A stretch of DNA of 64,000 nucleotides from Cliona cf. orientalis (taxonomy: Eukaryota; Porifera; Demospongiae; Clionaida; Clionaidae): positions 5,704,001 to 5,768,000 of the forward strand of contig OZ005702.1 of assembly GCA_963930775.1 (NCBI GenBank). The letters are read 5' to 3'. How positions within the stretch are numbered: the stretch's first letter is position 1; each line of letters starts with the position of its first letter. Below, piece by piece: positions 1 through 64,000 of this stretch. The position numbers were made by a program, and so were the translations under genes. The notes under the pieces were generated by a model. It worked only from the letters and a program-made list of their open reading frames with translations, did no database searches and was not told where the DNA came from.

Positions 1-143
1 ACCCAATATGATTAAATTTGATGACCACAATGCCCAGAATATACTTTCTAGAGCATGAATTTGCAAGCCTAGTAGAGCTCTTGTAGTGTTGCTACTGCAG
101 AAACCAAAGTTTGTAAGGCACTACCACAAGCAGGTTGTTCATT

Positions 144-1137
144 TTACCACCAATAAGTGATTAGTTGTTCTATTACTACAGTGTTTATGCTAGTGTCTGG
201 ACATCTTCCGGGACCAATAATACAATTAATGAGCCTTCCGGGACGCGGGACAATTGTTAAAAATCCGGGACTGTCCCGGAGATTCAGGGACAGTTGGAGC
301 CTATGAGAAATCTTCAAACCCTTATGTTCACGACTACCTCTGGGGCATAAAACTTTACCATTCATGAAGAACACGGCATAAAAGAGTGACCTGGGAGTAC
401 TGTCCCCCAAAATTCCCTTATCCCATAACAAAGCCTCTTCTTCGTGGGTGATGACTTCAACGTGCTTGACAGATGCCTGATGCCTTGCTCACACAGCTGG
501 TGAGCAACGGTATCCCTTTTTCCATGCAAACCTTTGAAGTGATCGTCCTCTTTGTTGAGAAAGTTAGGAGTGGGAGGATTGATCTCTTTCATGTGGCGCT
601 TCAGTCCTGCGAGTAGCAAATAGATAGTTTTCGAAGGATACTTGTTACCGTCCTGCTTTCTGACTTTGATTACCAATAGTGAAAGCCACTTATTCAGAGC
701 CACAGCATCGCCGGAGGTAAGAACATCACTAGGAACACGGTCATCCTGGTACACACCATTTCTCCAAGCGCTCCAAGCCTCGAAAGTTTGTACAGCCCAC
801 TGCGTATTTTGCTTGGTATTGGTGGGTACAGAGCCCTTCGAAAATGTTGTGAGTGTTTCTCCATCAGTAACGCAACTTCCAAATCAATTAGATATATCTT
901 TCAACGGTTGACACTCATCCAATTTAACTTTCTTAGGAGGATTCTCAACAGCCGCTTTGTTGATCCAACTATAAGCAACTCCAGGGGTAAAATACACCTG
1001 TCTTTCGGAATGTTTTTCCAATCCAGCGTTTTAGCTCTAGCCTCCGCATGATCTAGAAGGGACTTAGAAACAACCTCTCTAGATTAGTTGTCCTCTAGAA
1101 AGTCAAGTGGAAGATCGGAGAAATCAATAACATCCAT
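144..1137 (-). pseudogene. Broken ZMYM/QRICH1-like gene (Crypton-derived family)
   Basis: The minus strand encodes a protein of the family that shares a domain with ZMYM2/3/4 and QRICH1, thought to descend from Crypton tyrosine-recombinase transposons. A start codon at 1137 opens MDVIDFSDLPLDFLEDN, then an in-frame TAA. Further on come a nuclear-signal-like NPPKKVKLDE, NTQWAVQTFEAW, YLLLAGLKRHMKEINP, FKGLHGKRDTVAHQL and, in another frame, GDSTPRSLFYAVFFMNGK. The order and spacing of these blocks fit the family (recalled, not searched). At least one stop and frame changes near 840-900 and 430 break it, and no complete catalytic C-terminus is visible. It could be a dead mobile copy rather than a host gene. 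It does not overlap the neighbouring NLR and runs away from it. Confidence 0.66.
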
Positions 1138-1255
1138 CGCAAAAGCGCTTAACTCGAGCTGTAGATTCAAACCTGAGCAATGACGTCATGAGTTACCAAG
1201 GTAACGCGCACGTGTTTCCATGCAACAAACCAGTTATTACATAGGCACTCATGCC

Positions 1256-1345
1256 ACACGCCAGATATTGGCACAGTAGCTCCGTAAAGCCCTCGGTCCT
1301 GCGGCCCTCAGGCTTTATGTCACTACTGTGCCAATATCTGGTGTG
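1256..1345. repeat. 90-bp near-perfect hairpin (MITE-like)
   Basis: The outer arms (about 24 bp, one mismatch, core CCAGATATTGGCACAGTAG) are complementary, and inner arms (GTAAAGCC against GGCTTTA) continue the stem to a short central loop. The whole unit folds back on itself. This is typical of a tiny inverted-repeat element; a non-coding RNA hairpin is possible but nothing else supports it. Confidence 0.6.
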
Positions 1346-1956
1346 TAGCCCCATGCAAATACACGAGGAACAGGAAGTGGTTTTATATGTACATGAAGCC
1401 GTATAACATCAAAGGTGTCGCTATGCCAATATATTGCATATATGGCACAGTATAGTGTGCTAGTATCTAGATATGGCACAGTATAGTATCAGGAAGTTGT
1501 TGACCACAAAATACAAATTTAAATTGTTTGAAGCTATACATACAACATACAACAATGTTTGAGTTTCGCTCAGGCTTGCCCCGAACTACTGTACAGTAAC
1601 ATTGTTGCTTGGCTCTACAAATTTGCAACATGCGGACTAGCTATAGCTAGCTAATGTGCCGAGGATTTTACTACAGTGCTTCATTTATTGCTTGCATGGC
1701 ATGCAAGCGGATGTATGCTCTAGAGAGCTCTGTTGTGCCATTATTCTCTTCATCCATTCTGCAGTCATGTATATAACTATGTTCTGATTAATCTGCCTTT
1801 GTGTAGCTATACTCTGAATGAGCATTGGTTCTTTTTTTAAAGTGTTGAAATTTAAATGCAAATAATATTATAGTAGTTTATAATCATATTATTATTTACG
1901 AGTATGGCATGATATGCAATGCATGTAACATTTCCTTATGCATATTTTGGTTATAG
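1346..1956. other. Non-coding flank / end of NLR copy 1 intron
   Basis: No gene is visible here. A short direct repeat (ATATGGCACAGTATAGT) occurs at about 1439 and 1473. The stretch ends in the acceptor TTATAG that opens the NLR exon, so it is read as the 3' part of an intron whose upstream death-fold exon would lie before the window. Confidence 0.45.
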
Positions 1957-4900
1957 GTCATTTGGACCAAGTTAACGACAGAGGCAGTCCTAAACAAGTC
2001 ACTGTGGACATAGACAGCAAAATTGAAAATTTAGAAGATCAATTTGATAGCCTCCAAACTAGAATTATAAACGAACTTTCTACTAAATCTGGCTTAACTG
2101 TGCAAAAACTATTAAATCAACTAACTCGATTACCACTATCGTTGAGGAGAGAGTATGAATCATCAATAGTAAAACGTATCCCTAGTATGCGAACTGAGAC
2201 ACAAGTAAATGAATTATTTATTCACCTCAATCCTCTCACATCGTTTATAGACTATGGATTGATTGAATATTTCATAAAGAAGTTTGGTAGTGATGCCTTA
2301 AAGAAAGATATGCGGTCCTATCGTAGTGAAATGATAGTATTCATGAAGGAGACAACAATTAAACAGTTAATAGATCGTTTGCCAGGTCAGGCTGAAGTTC
2401 CACCAAAGTTTTCTCTGATAGAGGCCAAAATTGGTGAGAATGCTAGTGAGTACACTTTAGAACAACTCAATACGATCAGAAAAAGATACTGCAGTGAATT
2501 AAGGCTATCTGAGATCGTCTTTCATTTATTAGCGCTTTTAGATTCAAATTCCTTCATTGTTAGGTGGCTAGTATCATCAGCTCTTGTTGAAGATATAATG
2601 AAATCTTCCAGAACTATTGACCAAAGCTTCTACCAGGAGTATAGAATCACCTCCTTTACCCTGGATGGAATGTGGCTGTTTCTAAGTGAGTCTGAGATTG
2701 ATGGAATGTGGTCACAGATTAATATGACAGATGTAATATTTAAAAATCAGTTCCACACCATCTACAACCAAGTAATGTATGAATTGGAAATACAAGGGGT
2801 ATCAGAGCATGAATTATGGTCATGTTTAATGGACCAGGAATCATTACTATCAGGTGATTGTTCATTACCCTTGATAATTTTTGAAGTGCTTACAGTTATC
2901 GTAGAGAAGTTAGGTAGTGATTATTTGAAGAGAGTGATGAAGTCTTACTGCAACTATGTTATGTCAATCGATACAAGGTGTTTGACTGCACAGCAGCTAA
3001 TTGCCTTGTCTCCATTCCCATCCAAGCCTTCTAAATACTTTGTAATAGGTGAATGTAGAATTGTGGAAAAGGCTTCAGAATATGGGTTGGAAAGATTGGC
3101 CAGTTTTCAAACCAGATTCTCCACAATGGTGAATATCAACAGATTAGGATTTGTTATTGGTGAGATAAACACGGAGATAAATAATTCGTTTACAGTTAGA
3201 TGGCTAGTACCATCAGCTCTTGTTTCTGACGTACTGGAATCTACCAGAAATCTTGACCTAAGCTTCTTTCAGGAGTATAAACTCTCCTCCATTACCCTGG
3301 ATGGAATGTGGCTTTTTATGAGTGAGACTAAAATTGATGTAATGTGGTCAAACCTGCATGTGAGTGATACAAAATTTAAGGACCAATTTCATGACATGTA
3401 CAAGCAAATTGTAGAAATGGTACAGAAAAAAGGGCACGAATTAATATCATCCAATATAACGAAAACACTGAAGTGTGACCAAAGTACAAGTGACTGGTTA
3501 AGTGTTGAACGTTTGGACCGTGAGCTTCCTGTATCTGTTGTAGACTTCAGAGTCATTGCTGCTGCAATTGAAGGATTTGGTAGTCATTGTTTAAAAAGTA
3601 TGATGAGTTCAATTTTCCAAGTACATGTCAACCTTTTTGAAGGAATCCACTGCACAGCAGTTAATAAACTTGTCAGCTATTCAACTTCAGCATTCTGAGT
3701 ATTCTATAATTAAGTGTAGAATCAAGGAGGAGCCTTCACAATACAAACTAGATGAACTTTTTGGGTTTCGAACTGAATTCTGTACAATTGCTGACCTTAG
3801 TGAACTCTGTTTTATTATGGATGAAGTTATCACAGAAATGAGTGATTCATTCACTATTAGCTGGCTTGTACCACCAGCCTTTATTTCCAACATAATGGAA
3901 TCCAGCAGAAATTTTGACCACAGCCTCTATCACAGGTACAATATCACCTCTCTCACCCTGGATGGATTATGGCTGTTTTTGAGCGAGGTCGAGATTGATG
4001 CAATATGGTCACGATTGCATGTGAGTGATACAAAATTTAAAGATCAGTTTCACACCATGTGCAAGCAAATAGTATGTGAAATATTTCAAGTGCAATGTGT
4101 ATCGAAGAATCATTTATCAGCATGCTTTCAGTCACTAAATTATCAACAGCAAATAAGTGATCAGTATAGTCTGGCAGTTTTGGAAGAAGAGTTCCCTGCA
4201 TCTTTCGTAGACTTCAGAGTCCTTAAGGCTGTCATAGAGAGGTTTGGTAGTGATTGCTTGAATAGAGTGATGGAGTCCTATTGCAACTACATGTCAACAA
4301 TTTTCACAAGGGAATCAACTGCACAGCAGCTAATGAACTTGTCAGCATTCCAGTCTAAGCATTGGAAACACTTTGTAGCAGCAAAGTGTACAGTTATGGA
4401 AGAGCCTTCATGCTACGGAGTAAAAAAGCTGCTCCAATTTCGAACCAAATTCTGTGTCATTGCCAACTTTAATGAAGTATGTTTCATTATAGATGAAGTT
4501 GCCACAAAAATGAGTGGTTCATTCACTGTTAGCTGGCTTGTACCATCAACCTTAATTTCTGATATTATGGTGAAATCTGCCAGGTATGTTGACCAAAGCT
4601 TTTACCAGGAGTTCAAAATCACCTCCCTTACCCTGGATGGAATGTGGCTGTTCTTGAGTGGGGCTGAGATTGATGCGATGTGGTCAAAGATACGTTTGGG
4701 TGACACAGAATTTAATGATCAATTCCACATCATGCATAAGCAAATATTGTGTGAGGTAGATAGAATAGGAAGATCAATAGCCACTGATAAGTTGTCATCA
4801 TATTTGATGGACCAGCAACCAACCCTTCAACGAGATGTAAGCGTCAACATAAGCCAGATATTTTTTAATTCAGATTTTCCTATATCTTTGATTGACTTCA

Positions 4901-7900
4901 GAATGCTTACCGTTGTAATAGAACTGTTTGGTAGCGATTGCCTGAGGAGGGTAATGGAATCCTATTGCCGCTTTATGTCAATATTTGTAAATGGGTCAAC
5001 TTTAGAGCAGCTTATAGATTTGTTACCCATCCAGTTAAGAGTTCCTGAAGATTTCCTTGAAGCTGAGTGTAAGATCATAGGTGAGCCCTTCGAGTATGGA
5101 TTAGAAAAGCTTCTCGAATTTCAAACTAAATTCTGCTCCATGGTGAATATCGACAAAGTGTGTTTTGTTATGGGTAAAGTAGGCAAGAAAATAAGTGGTT
5201 CATTCCTTGTTAGCTGGTGTATACCATCAGCCGCAGTTTCTTACATAGTGAAATTGACCAGAAATATTTCCCCTAGCTTTTATGAAGAATACAAGATAGC
5301 CTCCCTTACCCTGGATGGAATGTGGATATTTCTAAGTGATGCTGAGATTGATGTATTGTGGCATCCAAGCGATTTTGAATCTCAGTTCCTTACCATGTAC
5401 AGACAAATAGTACGTGCACTGAAAGTGCAAGAGATATCAGAGAATGTACTATCATCATATTTGATGGATTTGAATCCAAAACTTCAAAGTAATACAAGCA
5501 TTCAATTGAGTGAGGCATTTTTAAAGTATGACTTCCCTTTGCACTTTAAACTCCAGTCCACTGTCATGGACAAGTTTGGCAATGATTGCTTGAAGAATGT
5601 AATGAAATCATTTCATAACTATGTGTATACAGAGAGTCAACTGTAAAGCAGCTAGTATCTTTGCCACCAATCCCATCTCAAACTTCCAAATATTTCGTAT
5701 CCGTGGAGAGTAGAAACGGAGAAGACCCTTCTGATTGCAGACTAGCAAGACTGCTTATATAATTTTCAAGCTAGGTTCTGCAATATTGTTAATATTGATG
5801 AAGTATGTTTTATCATGGACAAAATAGAGGCAGAAACAAGTGGCATGTTTATTATTAAGTGGCATGTGCCATCCAGCCTAGCATTGGAGTTACTAAAATC
5901 TGCTAATCAACTCGATCTAGAGCAGACTGAGCTCTTTCAAGAAATGAACATACCTTCACTACAGCTTGGTGGTATGTGGTTGTATAACTATCAACTAACA
6001 CCACTTGGTATCAACCTGAGAAAACAATACCAGCAGTCCCAGGGCTCACCATCTCCAGTTCAGTGGATTCCTTCACCAACAAAAAAAATATTCCGACTAG
6101 CTATGATCCAAAGAGAGAGAGTGCAACGAGGTCATATTGAAGACAGATTTGTACGAATGACCATCAGTGGTAGGGTAGATGACATTCTTTATGCTAAATC
6201 TTCAGTGGAACTTGAGCACATCTTCAGAAACACACTACATGGAGGTGAGATTATTTTGATTGAAGGAGCCCCAGGGTCTGGCAAGAGTACTCTAACAGTC
6301 CACATCTGTCAGAGATGGGGCAAAGGAGAGTTATTTCAACAATTCACTGTTGTGATCCTAGTCCAGTTACGAGACCCAGCAGTGCAAAGAGTACAGACCA
6401 TAGCTGACCTGCTTCCTGTTGAAAATGCTGAAGAGATAGCCACTGAACTAAAAGGTACTAATGGGCGAGGTGTCCTGTGGGTCCTTGACGGGTGGGATGA
6501 GCTCCCACATCATCTACAGCAACGATCCATATTCTGTCAACTTATCAAGAGAATGCTTAGTGAATGTTCTGTGATAGTCACCTCTCGTCCAATTTCATCA
6601 GGTGACCTACACCCAGTGGTCTCTTCAAGAATTGAGGTGTTGGGGTTCACCCCAGAGGAGCAGAGGCAGTACTTCACTGAGTGTCTCAAGGGAGACACCA
6701 AAGCTTTAGAATCCCTCCTTAAGAAGATTCAAGAGAACCCTGTGGTACAAAGCATCTGCTACCTTCCACTCAATGCTGCTTTCATAGTACACACTTTCAA
6801 ATACAGGGATCAATCGCTACCAAACACTGAGTATGAGATCTACTTATCAGTCATTCTCAGCTGCATTCAACGTCATTATGACAGAGAGGGCAGAGGTCAT
6901 GACCTACCTAGAGAGCTAGCATCTTTAGATGATCTTTCCAGAAATAAAACAGTGAGAAAGCCTTTTCAGTGTCTCTGTGAGCTTGCCTATCGTGGTGTGA
7001 TGGAGAATAAAGTGACCTTTTCTTCCAGTGACTTGCCTCAAGGATCCAATACACTCAGTCTCCTTCAAGCAATAGAGAGCTTTCTCCAAAGTGGAAAGTC
7101 ACTGTTCTATAACTTTCTTCACCTATCAATCCAAGAAGTCTTGTCAGCCTATTACATAACCACAAAGTTGTCAGATAGTGAGCAGGTGTCTCAATTCCAG
7201 CAATTGTTCAACCAGCCTCGTTTTGCTGCTGTGTTTCAGTTTTATGCTGCCATCACCAAGTTGAAGAGTCCGGGGATACGCCGGGTTATTACTAGAATAG
7301 TAGAAGGCAAGTCCAAGCCTCTCTTAGTGTCTCTTTTTCGCTGCTTACACGAGGCTCAGGATCCTGACCTCTGCCTTTATGTAGCTGAGAGACTAAAGTA
7401 TGAACTATATCTTAGTGGAACCTCACTCAGCCCACTGGACTATCTCTGTATTAGTTTTTTTCTTTTCTCTCTTTCTGGTAAGAAAGTTTCTGTTAGCCTT
7501 TGTCATTGTTATATTAGTGAAATTGGTACGAAGTGTTTGACTAAATTTCTCCACAGTGATGAGCACTACACCAGTAATGTAGCTATTGACCTTCATGGCA
7601 GTAATCTCGATCAGAAAGATGCTTCATATATTGCTAGGATGCTATACTGTATTGAACATATATACTTATCTAGTAATCAAATCGGAGACACTGGAGCATC
7701 CTTGATATCTGAAGCTGTAAGACAAACTGCTACACTCAAGACTTTAATGCTGAACGACTGTGGCATCACTTCAGGAGGGGCTGAAGATCTTTCACGAGCA
7801 CTAGCTCAAAATAGTTCCCTGGAGAAATTGGACATTGGTGATAATAATCTAGAAGATGAGGGATTAAGCCACGTGGCCGAGGGCCTCAAACGACACAAAC

Positions 7901-8182
7901 AACTGAAGGAACTCTGGATCGGTGACAGTCTAATAACAGACAAAGGAGCAGCTTCTCTGGCCAGTGCACTCACTATTAACAACTCTCTCAAGATGTTGCA
8001 TATGGGTGGACCTAAAGCAGCAATATCAGGAGGTGGACTCTCAACAATAGTTAATTCATTAGCTAATAAATCATTGTTTGTGAGACTAGCAATCCCTACT
8101 TTCTTTTTTTCTACTGTTCTTTTAAGTCGGGAGGTCAATGAAGCAAGGAAGAGCAATAGACTGCCACCCATTAGAATTGAAA
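1957..8182 (+). pseudogene. NLR copy 1 main exon: six tandem modules + NACHT + LRR, frameshifted
   Basis: This is a single giant exon of a NOD-like receptor, a cytoplasmic innate-immune sensor. It starts at an acceptor (TTATAG/GTCATTTGG) equivalent in phase to those of the two other NLRs in the window and ends at a consensus donor (GAAA/GTGAGT at 8183). The N-terminal half holds about six copies of a ~200-230 residue module with the signatures FGSDxLKxxMxSY, STAQQL, SFTVxWLVPSALVSD, SLTLDGMWLF and EIDxMW. Frame is lost three times: a one-base insertion near 3611-3620, an indel near 5628, and a TAA (5760-5762) with an extra T near 5766. The NACHT and LRR parts (from about 5790) remain open. 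The lesions suggest a pseudogene or an allele read through assembly errors. Promoter and first exon are not in the window. Confidence 0.85.
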
Positions 8183-8262
8183 GTGAGTATAAATATATCA
8201 TTCCAATTTGCTGTATTTTACATTACATTACTTTGTATGCTTTAAAAAGCACTGCTTCTTAA
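5815..8262 (+). CDS. NLR copy 1, intact NACHT-LRR reading frame
   Basis: The 815-residue open frame covers the last tandem module, a NACHT NTPase and a ribonuclease-inhibitor-type LRR tail. Walker A EGAPGSGKSTL is near residue 150, Walker B GVLWVLDGWDELP near 217-229 and sensor 1 SVIVTSRPISS near 252. LRRs run from about 590 to 760 (for example LYLSSNQIGDTGA-like and KLDIGDNNLEDEGL). In family terms NACHT binds ATP and oligomerises, and the LRRs sense ligand or hold the protein off. The ATG at 5815 is internal to the ancestral exon, so it is not a convincing natural start. The last ~26 residues after PPIRIE follow a strong splice donor (GTGAGT at 8183) and are probably intron read-through. 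Confidence 0.8.
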   Translation: MDKIEAETSGMFIIKWHVPSSLALELLKSANQLDLEQTELFQEMNIPSLQLGGMWLYNYQLTPLGINLRKQYQQSQGSPSPVQWIPSPTKKIFRLAMIQRERVQRGHIEDRFVRMTISGRVDDILYAKSSVELEHIFRNTLHGGEIILIEGAPGSGKSTLTVHICQRWGKGELFQQFTVVILVQLRDPAVQRVQTIADLLPVENAEEIATELKGTNGRGVLWVLDGWDELPHHLQQRSIFCQLIKRMLSECSVIVTSRPISSGDLHPVVSSRIEVLGFTPEEQRQYFTECLKGDTKALESLLKKIQENPVVQSICYLPLNAAFIVHTFKYRDQSLPNTEYEIYLSVILSCIQRHYDREGRGHDLPRELASLDDLSRNKTVRKPFQCLCELAYRGVMENKVTFSSSDLPQGSNTLSLLQAIESFLQSGKSLFYNFLHLSIQEVLSAYYITTKLSDSEQVSQFQQLFNQPRFAAVFQFYAAITKLKSPGIRRVITRIVEGKSKPLLVSLFRCLHEAQDPDLCLYVAERLKYELYLSGTSLSPLDYLCISFFLFSLSGKKVSVSLCHCYISEIGTKCLTKFLHSDEHYTSNVAIDLHGSNLDQKDASYIARMLYCIEHIYLSSNQIGDTGASLISEAVRQTATLKTLMLNDCGITSGGAEDLSRALAQNSSLEKLDIGDNNLEDEGLSHVAEGLKRHKQLKELWIGDSLITDKGAASLASALTINNSLKMLHMGGPKAAISGGGLSTIVNSLANKSLFVRLAIPTFFFSTVLLSREVNEARKSNRLPPIRIESEYKYIIPICCILHYITLYALKSTAS

Positions 8263-8293
8263 TGCTGGATGGTTCTTTTATATACCGTACGTA

Positions 8294-8469
8294 GTGACCC
8301 GGGCAAGCGCCCACTCCCGGGTAAGCGTCTATGTATACTGCATTTCAAGGGATCAATGTAGCAGCTTCTATACAAATGTATGGAAATTATATATTATCCC
8401 GGGTAAGCACCCATGCGGGCCAAAATTGTGATTTATGTTTAAGTGCCCATGGCTGCTTACCTGGGACAC
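8294..8469. mobile_element. 176-bp MITE with TA target duplication
   Basis: The ends read GTGACCCGGGCAAGC and, on the other strand, GTGTCCCAGGTAAGC, and TA flanks both sides. Internal motifs repeat the CCCGGGTAAGC theme. A diverged relative lies at about 16570-16681. Confidence 0.65.
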
Positions 8470-8499
8470 TACAGTAGTTGCAACTTTTGTTTATGCAGC

Positions 8500-10540
8500 T
8501 ACTGAAGTTATTTCAGATCGTGTTCCATCTAAGTACTGATTCATTCAGTCCCCCACTGCTTTGATGTCACATGACCAGCTAAGACCATAACACTACAACT
8601 GATCAACACAAGTCAAGAATTTAGTGGTAAGTGCTATCAGGCATTGTGTCATACTATAACAAGCGCTGATTTCCTGCTAATTGAAGCCGCACACATCCAC
8701 ATAGTAATGAACACTGGGTATGGCGAATGACGGATAATTTCGCGTGTAAATTCAAATCTGCCCACTGAGGCTCACTCTACTGGGCATAGGTGTCGGAAGT
8801 ATTTGGAAGGTGAGGGGCCAAGGGTCGTGTAACAGTGCACGTGCAAAATTTATAGCCACACCCACTAATTAATGGTAAATGAGTTCGTGAACAGCACTGA
8901 ATTTAGCGAGCAAAAGCAGCAGAGATGACTGTAGGGCAGATAGAAGCTGCTGGCAACTTGAGTACTGATGAAAGCAGTCTTGTTTCCAGGCAAAACGTTC
9001 ATATAGACAGGTAAGGTCAGCTTATTCTACGGCATAATCTAAAAGTGGGTGGACCCTCCGGGTGCAATGCCCATGCTGCATGGGCATTCGACTTTATCGT
9101 GTAGGCTATTGATTGTGTACTTCCATGACATTGTATCAGTATATATTCTTATTCTTTAGTTGTGCGTAGCTGAAGATTGCAGGCTTTTCGACTTGACCAT
9201 CACGAACGTCTTTTGTGCTGTACGTGGTGAATCTCTGCATACTTCGTAGACCATACCGTGATACTGGGCATGCCCATACTTCCTGTGCCCACTTTAATTG
9301 AATTTTTGAGCTTATTAAGAAGCAATTACACCTTATAATATATGGACATACATTATTAAATAAATTAACGGGTCTACCACTCTCATTGAGAAAAGAATAT
9401 GAATCATCCATAGCAAAGCAGAAATCTATGGCTTCAGTCTCTACTCTAGTCCATAGATCTATGTCCAGTCCAACAGAGCCTTTCTTAGCTCAGGCTTGCC
9501 CCAAACAGGCCCTGCATGTCACTAGTAATATGGATATAATGCCTTAATTAAGGCCATTCAATCCCAAGTGGCCCCTAACCCCTAGTCTGATGATATTTTG
9601 CATGGACACACAGTCTGTCCCAGTCTTTCAGTGCAATGAATCTTTTCTTGTTCACTGCAGACCTCTCCATGTGCACAGTTAGCTACTCAGTAGTAACTTT
9701 GATGTTGACTGGAGCCCAAAGTTTCAGTCCGGGCAGTGAGTTGGACTCCAGCTACTGAACATGTCAGCAGTGACAATAAGTTTGTCCTTGTGCACTGACT
9801 CTGTGATGTTTGTCTTATTCAGTTTTGTTAGTTGTGTGGTTCCATTCTCAGTCCGGCTGGGCCATCACACTCCAGTCGTCATGGTTTGTGCTGAGTCTGC
9901 GGGGGCTGGGGCAGGGTTCAGAGGTCATTAGTGTTGTGTTTGGTTAGTTGTATGTTGGTTGTGGTTTTAGTGTGTTCATGTGATGTCATTTACTAGCTTT
10001 GTTGTCTTGTTCCATAATTATTTTGTTGTGTGCACATGTCTGTGGTTTGTCTGGTCATTTTCCATTCCTTTTTGTTGTCCCTTTAGCCTACAGTTTCATC
10101 ACTAGTTCACTGACACCACAAAACATTTTGACACTACATCAGTTGCAATTTCATTAATAGTTAAATTTTATCATCCTGTTTCTTTGTCCAAATTTGATAC
10201 TTTTAATGTTTACAGTGTTTTTTTTTACGCTTTTATCATAGTATGCATGACCATTGAGTGTGTACCAACTGTATGCAATGTCCTTTTTATAATTTTTATT
10301 CACATCAACCGGCCTTTATTTCTTGATAACTTACAATCATCGCAATAATATTAATTAGTATTATGTATCATCAATCTTTTTGTTATTTTTCGACACTCAA
10401 TCATCACAGTATATCTATTTTGACATCCACCTTCTGTTGTATTCACTAATTTTGACTCGGGGATTTTCACTCCAGTAATTCAGAGGTGGGTATAGAACAA
10501 CAGTCACATGATTTGTCACATGACCTCTTGTTTATGTCTC
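8500..10540. repeat. Block duplicated at 33.5-34.7 kb (downstream flank of NLR)
   Basis: About 8500-8690 and 9560-10540 match 33537-33700 and 33700-34690 closely and in the same order, for example GTCTTTCAGTGCAATG and TCAGTCCGGCTGGGCCATC. Both copies lie just downstream of an NLR and upstream of a GCN2 relic, so this is part of a segmental duplication. The 8.7-9.5 kb part is specific to this copy. No coding region is recognised in the block. Confidence 0.75.
9345..9424 (+). pseudogene. Isolated 80-bp fragment of an NLR N-terminal exon
   Basis: The translation contains LNKLTGLPLSLRKEYESSIA, the segment just before the first tandem module of the NLR exons (compare 26946-27016 and 59724-59790). 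No neighbouring NLR sequence accompanies it. It is a dispersed or deletion-derived scrap. Confidence 0.75.
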
Positions 10541-10544
10541 GTTC

Positions 10545-10680
10545 AGGAGCTAGACTCAGAAGAGGACAGTGGTTCACATTGAGAGATCTGATCTGAGCTG
10601 TGAAACTCTGCCCACAGACACACCTCTTCCTCCTCCCACTCCCCAGTGCACAGTGGCCGGACCAACATGTGTACATCTGT
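10545..10680 (+). pseudogene. GCN2 linker-exon relic, copy 1
   Basis: The DNA matches the GCN2-like exon at 40253-40340 (motif GACTCAGAAGAGGACAGTGG, then GAGCTGTGAAACTC and CTCTTCCTCC). In the better copy this encodes the acidic linker after the RWD domain. Here it is frame-broken and flanked by no other GCN2 exon. It lies 0.5 kb upstream of SCAMP copy 1, as the longer GCN2 copy lies upstream of SCAMP copy 2. Confidence 0.6.
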
Positions 10681-10818
10681 TGACTACATCTACATGTATG
10701 GGTATGTGCACATGTACATGCATGTATGTACACCAGCAAATGTCAGTGTACATGTAGCCAGCCAGTCATACTGGTACACATGCTTAAGGCTCTAAATTAT
10801 TTAGCACTAACACCTGTG

Positions 10819-11004
10819 TACCGTAAATCGCGAATATTTCGTTGTTAAAATATTTTCGGACAGCCTGGTTTGTGCGAAATTAAACGCGTGAAAATACATA
10901 TGCAATATTAACAATAATGTGGTATGGGATTGTTTGCTGGTCCGAAAGTTATTTAAATTATTGCACGAAATATTTTATACACGAAATATTTGCGATTTAC
11001 AGTG
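10819..11004. mobile_element. ~185-bp MITE, GTAAATCGC ends
   Basis: The left end CCGTAAATCGCGAATATTTC is mirrored at the right by CTGTAAATCGCAAATATTTC on the other strand. The TIR is about 25 bp, with no coding capacity. Confidence 0.65.
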
Positions 11005-12039
11005 CATAGCATAATACTATAATTATGTGAGTACTAGGTGTTGAGATTTGCTATTAGCTTACTTGTATTAATATAATACCCTACTGCCTATTTCACTCAT
11101 CTGCATACATGTATACACACTACAACTACTTGTGTTGTATAGGATCCATCAGTGACAGCTGCCACATCCGCCCAGCCGGGGGCAGGTCAGGATGACTACA
11201 ACCCCTTCACAGATGAGGGAGTCAAGGAAAAGGAACCAGAGGTATGAAGCTACAAATGCCTACATATTATATCATTTGTATGTAGGGTTAGACCATGCCT
11301 AGTATCTGATTTTAAAAGAAATGATGTCCTCATTTCAGAGGTAGTTTTGTATACATGATAATATATTGTATCTCAGTGTTGTACTAATTTGGATGCCTGG
11401 CTGGCAATCCTCTGCTACTTGTAGCATGACTAGTGATACTTCGCTATAATAATACAATCAGACTACTAGTGTATGATGTGAAATTATCTTTCCTCCACAG
11501 CCAAATAATTTTCAAGATGATGAGCAAGGAAAGAGAGAAGAGGTAAACTTTTTCATCCTTTCAATTAAAAACTTTATTAATTAGTGGAAATTTTTTTCAT
11601 TTCCGAATCTGTTTCATACTGGCTTGGACAATAGGCAGTGTTCTTACTAGAGAGTTGTGAATGTTTCAGAGTTCCTTAATAGAGAGACTCCACTGTATAC
11701 GAGTGATACTATGTGAATCCATTTCATTGTAAAAGATGAAGCTCATGACAATTTTATGTTCATTGTTGTAAACGTTTAGGAGATAGCTCGTCGAGAGGCT
11801 GCACTGAGCGAGAGAGAGAGGAACATCGAGCGGCTCGGCGTTGGAGAGCGTCCCAACAACTTCCCCAAGTTTTGTCCCGCCCCCTTTAAGCCGTGCTTCT
11901 ACATCAATATCAAGGTAGAGGTTCCTCCCTCTGAACAGTGGAAGGTCTACCTGCTACTGGCACTGCTAGTCTGTAAGTTGGCTACTGACAGGTCCTATAG
12001 TAATATTGATGTGCTGACTTCTGATTATTTACACGTAAT

Positions 12040-12066
12040 CTCTCTCTCCCTCCTCCCCCCTCTCTC

Positions 12067-12132
<66 letters not shown>
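12040..12132. repeat. (TC)n microsatellite in SCAMP1 intron
   Basis: A near-pure CT tract sits immediately before the acceptor of SCAMP exon 4, doubling as its polypyrimidine tract. The paralogous intron in copy 2 has only a short imperfect CT-rich tract, so the expansion is copy-specific. Confidence 0.9.
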
Positions 12133-12134
<2 letters not shown>

Positions 12135-12283
12135 AGACACTTGGCTGCTTCTGATAATCAATGTTATTGTGTGTATCATTGGTGCTATCATTGATCCGAA
12201 GCAGCTTGTAACAATGGGTGTGTCTATTCTCTACCTTGTGCTATTTGCAGCAGCCAGTCTGTTCTGCTGGTTCCTACCAACTT

Positions 12284-12415
12284 TGTATTTGTATTCTCAC
12301 TGTAAGTAATTAGTTATGTCACCGGGTGCACACCCGATTAGCCTTTTATTTTTGGCTATTGTGTATCCCTTGCTATTGAAGCAAGAATTCTTATAGACAA
12401 AAAAAAAAAAAAAAA
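12284..12415 (+). mobile_element. 132-bp poly(A) retro-insertion in a SCAMP exon
   Basis: Compared with SCAMP copy 2 (51859-51880), copy 1 carries 132 extra bases ending in about 18 A, flanked by the direct repeat AACTT (12279-12283 and 12416-12420). A poly(A) tail and a short target duplication indicate reverse-transcribed RNA integrated by LINE machinery, that is a SINE or a cDNA scrap. No tRNA A/B boxes are obvious. It inserts a GTAAGT (12302) that could act as a splice donor but would give the wrong phase. Confidence 0.75.
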
Positions 12416-14775
12416 AACTTACTATGCCTACAAGTGAGTGGACCTGGGTGTTGTGTTATCATGGTTATCATACATGTATCTCTCTCCCCCTCTCCCTCCC
12501 TCTCTCTCTCTCTCATTTCTCCCTCGATCTCTCTCTTTATCCACCCTCCCAGGAGGGACAGTTCTTTGGCGTTCTTGTGAATCTTCTTTATCCTGTTCTT
12601 CCAAGGTCTCAGCTTTATCCTCAATGCCATTGGAATACCTCAGCTAGGAGCAGCGTAAGCAATGTGATTAATAAGCACAAGAACTATAGCCCTTCTAATT
12701 ATTCGACACCCTTTACCGAATGATTGAAAGTAGCCCCTAATTTTTAGCAAAGATCATCACATGTATAGGGAATAGAATGCACCTGCAGATGGAATATTGA
12801 CTAAAATTCAGCAGAGTTCGAACAATGATATTTCATGCCCACAAGATTTTATATTGACAGCCATCATGATCACAATAATTAAACTCTATTTGTCTCCAGT
12901 GGCTACTTCAATGGTGCCCAATTCTTCCAAGATGGGCTGACTGAGCAGAAGACTGCTGCTGGTGGTATGTACATCATCATGGGGTTCCTCTGGCTCATCG
13001 GAATACCAGTCATCGTAGTGGCCATTATAATGGTGAGGATTACACAACATTAAAATTTAATTTTAGTATAATATGTGTATTGTTAGCTTAGGATGTGGGT
13101 TATGAGCCAAGTTTTATTGTTTTCGTACAGTATTTTCTTGAATATTTCACAAAGGTAGCGAATACTGAGATATTTCTAGCATATTATGAAGTGTAATAAT
13201 TATTGTACCGTATCTTACAAGCACTGCTAAGATTACTGAAAACTGCCTTAATAGTACAACGCTTACTTTTTGTTTTTGCAAGGAGTAGGGTTTGTATAAT
13301 TTTGCTACAAATTTTGCTCCACCTTATCTCTCTATTTATCCCTCCCCCTTTTTTCTTCAAAATAATTTGTTTTAGATCCATCGGTACTACCGTTCATCTG
13401 GCCACACCATCAACAGTGCCATGGAGGAAGGGGTGAGTGGAGCAGCCAAGAACAAGTATGTGCGTGGAGCGGTCAAGTCTAGCGTCAAGGCTGGGATATC
13501 AGCAGCTTATGACAGCAAGTAACTCTCCTATTGTTGGTCTAGTGTGCTTACTCTATTTCTGGTGTTTTATTTTGAAGCTCTCTACATAAGTAAAGAGATG
13601 TTCCTTTAGAGTGTTTAATTTTTGATTCCACCTTGTTATTTGTACTGATGCATGCATATCTGGTCATGGTTGAAAGAAAAGTATTATCTTGTGTGTTCAT
13701 TTATACATCAATTTAATACCATGCTTTTAAAATTTAAACTTCCACGAAACACGAGACAGTCAATTCTATGATCAATTCCTGTCTAAAGAGGACGCCTTAA
13801 AATTAATCAGCACTAGCCTTCTCAGTATGTATTTGACTGCTGCATGAATACTTTCTAGCTATGATTCAACTTCCGATCATCTAGACTAGTACCAGCTACT
13901 TCATGTACTTACTTAGCTCGTAGATTTAGCCTAAATCCCGGGCCACTTCCTGCTCTGCAGACCCTATCCGGATCCGAATGATGAATATTTCGGAATTGAT
14001 CGAGCTGGGAATAGAACCGGTGTCATAAAATTTTGGGGACCCCGGGTCCCCATTTTCATTATGATTTTGGGGACCCTTCCGTGAATATGGGGACCTCCCA
14101 GTTCGTTCGCTGTTCATAGTAGAACTTGAAGAATCATGAATTTACTGGGGTCAGCAGAGCTCATTATTGTTAGGAGAAGTTAGTGGGCACTGGCTGGCTA
14201 GAAAAATATGGCTTAGCCGCTAGCCTAAGGGGCCTTGTCCAAAGTCCTTGTGGAAAAATTAACGTCATTATGACGTTAACATTTTACCCCCCTCCCCCCC
14301 CCCCCTCTTAACGTTACAGCATTTCAGCATAGATTCAACACTGAAACTCTGATTCTGCTCCATTTAGCCTACACATTCGGTATTCACTTGTATTCAATAG
14401 TGCTAGCTATATCTTTATGGATTCATTGCATACCTGTGCTTCTTTAGCAGTTTCTTGCTCGCCTGTAGCTACGTGCACATTTTTAGCTACATAGTGCTTG
14501 ATACAGCTGTCACAAAAATGCAAATTTTGACGCTACTGGAGGTGTGCCTAGACTTGTTCAACCACAAGAATGCATAATCACAACTAAAGCTAAAATCTGC
14601 TGACAATGCAGTTGTAAAACGTCATGGACCAAGACGAGGTATCCCGCAGCTCCTATCAAAGAGTCAACGCTATTGGTCAACAGCCCCAAAATAGGGTCAT
14701 ATGACTACCTATCAAAGTAAGGATCTGATTGGTCAGGTCACGTGACAAATATATACAGCAAAACCAGACTTAGCC

Positions 14776-15880
14776 ATGGCAACATGGGCAACACAATACT
14801 TCTATTATGGCAACACCATACTTAGCTATATGGCAACACGGGGCAACGCAATACTTTACTAGGACAACACGGGCAACACAATACTTCTATATGGCAACAC
14901 GGGGCAACACATACTTAGCTAGAGCAACACGGGCAACACAATACTTCCATATGGCAACACGGGGCAACGCAACACTTAGCTAGGGCAACACAGGCAACAC
15001 ATACTTAGCTAGAGCAACACGGGCAACACAATACTTCCATATGGCAACACAGGGCAACGCAATACTTAGCTAGGACAACACGGGCAACATAATACTTCTA
15101 TATGGCAACACGGGGCAACACATACTTAGCTAGAGCAACACGGGCAACACAATACTTTCATATGGCAATGCAATACTTAGCTAGGACAACACGGGCAACA
15201 CAATACTTCTATATGGCAACACGGGGCAACACATACTTAGCTAGAGCAACACGGGCAACACAATACTTCTATATGGCAACACGGGGCAACACATACTTAG
15301 CTAGAGCAACACGGGCAACACAATACTTCCATATGGCAACACGGGGCAACACATACTTAGCTAGGGCAACACGGGCAACACAACACTTCTATATGGCAAC
15401 ACGGGGCAACGCAATACTTAGCTAGGGCAACACGGGGCAACACATACTTAGCTAGAGCAACACGGGCAACACAATACTTCTATATGGCAACACGGGCAAC
15501 ACAATACTTCTATATGGCAACACGGGCAAGACGGGGCAACGCAATACTTAGCTAGGGCAACACAGGGCAACACATACTAACACATACTTAGCTAGAGCCA
15601 ACATGGACAACACGGGCAACACAATACTTCTATATGGCAACACGGGGCAACACATACTTAGATACGGCAATACGGGCAACACAATACTTCTATATGGCAA
15701 CACGGGCAACACAACACTTCTATATGGCAACACGGGGCAACGCAATACTTAGCTAGGGCAACACAACACTTCTATATGGCAACACGGGGCAACGCAATAC
15801 TTAGCTAGGGCAACACAACACTTCTATATGGCAACACATACTTAGCTAGGGCAACACAATACTTCTATTATTACAGCAAC
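14776..15880. repeat. Minisatellite of GCAACACGGGCAACAC units
   Basis: About 1.1 kb of imperfect ~30-bp units alternates CAACACGGGCAACACAATAC-TTCTATATGG with CAACACGGGGCAACGCAATAC-TTAGCTAGG, giving a ~60-bp higher-order period. Long open frames across it come from the repeat and are not called as genes. Confidence 0.9.
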
Positions 15881-16569
15881 GCCATACATTTTTATTGCTG
15901 CATGGTAGTACAATATACATCTCTATTGCTACGCCAGGTGCTACACGTTGCACCATACATCTCTATTACTACACGGTGCATCTCGATCTAGTATTGCTAC
16001 ACACCAACCCCTACCTATACAAAAAGACTTCCCCACCCACCACCCACCTATTAGAAAAAAATAACACTTGCACATCTGTTGGTATACATGTAATTATTAT
16101 AGGATAAGAGATGCATGACATTGTACATAAAATCATGAAGTGCATGTCACAGAGTAGGAATAATACTATTCTACACATTTAGCAGCTGGATAAATAAAAA
16201 TATTTTGTGTTGTGTCTTTTAGTATAAATGTTTGTTCTATACTCCACATAAGTGCATGTCACAGAGCGTTCCTTCAGCTGATTGGCTATTCCTGCTGATT
16301 TGAGAGTCAGGTGTGCTTTGAGTAACTGAGGCAACTTTCGACTCATTTCCAGTGGCAACGTACTGTACGATGATCAATATTGAATGTGTGTGTGTGTTGG
16401 GGGGGGGGGGGCAATGGACCATGCCACTTCTCATTTGGCCACAAAGATCATACTGTACCTTGACTGTTGTCTAGTTTCTGACGAAAGACCAAGGCAAACA
16501 ATTACAGAGTACCAGCAAACAATCATCACTACATACCACACTTATAGATCACAGTATACGTAGAGACTC

Positions 16570-16681
16570 CATGGCCAGGTAAGTTTCCATGAGGTCAATG
16601 CAGCAGCTGCTGTACAAATGTGCAAGTTATATCCTGGCTAAGTACCTATACAGGCCGAATAAGCGCCACCGGGACACTATG
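16570..16681. mobile_element. Short relative of the 8.3-kb MITE
   Basis: It shares the layout and motifs of 8294-8469: GGCCAGGTAAG at the left, AATGCAGCAGCTGCTGTACAAATG inside (as AATGTAGCAGCTTCTATAC in the other copy) and GCGCCACCGGGACACTATGG at the right. Confidence 0.5.
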
Positions 16682-16766
16682 GTATAGGCTATAGTACAAA
16701 AAGAAGTATCGAGCAATGTATCTGGAGCCCAATGTTGAGAGAATCACAAGAGACTATCTTCATTAA

Positions 16767-17426
16767 TAAGTATGGTCATCAAGCCATTCGGCGGTGAGAG
16801 GGCATGTAACATACGTAGACGGCGAAATCTTACATGTTACTAAAAATGGATTTTTGACTAGCTATGAAATTTTGTTCGACGGCTTGTCAGCCCATTCTTT
16901 TTGAGATATGACTTAAAACAGAGACTATCATGGTCCTTCAGGTGGTTCTCAACGCTGCCAAGTGTCAGTAACAAAATTGAGCCGAGTCTGAGTCTCCAGC
17001 AGTGCAAAGCTCCCATTCACTTTACGGAGACAGAAGCGATGGGGAATGCTTCTGGTTTTGTTGTTTCATTGAAGACTAGCTTAGAACGAAGACCTTTGAC
17101 GTCTCATGACCCCAGCTTAGTCTTATACAGTGTGATGGCATTTTGTCAGCTCAGAGCTGTTTGTCGCCGCCACCGTCTATGATTGACTCGAATATAGCCT
17201 CATTTTCACTTGTCTCCATGATTGGTGTTGCCTTCTGGATCTTTGGTGCTACCAACAAAGCCTTAGCATGGAAGTAGGTCGCTATAAAACCGGGTACAAA
17301 ATTAATGTTGCCTATACTAAGCAAACATTTTGCTATTCTTAGTAACTATTAGAATTTTGCCGTCTATGTTAGCATTATGCAGGTTACATGCCCTCTCGCT
17401 ACCTACGGCAGCTCAATAAGCACTTG
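16767..17426. mobile_element. ~0.66-kb non-autonomous relative of the 8.8-kb element
   Basis: The inner end GAGAGGGCATGTAAC is found inverted at both ends. The right terminus read outward-in, CAAGTGCTTATTGAG, resembles the CAAGGGCTTATCGAC terminus of the element at 41758-50545. Inside, AGACGGCGAAAT and AGACGGCAAAAT extend the inverted repeat. The left outer end is more diverged, and no protein is recognised between. Confidence 0.6.
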
Positions 17427-17643
17427 GTATGGTATAATTACAACTACCTTACTGCTTCATTTCATCCCTGTATACATCAGCAGCTTACTTCTCAACCCCA
17501 TCTATCATTAATTATTCCAGTATGACTATTGTATGTCACTGAATCTATTTACCTTTGCCTACACCTGATCTCTCGTGTTGTAACATACTAAATAATACTC
17601 CCACATTTCAATATTGCTTCATCTGTTTGTTTTATTTACACTC

Positions 17644-18930
17644 ACACATCCTTTTTTCTGCCACTTTTTAACCTAGTAGCCCATGCAGTACTCTCACACA
17701 TCCCTCGACTTTCCTTTTTCCCCCTTTGTTGCCTCTCTTCCATAATGTAGAATCTAATAGCCCACCATCCCAGTACCCTCACACGTCCCCCCTCAAATTT
17801 TCTTTTTGCCACTCTTCCTTAACCTAGTAGCCCGCCCAGTACCCTCACACGTCCCCCTCAACTCTTCCTGTTTTTTTCATTGTTTTGCCTCTCTTCCTTA
17901 ACCTAGTAGCCCACCCAGTACCCTCATACATCCCCCTCGACTCTTCCTTTTTTTGCCTCTCTTCCTTAACCTAGTAGCCCACCCGGTACCCTCACACGTC
18001 CCTCGACGCTTCTTTTTGCCTCTCTTCCATAACCTAGTAGCCCACCCAGTACCCTCACATGCCCCCCTCGACTCTTCCTGTTTTTTTTTCATTTTTTTGT
18101 CTCTCTTCCTTAACCTAGTAGCCTGCCCAGTACCCTCACACGTCCCCTCGACTCTTCCTGTTTTTTTTTTTTTTCATTTTTTTGCCTCTCTTCCTTAACC
18201 TAGTAGCCCACCCAGTACCCTCATACATTCCCCTCAATCTTCTCTCTTTCTTTGGCCTCTCTTCCTTAACCTAGTAGCACACCCAGTACCCTCACACGTC
18301 CCCTCGACTCTTCCTGTTTTTTTTTTTTTTTCATTTTTTTGCCTCTCTTCCTTAACCTAGTAGCCCACCCAGTACCCTCATACATTCCCCTCAATCTTCT
18401 CTCTTTCTTTGGCCTCTCTTCCTTAACCTAGTAGCACACCCAGTACCCTCACACGTCCCCCTCGACTTCTTTTTTTCTTCATTTTTTTGCCTCTCTTCCT
18501 TAACCTAGTAGACCACCCGGTACCCTCACACATCCTTCGACGCTTCTTTTCGCCTCTCTTCCATAACCTAGTAGCCCACCATCCCAATACCCTCACACGT
18601 CCCCTCTTTTTGCCACTCTTCCATAACCTAGTAGCCCACCATCCCAGTACCCTCACACGTCCCCTCTTTTTGCCACTCTTCCTTAGCCTAGTAGCCTGCC
18701 CAGTACCCTCACACACACCCCTCGAATGTTTCCTCCTTTTTTTGCCTCTCTTCCATAACCTAGTAGCCCACACAGTACCTTCATACATCTCCTTACTCGT
18801 AATTCTTTGTTATTTTTTTGCCTCTTTTCCTTATAAACCTAGTAACCCACCGTCCCAGTACATATCCTCGATTCTTTTTTTCTGCCTGTCTTCCTTAGCC
18901 CACCCAGTATTCACACGTCCTCCTCGAGTC
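17644..18930. repeat. Minisatellite of CCTAGTAGCCCACCCAGTACC units
   Basis: About 16 variable units of roughly 60-90 bp are built around CTCTTCCTTAACCTAGTAGC followed by CCCAGTACCCTCACACGTCC and a T-rich spacer. Spacer T-runs vary in length. Open frames on both strands here are repeat artefacts. Confidence 0.88.
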
Positions 18931-19020
18931 TTCTTTTTCTGGCACTCTTCCTGAGCCTCCCGCACGTAGTAATAGCCATGCATGATTCGATTGTCCGCTC
19001 CGAACTCGAAATTGCCACTA

Positions 19021-19646
19021 GCCTCGAACCCAGGCTCACTTTCGGGGCCGGGGGGAGGGGAAAGAGAGCCTGGTACACACTGTCTGCGCATGCGCCAAAA
19101 TTCCCAGAAATCCTGGGAATTCGTATTTTTGTCCGTTTATCTATCCGTAAACGTGAACCTTGACCCCACAAGTATGCCTAAAAATCGTCTATGTTGGCCG
19201 CGATTCGGACTAAGGACACTTGTTGCGACAAGTCTAGCTGTCATAACCGAGCAATATTGATAGAGGAAGAATAAAGAAGCTACGAGAAGGAGTTCTACTC
19301 ACTTTTAGTGAAAGTTTTTTGGTGAATAACCGGGACTGTCGATACAAGCGGTTGTCCAACGGCAACGAAAGGACTTTGTCAGATCTTTGAAGCTCGTGAA
19401 GGTTTGCTTAAAGTGAGATGAGAGCGAAGGAAGTCTTGCATACAACAGTCTAGAGAAATATCGAGTCTTTAAGCTTCACCGACTTCGGCTGCTTAGTATA
19501 CCTTGTCCGTACATGTCCGACCGCGTAGTAGCGATAGTGTCCGGCGAATTATACTAGAAATTGCTCCGTAAACTTTGCGCATGCGCAGACAGTGTGTACC
19601 AGGCTCTCTTTCCCCTCCCCCCGAAAGTGAGCCTGGGTTCGAGGCT
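19021..19646. mobile_element. 625-bp MITE with ~70-bp inverted ends
   Basis: GCCTCGAACCCAGGCTCAC begins both ends, which run inward through AGAGAGCCTGGTACACACTG to TGCGCATGCGC. Flanks share a 12-bp direct repeat, AAATTGCCACTA (19009-19020 and 19647-19658), longer than a simple TA duplication. A lone end of the same family lies at about 21497-21526. Confidence 0.75.
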
Positions 19647-20117
19647 AAATTGCCACTAGCCCAGCCAGCCCATATAAGAGGCGCGCGCAAGCTAAGTCAT
19701 GTGATTACGCCGACCAATGGTGTGGACTTTTTGATAACAGCTGCGGTACTGTACACCAAGACCCCGGCCCTCCCCCCCTAACGTCATAATGACGTTAATT
19801 TTTCCATAAGGACTTTGGACAAGCCCCCTAACTTGTATAAAGGTCTGTAGCGATTTAGCGATTTTTTTTGGGTAAAGGTCATCAGCGCTTTACAATTGCC
19901 TGCAGTCTGATCTGAAAAGCCAATCTACTCTTCAGACCATACAGTGATAGTGTTTTATGATTGAGCCAGGGTATCTCTTGTGTATAAATCTACTCTGGCT
20001 TGTAACATAACTACTGCTTGTTGGCAGAGTAGCTAATAGTTAGAAACAATAAAGTAGAGTCCAATGATGGCCTGATACAGCATGTAACCACAGTAACCAC
20101 AACCCTAGAGCTTGCTA

Positions 20118-20272
20118 GTCTGGGTGCCAGATCGTACAACTATAGGTATATGGATCTTCATGACACTGTATTTGTATTTCATGGCCGCATGAGTATATAA
20201 TAATATTATTATATCCTTTTAGTGACAATCTCATTATAAGGAAGACGTGAGGTGTCTCAGTGGCACCCAGAC
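20118..20272. mobile_element. 155-bp MITE, GTCTGGGTGCCA ends, TA duplication
   Basis: GTCTGGGTGCCA and its complement TGGCACCCAGAC face each other, flanked by TA. There is no coding capacity. Confidence 0.7.
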
Positions 20273-20304
20273 TAGCTAAGAGCTTGCATGATAGTTAGTT
20301 GTAC

Positions 20305-20353
20305 TACCATAGATAATTAAGACTGGGTTACGCAGTCTTAATTATCTATGGTA
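20305..20353. repeat. Perfect 21-bp stem, 7-nt loop hairpin
   Basis: Arms at 20305-20325 and 20333-20353 are exact reverse complements (core ACCATAGATAATTAAGACTG) around the loop GGTTACG. It lies between two MITEs. Confidence 0.75.
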
Positions 20354-20384
20354 CTACAAAATTAGCCTACAACTGTATTGCACC

Positions 20385-20545
20385 GGGGGTCCCCATTTTC
20401 ATAAGAGGGTCCCCAAAATCCTATGAACTTAATGGGGACCCAGGGGTCCCTAAAATATTATGAAAATAGGGACCCGGGTCCCCATTTTTCTATGAAAATG
20501 GGGACCTGGGTCCCCAATTTGGGGGGTCCCTATTTTCATATGACA
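20385..20545. repeat. Cluster of GGGGACC / GGTCCCC motifs
   Basis: At least eight copies of GGGGACC or GGTCCCC in both orientations are separated by short ATTTTCATA spacers. A smaller cluster sits at 14034-14096 near the other end of the outer element, so these are its subterminal repeats and candidate transposase-binding sites. Confidence 0.6.
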
Positions 20546-20548
20546 CTA

Positions 20549-20906
20549 GTCTCGTACCCAGCCCCGCGCGGGGAAGGGTCTGGTGACATTGGAACGATTT
20601 CTTGGTTGCACAGGCGCGTGATTTCATGCCAATATTATGCAATCAATCACGCGCCAGTCCCACGTTGCTACGCAATGCAACGCACAATCAAAGAAACTGC
20701 GTTCTCATTGGCTAGCGCTAAACCGCCAGCTAGACATTGCACGATCGTTGCTGCGCGACCAGATGCAAGGTCACATGAAAATCGTGGAGCTGCAATCTGA
20801 TTGGCTTTCGCAAAAGTAAGAATGCTGAGCTTGCAAGAACCAAGAAAGCGCTCAAATGTCACCAGACCCTCTTCCTCCTTTTGGGGGTGGGGTCTGGGGA
20901 CGAGAC
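20549..20906. mobile_element. 358-bp MITE, GTCTCGTNCCCAG ends, TA duplication
   Basis: Both ends start GTCTCG and continue through CCCAG and GGGTCTGGTGACAT in inverted order. TA flanks them. It sits 10 bp inside the right end of the 6.9-kb element. Confidence 0.75.
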
Positions 20907-20933
20907 TAATATGACACCGGATCCGTGTACTGT

Positions 20934-20960
20934 CACGTGATCTAATCACAAACTATATAT
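20934..20960 (+). promoter_or_regulatory. Candidate promoter of NLR copy 2 (CACGTG and TATA-like)
   Basis: A CACGTG E-box (20934-20939) with an AATCAC neighbour recurs upstream of the paralogous first exon (53537-53542). CTATATATAC follows here, about 90 bp before the start codon, but has no counterpart in the paralog. The next ~60 bp, including GAGTGAAAAA and CACCGCT just before ATG, are also conserved. Confidence 0.3.
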
Positions 20961-21049
20961 ACTATACCTACGAGCCCTTGAGCTAGCTCGAGTGAAAAAG
21001 AACTCTCCTGTTTGCAGATCCACTCTCGCTGCGAGGCCCACCGCTAAAG

Positions 21050-21356
21050 ATGGCATCTAATTCATCTCCCGAAGTCAACGCGATCACGATTCGAACGCAC
21101 GATCTCATGCTAGCGTTGTCAAACGAACCCTTGGGCGTAGGAGGGATACTGCTGGGGAAAGGATTCATTTCAGCGGAGATTATGTCGAAGATGCTGGTTG
21201 TCTCTTACACCTCGACAGAGAAAGCAACTATTCTGATCGAAGCAGTGAGAAATAAGATAGAGTTGGCTCCTTCAAAGTTCACGGAGCTCCTTGAGATTCT
21301 GTCAGAGGTGGCCTGTGCTAAAGAGGTTGTGGAGAGTCTGCGCTCTACCTACCAAA
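21050..21356 (+). CDS. NLR copy 2, exon 1: death-fold (CARD/Death-like) domain
   Basis: It encodes 102 residues plus one base, starting MASNSSPEVNAITIRTHDL and ending SLRSTYQ before the donor A/GTGAGT. The helical pattern (LGVGGILLGKGFISAEI, then TEKATILIEAVRN and LLEILSEV) is that of a CARD/Death-type adaptor domain, which in NLRs recruits signalling partners by homotypic contact. Phase 1 at the donor fits the acceptor of the main exon at 26797 (A + GT CAA, read SQLDQ). The paralog at 53684 is about 60 percent identical by eye. The ATG is supported by conservation of the preceding sequence between copies. Which death-fold subclass it belongs to is uncertain. Confidence 0.72.
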
Positions 21357-23070
21357 GTGAGTTGACTTCACTAATGCATGATCACACGTGTCAGAGTAGT
21401 ACTAGTCTCGCGCAACTAGATACTTTAATAATATCACCGTAGATAATGGAGAGGGAGGAGACAATGTATGGCGGATGCTCGTCACTGTACTCCCCTAGCC
21501 TCGTCCCCAGGCTCTCTTTTCCCCTCTTAACCTAGATCTATGGCTAAACCAAGTGTTGGGAGAACGTGAATTTGAACTGCCTTTTTTATGTATTACCTCG
21601 TATAAAACTTTGTGGAGTTTTCTTTTACTATCGATGAGAGAACTCGGAAGTGAGAGTGTGTCTATATATGGCTGCCTACTATGCGCTTTAGAAACATCCG
21701 TGAGCTTTCTGGGGATAGCTCTCGGGTCTGCAAGCTTTATTAACAGCCTGAGTCATACTCAGATTGAACTTACCTGAGCTTGTTTGGCCCTATCGCGCTT
21801 GCTTTATAAAGAAGCACCGTATTTCAGGTTGTCGTTACCACTCTTTGCCTGTTGCTGGATCTATCGAGGCGTTTAACGCAGGTCCTAGGAATATACCACA
21901 AAGCCAAACGGCAACTCACCTACAAATCTATTCAGAAAAGGTGCTTATTTCTTTATTCTTTTGACTTTAGGACCTCGGGCAACTCGGCTGCCATGCACAA
22001 AGACTCTCTCTCGAGGGCCACAAATATAGCCTTTGCAGTGTAGCAAAATGGTTCGATTCGTGATATGACTGCCTCCGTATACACATACAAGCGTTTCTAA
22101 TCCCTCACCTCTCTATTATAGTAGTGGCCAATAAAAAGTTAACGTTATGTTTCCTATTCTACGATTGTTGAATAGTGTGAAAACGAGAACGAAATGGTAG
22201 CTGAACAGTACAAAGCATTAAATTCATTTGGTATAGGTGAGAAACGTTCAGAGTGAGCACAATGCGTAATAAGACAGCCTTTATATCGCTTGCTGTGCTG
22301 GCTTCTACGATCGCTAGGCAGCTCTACTTAGCCACTTACTGGAAGCTAAGCCAATAGCTTTTATAGCTCGAGGCGATCGCTCAAACTGCTCACTCGAAAC
22401 GTACCTGACGATCGATAAGACACAAAAATACAGCTTTCTTTCGATGTCTGCTACATTATCGAGTCTACGAGGGTTGGCTATGCTTCTCCGTCGCTCACGG
22501 CTTCCCGAAAGCTTGTTTCTTCCACACGGCATTGAGAACGGTCATTAATTAATTCATTCATTTAATTAATTTCCATAGTATACAGAAACACCATACATGT
22601 GCATAGCAACGCCTTTGGACCGTAATTTCTCGGTTATTGTGGGTGTGGCACGATTGTAAACAAAGCGCTCTAGCTCCTACGCAAAGTGCGTGATCGGTCT
22701 GAAACTTGGAGGTAGGTTAGCTCTATGATAGAGCTTGTCAATAATACGTAGCTAACTAAAAAATCATAGAATTTGCTATATGCCGGGTTTTCCCAGATAC
22801 AGTCACATATATAATATTCCTGGGATTGGGGACACAGTGGACTGTAAGTAGACTAGCTACACAACATGTGGGTACATCCAGTTCGTGTCCAAGGCATAGC
22901 ATCCTCGATACAGATGGCTGAATATCATGATCAACCACAAAGATTTGATCAAATCATTTTCAACTCTCTGGACAACCTGATGTGAAGACTACTGAGGCTT
23001 TCATATTTCAGCTGGAAGTATAAACCACCAGTGGTGTAGTATAATTATTTGCTTGACTAATTATTACCAT
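21357..23070. other. NLR copy 2 intron, first part
   Basis: A solitary MITE end (TAGCCTCGTCCCCAGGCTCTC, about 21496) is present. Nothing else is recognised; short open frames here resemble no known protein. Confidence 0.5.
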
Positions 23071-23071
23071 A

Positions 23072-24314
23072 TGTGACCCGCTATGGAAAAACCGACCACT
23101 CGCGATTTTTCATGAAAATCGCGTTTTGGGTATAGGTCGACGCAGAATTTACTGTAGAGTTCAACGGTCAAAGAGCCAGGCTCTAAAAAGCTTCCTAAGC
23201 CGAGTTATTGCCAAGAAATTGTACACGGGTCACCCGTGCCTCGGTTCACAATTTTTCAAGAAACGGAGCGTTTTATACGTACATAGCTCAACGTTCAATG
23301 TTTCCGTATACGCTCCGTATTACACCACGCGGTTAGCGCCATAATGAATTTGCCGGGAAAGATGGCCACAGAGAGAGCGCCAGTACAGCAGTCCTGGTCT
23401 TAGGGAGAAGATATCGAGAGAAGTGATGGACTCTACACTTCGTAAGTTGTCTATGATTGTTCTTATAGCTAAGGCTGCATGTAATAAACACCCCTGGGTG
23501 TGATTCAACATGAAGTACTTCTGGCAAAGTACGAAGGAGTCTGTCACATGAGATAGCCATTTGTAGCTGTGAATTTACTAGCTAGCTGTGTGCGCTGTTT
23601 GGTATGAGCTACGGTTGTGAAAAGCTCAGTTTACCTTTATTGTAGAAAATGTGATTTTGAAGGCTCTGTACTGCGCTGTGCAGGTTGTTAAAAGCTTTTA
23701 TACCTTTGTTGTAGAAAATGAAGGCTCTGTACTGCGCTGTGAGTCTACCAACTGACTGGATGTGATGCTCTCACTGTGAGGATGAGTCTGCTCATTGTTT
23801 AAGATTTGGAAAGCTAAGGTACATGTATAGTAAACAGGGAGAGTTTGTGTGCATGTTGAAGAGTGTGTGTGTGTGTGTGCATGTGTCCGTGCATGTACAT
23901 GTATGATGTACTTGTAGAAATTGGGGGGAGGGGGAAGGAGAGAAGGGCTTAAAGCCAGCGACAAACATGAGGAAGGAGAGTCGACTAGTCTTGCATGAGA
24001 TCATATACGGTGGGAAAGGTATGTATCCAAGCTGGCACATTTGAGCTGGGGGTTGTGTGGATGTCAACGAGGATAGTGGCTGTTGACTCAACAGTGATTC
24101 TGAGACTGATACATTGATAAGGTCTTCTCAGTAGCTGTTTATGAAGTTTGCTGCACAGGTACTAGTTCCTTCATCCTCGTCCATGACCGTACAAGTAATA
24201 TGCATGTCGAATTATCCGTGAATGTACGTGTATGTCCATGTAATTTACCTCGGTATTTACATGTACCTCTTCTCTCTCTTTCTCTCTAACTCTCTCTCTC
24301 TCTCTCTCTCTCCC

Positions 24315-24349
<35 letters not shown>

Positions 24350-25075
24350 TTCACTCTCTCTCCCTCTCTCTCCCCCCTCTCTCTCTCTCCCTCTCTCTGT
24401 CTGTTTCCCCCCTCTTCCCCCCGTTCCATCTATCTCTTTCTCTCTTCTCCCCCTCCCCCCTCCCTCTTAGATTCTCTGAGTCTTCAGACAGCTCAAGGCA
24501 CTGTTGTGCTCAAGGCTGTGGGCTCCCTCAGGCAGGACTGGGCTGCTGCTGTTGAGCTCTGCTGGTCTACATAGATAGTTAGGCATTGACGATTCAGTAT
24601 TATGACAGTGTATTGTATGATTAGGGGGTGGGGTGGATGGGTGGGACTGTCTTCTTGATTGACTTCTGGTGCCGTCGATCGTGGAGACGAGGGTGAGCGG
24701 CTGCTCTGTGTAGGATCGAAAGCAAGACAAGGGCCTCGAGTCGGCCACTACTGACTTACTGTGCTATGCTAGCTCGCTAAGCGCGGGTATCGTCATGGTG
24801 ATTGACTGCGACTTGTAGATTATAATAGATCAATAACACTGTAGGTCTGTTCACGTAGCTAGCTAAAACTGAACACCATTCTTTCTTTCGAGCGGTACAC
24901 ACACTGAACAAGCTCGGATCACGCTGAAATTTTATAAATGGATGGGCAAAGGACTATACTTTCAGAATATCCAAAGAAAAAAAATTCGAAAAAGTAATGT
25001 TGAGTCGAGTATCGAACCCCCTACTGCAAAATCATATTTCAGCGCGAGTGGTCGATTTTTCCATAGCGGGTCACA
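23072..25075. mobile_element. 2.0-kb element with 33-bp TIRs, TA duplication
   Basis: Both ends read TGTGACCCGCTATGGAAAAA and continue to CGACCACTCGCG with one mismatch over 33 bp; TA lies outside both. The interior has GT and TC microsatellites and no transposase frame. TA targets suggest Tc1/mariner-like mobilisation. It sits within the NLR copy 2 intron. Confidence 0.8.
24272..24470. repeat. (CT)n-rich low-complexity tract
   Basis: CTCT/CCCTCTCT sequence runs for about 200 bp inside the 2.0-kb element. The serine/leucine-rich frame across it is an artefact. Confidence 0.9.
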
Positions 25076-25341
25076 TATTATTGTAGGTAATTAGATTTAG
25101 GTGGACCCCATACTTTATGAAACATGGTATACCGTACTTAATCTAATACTACGTATGGAAAAAAAAATAATTTCAATTTTGAAAAATACGCGCTTTTCTG
25201 GTAAAGGTCGTCAACTCATTCGAATTTCAAGGTGCCCTTATGTTTAACACCCTTCCTGACGAAATAAGATCACTTGAAACAAAGCCGCTTTCAGAAGAGC
25301 ACTGATCAGGCACTCCCAAACTCGTTATTAATTATTATGTA

Positions 25342-25441
25342 CTAACTAAGTTAATATTACTATTGATTTTGAGTTGTGTTATTAGCTGTAGCTAACTAAG
25401 TTAATATTACTATTGATTTTGAGTTGTGTTATTAGCTGTAG
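25342..25441. repeat. Exact 50-bp tandem duplication
   Basis: Two identical 50-bp units beginning CTAACTAAGTTAATATTAC and ending ATTAGCTGTAG lie head to tail. They appear to be very recent. Confidence 0.9.
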
Positions 25442-25878
25442 CTATACAGGACCTGCATGAAAACCTACTTTGTGTAGATATAGCATACCTGTCAAAAATA
25501 AAATTTACTACTACTATTACAATCGCTCCATATATACACGTTATGAGAATTCGTAAAATGCTAATTTCTTACGTTAGATTGGATCATATGTTGTATTCGA
25601 TTAACTATGGTAATCCATGATTTGCTTACCTTCAGCCCAAACCAAATTAATTTTCTGTTTCTTGTTGGATTAAAAGTAGTGATCCAGCAGACTGGTATTA
25701 AGTATTTCCAACCTTTTACCTCATATACATCAGTCTTGCTGCTCTCTTTAGCTCAGCAAAGCCACGTTCCTTAAATACGAAATTAGAGTGTATTTGGCCC
25801 TTGTATAATTGATCTATAAAGTGTGTATATGTTTGGCGGTATAGCTTTGTAACGTTTTTTGAGAGTGAAGTCAGTAAT

Positions 25879-26495
25879 TACAGTACAGCTCACAGGCAAC
25901 TTGACAAACGAGTGCGAGTGACACGCTTGTAGTGAAGCGCCTGCTCGCGAGTCAATTTCCGGCAACCACGTGTACCCAGTACCCGCATTTCAAGTGCACG
26001 CGCTCGCGAGGGCACACACAAGTATTCGAGACTCGACAGCAAAAAAACCTAGCTAGTTTGTGAGCTAGGTATAGTTTTACTGCCTCTCTTCTTTCAACAA
26101 GCATGCTAAAGCTTTCTAAAAAGTCTCGTGCCTCGGGTGCTCGCGATCACATTCACGAGTACTCGAGACTCGTCATGAAAAAATACGAAGAATTGGAAGC
26201 TTATCTATGCCTAGTGAATCTTTTACTACCTCTCTTCGCTCAGTAAACTCACCAGCGTTCATCAAAAAGTACGATAAGCACGCGAACTGCCTGTTATCTC
26301 GATCATGCCACCATTATCTTGTTGGGTGCAATAATTGGACCACTCGCGAGTGCGTGCAGATATGCGCGAGTATGCGAGTGCTCGCGCTTGCGCGTCGAGG
26401 GGGCCTTTTGCACGCGCGAGTGAACGTCCAGGCCGCGCGAGTCACCTCCTCGCTACTCGCACTTGTTTATCAAGTTGCCTGTGATCTGTACTGTA
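25879..26495. mobile_element. 617-bp MITE with ~43-bp inverted ends
   Basis: TACAGTACAG then TCACAGGCAACTTGA and AGTGCGAGT occur inverted at the two ends with few mismatches. The interior is rich in CTCGCGAG-like motifs. It lies in the NLR copy 2 intron 0.3 kb before the main exon. Confidence 0.75.
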
Positions 26496-26796
26496 CCTTA
26501 AAGACACTTTTGTTTGTGGGTACTAATTTTAGCGAAATTAGCGATTTGCCCAATTTTCGCTAAAAATTGTACCCGTGAATATTAATTTTTTCAACATTTT
26601 TGAATATTTAGAATACTAATTTTAAAAATCGCTAAGGTGAGTATCCACTAAACGCACTATTTCCGAAATCCTCAAAAATTTGTACCCGCAAATTATCGTA
26701 GCCCTCTTCCAAAGAGATGCAAGGCTAAATGGGATGCCAATCATCACCAATTTTGATGGAGTATTATGCATTTCCTTTTGGAATATTTGGTTGTAG
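26496..26796. other. Intron end before NLR copy 2 main exon
   Basis: An inverted-repeat scrap (GGGTACTAATTTTAGCG against CGCTAAAAATTGTACCC) spans about 26517-26574. The intron ends in TTGGTTGTAG at 26796. Confidence 0.4.
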
Positions 26797-29700
26797 GTCA
26801 ACTGGACCAAGTTGATGACAGAGGCAGTCATGAATCAGTGGACGTAGCCAGTAAAATTGAAAATTTAGAAGATCAGTTTGATAGTCTCCGAACTAGGATT
26901 ATGTGTGAATTATCAGCTAAACCTGACATGACCGTGCAAATAGTGTTAGATAAATTAACAGGTCTACCACTGTCGTTGAGGAAAGAATACGAATCGTTCA
27001 TAGCAAAGCAGATATCAAATATGAGTTCTGAGACACAAATTAATAAATTATTTATTGTTCACCTCAATCCTCTTAGTTCATTTATAGACTATGGATTGAT
27101 TGAATATGTTATAAAGAAGTTTGGTAGCGATGGCTTAAAGAAAGATATGCGGTCGTATTGTAGTGAAATTATATTGTTTATGAAGGAGACAACAATTAAA
27201 CAGTTAATAGATCATTTGCCAGGTCAAGCTGAAGTTCCACCCAAATTTTCTCTGATAGAGGCCAAAATTGGTGAAAATGCTAGTGAATGCACTTTAGAAC
27301 AAGTTAATACAATCAGAAAGAGATACTGCAGTGAATTAAGGTTATCTGAGATTATCTTTCATCTGTTGGCAATTATAGAATCAAACTCCTTCATTATTAG
27401 GTGGCTAGTACCATCAGCCCTAGTGTCTGATATTATAGTGAAAGCTGACAGATATATTGACCAAAGCTTCTATCAAGAGTACAAAATCACCTCCCTTACC
27501 CTGGATGGAATGTGGCTCCATATGAGTGAATCTGAGATTGACGTAATGTGGTCACAGATGCATGTAAGTGACATAAAATTTAAAAACCAATTTTGCACCA
27601 TGTGCAAGCAAATAGTATGTGAGATGAAAGTGCGAAGTGTATCAAAACGTCAATTATTATTATATTTTCAGTCAAACTTGTCAGAGGAGAATTTATCGTC
27701 ATACTATTTGCAGCCACTCAATTACCAAGAGCTAATAAGTGATCTGTTTAGTGTGGCACTTTTGAGAGAAGAATTCCCTGCATCCTTTGTAGACTTCAGA
27801 GTCCTTAAGGCTGTCATAGAGAGGTTTGGTAGTCATTGCTTAAAGAGGGTGATGGAGTCCTATTGCAACTACATGTCCATCTTCACAAAGAAATCAACTG
27901 CACAGCAGTTAATTAATATTGGTATTATATCAACATTTCAGTTTACAGACTTTAAAGGCTTCAAAATAACTCGATGTAAGATCATGGAAGAGCCTTCAAA
28001 TTACAGATTAGAAACACTTCTCAGTTTTCGAACTAGATTCTGTACCACAGCCAACTTTAGTGAAGTATGTCTTATTATGAATGATATTAACACTGAAACT
28101 AAGGGTTTATTCACTGTTAGCTGGCTTGTGTCACCAACTGTAAATACAGATAGTATAATGAAATCTGTCAGAAATGTTGACCAAAGCTTCTACCAGGAGT
28201 TCAAAATCACCTCCCTTACTCTGGATGGAATGTGGCTGCATATAAGTGAGGCTGAGCTTAAAGTAATGTGGATACACATGAACGATGCAAAACTTGTCGA
28301 TCATTTTCATAATATGCATAAGCAAATTGTACTCGAATTGGAAGTTCAAAATACACCAATAGATGAACTGTCACAGTGTTTGATGAAGCAGCATCCACAT
28401 CTTCAGAAAGATGCAAGCATTTTCTTGAGCGAAGTAATCTTAACTTTTCCTTTCCCTCCCTCTGGATTCTTTCTTGATTTTGATATGCTTAGTATCATCA
28501 TAAAAGAATTTGGTAGTAATTGCTTAAGAGACATGATGATGTCATATAGTAAGAATATGTCAGGCTTTATTAAGCAGTTAACTGTACAACAGCTAGTAGA
28601 TTTGCTACCTGTTCCTACTATACATCATGAGGGTTTTATTGAAGCAGAGTATGGAATCATGGAAGAACCTTCAGTATACACCTGTGAGAAGATTTTAAGT
28701 ATCAAAAATTCCATCTGTGCAGAGATTGACTTGAGTAGATTTGTGCTTACGATGAGCCATGTCAGAAAATCACTAAGTGATTCATTTTATGTTGGTTGGC
28801 TTATTCCTACTCATTTTGTCCCAGACCTGATAGAGTCTGCCAATCGAATAAATCATACACTTTATTTAAGTAAGAACATAGCATCATTGTCTTTTGGCAA
28901 CCAATGGGTGTACAATCCAAAATTAAATCCATTTGGTTCCAAACTAAAGGAGAAATACCAGCAATCCCAGGGCTCACCATTTCTAGTTGAATGGATCCCT
29001 TCACCAACAAAGAAAATATTCCGACTAGCTATGATCCAGAGAGAGAGAGTGCAACGAGGTCATATTGAAGACAGTTTTGTACGAATGACCATCAGTGGTA
29101 GGGTAGATGATATTCTTCATGCTAAATCTCCAATAGAACTTGAACACATCTTCAGATATACACTACATGGAGGTGAGATCATTTTGATTGAAGGAGCCCC
29201 AGGGTCTGGTAAGAGTACTCTAACAGTCCACATCTGTCAGAGATGGGGCAAAGGAGAGTTATTCCAACAATTCACTGTTGTGATCCTTGTCCAGTTACGA
29301 GACCCAGCAGTGCAAATAGCACAGACCATAGCTGACCTGCTTCCTGTTGAAAATGCTGAGGAGATAGCTGCTGAACTTATAGCTACTAGTGGACGTGGTG
29401 TCCTGTGGGTCCTTGACGGGTGGGATGAGCTCCCACCTCACCTACAGCAACACTCTATATTCCGTAAACTTTTACCACCTAAAGTTAGTGAGCAAAAATT
29501 AGGAGAGATTCAAGAAGACCCCTTATATGCTGAGTATGTAGAAAAGAAGTATAGTGACATGAAGCTTTGGGAAGTGTATCTCCAAAATAATCCCCAGCAT
29601 AATCGATTGCTCACAGAATGTTCAGTGATAGTCACCTCTCGTCCAATTTCATCAGGTGACCTACACCCAGTGGTCTCTTCACGAATTGAAGTGTTGGGGT

Positions 29701-31970
29701 TCACCCCAGAGGAGCAGAGGCAGTACTTCACTGAGTGTCTCAAGGGAGACACCAAAGCTCTAGAAGCCCTACTTGAGAAGATCCAAGAGAACCCTGTGGT
29801 ACAAAGCATCTGCTACCTTCCACTCAATGCTGCTTTCATAGTACACACTTTCAAATACAGGGATCAATCACTACCCAACACTGAGTATGAGATCTACTTA
29901 TCAGTCATTCTCAGCTGCATTCAACGCCATTATGACAGGGAGGGCAGAGGTCATGACCTGCCTAAAGAGCTAGCATCTTTAGATGATCTTTCCAGGAGTG
30001 AAGCAGTGAGAAAGCCTTTTCAGTGTCTCTGTGAGCTTGCCTATCGTGGTGTGATGGAGAACAAAGTGACCTTCTCTTCCAGTGACTTGCCTCAAGGATC
30101 CAACACACTCAGTCTTCTTCAAGCAATAGAGAGCTTTCTCCAAAGTGGAAAATCAGTGTTCTATAACTTTCTTCACCTGTCAGTCCAAGAGGTCTTGTCA
30201 GCCTATTACATAACCACAAAGTTGTCAGATAGTGAGCAGATGTCTCAATTCCAGCAGTTGTTCAACCAGTCTCGTTTTGCTGCTGTGTTTCAGTTTCATG
30301 CTGCCATCACTAAGTTGAAGAGTCCAAGGATACGCCAAGTTATTGCTAGAACAGTAGAAGCCAAGTCCAAGCCTCTCTTAGTGTCTCTTCTTCGCTGCTT
30401 ACATGAGGCTCAGGATCCTGACCTCTGCCTTTATGTAGCTGGGAGGCTTGGGTATAAACTTGATCTTAGTGAGACTTCACTCAGTCCACTGGACTGTCTC
30501 TCTATTAGTTACTTCCTCTTTTCTCTTAATGCTAAGGAAATTAGTGTTAATCTATCCCAATGTCAAATTGGTGATCTTGGTGCGAAGTGTCTGACAAAGT
30601 ATCTGTCAATGAGCAGTTATACAGATCTTATAACTATTAACCTCAATGGTAATGATATTCATGATGAAGGTGTTTCAAATGTTGCTAAAATGCTGTTCTT
30701 CATTGAACGTCTACATTTAGATATATCAGAAAATCCAATAAGAGTAACTGGGACTTTCTATCTGTTTCAAGCTGTTAGAGAGAGTGCTATACTAAAGATT
30801 TTAATCCTGATCGGTGGTACTATTATAGGTGACCTACTTCCTTTTGAAGCTGCTCAAGAAATAGCAACTGAGGTACAAGTTATGAATGAACGTCGTATCT
30901 TGTGGATTTTGGATGATCTTCAACCTCACCTACACACTGTATTCCTTTCACCAAAGCATAATTCTAATATTGAATATTCCATCATAGTTACTTCTTGCTA
31001 CATTATTGATAAAATCGTCAAAGATAAGTCCAAGCCTTTCTTAGTGTCTCTTCTTCACTGCTTACACGAGGTTCAGGATTCTGCCCTCTGCCTTTATGTA
31101 GCTGAGAGATTAGAGCATAGACTAGATCTTAGTGAGACCTCACTCAGTCCACTGGACTGTCTCTCAGTTAGTTTTTTCCTCTCCTCCGTTGCTGATAAGG
31201 AAATCAATGCTAATCTTGCCCAGTGCCAAATTGGTGACGTTGGTGCAAAGTGTCTGACGAAGTATCTACATGCAGATGATCATTCAAACTATGTCAGTAA
31301 GCTAGCCATTGACCTTACTGTAAATGGGATTCGTGAAGAGGGTGCTTTGCATATTGCTAGGATTCTTTACTTTATTAAACATCTATACTTATCTAATAAT
31401 CCAATTGGAGATACTGGAGCATCGTTGATATTTGAAGCTGCAAGAGAAAGTGCTACACTCAAAACTTTAATTCTGAGAGAATGTCTCATCACTTCAACTG
31501 GGGCTGAAGATCTTTCAAGAGTACTAGCTCAAAGTAGTTCCCTGGAGAAGTTGGATGTTTGTTGTAACTATCATATGGGAGATGAGGGAATAAGCCATGT
31601 GGCTGAGGCTCTCAAACAGAACAAACAACTTAAGGAACTCTGGATTAGTAAGTGTGGAATGACAGACAAAGGAGCAGCTTCTCTGGCCAGTGCTCTTGCT
31701 GTCAACAACTCTCTCAAGATGTTACATACTGTGGGAGCTGAAGCAGCACTAACAAGAAATGGACTCTCAACAATAGCTCATTCATTAGCTAACAATTCAG
31801 TATTTATGAAACTAGCAATCCGCTACGACTTTGGCTCTACTACTGCTGATTATCTAAGTCAGAAGGTCAATGAAATAAGGAAGGGAAATGGACTCCCACC
31901 CATTGAAATTGAAGGTGAATATACTGTATGTCGTGTGTTGCAGTGTTCAATGTATACGCTACTTATGTAA
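26797..31970 (+). CDS. NLR copy 2 main exon: three modules + NACHT + duplicated LRR region
   Basis: An uninterrupted frame of about 1,724 residues encodes a full NLR body. A coiled leader (IENLEDQFDSL) is followed by three tandem modules (each with FGSxxLKxxMxSY, SFxVxWLV and SLTLDGMWLH), then a linker (YQQSQGSPFLVEWIPSPTKK) and NACHT. Walker A EGAPGSGKSTL is near residue 800, Walker B GVLWVLDGWDELP near 870, and SVIVTSRPISS follows a ~40-residue insert absent from copies 1 and 3. After the first LRR block a relic of a second NACHT (RRILWILDD, SIIVTSCYII) precedes a repeat of the KSKPLLVSLLxCLHE-to-LRR segment and more LRRs to the end. A donor GAAG/GTGAAT at 31915 matches the donor of copy 1, so the last 18 codons may be intronic. 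It is the only undamaged NLR body in the window. Confidence 0.88.
30820..31020 (+). other. Degenerate second NACHT segment inside the LRR region
   Basis: IIGDLLPFEAAQEIATEV, RRILWILDD, LQPHLHTVF and YSIIVTSCYII align in order with the real NACHT's IADLLPVENAEEIAAEL, GVLWVLDGWDE, LPPHLQQ and CSVIVTSRPIS. There is no P-loop before it, and the DGWDE box is reduced. It sits between two copies of the winged-helix-to-LRR segment, so it marks an internal duplication rather than an active NTPase. Confidence 0.7.
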
Positions 31971-32339
31971 GTTTGATAAATGTGGTTATTGTTTTAAGAA
32001 ACGTACACACAGTGACTGTGGATTCACAGTTTATCTGTATTTACATCCTAAGTTGGAAAAAAATACAATGAATCTAAATAATGTAATGTAATGTAATGTA
32101 ATTGAACTCAGCCCCAGAACATGCTAGGAACATAATTCAAAGACCAGCAGATAGAGCATAAAAAAACTAAGATTTTCTCCGTTCAAAATTTTTATTTTCA
32201 CTTTCATTATCGAGTTATAAGCGTTATTTTTACTTTCATTTTCAAGTTATAAGTGAAAATGTCCTTGTCAAAATATAAAAGCCACAACTATGCTACTGTC
32301 CAGATGGGTTCCATTTAGCCTATCAATCAGTACTTCTTA

Positions 32340-32745
32340 GTGCTAGGTGCAGCCCAAAGGGGGGTTCCACGGAACCCTAGAAACCACCCTGAATCCGCCA
32401 CTGTCATTAGTGTTATGGCCTCGGGACATTTCAGCTATAACAGCATAGGAGGGAGCAGTTCCTAGCTTAACCCATAACAGCATGTGCCAATGGACTGCTC
32501 CTCTCCCCCCTGTCTGTCTACAGAACTAAGAAAACTACTGTATAGCTCACCTTAGCATGCTTTAGCAGAAAATTTGTTCAAAAACAGATCGATTGGACTA
32601 GTAGAATCGATAGTTTCTCTCAAAAACGATCGAAATGGGTGTGGTTTTGCCACGAAGTGGGCGTGGCTTCAAATTTTCGTGCGCACTTCGCGCGCAACTG
32701 AACCCCCCTTCAAGAAATCCTGGATCCGCCACTGAATGATGTAAG
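32340..32745. repeat. hAT-like MITE ends (CAGTGGCGGATYCAGG type)
   Basis: The complements of two stretches (near 32403 and 32736) begin CAGTGGCGGAT(T/C)CAGG and lead into C/G-rich GGGGGGTT. They are in the same orientation, so they are ends of two insertions rather than one element. No genes are present. Confidence 0.4.
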
Positions 32746-32776
32746 GGCAGCCTATCTAAGAAAAATAGTTGAATAA

Positions 32777-33391
32777 ATGCAGCAGCACAAAACATATGCT
32801 ATCCTTTCACGCTGCTTCCGTGGGAGTCATGGGAAAACACTATCAAAATGCAGGTATGATTTTCCATTCAAAGTCCCTGAGCCTAAAGTCTTAGAACGTA
32901 TGGATGATGATGGTGTTAGGTACCTCTATCTCAGAAGGCACAAAGAGGATGCCCTGGTGGTTCCATACAATCCAGAGATAGCACTATTGTGGGGTGCAGC
33001 CCATATTAAATGTCCAAAAAGTATCAAGGCATGGCTTTGAAATGTATTTGGCTAAGTATCAGAGCCTAGCCTCAGCATTCAGCTTCCAGAAAATGCTAGT
33101 GCACCACAGCGCTACTTGCGCACACGTGTGATTGGTTAAGTAGAAGCTCTTGAGGTACTCATGGGCTTTCATCAATATCAAATGACTAGACAAGTGATTT
33201 TTTTGCAAACTGAGCTAGTACCAACTCAAAGAATGTTGAAGCCAAGAGTTGAAATAGAATCACTTCCAGAAGATGATGAGGACATTTATCTAAAAACAAA
33301 ATTTGAAGCATACTTGCAACGGCCTACACAGCTTGCCTCTCTAACGTATCCAGAGTTTTATAGATGGTGGCGTTCAGCAACTCCAGCTTAA
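32777..33391 (+). pseudogene. Helitron Rep/helicase-like fragment, broken
   Basis: The first frame encodes CRYDFPFKVPEPKVLERMDD, GVRYLYLRRHKEDALVVPYN and PEIALLWGAAH. After stops, a second frame gives VLMGFHQYQMTRQVIFL, PTQRMLKPRVEIESLPEDDE and YPEFYRWWRSATPA. This order matches the part just after the Helitron-like N-terminal domain, before the helicase, in animal Helitron proteins (recalled, not searched). Frameshifts and stops lie near 33038 and 33140. No Helitron ends (TC...CTRR) were identified. Confidence 0.62.
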
Positions 33392-33529
33392 CAGAAAAAA
33401 GCAGTTAGCATGTCCGCATGCTCGATTTGTAACATGGTAATGGTCGCCAACTCAACTTAGGATGCGGTTACTTTCTTGAAATAATAATAATTATAGTAGC
33501 AATTTATTATTATTATTGTAGTAGCAAGT

Positions 33530-34690
33530 TTCATTCATGCAGCTACTCGAGTTACCTCACATCATGTTCCATCTGAGTGCTGATCCTCACAGTTCCTAAG
33601 ACTACAAGTACTGTACAAGTCACAATACTTATGGTAAATGCTAACAGCTGATCAAGTTAAAAATTCCTCGATGTCCCATATGCTGCACACAATCCCAATT
33701 AAGTGACCTCTAACCCCCAGTAGCTATAGCAAGGTTTTGCACAGTCTGTCCCCGTCTTTCAATGCAATGCATCTGTTCTTGTTCACTGCAGACCTCTCCA
33801 TGTGCACAGTTAGCTACTCAGTAGTAACTTTGATGTAGACTGGAGCCCATAGTTTCAGTCCGGGCAGTGAGTTGGACTCCAGCTACTGAACATGTCAGCA
33901 GTGACAATAAGTTTGTCCTTGTGCACTGACTCTGTGATGTTTGTCTTATTCAGTTTTGTTAGTTGTGTGGTTCCATTCTCAGTCCGGCCGGGCCATCACA
34001 CTCCAGTCGTAATGATTTGTGCTGAGTCAGCAGGGGCTGCGGCAGGGTTCAGAGGTCATTAGTGTTGTGTTTGGTTAGTTGTATGTTGGTTGTGGTTTTA
34101 GTGTGTTCATGTGATGTCATTCACTAGCTTTGTTGTCTTGTTCTATAGTTTTGTTTGTGCACATGTCTGTGGTTTGTCTGGTCATTAAATTTTTCCATTT
34201 CTTTTTGTTGTACCTTTAGCCTACAGTTTCATTGCCTTGTTCACTGACACCACATCTCATCATACACCACAAAACATTTTGATACTACATCAGTTGCATC
34301 TTCATTATCATCATGCCGCATGCCGCTTTGTCTAATGACGCTTTTGTGTTGTATTTTTACGCTTGTATCATTAGTTTATAGCATGTGTAGCTGTATGCAG
34401 CCGTTTTTTACTCTTGTATAGCAATTGTTTCAATTCTTGTATTTTGTTCACACCAACCCCTTTTTTTCACAATTTTCAATCATCACAGTATTAAGTATAT
34501 CATCAACCTCGTTATTTCTCGACATTTAATCATCACAGTAATGTTCGTTTCACCTTCCATCGTAGCTATACTTTTCAGTGGCTCAGGAATTATACACTCC
34601 ACTTATTTGGAGGTGAGTACGGTATCAGTTACATGACTTATCACATGACTAGCTCTTGTTTTTTTCATCTCATTTTAATTTTATTCAGGA
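33530..34690. repeat. Second copy of the NLR downstream block
   Basis: It is the paralog of 8500-10540, with the same order of landmarks (ATGCAGCTACT near the start, then GTCTTTCAATGCAATG and CCACAAAACATTTTGA). It lacks the extra 0.8 kb present at 8.7-9.5 kb. Confidence 0.75.
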
Positions 34691-34863
34691 GCTACACTCT
34701 CTAATAGAGGACAACTTCCATTTTAAATTGATTAAAAGGTCTGAGCTGTGAAACTCCACCCACAGATGCACCTCTTCCTCCTCCCACTTCCCCAATGTCT
34801 TCATTAATTTTGTTTACCAGGTATGTGTGCACATATATAGTGTAAATTTTACTCTCCTAAAAC

Positions 34864-34864
<1 letters not shown>

Positions 34865-34896
<32 letters not shown>
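34865..34896. repeat. 32-base C homopolymer
   Basis: An unbroken run of C between AAAACT and AAATTT. Its length is likely unstable and may be misassembled. Confidence 0.9.
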
Positions 34897-34898
<2 letters not shown>

Positions 34899-35216
34899 AT
34901 TTACAAAAAGTTAATTAAAATTCATGAGATTTCACAATTAATTATTTTGAAGTGTTACTTAGGTGGCTTTATGGGAACATTAATATTAATTTATATGCTT
35001 TAGCTTCCCATGCTTTGTGCAGGAGGAGGCACATCCCCCTCCTGCACCCACCCCCTTGGGCCGCCAAGGCAACCCAACTTCTCCCATGTTCCCCCCCCCT
35101 AAATTTTTGGGCCAGATAAACCCTGCCACCAACATACATACAATGCATGTGGGTGTGCGTGTATATAGTATTTACATGACATTGTACATGTGTGTGCATG
35201 TGCATAAGATTATTAC

Positions 35217-35252
35217 ATTTCCATCAAGGGCTTATAAGCCCTTGATTTCCAT
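35217..35252. mobile_element. 20-bp palindromic remnant with 8-bp target duplication
   Basis: The perfect palindrome CAAGGGCTTATAAGCCCTTG (35225-35244) equals the first ten bases of the 8.8-kb element joined to its last ten. ATTTCCAT flanks it exactly on both sides (35217-35224, 35245-35252). Confidence 0.7.
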
Positions 35253-36197
35253 GCATTGTAGATATTTCTCATGCATATAATTGACAATAATTCCATACCT
35301 GCATACACAGGTCAAAGTTCAGCCAGTAGGAGTTCCGTGTTTGTTGCCTCGGATACTGACATCTGAGATGAGGGGGATGCTCCTGGTAATTTATGAGTGG
35401 TCCCTTTAGTATCTGGTATAATATTATAGTTAAAAGGAGACCAATTAAAGAGACTGTACTCACTAACTACACTGCAAGAAGCTAAGGTACAACTCTACCA
35501 TCGCTTCTACCTCTTCTACTGTCCAAGATTAGTCATGTTATTGTCATGGGATGTCGTGAGTAGTTATGATTCATTACTCCTGGGGGCCAAACTTGAGGTG
35601 GGTGTGGTTTGGGTGGAGCTTGCTACCACATTAATAGAGTTAATCTGAACATCAAAGGGATAAATCGGATAGAAATACATAATAATAATATTATTATAAG
35701 TATAACTTAACAATAGTGACATGTTTATGTCCATTAAATTTTGAGTACATGACTAGGTAAATTTAATTCATAAAACTATAATATAATATTATAGGCTTGT
35801 TTATGTCCACACACATTGAGCTACACACATTGAGTATGAAGGCTATGAAGTATGCAAAGCAATTAACTATAGTTCAATTAATATCCCACGAACCAATGAT
35901 GCTTGATATGTCTCTCCCACATACACTCACCACAGGCTCTATAGATCTATTGTGTAATATTATCATTGTGTGGCTACCAGTCTCTTTCTCTTGTGGTGTT
36001 CTTCAATTGCTGGACAATTCATGAACATTCTAGGATTGACCACAGAGGGAAGAGAATGATTAAACTGGTGAGTGGCGATAAAAATATTCAACAGTACAGT
36101 CCTATGATCAACATGTAGTGTGCTATGTTTACGTACTCCCCCCTTACTTTCTCCCTCTCCTTTTCTCTCTCCCTCCCTCTCCTCCAATTTACCACAG

Positions 36198-36332
36198 ATT
36201 CATTGATACTACCATTCATCTGGGCACACCATCAACAGTGCCATGGAGGAAGGGGTGAGTGGAGCAGCCAAGAACAAGTATGTGCTTGGAGCAGTCAAGG
36301 CTGGGGTATCAGCAGCTTATGACAGCAAGTAG
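36198..36332 (+). pseudogene. SCAMP: SCAMP last-exon fragment, copy 3
   Basis: It matches SCAMP exon 7 of copies 1 and 2 after an acceptor (ACCACAG). CGG of the third codon is TGA here (36204-36206), and 12 bases are deleted. Translated, it reads SSGHTINSAMEEGVSGAAKN and ends AAYDSK. No upstream SCAMP exon accompanies it. Confidence 0.85.
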
Positions 36333-37529
36333 CTCTCCTATTGTTGGTCTAGTGTGCTTACTCTATTCCTGGTGTTTTATTTTGAAGCTGTCCACATAAG
36401 TTCAAAGCTTGCTACACCAGGTCCACTGCTAAGGGTTGCATTTGTAAATCAATCGTCACCTAGGCAACAGAGGGATCTGTGGCTGTAAATCAATCGCCTG
36501 ATGTCAAGGCTAACTTGTACTCACATTTGACTGAGTCAGACTGTCTGCCTACATGCATCGTTCTGAAAGTCTTGATTATTATTGATGTTTGATCAAATTC
36601 TATACTGTTACACTTCCCATGTCATAATATGCATGCCTAATATGTATCGCAGCAGTCCAACAGCATGACAGTCGAGTCTAACTATTAACATCCGTACTGG
36701 TATTAAGTTAAACGTTTGTTCCCTCGATTTAACACAGCTGCAAATTATTGATATTAGGACTAACTCTGGTGAGTGATTGGTAGCTACTGCATGAGGCAAG
36801 TCCTGGAGTATGATCGTTTGATATCATGCCGTATAATATATTCAATATTATTATATTATTCTGAGAAGAGTAGTCCTCATAACAACAGTATGTCCAGGAG
36901 CACAACAGTTATTAAGCCTAATTTAACATCAGTAACATGTCCTATCCCAAAGAATACAATATCATGACAGGGTAGCTAAAAGTATTACTTTAGCTATTAT
37001 ATTATTACATCAGTAACATGTTGGGTAAATATTAATTTTAGCGATCTATAGCCACAGCTGTATAATAAAATTAATATTCATGTGTACCTATAGCTGTAAA
37101 ACAATGTACAACTATAAGATATTAATTTTATCACAGGTAGCAGCTCGTGTATACATCATATTGACAATTATTGTAACACTCCGAGCAGCACTTATAAATC
37201 AGATCATCATGATTGCTGTGTGCTTCTTTCGCAGTCCTTTGCTTCCTTCGAGCCTAGCTAGCAGGCTCAATGATCTTTATCAATCACGCTTGTCTATGCT
37301 ACATTATTCTTTTCTACCACTATATATAGGCCTAGTCCATCATGCTTTATTGATTGTTTCAGGCCTTTAATATACGTGTATGCTGTCTACTCATCATATC
37401 TGTGGTTTATTCATTACCTTTCTGTAGGTGTATAATACTTGCTATTTGATTGGAGGATATTTCAAAGCACATTGATTACCTTATAGGCCATGATGACTCG
37501 TGATTGAAGCATGCTAATAACACTATAGC
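36333..37529. other. Non-coding stretch
   Basis: The first ~30 bases continue the SCAMP 3' flank (CTCTCCTATTGTTGGTCTAG). A short piece near 36440-36500 resembles the NLR first exon start (GTAAATCAATCGCCTGA-TGTCAAG, compare 53694). No other gene or clear element was found. Confidence 0.4.
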
Positions 37530-37632
37530 TAGTCTCATTCCCAAAACCTGATCCCCTTACGCGAGGATTCGAATCCAGAGATGGGCCTGGCACGGGTCTG
37601 GGGACGTACCAAGGCCTGGGAACGAGAACGTA
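37530..37632. mobile_element. ~100-bp MITE-like unit related to 20549-20906
   Basis: TAGTCTCATTCCCA at the left faces TGGGAACGAGA at the right, and GGTCTGGGGACGTACC inside recalls the 358-bp MITE. The centre GGATTCGAATCC resembles a tRNA B box, but there is no A box. Confidence 0.4.
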
Positions 37633-38328
37633 CAATTGGTAGTGATCGCTAGATTAATTAGCTATATATAATTTGTCGACCCTGTACCAAAATGTAAGAT
37701 GGATGAGCTCGAGGTACGTATACGTCGGACTAGATGTCGAGTCGACAAGATCACTAGAAGCGATAAAATATAGTCACGATGATCCCCGTACGTATAGGTC
37801 CGTTCTCCATCTACACATCCCGGCGTCTCGGATCGCTCGGTTGGTGTGATGTCTGGGTACAGCTTGCCATAGTAGCGACAGAAGGATGAGGTGGAGTTTC
37901 TCCAGGCCGCCGGTCTTCCCAGCTGGAGAGCTGGAGGACCTCAGGCTCAAGGATCCCTGGAAGGCAAGCAGCTAGATGTTGATTTATAACACGGCTAGAC
38001 CTACATACTGTGTGTGTGCATATTGCTTGATGAAACATTTGGATTCCAAAAGGTGATTAGGCCATCACTAATAAAAAAAAAAATAGTTTCCCGTCCCCCG
38101 CCCGCATGCTATTTTAGCACCCGCATCCTCACTTATTGGCAGTTTCATCGGCCATACCCCTTAATTCGAGGCCGGTTTGGGGGTGTGGTCAGGTTCTTGC
38201 ATGCAAGATCATGCATGCTCTGTGTTACTGAGCTGTATGCTAGCTAATAGCAGCAGAATAATAATAATAATAAATATCTGCCCACCCGCATGGGTTGATG
38301 GCAAATCAGGGGATGGGAAACAAGTATA

Positions 38329-38535
38329 CCGTAGGTCAGGTTTTAATTGCGAGTACCTATTAATTGCGAATTGCGAGTTTTTCTACGTTTCGCAATTAAT
38401 AGATTCGCAAACATAAACATGCACGTATACTACAGTATGGTACGGGGTCGTCCATCGCAATTTTTGGAATCGCAATTTGGCCTGACTTGACTAGAACGCA
38501 ATTATTAAACTACGCAATTAAAATCCGTCCTACGG
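38329..38535. mobile_element. 207-bp MITE, CCGTAGG ends, TA duplication
   Basis: CCGTAGG followed by TTTTAATTGCG is inverted at both ends, flanked by TA. The interior is a set of AATTGCGA-type repeats. Confidence 0.7.
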
Positions 38536-41500
38536 TATTGTAAGTCATGGCCTTAGTACTGGTACCATTATCTGCATGACATGGCTTCATTTAAGCCGAT
38601 TATGTTAATACGAGTCTGTGTGTGATTCACTCTATTAAACTCTACGCTGTGTATACCGTATAGTGGGAAATTTTGACATACACATGTATTTGGTATGGAT
38701 CACCAAATTAAAAGTTTCAGTACAGCAGGCATGGTAGTGGCCATATTCCTTTAATACTGTATAGCGGGTAGTTTTGGCGAGCATTAAGTTGGCGAAATGG
38801 CTCTCCATTGATATTGGTGAGGATTAAAATTGGCGATCTGAAGCCCTATACCACCATAGGCACATGTGCATTAAGTTTAGTCACGACCGGTGATAAATTT
38901 TACATTTAGTACAAAATTTAATATTCTCGTGAAAGTGTGGACCATTAGATATTAATTTTGTGCATCTTTCACAGATCCATCGGCCACCAGAGTTCATCCT
39001 GTTCCTGAACCCTCAAAAGAGCATGGGAGGAAGTGTCGACCAGTTAGCATAAAGCTACATGTACACATCAAGTATCCCATTGACTATGATCCTGACAGGT
39101 AAGGGGAGGGAGAGAGAAGGGAGGAAGGAGGGAGAGGTAGAGAGAGGGAGGGAGGGAGGGAGAAGAAGAGAGAGATGAGGGAGGGGAGGGGGGATGAGAA
39201 GACAAGAACACTACAAGTACATGTACATCTATGCACATACATGTAATATAGTTATCATAATATTATGCAGCATTCTTTGCATACTCTACATGTGAAAACA
39301 TTTGTCAGACTGTTGTATTTCCTTGCAGTATTCCTAAGCTTAGCTTCATTGAGCCACAAGATTTGACCAGTGACCACGTCAAAGAACTGACAGAGGAGGT
39401 GGAGAAACTAGCGAAGGAAAGTGTCGGAGAGGTACTGTACATGTACATGTAAGAAGGAAGAGGGGAGAGAGAGTCTGGCAATGAGGCCAGAGACAGAGGA
39501 GGGAGGAAGGGAGAGGGAGAGAGAGATGAGAAAAAGAGAGAGAGAGGGAATATTCAATCCAGGTGTACATGTACATGTAGATATTACATCGACAGGTGCA
39601 TTTCTGCTATCTGTTACCTAGGTGATGATGCTGGAGCTAGCTCAGCACATTCAGGTGTTTCTTCACAAGCACGACTGTCCACCTGTGTCCCTCTAAGAGG
39701 AGATGGTCGAGAGACAGAGAGCAGAGGAGAGGAGAGAGAGGAGAAAGAGAGACAGCTGTCCAGGATCAAGGAGAAGGAACAGGTACTAGCTACTGTTAGT
39801 GGATGGAGTCAGTGGGGGCCATGAGCAGCCTAATATGGGGTAGGGGTGGAGCTGCGTACAATGTACATGCTTTATCAAAATTTAACAACAAAGGGTTTGG
39901 GTCATACAGATTATTTATTTTTACTGTTAAATTGTACATGTACATGTAGTTGTCAATATTGTGAGTGCACATGTAACAGTATATCTAGGAAAGTGCATGT
40001 ATTGACTCTTGATATACCAGTAGCCTACATGTACGTGTATGACATGTAATAATGTCATGCATGCTTTGTTGATTATGATGAACTTTTGTTATTCGTAACT
40101 CATTAGCATTGTCAGATTGAGGAGGAGATAATGAGAAAGAAGACAGAGCTACAGGAACAGCACTCGGGTGACTCAGAGGTGGGTGTGCCCTAGCAAGCAA
40201 TCACATGACCTGCCACATGACTTGTCACATGACCTCTTTGTATTTGACTCAGAAGAGGACAGTGGTTCAAACACATTGAGAGAGCTGTGCTACGAAACTC
40301 CACCCACAGGCACGCCCTCTTCCTCCACCCACTCCCCAATGCATGGCACCAGTGTGTTCACTGGTGTACACTTGCAACAAGGCTGTGGTAGTATTGCTGT
40401 GAAGAGGGAGGGAGGAGAGAGAGTGAGGACTAAGGCCAACGAAGTATCTATAGGTAAGAAAGATGTGTTTATATGATTTTGTACATGTGCATAATATAAT
40501 GTTGTATGCTGTATACATGGAAATTTTTGTTCTATAAACTTCACCAAGTCCAGCTACCTTTGTATTACAGAAATTTTGGTGGAAAACGATTCACCAATGA
40601 GAGCAGGTGGCGAAATTGGCGAAAATTTCCATGTGTACTGGGTCTATAATCTTGTTCCAATCTATTACATGACATTATCAATCGATGCATACGTGCATAT
40701 GTACAGGTGAAAGTTCAGCTGGTGGGAATTCTGTATGTGTTGCTATGGATATCGACACGGGGAGCTCCTGGTAATTTACGAGTGGTCCCTCCAGAAAAAG
40801 TTAGTACCTTCAGCTGAGAGACAGTCTAGAGATTTAATTCCGACCAAAGTATGATTGTTAAAAGTGTATGGTACGATGTGTTAATGCACATGTGCAGCTG
40901 CATTGTGCACATAATCATGTACACGTACTTCAAAGTGCGTATTATTACATTATCAAGCTCAATGACTATTGCACACACTGACACCATTGCTTAGCAATGG
41001 GTGTTTGACAGGTGTGGGAGGAGAATAGGAGTAATTCATCTCAACAGTAGCCAAATGATAATAATTTTGCAGAGTTAACTCACTTAGTGCATGCATGCAA
41101 GGGCATGATAGTACATTAATAGTGTCCTACAGTACCTATAGCCATCTCTCTCTTTCTATTTCCATATGGCAGCAAAATTTTCATGCATTATCATTGTAGG
41201 AGTGTTATAGACCATCTTACCCCTCATTGTTTACTTAGCTATCATTATCATACATGCATTGAACCTACATGTACTAGTATATGTACTTGATGAAGTGTGT
41301 CTTGAGTCTTTGCACTTTAGGTGTCTTCGATTCAACAGGAGTTTGAGAGCATCCAAGGTCGAGGGATCCACCATCCGAATCTGGTCCAGTACCTCGCCAT
41401 GAACCACACCTACCTCGAGAAAGACAAAAATCTGTCGAGGTAAAGGATTAACGAACATGTAGCAATGGTTATGAGCGCGTTAGCAAATTATGGACTTCCA

Positions 41501-41804
41501 TTGCTATGAAGACTTACATGTACAATGTCGAATATATTGCTGAGCATAACAACATAACACTTCAGGATATTTCAATCCGTGGATCGTAATAAATTATTGT
41601 CATAGATGAAAAAGGTTGATAATAATTATTACAATATTTTCTCTCTTCCTCTCTCAGCTGCACATGGAGTATGTTAGTGGAGGGTGCATCTCTAACCTGC
41701 TCAGAAATCCATTCTGTAGACCAATAATATACATGTATGGAGAGGTAAGACATCCACCAAGGGCTTATCGACCGCCGAAGGCGGGAGAGGGCATGTAACT
41801 ACGT

Positions 41805-42619
41805 ATAATTATGTACTGTGTAACCATCAAAATTCAAACGCTCGGGCCGGATATACTATAAATAGTTTGTAACTATTCCAGTCGAACCGCACGTGACTCG
41901 ATAAACGTTCCTATCTCGAGATATAATTTTTCACGTGAATCGTATCTACACAAAATTTACCGATTTAGCTAACAGAGGCGGGTGGCTGTTTTGTGGTAGT
42001 ACGCACGCGCGCTTCAATTATGCACGTCCAGACCAGGAATGCGGATGCACATAGCATGCACAAACCTAATGCACGGACAAACACGGAAGTGTAGTCCATA
42101 GAAACCATACTAGACAAAACGGCAGCTGCTGTTGACTATTTGCGGTCTCCTTGATGAAGCTTGGAACATTAGCGTAACTCAAGTAAGTACCACTCAAAAC
42201 CACCATAGATAGGTAGATAATAGGTTAAATCAATAGACTGAAGTAACAAATTTTGTGTCCCACTCCACTGGGGGGAAAAATTCCAGGTTATACTATCATT
42301 CCATTCTGCCCTCTGGTCCTAACCCTGAACAAAGTGACATGCTCAAAAGTAAGTGAATTGTACAATAATAATAGAATTATTATCCATGCTTTAGTATTAT
42401 ACAAGTACTCATAACAATAATATTATTACTGCAAAAGATAATCATTAAAAAAAAAACAATATAGACTTGACATCTTCTCTCCTGCATAATGTAAAGCATA
42501 AGATTCATCAAGTAAATAAATAATTGTACTGTAAAAATGACTACGTAGATACACTGCACTGTTCATGCATGCATACATGGAAAACCACAACTGACTGGTT
42601 GTTTTAATTCACTAGGAAA
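41805..42619 (+). other. 5' leader of the 8.8-kb element
   Basis: No frame of note. A possible untranslated exon ends at the donor CTCAA/GTAAGTACC (42184), and an acceptor TTCACTAG (42615) lies four bases before the ORF 1 start codon, suggesting a leader intron. Confidence 0.4.
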
Positions 42620-45391
42620 ATGAGCAACAGGAGGAAACAGAATGTACACGTAGTGTCCAAGTTAGAAGCACAGCAGCACCATTCCAAATACCATCCAAAA
42701 CTGAATTGCACCAATTGTGTCTTGTGTGGCCATGCAATAACAGCAGTTGCTCATTTTGGAGGTTGGGGTGCTACCGAGAAACAGTTCGTTGAAAAGCATT
42801 TAGGAAAGGAGCTAGCCCCTAGCAGCTGTATATGCAAGGCCCATCATATGGAAGCTAAACGGCACTCCTTACATGACGACTACATACCCAAGTGGAAAAA
42901 AACAGCACAGCCAGCAAAAACAGTACTAGGATGCAGTTACCCACATTGTTATGTAACTGCTAGTGAGGCTAGATTGATCGAACCTTCTTTTCAACCCCCC
43001 GCTATACTGAAGCCAGCACTAAATATCAGTTCAAGCGTAGACCACCTCGTATTGTGCCCTAAACACTATGCTGAGGCACAGAGAAAGCTAGCACCCCCAC
43101 AGTGTTGTGCAAGCTGTGGGATGAAGCCAAAAAGGGGAGCGAATTTCACTAGACACTGTCCAGACGCACAAACAATTAATTCGGTGCTATTAGAAAGTAC
43201 AGGCAGTAGTCACAAGTTAGCAGCCAATGACAAAATCTGCTTAGACTGCTACAAGAGTAATGTAGCAACCCTCACGTCACTGGGAGAGGTACTAACACCA
43301 AATGAATTGTTGGTAAAGGACATCTCCACATGGGAGCATGAACTAATGCAAGCAAGTAATATGTCTCAACTTACCAGAGCAACTCTAAGCACTGTTGTTT
43401 ATGTGGCAAAGGAACTCCTTCCCCAGCATGCTTTGCTTCTTCCTCATGTATCAACCATATTCCGGGAGGTATATCAGTGTTCAGAAGCATCACTTTCAGA
43501 GGACCTTCTCCTGGAAGTTGGGGAGGGCACAATCAAGTTCACAGCACAGTGGCTATTAAACCAACTAGTTGTATATCTACATAGATATATGAGTTTCAAA
43601 TGTGTTCACAAGAAGGTTGGTACACTTATCTTCCGTAAAGGAGGGGATACTCTAGTTAGCCTTTCATGGGCGATGGGAAAGCAAAAGGTTTGTACCCATG
43701 ATGAAGCCATACTAGAGAAAAGATCCCATAACATCTCAAGCACTGAGCAGATTCTAGATGAGGCAGGAAATGTACTTAATTCCCTCTTACAAAAAGAGGT
43801 TAAGAAACTATCTGACCACAAGTTAACCGATAATCCAACTGCGTTTAACATCAGCAGCATAATCAACCAAACTGACCCACAATTATGGCATTTCTTAAAA
43901 CTAGCTACAAGTGGCAAGAACGATCACAAGTCTACAATTGACCACAGAAAACAAAATAGGCAATACTACATCCTATGCCTACTGATGTACTGTACTAATT
44001 TTAATAAGCCAACACCACTACACATCTTGTTAGCGGATGCTGTCGAGATGCATGGGGGATCTAGGATATTGATCAAGCTACTAAACCAGTTTGGTATCGT
44101 ATCATCTACAGATACACACGACAGATTTGTAACTGCAATAGCAGAACTACAACGAAACAAGTCAGTATGGGATGAGCTCCCAAGAGAAGTGTTTACTATA
44201 TGTAGTGCAGACAACTTCGACATGCTGCAGAGTCATGCAGCAGTTTACTGTGGGGATCAGCATCGAAGCTATCATGGTACAACGGTCCAGATTGTACAGC
44301 CAATGCCTCAGCTAGTACTAGAACAATCAAACGCCAGTCATTCCCATACAGGAAGCAAACAGTCCTCTCCTTCCCCACCTCTCTCCAGCCAGTCACTCGG
44401 TAGTTCACTCGCACACTCTCAGTCCCAGGGAGCCGGCAGTTCACTCTCACACTCTCAGTCCCAGGGAGCCGGCAGTTCACTCGCACACTCTCAGTCCCAG
44501 GGAGCCGGCAGTTCACTCGCACACTCTCAGTCCCAGGGAGCCGGCAGTTCACTCTCTCTCTCTCAGTCCCAGGGAGCCGGCAGTTCACTCTCACACTCTC
44601 AGTCCCAGGGAGCCGGCAGTTCACTCGCACACTCTCAGTCCCAGGGAGCCGGCAGTTCACTCGCACACTCTCAGTCCCAGGGAGCCGGCAGTTCACTCTC
44701 ACACTCTCAGTCCCAGGGAGCCGGCAGTTCACTCGCACACTGTCCAACCAGGGTGATCTCACTTGCTCCCTTAGGATCAGTCAATGAGATCATTACTCTC
44801 CCTCAACGTCATTCGCTTGAGCCCCTGGGAGCCGGCAGTTTACTCACTCTCTCTGAGCTACTAACTTCCATTAAATCACGAGGAAGTCCCCATCACCCAG
44901 ACGAAGGAGTATTTACAGGACATGATATGAATCCATGTGTTCCGGATCATCTGTCTGTAGCCACTGAACCGAATACAGGAGCATACCTTCAACCAAACAT
45001 GACTCCAATGTCTGTGTCTCCCAACTGCTCACCTGGTATGGACTCTCCAATGCAAGTAGACATACACACACCACCTCAAATTATAAGTCACCCATGTGCA
45101 GAGGAGTCACCAATGTGTTTAAGCACAAAACGTAAACAACCACCTCAAAGCTCACCGCTTATGTGCAATGACAAGAACAAAAAGAAGCCGAGAACTATTA
45201 CCATCAGGGAGTTAAAGTGCAGTAGTAGTCAACAGTCCATACTTACATCTACATCAGCAACTTGCCCTTCTACATCGCTGACAATAAAACACTTTATGGA
45301 AAGTGAACAAGAAAAAACAGAACGCGAGTCGGCTGAGTTAAATCTCTATCTTAACATGATGAGTACTCATGCAAAACATACGAACACCTGA
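42620..45391 (+). CDS. Element ORF 1: Cys/His-rich protein with 12-residue repeats
   Basis: A 923-residue frame whose product I recognise only as a member of a multicopy uncharacterised family of cnidarians, sponges and fish. The first ~200 residues hold Cys/His clusters likely to bind zinc (NCTNCVLCG at 29-37, [13 protein letters not shown] near 75, [15 protein letters not shown] near 160). A central conserved helical part includes [20 protein letters not shown] and [18 protein letters not shown] Ser/Gln-rich stretch at about 593-708 is ten imperfect [12 protein letters not shown] units, and a basic KNKKKPRT is near 852. It ends 26 bases before ORF 2, whose family counterpart is usually continuous with it, so ORF 1 and ORF 2 are probably one split or spliced gene. 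The ATG fits an adjacent splice acceptor. Confidence 0.7.
44396..44745 (+). repeat. 36-bp coding minisatellite in ORF 1
   Basis: About ten units of 36 bp (GCCGGCAGTTCACTCGCACA then CTCTCAGTCCCAGGGA) are almost identical, differing at one or two sites. The unit length keeps all three frames open, so a 188-residue antisense frame also appears; that one is an artefact. Confidence 0.92.
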
Positions 45392-45417
45392 TAAACATAA
45401 AGCACCTATACGGACCC

Positions 45418-47553
45418 ATGTTACAAAAATTATTGATTTTTCCAGGAGACTGGCACACACTCGCCAACTTTCAACCAGTTTTAATGAAGGCTTACTATAA
45501 TGCCGGTTTAAAAGAGATAGCAATGGCCTCTGGATTTAGAGGAGAGACTTTAAACTCCCTTGAAAAATGCTCCCACTTCAAGAGGACTCACAATTTTTTG
45601 CTACAAGTATGGGAAGCATTATACCAGCAAATGCTAACTGCTTACACAAAAGCAACACCCAGTTCTGAATCACTTACAAAGTCATTGCATGATCTGTTGA
45701 ATAAACATGGGGAGTCATCTACTGAAATTCTCAAACATGCTGAACAACTAATAAACCGAAGTGACAACTATAACAAGTTCTTATCTTTCGTTGAAACTTG
45801 CTCAGAACAAGATGATACATGGAAATTTTGGGCAAACTTTGTGCTCCATGATTGTGTATCATATATTGGGCTGTATCTAGGGATAAGAAACAACAAGTGG
45901 GACTTAAGACTAGCTAGCCTCAAGATGATGGCTCCTCTCTTCACAGCCTTTGATAGGGTACACTATCAAAAGCTCATCCCACATCATCTTGCTGACTTGC
46001 AAAACTTCCCAGATAAAATTCTGAAATCTTTTCAAGCAGGAGCATTTGCAGTCAGTTTGACGGGCAATAAAGGGCATTCAGTTGCACTTGACGAGGCCCA
46101 CGAAATGTGTGTTAACAAAGACATGAAGGCTGCCATTGTTAGACCAACTAAGGCATATCTGCAGAAGACATCACTCTTTTTGAGGTACAGAATTGCAGCA
46201 TACAAGGCTCTCATTAAACAAGTCTATCCACCCCCAGGGGATATCAAAGAACCAGAAGACACTTTGCTATGCAAGATTAAGCACAGAAATGAAAATGTCA
46301 GTGCCATGATGAAATGTATTCAGGAGTTTAATCTATTACCACCAAATATACCATCAAATCGTGGTCTCATTAATGTTTTCAGCGGTACAGTAGCTACACC
46401 TGAACAGCGGCATGACCTGCTTAACTTTCGTACCATTGGCTACAATCAAATGATCCTTTATATTAAGCAGAGAATCCTGAAAGTGCCAAGTACATCAGCA
46501 CCTGTTAGACAGCAGAGGTTGCTTACTTTCAGTACAAACCAAAAAAAGAAGAAAAGATTGAATCATAAAGAGCGAGAAAGTAAACAAATGACAAAATGCT
46601 TACGGCAAAGATTAGCTTGGTGCAATCGAACTGGCCAAAGTTATGATCCTACAACCGAACAGTACTCTGTCTACCCAAGAGCTATTTGTGATGAAACTGG
46701 AAATCCTAACAAAGGCACCAAAGCTTCCTGGACTGACAAACTAAGGAAAAGATATGAGTTAGCCACCCCTCCAGTAGCACTTGACATCCTACCTACAGGC
46801 TGGGTACCTGAAGCTGTCATAATCGATGGGATGTTTCTAATACAGTGTGCTCCATTGCGACAAACAGCTACAATAAGCAGGTATGCAGAAATGCTCTTCA
46901 GCAGGTTTATTCTCAGTCACTTTGACAATGGGGCAGTGGAAGTTCATTTAATCTTTGATTCACCCAGTGTACAACCATTTAACCCAAAACAAATGGAAAG
47001 AATGAGGAGAGACAACACACATACGGATACAAGCAACCACGAGCACATTTGCTTTACTCCATCCAGTAAAATTCTCAGTACTAGCTGGAGGACACTTCTA
47101 GAATGCCGAACATGCAAGCAATCCATTACTGCAGCTATATCGCTAGCATACTTGCAAATAGCAAATGTAAAGTTAGCTGCATATCATAAGCTAATCATAG
47201 CTGGAAGCCTCCCAGATACATGGGAGATTTCCGGATGCAATCCACCTCAAATCCGATCAATGTACAACACCAATGCCGAGGAGGCTGATATGAGGATCTG
47301 GCGCCATGCATACCAGAGCAAGGCAACTAAGATATTGATCTATTCACCTGATACAGACGTCTACAACATTGGTATGTCACTAACTTCAATAACCTCTCAT
47401 CAAGATTGTATTGTTCAAATCAATCTACCACACACAAGGGAACAAAAGTTTATAAGTCTCACTAACCTGCTAAAAGCATTGGACAATGATCCTGATCTTG
47501 CCGGTATTCCCAGAAAGCTCTTGGCTAACATTTTTCAAGTTTTCAGGGTGTGA
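45418..47553 (+). CDS. Element ORF 2: FEN1/XPG-like nuclease, N-terminal part
   Basis: A 711-residue frame. The first part (IFPGDWHTLANFQPVLMKAY, GFRGETLNSLEKCSHFKRTH) is a conserved block of the same uncharacterised family as ORF 1. From about residue 465 it has the acidic signature of 5' FEN/PIN-like nucleases: EAVIIDGMFLIQ (first Asp), NAEEADMRIWRHA near 620 (Glu/Asp pair) and ILIYSPDTDVYNIG near 643 (two Asp). The next FEN-type block, SGCDYVSFFSGLGKAAFL, is encoded one frame away in ORF 3. A 1-base shift at about 47543 (GTT-T-TCA) separates them. The reading upstream of the ATG stays open for some codons, so the true start may lie before 45418. Such nucleases cut DNA flaps or bubbles; the role here is unknown. 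Confidence 0.7.
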   Translation: MLQKLLIFPGDWHTLANFQPVLMKAYYNAGLKEIAMASGFRGETLNSLEKCSHFKRTHNFLLQVWEALYQQMLTAYTKATPSSESLTKSLHDLLNKHGESSTEILKHAEQLINRSDNYNKFLSFVETCSEQDDTWKFWANFVLHDCVSYIGLYLGIRNNKWDLRLASLKMMAPLFTAFDRVHYQKLIPHHLADLQNFPDKILKSFQAGAFAVSLTGNKGHSVALDEAHEMCVNKDMKAAIVRPTKAYLQKTSLFLRYRIAAYKALIKQVYPPPGDIKEPEDTLLCKIKHRNENVSAMMKCIQEFNLLPPNIPSNRGLINVFSGTVATPEQRHDLLNFRTIGYNQMILYIKQRILKVPSTSAPVRQQRLLTFSTNQKKKKRLNHKERESKQMTKCLRQRLAWCNRTGQSYDPTTEQYSVYPRAICDETGNPNKGTKASWTDKLRKRYELATPPVALDILPTGWVPEAVIIDGMFLIQCAPLRQTATISRYAEMLFSRFILSHFDNGAVEVHLIFDSPSVQPFNPKQMERMRRDNTHTDTSNHEHICFTPSSKILSTSWRTLLECRTCKQSITAAISLAYLQIANVKLAAYHKLIIAGSLPDTWEISGCNPPQIRSMYNTNAEEADMRIWRHAYQSKATKILIYSPDTDVYNIGMSLTSITSHQDCIVQINLPHTREQKFISLTNLLKALDNDPDLAGIPRKLLANIFQVFRV

Positions 47554-48382
47554 CTATGTATCATTCTTTTCTGGGTTGGGCAAGGCAGCATTCCTGAATG
47601 CTTTCTATCAGTACTCGACATTTATTACTGGTGGCCAAGAAGACGGTTATCTGAGTGATAACAGTGGGGAGAGAGAGGTTAGGGAGGGCTTTCATGCATT
47701 CATAAGGCTAATTGGCACCCTCTACTTCAAGAAGCACTTGTCAGCTTTCGTGGTTTTGAGGAATGTACAGACACCCGTTCAGCTGTTTAACTCTACAAGT
47801 GGCAAAACTTTAGACACAAGGCACCAAAAGTGGTACAATGAAATACGTGGAATAATTAGTGACCGTATATGTACAGAAGAAGAGCGTGTGCCCTCATACT
47901 CATCCATGTGGCGACATTGGCTGAGGTCATGTTGGATCGTCAAAATGTGGCAAAATTCACTAATGGTGGATGTGTATGCTAACCTTCCAAATCCAGATGA
48001 CAGTGGATGGACTAAGGGTGGCGATAGATGCTACCGGGTCGACTGGGACTCATCACAGCACCAAACAGAAGTGCAATATACAATCAACTTTCTCACCAAG
48101 GGCTGTTCCTGCAAAAAAGGTTGCAAAAATAATCAGTGTAGCTGCCGAAAAAATGGTCGTGAGTGCGGCCCAGGATGTCAATGTCAAGGCTGTACGAACG
48201 TGGCAATCAGAGTCCCTGAAGCCTATGAACATGGAGCGGCAGAGCATCAGCAAGCTGAAGATTCTGAATCAAGCAGTGACTCAGATAGTTCTGTAATAAC
48301 CAGCTCTGACGAAGAAAGATACAGCACTGAACTAATCACTGATACTGATTTTATGCATGGAGAGGTCTCAGTATTGCTGTAA
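47543..48382 (+). CDS. Element ORF 3: end of FEN-like nuclease + CXC zinc domain
   Basis: The frame begins meaningfully at SGCDYVSFFSGLGKAAFLNA (47543), which matches the GCDY...GIG helix-hairpin-like block of FEN1 nucleases, and ends at 48382. The ATG at 47486 is out of frame with the coding trend and unlikely to be the start. After YKDRICT-like helices, CSCKKGCKNNQCSCRKNGRE and CGPGCQCQGCTN (about 48106-48213) form a tesmin/TSO1-type CXC domain, a zinc-binding DNA-contact module. The tail is acidic (SSSDSDSSVITSSDEE). It is very probably the C-terminus of the ORF 2 protein, joined by frameshift or after a sequence correction. Confidence 0.7.
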   Translation, partial: SGCDYVSFFSGLGKAAFLNAFYQYSTFITGGQEDGYLSDNSGEREVREGFHAFIRLIGTLYFKKHLSAFVVLRNVQTPVQLFNSTSGKTLDTRHQKWYNEIRGIISDRICTEEERVPSYSSMWRHWLRSCWIVKMWQNSLMVDVYANLPNPDDSGWTKGGDRCYRVDWDSSQHQTEVQYTINFLTKGCSCKKGCKNNQCSCRKNGRECGPGCQCQGCTNVAIRVPEAYEHGAAEHQQAEDSESSSDSDSSVITSSDEERYSTELITDTDFMHGEVSVLL

Positions 48383-50498
48383 TATACCATGCTTATCACG
48401 AGACACAAGGTACAGGTAGCTACATGTATGTTATCTTAGGTTGCTGTAGTCATTATTACTGTGTTGGCCATTCTAATCACCTCTCATGTACTACTATCAT
48501 AATAATCGACCTATTGCACAATGTGCAAAGGACACTGTAGTCAGTAATTACCTGCTACATGCCAAAAATTTCTCGAAATTTAAAAATAAGCGACTTACAT
48601 ACACGTATCGCCAAAATGTCGGAAAAACCTCTTTGCTTCTAATCGTATACACGTCATGAATGATACAAATAGCTGCTATGCTTATAGATCATAACAGATG
48701 CAATCTAGATTGCGCTCACTCTATTCTATTACAGGGGTAAGGCAAAGCGAGCCCCACATAAAATTTAATCATAAGATTTCACTACAATATTATGCACCTA
48801 TCAATGTCAAGCCCCACTATCCCCATAGGGGCGAGGGTGGGGGTAGGGTGGGGATTTGACACCCGAGAAGTTCAAAGTCTCCGCCCCCTGGGCCAAAATT
48901 ACAGGAAAATCCCCCTATTCCATAGGGGCTGTGTATTGACTTCGCCTTGCACAATAACAAATGGTGTATTAATGCACATGTGCAATAACTGCACACTAAG
49001 CATGATCAAATGCCCCTCCCATCCCCTACTGGGTCAAATCCCCTACCCATTAGGCCGAAATTTGCGTCAATGGACTTTCATATGCCCGACCCTCGCCCCT
49101 ATGGGGGGTAGTGGGGCTTGACATTGATAGGCGCATTATGTATGATACTTCATCTACACGTTTACCACACAAAGAGAGAGTGCACACATTAGCTGGTTTC
49201 TATGTGATTTAGATTCAGTATACCCTCCCTGCACACGTACTGTAGAGCACGAATATTCTCCTGCCAAATCAAGAAGGCAAGGATTACAAAAATGCTTTTA
49301 TGAAGCACAGAAACATGCTCATGTGGCACCCCAGAAACTGATTTAGGCTTATGCATGTACTACAGTGAGCTTGGATCCCCAATTAAAGCACCCCAACACA
49401 TGTCTCGAGTGTGCACACATGTAAGGCCACTCCAGTCACACTTTTGGTTATGATACCTAGGCCCTGCTTGAAAGCCAGTTTTGGCGATTTCCTGATTCTC
49501 AGTATTGAAATTCTTGTGTACGTATACCAACATCTATTCAACGATGGAACAAATCCGTAACGCACATGCATTCACACTAATATTTTCATAAGAGCAACAA
49601 ATATGATGCAAAATTTGTTGCTAAAAATAAAAAAAAAGTGTGTCCAATGAAGAGTACACAAGTTACGGCTCACCAATTCGAAACATCCGGGTAGCCATTT
49701 TTTACTGCGTGGTTTGTTGACAGCGAGAACACGGCAGGGACCGAGTAGTTTTCCTTCATCGGCGTAGATATCGTTGGACACGTTCCTTTTTATCCTTCTG
49801 GCACCACCAAACCTATCCCAAACACCTTCTGGGTTGTAGAGAAAACAGTGTTTTCAGGCACACTCATATTCGCACTAGCGTCATTTCGACGGTTACAAGT
49901 TACTTCCGGGGAAAAAACAAAACGTTGTAAAATTGGACGCGTGCGGTTCGACTGATTCGGAGTTATACGATGTGAGGGAAGATTTACGGAGTTAACGTTA
50001 GGGGGTGTGGTTATTCTGGCAACGTGACAAGGCAGAGCTATATAGCTGGAGATGTCGAGCAGGAGTCAGGGCCGGCCACCGTAGGAGTCCTTTAGTTTCC
50101 ACTCCGTCGCCTTTACGTGTGGCCTCTGGACGAGTTGTTAAAAAATATCAACGAATTCGAGCGCGATCATCACCTCTCAGTGACAATGTACGAAGGAGAT
50201 TGTTCGCTAAGATCGGCGGTACATTCCAGAGTAGTGCGATGTCAACGATGGGCCACGAAGACGACTGTGAGATCGTGGCTACTGCCTTCAGGCTCACCTC
50301 CAGAGTGCTGCATTTCGATCTAGCTACGTCCTAGACAGCCACATGGCTCTAGATCAGAATCCGCGGACCGCGGTACCAATTACTGGGCTGGGCCAGACTG
50401 ATATTCTGCGCGTGCGCATAGATGCGGCGCCGGTAGGGCGCTTATATCCGGTTTGCGGTAAGTACTAAATATAGACACGGTTTGAATTTTGATGGGTC
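48383..50498. other. 3' region of the 8.8-kb element
   Basis: Apart from the nested MITE at 48794-49134 this 2.1 kb has no recognised coding region. A GC-rich stretch at about 49.9-50.45 kb near the right TIR, with CGCGTGCGCAT, could hold a promoter reading inward or outward. Confidence 0.4.
48794..49134. mobile_element. 341-bp MITE nested in the 8.8-kb element
   Basis: Ends GCACCTATCAATGTCAAGCC and GCGCCTATCAATGTCAAGCC are inverted and run on for about 45 bp (ATAGGGGCGAGGGT). The flanks share ATTAT. Confidence 0.8.
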
Positions 50499-51096
50499 AC
50501 GTAGTTACATGCCCTCTACCGCCTTCGGCGGTCGATAAGCCCTTGCATCCACCATGCATGCACACAAGGATGGCTTATTCACGCATGGACTACAACAATG
50601 TACATGTACATATGAGCAAGTATGCTATGATGTATGTACCATTAATTTTTGTGCTCACAAGATTCCATATAATATGGCCTTAACTTGCATGTAATTCAAA
50701 CAAAGAGCAGCATATAATTGTACAAACGGTAGTATTAAATTTTTGGCTAATTACATACATGTACATGCATAGGAAGCATATATTTCACGTGTACATGTGT
50801 TTCTATAAATCCCCCCCCCTCCCACCCAAACACACTCTCCCCCAGACGCCGTGTCACTACACTAAGCAGTTACTGGAGGCTCTGATCATGAGCTATCTAC
50901 ACTCACAAGGAATTGTCCACAATGCACCTTTGACCTTCGCTTGTGTTCCTCGATGTGGGCGGAGTCAAGCTAGGAGGATTTAGCATCATCAAAAGGTACA
51001 CGTAGTGATGCTTAACATGTACACGTACATGTTGACTGGCACTGGGCTACATGATCTGACTAAGAGTGTATGATATGAAATTTTTTTCCTCCACAG

Positions 51097-51970
51097 CCAA
51101 ATAATTTTCAAGATGATGAGCTGAGAAAGAGAGAAGAGGTAAACTGTTTCATCGTTTCAATTGAAAGCCCTATTAATTAGAGGGATTTTCTCATTTCCGA
51201 ATCTGTTTCATACTGGCTGAGACAATAGGCAGTGTTCTTACTAGAGAGTTGTGTTGTTTCGGAGTTCCTTAATAGAGAGACTCCACTGTATACGAGTGAT
51301 ACTATGTGAATCCATTTGGGTGGGATTCATTGTGAAAGATGAAGCTCATGATAATTATGTGTTTATTGTATCCATTGTTGTAAACGTTTAGGAGATAGCT
51401 CGTCGCTGCACTGAGCGAGAGAGAGAGGAACATCGAGCGGCTTGGCATTGGAGAGCGTCCCAACAACTTCCCCCCATTCCCCAAGTTTTGCCCCGCCCCC
51501 TTTAAGCCGTGCTTCTACATCAATATCATGGTGGAGGTCCCTCCATCTGAACAGTGGAAGGTCTACCTGCTACTGGCACTGCTAGTCTGTAAGTTGGCTA
51601 CTGACTGGTGCTATTGTATTCTTGATATGCCGATTTCTGATTATTTACATGCAATCCCTCTCTCCCTTCTCCCTCTCTCCTTCTCTCTCTCCCTTCTCTT
51701 GTCCCAATCCTCTCTTTTAGACCTTTGGCTGCTTCTGATAGTCAATGTTATTGTGTGTATCATTGGTGCTATCATTGATCCGAAGCAGCTTGTAACGATG
51801 GGTGTGTCTATTCTCTACCTTGTGCTGTTTGCACCAGCCAGCCTGTTCTGCTGGTTCCTACCAACTTACTATGCCTACAAGTGAGTGGACCTGGGTGTTG
51901 CTAAAATATTGTCGTGGTTATCATACGTGTATCTCTTTCTCTGTCTATCTCTCTCTCCCTCCCTCCCTCT

Positions 51971-52036
<66 letters not shown>

Positions 52037-53143
52037 CCTCCCTTGTCGGTTCTCCCTCCTTAATCCCTTTCACTCCCTCCGCACCCTCCCAGGAGGGACA
52101 GCTCTTTGGCGTTCATGTGAATCTTCTTTATCCTATTCTTTCAAGGTCTCAGTTTTATCCTCAATGCTATTGGCATTCCTCAACTTGGAGCAGCGTAAGT
52201 AATTGACATACTGTAGGATTTTGTTATTAAGCGCATGAGGTATCAATAGTAAGTGGATAGGTAACGATTATGTGCCTGCATATGTAGTCACACAGAGAGC
52301 AGAGCATCTGAATGATTACTTTTGTCTTACATGTGCAAAACCAAAATTCTTGGAACCTTTAGAGTCAAATTATTACAGGGAGAGTGCCAGCTCCCCCCTC
52401 CCCCAATTGATTAATTTTGGGCTTATACTACTGCACACTGTAATTCTTCTGCTGCTTTTCCCACTTGAAAAAATTACACATTGATTGATCTTTCAGTGGT
52501 TACTTCAATGGTTCCCGGTTCTTCCAAGATGAGCACACTGAGCAGAAGAATGTTGCTGGTGGTATGTACATCATCATGGGGTTCCTCTGGCTCATCGGAA
52601 TACCAGTCCTCATAGTGGCCATTGTAATAGTGAGGATTACATGAGACTTAGTAATGATAATAATTTACGTGTATTGTTAGCTTAGGATGTAGGCTATGAG
52701 CCAAACTTGAACTTATGCATACTGTATTTTCTTGAATATTTCACAAAGGTATGTAGTGAGTACTGAGATTTTTCTAGTATAATGTAATACACCATGTCAC
52801 TGCCTTTGATTTTAATCACACTCTTACAAGCACTACTGACTACCAAGATTACAGAAAACCACCTTAATAATGCAATGCTTGCTTTTTATTTTTGCAAGGA
52901 GTACGATTTGATATAATTTGCTACTCTCATGCTAAATTTTACTCCACCTTATCTCTCTATTTATCCACCCCCCTTTTTCTTCAAATATTTTTTTAGATTC
53001 ATCGGTACTACCATTCATCTGGCCACACCATCAACAGTGCCATGGAGGAAGGGGTGAGTGGAGCAGCCAAGAACAAGTATGTGCGTGGAGCGGTCAAGTC
53101 TAGCGTCAAGGCTGGGGTATCAGCAGCTTATGACAGCAAGTAA
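51097..53143 (+). pseudogene. SCAMP: SCAMP copy 2, frameshifted
   Basis: Exons equivalent to 2-7 of copy 1 lie at 51097-51138, 51392-51588, 51721-51880, 52093-52194, 52497-52629 and 52997-53143, with GT-AG borders and the same phases. The NPF-containing first exon is missing: a GCN2 exon ends 100 bp upstream instead. Exon 3 has lost five bases near 51405, shifting the frame, and gained nine at about 51474. Exon 5 carries the same in-frame TGA as copy 1 (52118-52120, KRDSSLAFM stop IFF). Exon 4 is intact here (LYLVLFAPASLFCWFLPTYY), giving the empty site for the insertion in copy 1. Sequence is otherwise close to copy 1, including introns. Confidence 0.83.
51957..52034. repeat. (CT)n microsatellite in SCAMP2 intron
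   Basis: A CT tract lies between exons 4 and 5. The equivalent intron in copy 1 has a shorter CT-rich tract (12479-12535). Confidence 0.9.
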
Positions 53144-53536
53144 CTCTCCTATTGTTGGTCTAGTGTGCTTACTCTATTTCTGGTGTTTTATTTTACATAA
53201 GTAAAGAGATGTTCCTTTAGAGTGTTTAATTTTTGATTCCACCTTGTTATTTGTACTGATGCATGCATGTCTGGTATTGAAAGAAAGCTATTATCTTGTG
53301 TGTTCATTCTTACATCAACTATTGCCATGTTTAAGCGTCCACTAAACAACATGGAAATTCGTCCCTGAAAATGCTCTCCGATATACATCTCAATGCAAGC
53401 TTCTTTTTTTTTTTAGTAAATGGCATGCATACTAATAAATCCGGATCCGGATCCGGATGATAGATATTTTGGAATGGATCGAGCATGGAATGGAACCGGA
53501 TCCGAGTCTGGCCTGGAGTTGTGCATGTTATCCAAT

Positions 53537-53542
53537 CACGTG
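53537..53542 (+). promoter_or_regulatory. Conserved CACGTG upstream of NLR copy 3
   Basis: AATCACGTGATTAG here and TGTCACGTGATCTAATCAC at 20931-20949 lie 140 and 110 bp before the paralogous start codons. Both are followed by a conserved leader ending CACCGCT. Confidence 0.3.
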
Positions 53543-53683
53543 ATTAGACCACCAGTTACTAGTGCATGCATATGCACTGTACTGAAGTCTGATCGACCTC
53601 GAGTCTTCATGTGTCTTTCGAGTGAAAAATAACTTTGCTGTTTGAAGATCAACGCTCGCTACCAGGTCCACCGCTGAATTAAG

Positions 53684-53993
53684 ATGGCATCAGTAAATCA
53701 ATCGCCTGAAGTCAAGTCGATCTCAAAACAAACTCACGATCTCACAACAGCGTTGTCAAATGACCCACTGGGCGTGGCAGGGAGACTGCTCAGCAAAGAA
53801 CTAATTTGTAGAGAAGTCTACTCGAAAATGTTGACAGATTCCTACACTCCTGCAAAGAAAGCGGCCATTCTGATCGAGGCGGTGAGAAATATGGTCGAAA
53901 TAGCTCCAGCCAAGTTTCAGTGCTTTCTTGAGATTCTATCAGAGGTGGTCTGTGCTAAAGAGGTGGTGGAGAGACTGCGCTCTACCTACCAAA
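53684..53993 (+). CDS. NLR copy 3, exon 1: death-fold domain
   Basis: Encodes 103 residues plus one base (MASVNQSPEVKSISKQTHDL to ERLRSTYQ, donor A/GTGAGT). It is paralogous to 21050-21356, with conserved blocks LSNDPLGVAGRLLSKELI, KKAAILIEAVRN and FLEILSEVVCAKEVV. The predicted function is homotypic recruitment by a CARD/Death-type fold. Phase 1 allows splicing to the mini-exon at 55982 or directly to the main exon at 59571. The domain itself is intact although the main exon downstream is ruined. Confidence 0.72.
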
Positions 53994-54108
53994 GTGAGTC
54001 ACTGGCACATTATCAGATGTGTCAGAGCAGATGGGTAGCTACATTCGAACAGTGGGAGGGGCTGGTACTTAAGTTACGATTACCATTACATCACCTCAGA
54101 TTGTCTAA

Positions 54109-55236
54109 GGGGCCTTGTCCAAAGTCCTTGTGGAAAAATTAACATCATTATGACGTTAACTTTTTACCCCCCTCCCCCCCCCCTCTCTTAACGTCACAGC
54201 ATTTCAGCATAGATTCAATACTGAAACTCTGATTCCGCTCCATTTAGCCTACATATTCGGTATTCACTTGTATTCTACAATGCTAGCTATGTCTTCATGG
54301 ATTCATTACATACCTGTGCTTCTTTAACCGATTATAAGCCAAGAGGTCATGACGTCATACGTATTGCCAACGCCGAATTGTATTCAAGAAAGTATAGTGA
54401 CACAAATAAAGTGTCTTGTACAGCATAGCAGCACAGCCACACAGGCAGTACAGGCCTTCATGATATGTAAGACAGGTAGCTGCTACATTCTAGTACGCCG
54501 CTAGGGCGCTACTATACATACTATAAGCTACAAACATACACAAAAGCTTATAAGCTTACTAACCTCCATAATGGCCGCCGTCTTCGAGTCGCTCCCAGGT
54601 AAGCGCTTGGCTCTGTTGAAAAGCTCGTCATATCTGTGTAGGTATAGACCTAGTCTAGCTATATACTTAGCGACAGAGCTGTAGCTCCTGCCCTGTGGTA
54701 GAAAACGTACCGCTCTCATACCCGGATCGATCGCCATTATCGTCGATCTTCACAAAAACATAATTTTTTAGTAGCGAGCGGTAGGTTGGGCCAACCGTGA
54801 CCTCACGCCACAGGTATGCAAGGGAGGCCCCCTAGTAGTCATAGACAGGAAGCCAAAGCTATGGCTTCTCGTTCTTTGGAATGTAGGCGGTGCCATAGCG
54901 CTAATATAGCTGTACTGACGCCAATTGGCATCAACGGCGGTTCGCGCGCATGACGCCAATTGGCGTCAATGGCGTATAATCGGTTAACAGTTTTTTGCTT
55001 GCCTGTAGCTACGTGCACACTATTAGCTACGTATTGCTTGACACAGCTGTCACAAACATGCAAATTTTGACACTGCTGGAGGTGTGTCTAGACTTGTTCA
55101 ACCACAAGAATGCATAATCACAACTAATGCTAAAATCTGCTGACACTGCAGTTGTAAAACGTCATGGACCAAGACCCCCTCCCCCCTAACGTCATAATGA
55201 CGTTAATTTTTCCACAAGGACTTTGGACAAGCCCCC
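54109..55236. mobile_element. PIF/Harbinger-like MITE, copy B (TAA)
   Basis: Same ends and core as 14229-19828: GGGGCCTTGTCCAAAGTCC and, opposite, GGGGGCTTGTCCAAAGTCC, flanked by TAA. It contains a TTAA-type MITE (54328-54983). Its uninterrupted ACCAAGAC gives the empty site for the 5.1-kb insertion in copy A. Confidence 0.75.
54328..54983. mobile_element. 656-bp MITE with TTAA duplication
   Basis: CCGATTATAAGCCA and CCGATTATACGCCA face each other with TTAA outside both, as in piggyBac or Kolobok families. An 18-bp palindrome TGACGCCAATTGGCGTCA lies near the right end. A short start-like exon (ATGGCCGCCGTCTTCGAG, then donor G/GTAAGC) at 54571-54595 might be left from an autonomous parent. 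Confidence 0.72.
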
Positions 55237-55238
55237 TA

Positions 55239-55847
55239 AGGACTGGGACACCCATTCAGACTCATGATTTTAAGCTGTATCTTTGCTTGTTTAGTGTCTA
55301 GAAGACAACATGATATGGACAAGAAAGTTGCACCATAATGTAGAGCAACCATTTCTCTAACCGCAAACTAATTTATAGCCACACCCACTAATTAGTTACC
55401 TCCTGGTGACGTCATGAGTAATGGCTATTCTGAAGATAAAATCGCCAAAGGCGGCGGTGAAGATCAGCCTGGACGACTGTTTCTCCAGGCCTTAGATAAT
55501 ATTCATATGCCTAACTAATAAATATCATGGGGGCAAGTCGATCTGTCATACTACTAAGCTAGAATACCACGAAGTGTGATAAATGTACCGATCTTGGAGG
55601 GCTATTTACCTGAATATCTCCCGTCCCGTTGAACAGCTCTTCTTGCCCCCGGGTAGTAGGGCTTAAAATCGACGTTATTTGCTTTGTGCAACGGAGATAT
55701 CTTCGTAGCTAAGCATCTTCATCGCCGCCTCAGCAACCTTCAGCCTTTATACAGTACTCTATGGCCATGATCGTGATCATGTGACTAAATGTATTGCTAG
55801 GTATATCGCGCACGTGATCCCGCTCGCGCGTGCGCGTACCCAGTCCT
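55239..55847. mobile_element. 609-bp MITE abutting MITE B, TA duplication
   Basis: AGGACTGGG and its complement CCCAGTCCT face each other with TA outside. It starts in the TAA duplication of MITE B, so it landed there later. Confidence 0.6.
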
Positions 55848-55981
55848 TAGACTACCTGAGACGGTGCTGCGCAATAGAAATATATAGTACTTGGAAGATA
55901 CTAAGTCTTAATTAGTGCATACGAGCATGAATAACAATTGCAAGTCTGTATAATCAAATTTTGTACCTGCATACAACTCAG

Positions 55982-56059
55982 TTAAAAAGAGGCCAAGGGA
56001 GCAGTCTGGTGATGCTGGAGCCGTGGACGAGCCTCCTAAGAAGAGACAAAAGACTGAAG
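55982..56059 (+). CDS. Candidate NLR copy 3 mini-exon encoding a bipartite NLS
   Basis: 78 bases lie between an acceptor (CATACAACTCAG) and a donor (G/GTTTGT). Reading in phase 1, as both neighbours require, gives IKKRPREQSGDAGAVDEPPK followed by KRQKTE: two basic clusters spaced like a bipartite nuclear localisation signal. Joining exon 1 (ends in A) and the main exon (starts GT CAA) keeps frame at both borders, and length divisible by three lets it be skipped. No equivalent was found in the copy 2 intron. It is supported by splice signals, phase and composition only. Confidence 0.5.
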
Positions 56060-57159
56060 GTTTGTGATGTAGCTACATGTACAGTTATATTTGCATGCAT
56101 ACAAGCCTAAGATCTACCTAAGATGCACCTACATAATATTATAACTAGAGAGTCCAAAAAAAGCAGAAATTAAAAGAATGCATGTATACGATCATGCACT
56201 ACCCTGCTCACTAAAATTAGATTCTTAGCTATAATGATTATTATTGAAGTGCAGTCCCCCACATTGGTAATTGTACTTTGAGCAAGGTATCTGTTATGTG
56301 CCGGTACGTTGAACTTAAAACGTTGCTAACTATCTGGTAGTAGCTCTTTCGCTTCTAAATACGACAGTAATACTTTGAGTATCCCCCCCTCCCCCCGGTC
56401 TAGGTCGACTATTGATGACTTGCGCTAGTTAGGCTGGCACACATAGGATTATGCCACCATTTCTCAGTGTAGAGCTTGCTCGCCCATGTAGTTACATACT
56501 CCCCTAATACACTCTAATAATACCCTACCTACATGAAAAAGGGCCCATGGACAGTGCACCCTACACTGGATCACCTTTTATTGTCGACCGATATCTACTA
56601 TACGGTGGTCTCGGGTGTGGTCGCGTTTTGCCATGCACTATGAACGTATGGCGATGGTATTGATTTTGTGCATCCTGCGTATATAAAAGTTTCACTCGAT
56701 ATAAAAACTTGATATTTATGATAATAGTAAGTAATAATCATGACGAAGTATTATTTTAAGTATCTACTACTTGCATGCATATTTATTATAAAAATCGGCG
56801 ATCGGTCGACATTAGCGCTGTTACAAATTACTGGGCGGTCGACAACAGGTGGAAACGGTTGCCAATTCGTATAATCGTGGGTCTAGCATACTTGCTCATA
56901 GTGACCTGCAGAAACGAGAGTAATACATGGTAAGTGGTCGTTTAATAGATAAATGAATTATCTACCGAATGGAGTTTGTTCGAGGTTCACAGCGTATACA
57001 GAGCCCGAGTTACAGTCCCAAACGTCTTAGGCGGTCGAGAGTTGATGACTTACGCTATAGCTATGCAGAATTCATAATTCATTTACGCTGTGATTGTACA
57101 CGTGGCTGTGTGGTTGCAGGTGTACTGCACAGTGTCTGGTCAGAACTACCCTACCAAGG
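56060..57159. other. NLR copy 3 intron, no gene seen
   Basis: Low-complexity AT-rich sequence. Two short paralogous pieces (about 56398-56440 and 57015-57060, sharing GTCTAGGTCGA / TTGATGACTTGCGCTA) suggest an old inverted or direct duplication. No coding evidence. Confidence 0.35.
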
Positions 57160-58522
57160 GACTGCCCTACAAGAGGAAGAGGAGGAAGGGCCTGGTACGC
57201 ACTGCGTGTGCATGTGCCGGGGTCCCCATATAGTGACTGATCGCGTTGCCATAGTGATCATTCATGTGTTTTGCATGATGTGCATTCCTATGGACGATAA
57301 AATTACCGTACTCGCTCTAATTATCCGAACGGCCAAAAATAATTATTAATATCGCTGTTTGGTGTTAAATAGAAATTAAATAAATTCGGGCAATGGTTTG
57401 TTCGAGTGTAAATAGAACGGATCCGGTGCAAATGGAGAAAGCACTATTATAGCGACGAAGAAACAGCAGTCGATGTCCAACTATAGCCAGCTCTAGAGTT
57501 CTCAGTATCGCTGTGCTCTCAGGAGTGATCGCAAAATGATCGCCGTCTGTGTCCGTGTTACCTTTCCGCTCTTATGTGCTATCCGAGATGTGGTAGCCAC
57601 ACTCTTCGATGAACGTGGAAGAGTTGTCTCGAGCTCCTGCCATGCCGTACCGCGTGGCCGTTCGGTTGATTTAGAGCGGATGAGAAAACTTGAAATTCAA
57701 GATGTTCGACGAATTAGGAAGGAAATAAATTACTTAAACTTGCCGTTCGGGCTATTAGAATGTTCAAATAATTAGAGCGAGTACGGTAATGGAGAGTATA
57801 CATAGTACAGTGGAACTAGCTTGTAATGATTGATAGCAGCTATGGAACGGATTGAATTTGACTTAAGTACATCATAAACCACCGAGGAGCAGACAACCTC
57901 CCAATTCACCATAATAGATGATTATTCGGACCTGGTCGAATTTCTCAGTATAATGTTACTTCTAATAGTGGACAAACCAGAAGCCACTCCCCTTTCACGG
58001 CCAGTGACGCAATTGCCGGCCTGGGTGTACCAGTACCCACCCCCTTCATAGGAGGGGCTGCACTGGTACGTGAGACACTATATTGAGGATTGGGTCTGCA
58101 GGGATGAGACTCATAATACTGCGTATTGCATGAACAAAGTACATAGTAGATCAAAGTAGACTCAACTCCAGTTCATATCCTGCTTTCCTGTTGACTCTTC
58201 CTCTGCCAATGCTAACTAGCTGTATAGTTAGCATATCATTATAATGTGTAGACTGAATATAATAGTGCATTATTATTATTATTACGATTATGTAAGGCAT
58301 TATACTTTAATTGGTCATATCCCCTACTTATGGATCGATTTGTCTCCACTTCTGTAAAGGGACAACCTCCATATAAAGGATAAAAGGTCTGCTCCCAATG
58401 TGTCCGTTATTCGGAAGTTCTACTGTAGCCGAATACCCAGCTTTTTCTGGGGTCCCCCTGTGCATGTATGCACAGTGTGTACCAGGCCCTTTCTCTTCTT
58501 GAACGGCCTGGATACGAAGGTG
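57160..58522. mobile_element. Element with GGCCTGGTACNCACTG inner ends
   Basis: Left (57160-57230) and right (58440-58520) stretches are inverted: AAGAGGA/AGAAGAG, GGGCCTGGTAC, CACTG, TGCATG and GGGGTCCCC in the same order. They resemble the 19021-19646 family. It encloses the MITE at 57307-57786. Ends are not exact. Confidence 0.45.
57307..57786. mobile_element. 480-bp MITE, CCGTACTCGCTCTAATTAT ends, TA duplication
   Basis: Both ends begin CCGTACTCGCTCTAATTAT with TA outside. It holds a 79-codon frame (57536-57775, CHAVPRGRSVDLERMRKLEI) that I do not recognise. A truncated inverted copy follows at 58701. Confidence 0.7.
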
Positions 58523-58700
58523 TACAGCGGAAGCTGCCAAGAAGATGAGTGCATAAGCTGAGTTTCCGATCCATAGTAGCCAATGAGTTGGGGGAAATTA
58601 AAGGGCCCAAAACTCGCTGTTACTGTTATGCATTATTTGCTGACTTGTGTACATGCCGTAATAATTAATATATCATTTAAAGCAGATTGATGTGATGTTA

Positions 58701-59055
58701 CCGTACTCGCTCTAATTATTCAAACATTGTAATATCCTTAACAGCAGATTTAAGTATATTTATTTCCTTCCTATTATTCATCAAACATATTGAATTTCAA
58801 CTTTTTTCGCCCATTCTATCAATCGAACGGCCACACGGCATGGCATTTATACTTAGCAGGAGCTTGAGACAACTTTTCCACGTTCATCTAAGAGTGTGGC
58901 TACCACATCATGGATAGCATCTAAGATTGGAATGGTAACACGGACTCATACTGATGATTATTTTGTGATTGCTTAGAGAGCACAATGATAGTAGAGCTAA
59001 CGATGATAAACCTATGGATATCGACTGCTGTTTTTCGTCGCTAGTACTTTTGCCA
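58701..59055. mobile_element. Truncated inverted copy of the 480-bp MITE
   Basis: It begins CCGTACTCGCTCTAATTAT and matches the reverse complement of about 57430-57786, through ACGGCCACACGGCATGGCAT and CGACTGCTGTTTTTCGTCG. The distal end is missing. Confidence 0.65.
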
Positions 59056-59570
59056 TTTTTCATTCAGGCATGCGCTGAGGGATCAAGTGTTCAAGGTGCA
59101 TGGTCAGTATAGATAATGAGTTCATTATTGCTTGATACTGGAGTTTGTGTGTTGTTATACCAGCTCGGACTGCAAAACATTTGAGGAATATCGGATAACT
59201 ATGCCCTGCCCCGTAGCTAGGCTAAACTGCATGCACTTGGCTCAAATTCAGGGTTGTCCAGTCACAAGCTGATCTATTGCTTATATATCATGCATGCAAA
59301 TGAGATAATTGTGTGATCTAGACATCTCTATTGTAGTATTGCTCTCTTTATGTGTTCCTGTATTCATGTAGCTATATAATATTATGTCCTAAATTTGTGT
59401 ATGCACTCAATTACGATCAAAATGTCCAAAATTTAGAGTATTGGTACAATGAATTCTCCTTAATACATGAATTTGAAGTGTGGAAATTCAAGTGCAAGTG
59501 CAAATAGTAGACAATTCAAGAGTATGGCATAATAATTATGAATTTCCTTTTACAACATTTTTGGCTGTAG

Positions 59571-62500
59571 GTCAACTGGACCAAGTTGACAACAGAGGCA
59601 GTCATGAATCAGTGGACGTAGCCAGAAAAATAAACATTTTAGAAAATTGGTTTGATGATCTTCAAACTAGAGTTATAAATGAATTATCTACTAATCCTGG
59701 CATATCCACAAAAGAAGTATTGAGCAAATTGACAGGTCTACCACTATCACTTAGGAAAGAGTATGAATCATCAATAGCAAAACGTATACCTAGTATGCGA
59801 ACTGAGGCACAGATTGATGATCTATTCATTTTTCATCTCAAACCTCTCAGCTCGTTTATAGACTATGGATTGATTGATTATCTTATTCAAAAATTAGGAA
59901 GTGATGGCTTAAAGAAAGATATGATATCATATTGCACTGAAATGGAAGTGTTTATGAAAGAGACAACAATTAAACAATTAATAGAAGCTGATCATTTTCC
60001 TGGCCAAACTGAAATTCCACCAAACTTTTCTCTGATAGAGGCCAAAATCGGTAAAGATGCTAGCAGTTGCACTTTGGAGCAACTTAATAGACTTAGAAAG
60101 CGATACTGCAGTGAAGTAAAGCTATCAGACATTGTCTTTCATCTGGTGACAGTTGTAGAATCAAACTCGTTTATTGTTAGGTGGCTAGTACCATCAGCCC
60201 TTGTTTCTGACATAGTAAAGTTTTCCAGATGTATTGTCAAGAATGTTGACCAAAATTTCTACCAGGAGTATAAAGTCACCTCCCTTACCCTGGATAGAAT
60301 GTGGCTGCATATGAATGAGGCTGAGATTGATATAATGTGGTCACGGCTGCATATGAGTGACTCAAAATTTAAAGAGCAATTCCAAACCATGTACAAGCAA
60401 ATTGTGTATGAACTAGAAATGGCAGAGATAACATGGCATGAATTAGCATCACATTTTAAGAAATTAATGAAATGTCACCAAAGTATTAGTGACTTATTAA
60501 GTCATAAGCTTTTGAATGTTAAGTTTCCTGTATCTGTTGTAGACTTCAGAGTCCTTGCTGCTGCAATTGAAGGGTTTGGTAGTGATTGTTTGAAAAGTGT
60601 GATGAGTTCATACTGCAAGTACATATCAACCTTTTTGAAGAAATCCACTGCACTGCAGTTAATAAACTTGTCAGCCATTCAACTTAAGCCTTCAGAATAT
60701 TCCATAGTCAAGTGTAGAATCGAGGAGGAGCCTTCACAGTACAAACTAGATAAACTTTTCAGTTTTCGAACCAGATTCTGTGCGAGTGCTGACCTCAGTA
60801 AACTCTGTTTTGTTATGGATAAAATTAACTCAGAAATGAGTGGATCATTCACTGTTAGCTGGCTTGTACCACCAGCTTTTATTTCTGGCATAATGAAATC
60901 TAGCAGGAATGTTGACCAAAGCTTCTACCAGGAGTACCAAATCACCTCCCTTACCCTGGATGGAATGTGGCTGCTTATGAGTGAGGCTGAGATTGATGCA
61001 ATGTGGTCGCAGGTGTATGTGAGCGACACAAACTTTAAAGATCAGTTTTTCACCATGTGCAAGCAGATAGTGTGTGAAATGAAAGTGCAAAGTGTGTCAC
61101 AGGATCACTTATCATCACACTTTCTATCACTAAATTATCAAGAGCAAATAAGTGATCAGTTAAGTCTGGCACTTTTGGAAGAAGAGTTCCCTGCATCTTA
61201 ATTTTGTAGACTTCAGAATCCTTGAAGCTGTCATAGAGAGGTTTGGTAGTGATTGCTTGAAGAGAGTGATGGAGTCCTATTGCAAGTACATGTTAATCTT
61301 CACAAAGGAGTCAACTGCACAGCAGGTAGTTAACATTGGTAGCATGTCAGCAATCCAGTCTACAGATTTCAAGCATTTCAAAATAGCTCAATGTAAGATC
61401 ATGGAAGAGCCTTCAAATTACACATTAGAGAAGCTTTTCAGTTTTCGAACCAGATTCTGTACCATAACCAACTGTAGTGAAGTGTATTTTATTATGAGTG
61501 AAGTCAACACAGAAACAGAAGGTTCATTCACTATCAACTGGCTTGTACCACCAACCTTAGTTACAAATATAATAAAATCTAGCAGAAATTATGACCAATT
61601 TGAAAGCTTTTATGAGGAGAATAAAATCACCTCCCTTACCCTGGATGGAATGTGGCTGCATATGAGTGAGGCTGAACTTAAAGTAATGTGGATACACATG
61701 AGCAATGCAAAACTTATTAATAATCAGTTTCAAATTATGCATAAGCAAATTGTACTCGAATTGAAACTTCAGAATACACCAACCAATGAGCTGTCACAGT
61801 GTTTGATGAACCAGCATCCAAATCTTCAGAAAGATGCAAGTATTTTTTTGAGTGAAGTAATCTTAACTTTTCCTTTCCCTCCCTCTGGATTCTTTCTAGA
61901 CTTTGGTATGCTAAGTATCATCATACAAGAATTTGGTAGTGATTGCTTAAGAGACGTGATGATGTCATATTGTAGCTTAATGTCAGGCTTTATTAAGCAG
62001 TTAACTGTGCATCAGCTACTAGACTTGCTACATGTTCCTGCTAAACACCATCAAGGTTTTATTGAAGCAGAGTGTAGAATCATGGAGGAGCCTTCAGGAT
62101 ACACTTGTGATAAGATTCTAAGCATCAAAAATTCCATCTGTTCAGAGATTGACTATAGTGGATTTATGCTTACCATGAACCATGTCAGAAAACCAATTAG
62201 TGATTCATTTTTTGTTAGGTGGCATACTCCTACTCAGTTTGCTCCAGACCTGATAGAGTCTGCCAATCGAATAAATAGTGAATTTTATGTAAGAAAGAGT
62301 ATAGCATCACTCTCTATTGGCAACTTATGGGTGTACAATCCAAAATTAAATCCATTTTGTTCCGAATTAAAAAAGAAGTACCAGCAGTCCCAGGGCTCAC
62401 CATCTCCAGTTGAATGCATGGATTCCTTCACCAACAAAGAAAATATTCCGACTAGTTATGATCCAGAGAGAGAGAGTGCAACGAGGTCATATTGAAGACA

Positions 62501-64000
62501 GATTTGTACAACTGACCATCAGTGGTAAAGTAGATGATATTCTTCATACTAAGTCTCGAGTGGAACTTGAGCTCAGCACATCTTCAGAAACACACTACAT
62601 GGAGGTGAGATCATTTTGATTGAAGGAGCCCCAGGGTCTGGAAAGAGTACTCTAACAGTCCACATCTGTCAGAGATGGGGCAAAGGAGAGTTATTTCAAC
62701 AATTCTCTATTGTGATCCTTGTCCAGTTACGAGACCCAGCAGTGCAAAGAGCACAGACCATAGCTGACCTGCTTCCTGTTGAAAATGCTGAGGAGATAGC
62801 TGCTGAACTGATGGCTACTAATGGACGTGGTGTCCTGTGGGTCCTTGACGGGTGGGATGAGCTCCCACCTCATCTACAACAAGATTCTATATTCTGTAAA
62901 CTTATCGAGAGAATGCTTAGTGAATGTTCAGTGATAGTCACCTCTCATCCGATTTCATCAGGTGACCTACACCCAGTGGTCTCTTCACAAATTAAAGTGT
63001 TGGGGTTTACCCCAGAGGAGCAGAGGCGGTACTTCACTGAGTGTCTTAAGGGAGACACCAAAGATTTAGAAGCCCTACTTAAGAAGATCCAAGAGAACCC
63101 TGTGGTACAAAGCATCTGCTACCTTCCACTTAATGCTGCTTTCATAGTACACACTTTCAAATACAGGGATCAATCACTACCCAACACTGAGTATGAGATC
63201 TACTTATCAGTCATTCTCAGCTGCATTCAACGCCATTATGACAGGGAGGGCAGAGGTCATGACCTACCTGCTGTGTTTCAGTTTTATGCTGCCATCACCA
63301 AGTTGAAGAGTCCAGCATATCAAAAAGTTTTGTACTACCAGTGATCATGCTTACTAGTGTGCTAACACGATAAAGATGGTGTGAGTAGGCGTGACTGGCT
63401 GTGATTGATGCCTCCGTTCTACGTATCCTCCACTACGAAGGAAGATTTCCGAATGTCCCAGCTTCTGAACGAATCGGCAGAAAGGCCATAATAGATGAGA
63501 TCACCGCTCCTGTTCCCTGTGAATCTCCGTTCTTTCAGGTTCCTGATGGTGCCCTATTTTTTTTCTTGCAAGCCTCTGTACTCGAGATATTAACGCGGAA
63601 AAGCGGGACACTCCCGATTTTTTTATATATACTAATAATAAATTTTTGCGCAAAATCGGCAGAGAGACAAAGCTCCTCCTACTTGTATGTTTGGTATTGG
63701 TGCATAGCTAGTGATGCAAAGAAAGTGATGCTGGCCTATTTTTTTTTATATGGTGCACCTGGAAGCAGAAAATGGCAAAGAACAAATCTATTTCCATAGA
63801 GATAATACATTGACTGAATGTGTCATTTGTGTGAAAAAGTGTGAGCTTGAGCAAATGATCACCAACTTCTTGATATGGGGTACGCCAAGTTATTGATAGA
63901 ATAATAGAAGCCAAGTCCAAGCCTCTCTTAGTGTCTCTTCTTCGCTGCTTATATGAGGCTCAGGATCCTGACCTCTGCCTTTATGTAGCTGAGAGACTAA
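59571..64000 (+). pseudogene. NLR copy 3 main exon: four modules + NACHT, multiply broken, runs off the window
   Basis: The exon opens at acceptor GGCTGTAG/GTCAACTGG in the common phase. Four tandem modules, the linker and NACHT (EGAPGSGKSTL, GVLWVLDGWDELP; the sensor region reads SVIVTSHPISS, with H in place of the R of copies 1 and 2) are recognisable, but frame is lost at each of three small insertions: 4 bases at ~61198 (also making TAA), 4 at ~62416 and 5 at ~62574. A 318-bp in-frame deletion after GRGHDLP (~63270) removes the part equivalent to 6910-7227, and a 562-bp MITE (63316-63877) follows. Sequence resumes at RQVIDRIIEAKSKPLLVSLL to the window edge. Module order resembles a mosaic of copies 1 and 2. 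It is a pseudogene. Confidence 0.87.
63316..63877. mobile_element. 562-bp MITE inserted in the NLR copy 3 NACHT-LRR region
   Basis: Comparison with copies 1 and 2 shows foreign DNA between AAGAGTCCA and GGTACGCCAAG. Its ends are inverted: CATATCAAAAAGTT at the left, CATATCAAGAAGTT on the opposite strand at the right. A target duplication is unclear. The 132-codon frame within it is not recognised. Confidence 0.78.

What the first reader, a model, noticed from the sequence alone, without database searches (positions are those of the whole stretch)
41751..50552. An 8.8-kb inverted-repeat element whose cargo is a FEN-like nuclease with a CXC domain, and no visible DDE transposase
Seen directly: 47-bp TIRs with one mismatch, a second subterminal inverted pair, a CATCCAC duplication, insertion inside a GCN2 intron, and frames with IIDG, EEADMR, SPDTDV and SGCDYVSFFSGLGK in the order of FEN1/XPG acidic and GCDY motifs, then a tesmin/TSO1-type CXC domain. 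Established: those motifs mark PIN-fold flap nucleases and a zinc DNA-binding module. Inference: this is an autonomous DNA transposon of a type whose mobilising enzyme may be a FEN-like nuclease, or a gene family that travels inside a TIR unit. I know the protein only as an uncharacterised multicopy family.
Basis: partly seen in the sequence, partly recalled or inferred. Interest (0 to 1): 0.88.

Follow-up and report, generated by a model that had tools for sequence, protein, structure and literature searches.

The report
Broken transposon nested inside smaller transposon
What looked like one strange 8.8-kb mobile element is a decayed copy of a large DNA transposon, probably of the Academ type (a cut-and-paste enzyme that also carries a flap-nuclease-like domain), that landed inside a small, unrelated 0.7-kb transposon, so the odd combination is a nested insertion and not a new kind of element.

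Summary
The 47-bp TIRs with the 7-bp CATCCAC duplication bound a ~0.7-kb MITE; 16 of 20 fetched elements with such ends have exact 7-bp TSDs. The "subterminal pair" (41879-41893, 49940-49954) bounds a separate 8,076-bp transposon flanked by a 4-bp duplication, ATTC. Without it the outer 708 bp match solo MITEs end to end, one with 1 mismatch in 700 ungapped columns. A sibling elsewhere has its own 4-bp TSD. Six own-genome relatives have uninterrupted frames of 1,698-1,849 aa; 12 of 18 loci scanned show CAGTC-type TIRs plus exact 4-bp TSDs. Their protein carries a conserved D/D/E triad (DUF6589 region) upstream of the FEN-like motifs and CXC, so a DDE transposase candidate exists. This copy is broken: the second-D segment is missing and the frame changes before GCDY. 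Published traits (DDD/E transposase, nuclease, 3-4-bp TSD) fit AcademX.

The parts
41751..41757 (.). outer 7-bp target-site duplication CATCCAC, left
50546..50552 (.). outer 7-bp target-site duplication CATCCAC, right
41758..41878 (.). left part of the outer MITE (TIR 41758-41804)
49955..50545 (.). right part of the outer MITE (begins with the second ATTC; TIR 50499-50545)
41875..41878 (.). inner 4-bp target-site duplication ATTC, left copy
49955..49958 (.). inner 4-bp target-site duplication ATTC, right copy
41879..49954 (+). inner transposon, probably AcademX type, 8,076 bp
41879..41893 (.). inner TIR, left, CAGTCGAACCGCACG
49940..49954 (.). inner TIR, right, CGTGCGGTTCGACTG
42620..45391 (+). 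ORF 1: Cys/His-rich N-terminal part and first catalytic D candidate (ADNFD, D codon 44210-44212)
   Evidence: codon position read
44398..44741 (+). 36-bp tandem repeat, 9.6 copies, coding GAGSSLxHSQSQ, in the insert between the first and second catalytic segments
45362..45373 (+). approximate junction where the segment with the second catalytic D (GDxKTY) is missing; the relatives' match resumes at about 45373 (KTYEHL)
45418..47553 (+). ORF 2: DUF6589 part (GDWH at 45445-45456; catalytic E candidates in DEAHE, 46090-46104) and first half of the FEN-like domain (IIDGM D 46825-46827; FD D 46957-46959; EEAD 47278-47289; DTD 47350-47358)
   Evidence: codon positions read
47486..48382 (+). ORF 3: SGCDY (from 47543, in another frame than ORF 2) and CXC cysteine cluster (about 48098-48201)
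   Evidence: codon positions read
48789..49139 (.). a third, smaller inverted-repeat element inserted in the 3' part of the inner transposon

Best explanation
The locus is a nest of transposons. A ~0.7-kb non-autonomous element with 47-bp TIRs and 7-bp duplications inserted first (shown). A DNA transposon, most likely of the AcademX type (41879-49954), then inserted into it at ATTC, duplicating those 4 bp (shown). Its protein, in relatives one open frame of about 1,700-1,850 aa, joins a Cys-rich N-terminus, a DDE transposase split by a long insert (D in S-x-DN-x-D, D in GDxKTY, E in DEAHE), a FEN/XPG-like nuclease domain and, in most of the long relatives aligned, a C-terminal CXC cluster (order shown; folds inferred). 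Most likely the DDE domain cuts and joins the CAGTC ends with a 4-bp stagger, and the FEN-like domain trims or cuts the other strand or a flap during excision or gap repair (inferred). The window's copy cannot work as it stands: the second catalytic D segment is missing and the nuclease frame is broken before GCDY.
For: Inner TIR 15 of 15 and ATTC on both sides. Joined flanks (one ATTC) align over their whole length, or all but 2 bases, with solo MITEs L019, L020, L022 and L024: 16/684, 19/675, 1/700 and 16/683 ungapped columns differ (gaps not counted), and AACTATTC stands at the join in all four. Elements with these ends: exact 7-bp TSD in 16 of 20 fetched; 13 of the 20 (L026-L038) share only the terminal ~50 bp with the window. 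Sibling of the inner family, C7:5004616-5010379, TSD TCCT. 12 of 18 loci (window + 17) have CAG[TC]C-type TIR pairs, one mismatch allowed in the first five bases, and an exact 4-bp repeat; none of the other 17 of 29 candidate pairs has one (chance about 6e-22 under a 1/256 model). Six own-genome frames of 1,698-1,849 aa without stops. Conservation in a 137-row alignment, gapped rows left out of each count: D1 68/72, D2 109/110, E 135/136; FEN-type acids D or E 125/127, D 121/123, E 111/112, D 111/112, D 106/110, D 108/109, D 102/106. dN/dS between L039 and L040: 0.146 overall, 0.127 in the FEN-like part. DUF6589 over its cut-off in ORF 2 and in 5 of 6 relatives scanned. AcademX: nuclease and 3-4-bp TSDs; AcademH: helicase and 9-10 bp (PMC10045372, passages). 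Academ is listed among DDD/E superfamilies (PMC9587614, passage).
Against: No Academ reference sequence was available, so membership rests on architecture and TSD length. FEN homology is not significant by profile: no XPG match in Pfam at E up to 5 for 6 proteins, no FEN1 hit in the PDB sequence search (to E 1, to E 10). hhalign against 48 archaeal FEN1 sequences: FEN-like part 23.2, but the linker control 25.4; a deeper set 21.4, reached by 3 of 30 column shuffles. In that forced alignment FD-x-P and S-x-D-x-D are in register, but the EExD and first (I-I-D/E-G) motifs are not. In the first acidic position E (76) is commoner than D (49) of 127. The CXC (TCR) matches are all below Pfam's cut-off, and L041 and L051 gave none. 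Six of 18 loci gave no CAGTC pair with a 4-bp TSD; L058 and L043 show a family-like end on one side only.
Confidence: 0.86

Rival explanations
1. One reading: one 8.8-kb autonomous element with 47-bp TIRs whose mobilising enzyme is the FEN-like nuclease, with no DDE transposase.
For: The 47-bp TIRs and the 7-bp TSD do flank the gene.
Against: Solo copies of the outer element lack the gene, with AACTATTC uninterrupted at the join; the gene unit occurs elsewhere with other ends and 4-bp TSDs; a D/D/E triad is conserved in relatives.
Confidence: 0.02
2. The inner element is a DDE transposon with a nuclease domain but of a superfamily other than Academ.
For: No Academ sequence could be compared; Pfam knows the core only as DUF6589; the paper that defines AcademX was not held.
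Against: Nuclease-like domain plus 4-bp TSD matches the published pair of AcademX traits.
Confidence: 0.12
3. The FEN-like region is not a flap nuclease but another acidic (PIN-like or unrelated) domain, perhaps structural.
For: No significant profile match to FEN1 or XPG; two of the motifs out of register in the forced alignment; E in place of the first D in 76 of 127 sequences.
Against: Seven acidic positions in FEN order, each kept (the first as D or E) in at least 96% of the sequences that have a residue there, and purifying selection. Weak hhalign alignments put G-x-DY...GIG and FD-x-P and S-x-D-x-D in register.
Confidence: 0.18

Closest known systems
AcademX lineage of the Academ superfamily of DNA transposons
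   Same: D/D/E triad, additional nuclease-like domain, 4-bp TSD (nuclease and 3-4-bp TSD of AcademX from PMC10045372, passages; DDD/E from PMC9587614, passage; XPG type of the nuclease recalled).
   Different: Sequence membership not tested. This copy is defective and sits inside a MITE. Whether published AcademX proteins carry the same CXC cluster or the elements the CAGTC termini was not checked (a Cys8 zinc finger is recalled).
AcademH lineage
   Same: Same superfamily in the literature.
   Different: AcademH carries a helicase and makes 9-10-bp TSDs; here no helicase match among the three ORF pieces at E up to 1 and 4-bp TSDs.
FEN1/XPG flap nucleases (archaeal FEN1 used as comparison)
   Same: Order of acidic motifs and G-x-DY...GxG.
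   Different: No significant profile similarity; first acid often E; EExD motif not in register in the forced alignment.
MITEs (outer element and the 351-bp element at 48789-49139)
   Same: Short, TIR-bounded, many similar copies.
   Different: The 7-bp TSD of the outer one is not assigned to a superfamily here.

Membership tests
AcademX (Academ superfamily) | 3- or 4-bp target-site duplication | tested here: met
   ATTC in the window; 12 of 18 loci exact 4 bp; sibling TCCT
AcademX (Academ superfamily) | encodes a DDD/E transposase | tested here: inconclusive
   D/D/E conserved 68/72, 109/110, 135/136 but fold not tested; second D segment absent in this copy
AcademX (Academ superfamily) | encodes a nuclease (XPG type, recalled) | tested here: inconclusive
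   motifs conserved; no significant profile match
AcademX (Academ superfamily) | sequence similarity to known Academ proteins and termini | not testable with these tools
   no Repbase sequences; Kojima 2020 not held
AcademH (Academ superfamily) | helicase and 9-10-bp TSD | tested here: not met
FEN1/XPG nuclease family | profile match to XPG_N/XPG_I | tested here: not met
   three window pieces (E up to 1) and 6 relatives (E up to 5)
FEN1/XPG nuclease family | seven active-site acids in order | tested here: inconclusive
   seven conserved acids in the expected order, the first E in 76 of 127; their mapping to FEN1 residues is recalled and only partly in register by hhalign
Outer element as one 8.8-kb transposon | gene always between the 47-bp TIRs | tested here: not met
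   solo copies without the gene, gene units with other ends

The most novel reading that the evidence does not exclude
The FEN-like domain is an obligatory part of the transposition reaction: the DDE domain cuts one strand at each end and the fused flap nuclease cuts or trims the other, fixing the 4-bp stagger. That would be a division of labour inside one polypeptide not shown for any eukaryotic transposase that I know of (recalled, no search made for this).
Probability: 0.25. Interest if true: 0.6.

Novelty: new member of a known kind. Interest (0 to 1): 0.3.

Why it matters
It removes a false lead (a transposon with no DDE enzyme, moved by a flap nuclease) and replaces it with a clean nested insertion with empty sites. 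It also points to a genome with at least six relatives with uninterrupted frames, where the role of the fused nuclease-like domain can be tested; the literature already links nuclease or helicase to TSD length in Academ (PMC10045372, passages).

Tried and rejected
Rejected: a spliced intron between ORF 1 and ORF 2. The segment with the second D, taken from nine relatives (a tenth query, P0003, begins after it), finds no further match better than E 0.28 in the 8,076-bp element, so it is absent, not spliced round.

Rejected: viral carriage. No relative was confirmed among 89 pattern hits in viral contigs.

Led nowhere: NCBIfam scan of 4 proteins (no match); PDB sequence search with the two alignments (only CXC proteins, E 0.028 and above); FEN1 profile comparison (not above shuffles; a control region scored higher); a search for standalone relatives of the FEN-like part (212 hits, the 120 listed all without a Pfam domain except that P0096 had been listed before, also without); paper searches for Academ with XPG (none held) and for DUF6589 (none held); passages of PMC10799480, PMC12730594, PMC3627910, PMC9143410, PMC5753468 and PMC9783078, which gave no definition of AcademX, and a term search in PMC10027918 that found nothing; PMC3627910 mentions a RecQ helicase in Academ. 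TIR pairs with a 4-bp TSD were not found for L043, L050, L051, L052, L053 and L058; L050 gave a pair with a 3-bp repeat.

Left out: of 20 fetched 9-10-kb loci, L046-L048 were not scanned for TIRs, because they were fetched as end matches and not by coding frame. In the 137-row alignment were 6 own-genome frames and the proteins and 72 of at least 600 aa; P0001 (the window's own ORF 2), shorter proteins and the other own-genome copies were left out. 48 FEN1 proteins came from 51 fetched loci. Other DUF6589 copies in the genome (122 matches, 102 of 338 candidates scored) were not followed.

Odds changed on re-checking: the rival that the FEN-like region is no flap nuclease went from 0.15 to 0.18, because two motifs are out of register.

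Full report
What is there. The 'second subterminal inverted pair' is the key. It reads CAGTCGAACCGCACG at 41879-41893, with a perfect complement at 49940-49954, and ATTC stands directly outside both ends.

Two elements, not one. A search of the own genome with 300 bases from 41751 split at this point: some places match only up to base 128, others only from base 129 or 141, and many match the TIR alone or little more. Removing 41879-49954 and one ATTC leaves 708 bp. These align with solo elements L019, L020 and L022 from end to end and with L024 from base 3; L023 (86%) and L025 (93%, bases 23-697) are more diverged or shorter. Of the ungapped columns, 16 of 684, 19 of 675, 1 of 700 and 16 of 683 differ in L019, L020, L022 and L024, and the join reads AACTATTC followed by GGAGTT or GAAGTT. 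Of 20 fetched elements with such ends, 16 have an exact 7-bp duplication, one (L038) has one mismatch, and three (L023, L024, L025) are worse or cut short; L026-L038 share only the terminal ~50 bp with the window. L021 is a 5.9-kb member without an ORF of 120 aa. So the 47-bp TIRs belong to a MITE family with 7-bp TSDs.

The inner transposon. A sibling at C7:5004616-5010379 has the same kind of ends, with TCCT on both sides; its match to the window begins at the inner TIR, not at the MITE end. A scan of 18 loci (window and 17 own-genome relatives found by protein) for CAG[TC]C-type ends, one mismatch allowed in the first five bases and at least 11 of 15 complementary, gave 29 pairs; 12 pairs, each from a different locus, have an exact 4-bp repeat directly outside. 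Under a simple 1-in-256 model that has a probability of about 6e-22. The 12 include L049, with AGAG, whose protein is 23% identical to that of L039. Six loci gave none: L043, L050, L051, L052, L053 and L058.

The protein. In relatives the three frames are one: six own-genome frames of 1,698 to 1,849 aa have no stop. In the alignment the order is: Cys/His-rich N-terminus, S-x-DN-x-D, a variable insert (in the window holding a 36-bp repeat), GDxKTY, GDWH, DEAHE, then I-I-D/E-G/A-M, FD-x-P, AEE-A/T-D, SPDTD, GCDY...GxGK, then the CXC cysteines, which L050 lacks. Counting only rows with a residue in a 137-row alignment: 68/72, 109/110 and 135/136 for the D/D/E triad, and 125/127 (D or E), 121/123, 111/112, 111/112, 106/110, 108/109 and 102/106 for the seven FEN-type acids. 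Between two own-genome copies, L039 and L040, dN/dS is 0.146 overall and 0.127 in the FEN-like part, so that part is under selection with the rest. DUF6589 is matched over its cut-off by ORF 2 and by 5 of 6 relatives scanned; the sixth, L051, is below it.

This copy is broken. Matches to relatives resume at about KTYEHL (45373), just after where the second catalytic D should stand, and the segment before it, present in nine of the ten query relatives, has no match better than E 0.28 elsewhere in the element. Just before GCDY the frame changes, so ORFs 2 and 3 are separated.

How it probably works. Shown: two independent insertions, duplication lengths of 7 and 4 bp, and the domain order. Inferred: the DDE domain cuts and joins the CAGTC ends, and the FEN-like domain processes the other strand or flaps. 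The literature gives AcademX a nuclease and 3-4-bp TSDs and AcademH a helicase and 9-10-bp TSDs, and says that the difference seems related to these enzymes (PMC10045372, passages). PMC9587614 lists Academ among DDD/E superfamilies (passage). PMC4455052 (passages) cites the original description and says that Repbase sorts non-autonomous elements by TSD length and by the first 11 terminal bases; by the same criteria the outer and inner elements differ. That the AcademX nuclease is of XPG type is recalled, as are the FEN1 residue numbers.

Limits. FEN kinship was not significant by profile: no Pfam XPG match up to E 5 in 6 proteins and no FEN1 in the PDB sequence search. Against 48 archaeal FEN1 sequences hhalign scored 23.2 for the FEN-like part, 15.2 for the DDE part, 19.6 for the N-terminus and 25.4 for the linker, so a control scored higher. 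A set of 170 FEN-region sequences scored 21.4, which 3 of 30 column shuffles reached. G-x-DY...GIG and FD-x-P and S-x-D-x-D fell in register; the first motif and EExD did not. No Academ sequence was at hand for a direct membership test. A verdict of AcademX is therefore probable, not proven.

Verdict. The locus is ordinary in kind: a decayed transposon, probably of the Academ type, nested in a MITE, with a third small element inside it.

Noticed in passing
48789-49139: A third inverted-repeat element (36-nt arms, 92%) inside the 3' part of the inner transposon. The genome search (40 of 197 candidates scored) lists many near-full-length copies at 84-99% identity; TTA on both sides of TGCACC...GGCGCA suggests a 3-bp TSD (by eye).
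   Followed up: partly
L021:103-6031: A 5.9-kb member of the outer MITE family with an exact 7-bp duplication and no ORF of 120 aa; no coding partner for the 7-bp-TSD family was found, and no search for one was made beyond this.
   Followed up: partly
44398-44741: 36-bp tandem repeat, 9.6 copies, in frame in ORF 1 within the insert between the first and second catalytic segments; the C7 sibling (L047) shows overlapping matches there too.
   Followed up: no
whole genome G000: DUF6589 has 122 matches (102 of 338 candidates scored), the strongest at places not in the list; whether they carry a nuclease was not checked.
   Followed up: no
L039, L040, L045: These relatives carry inverted repeats of about 400 bp close inside their CAGTC ends, unlike the 15-bp TIRs of the window's copy.
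   Followed up: no
L060, L061: Right ends of two further copies of the window's inner family at C13:2709487-2709786 (97%) and C9:5758093-5758386 (82%); their left ends were not located.
   Followed up: no
P0019: A relative is filed under 'uncultured Candidatus Thioglobus sp.', probably host-animal DNA binned with a symbiont (inference).
   Followed up: no
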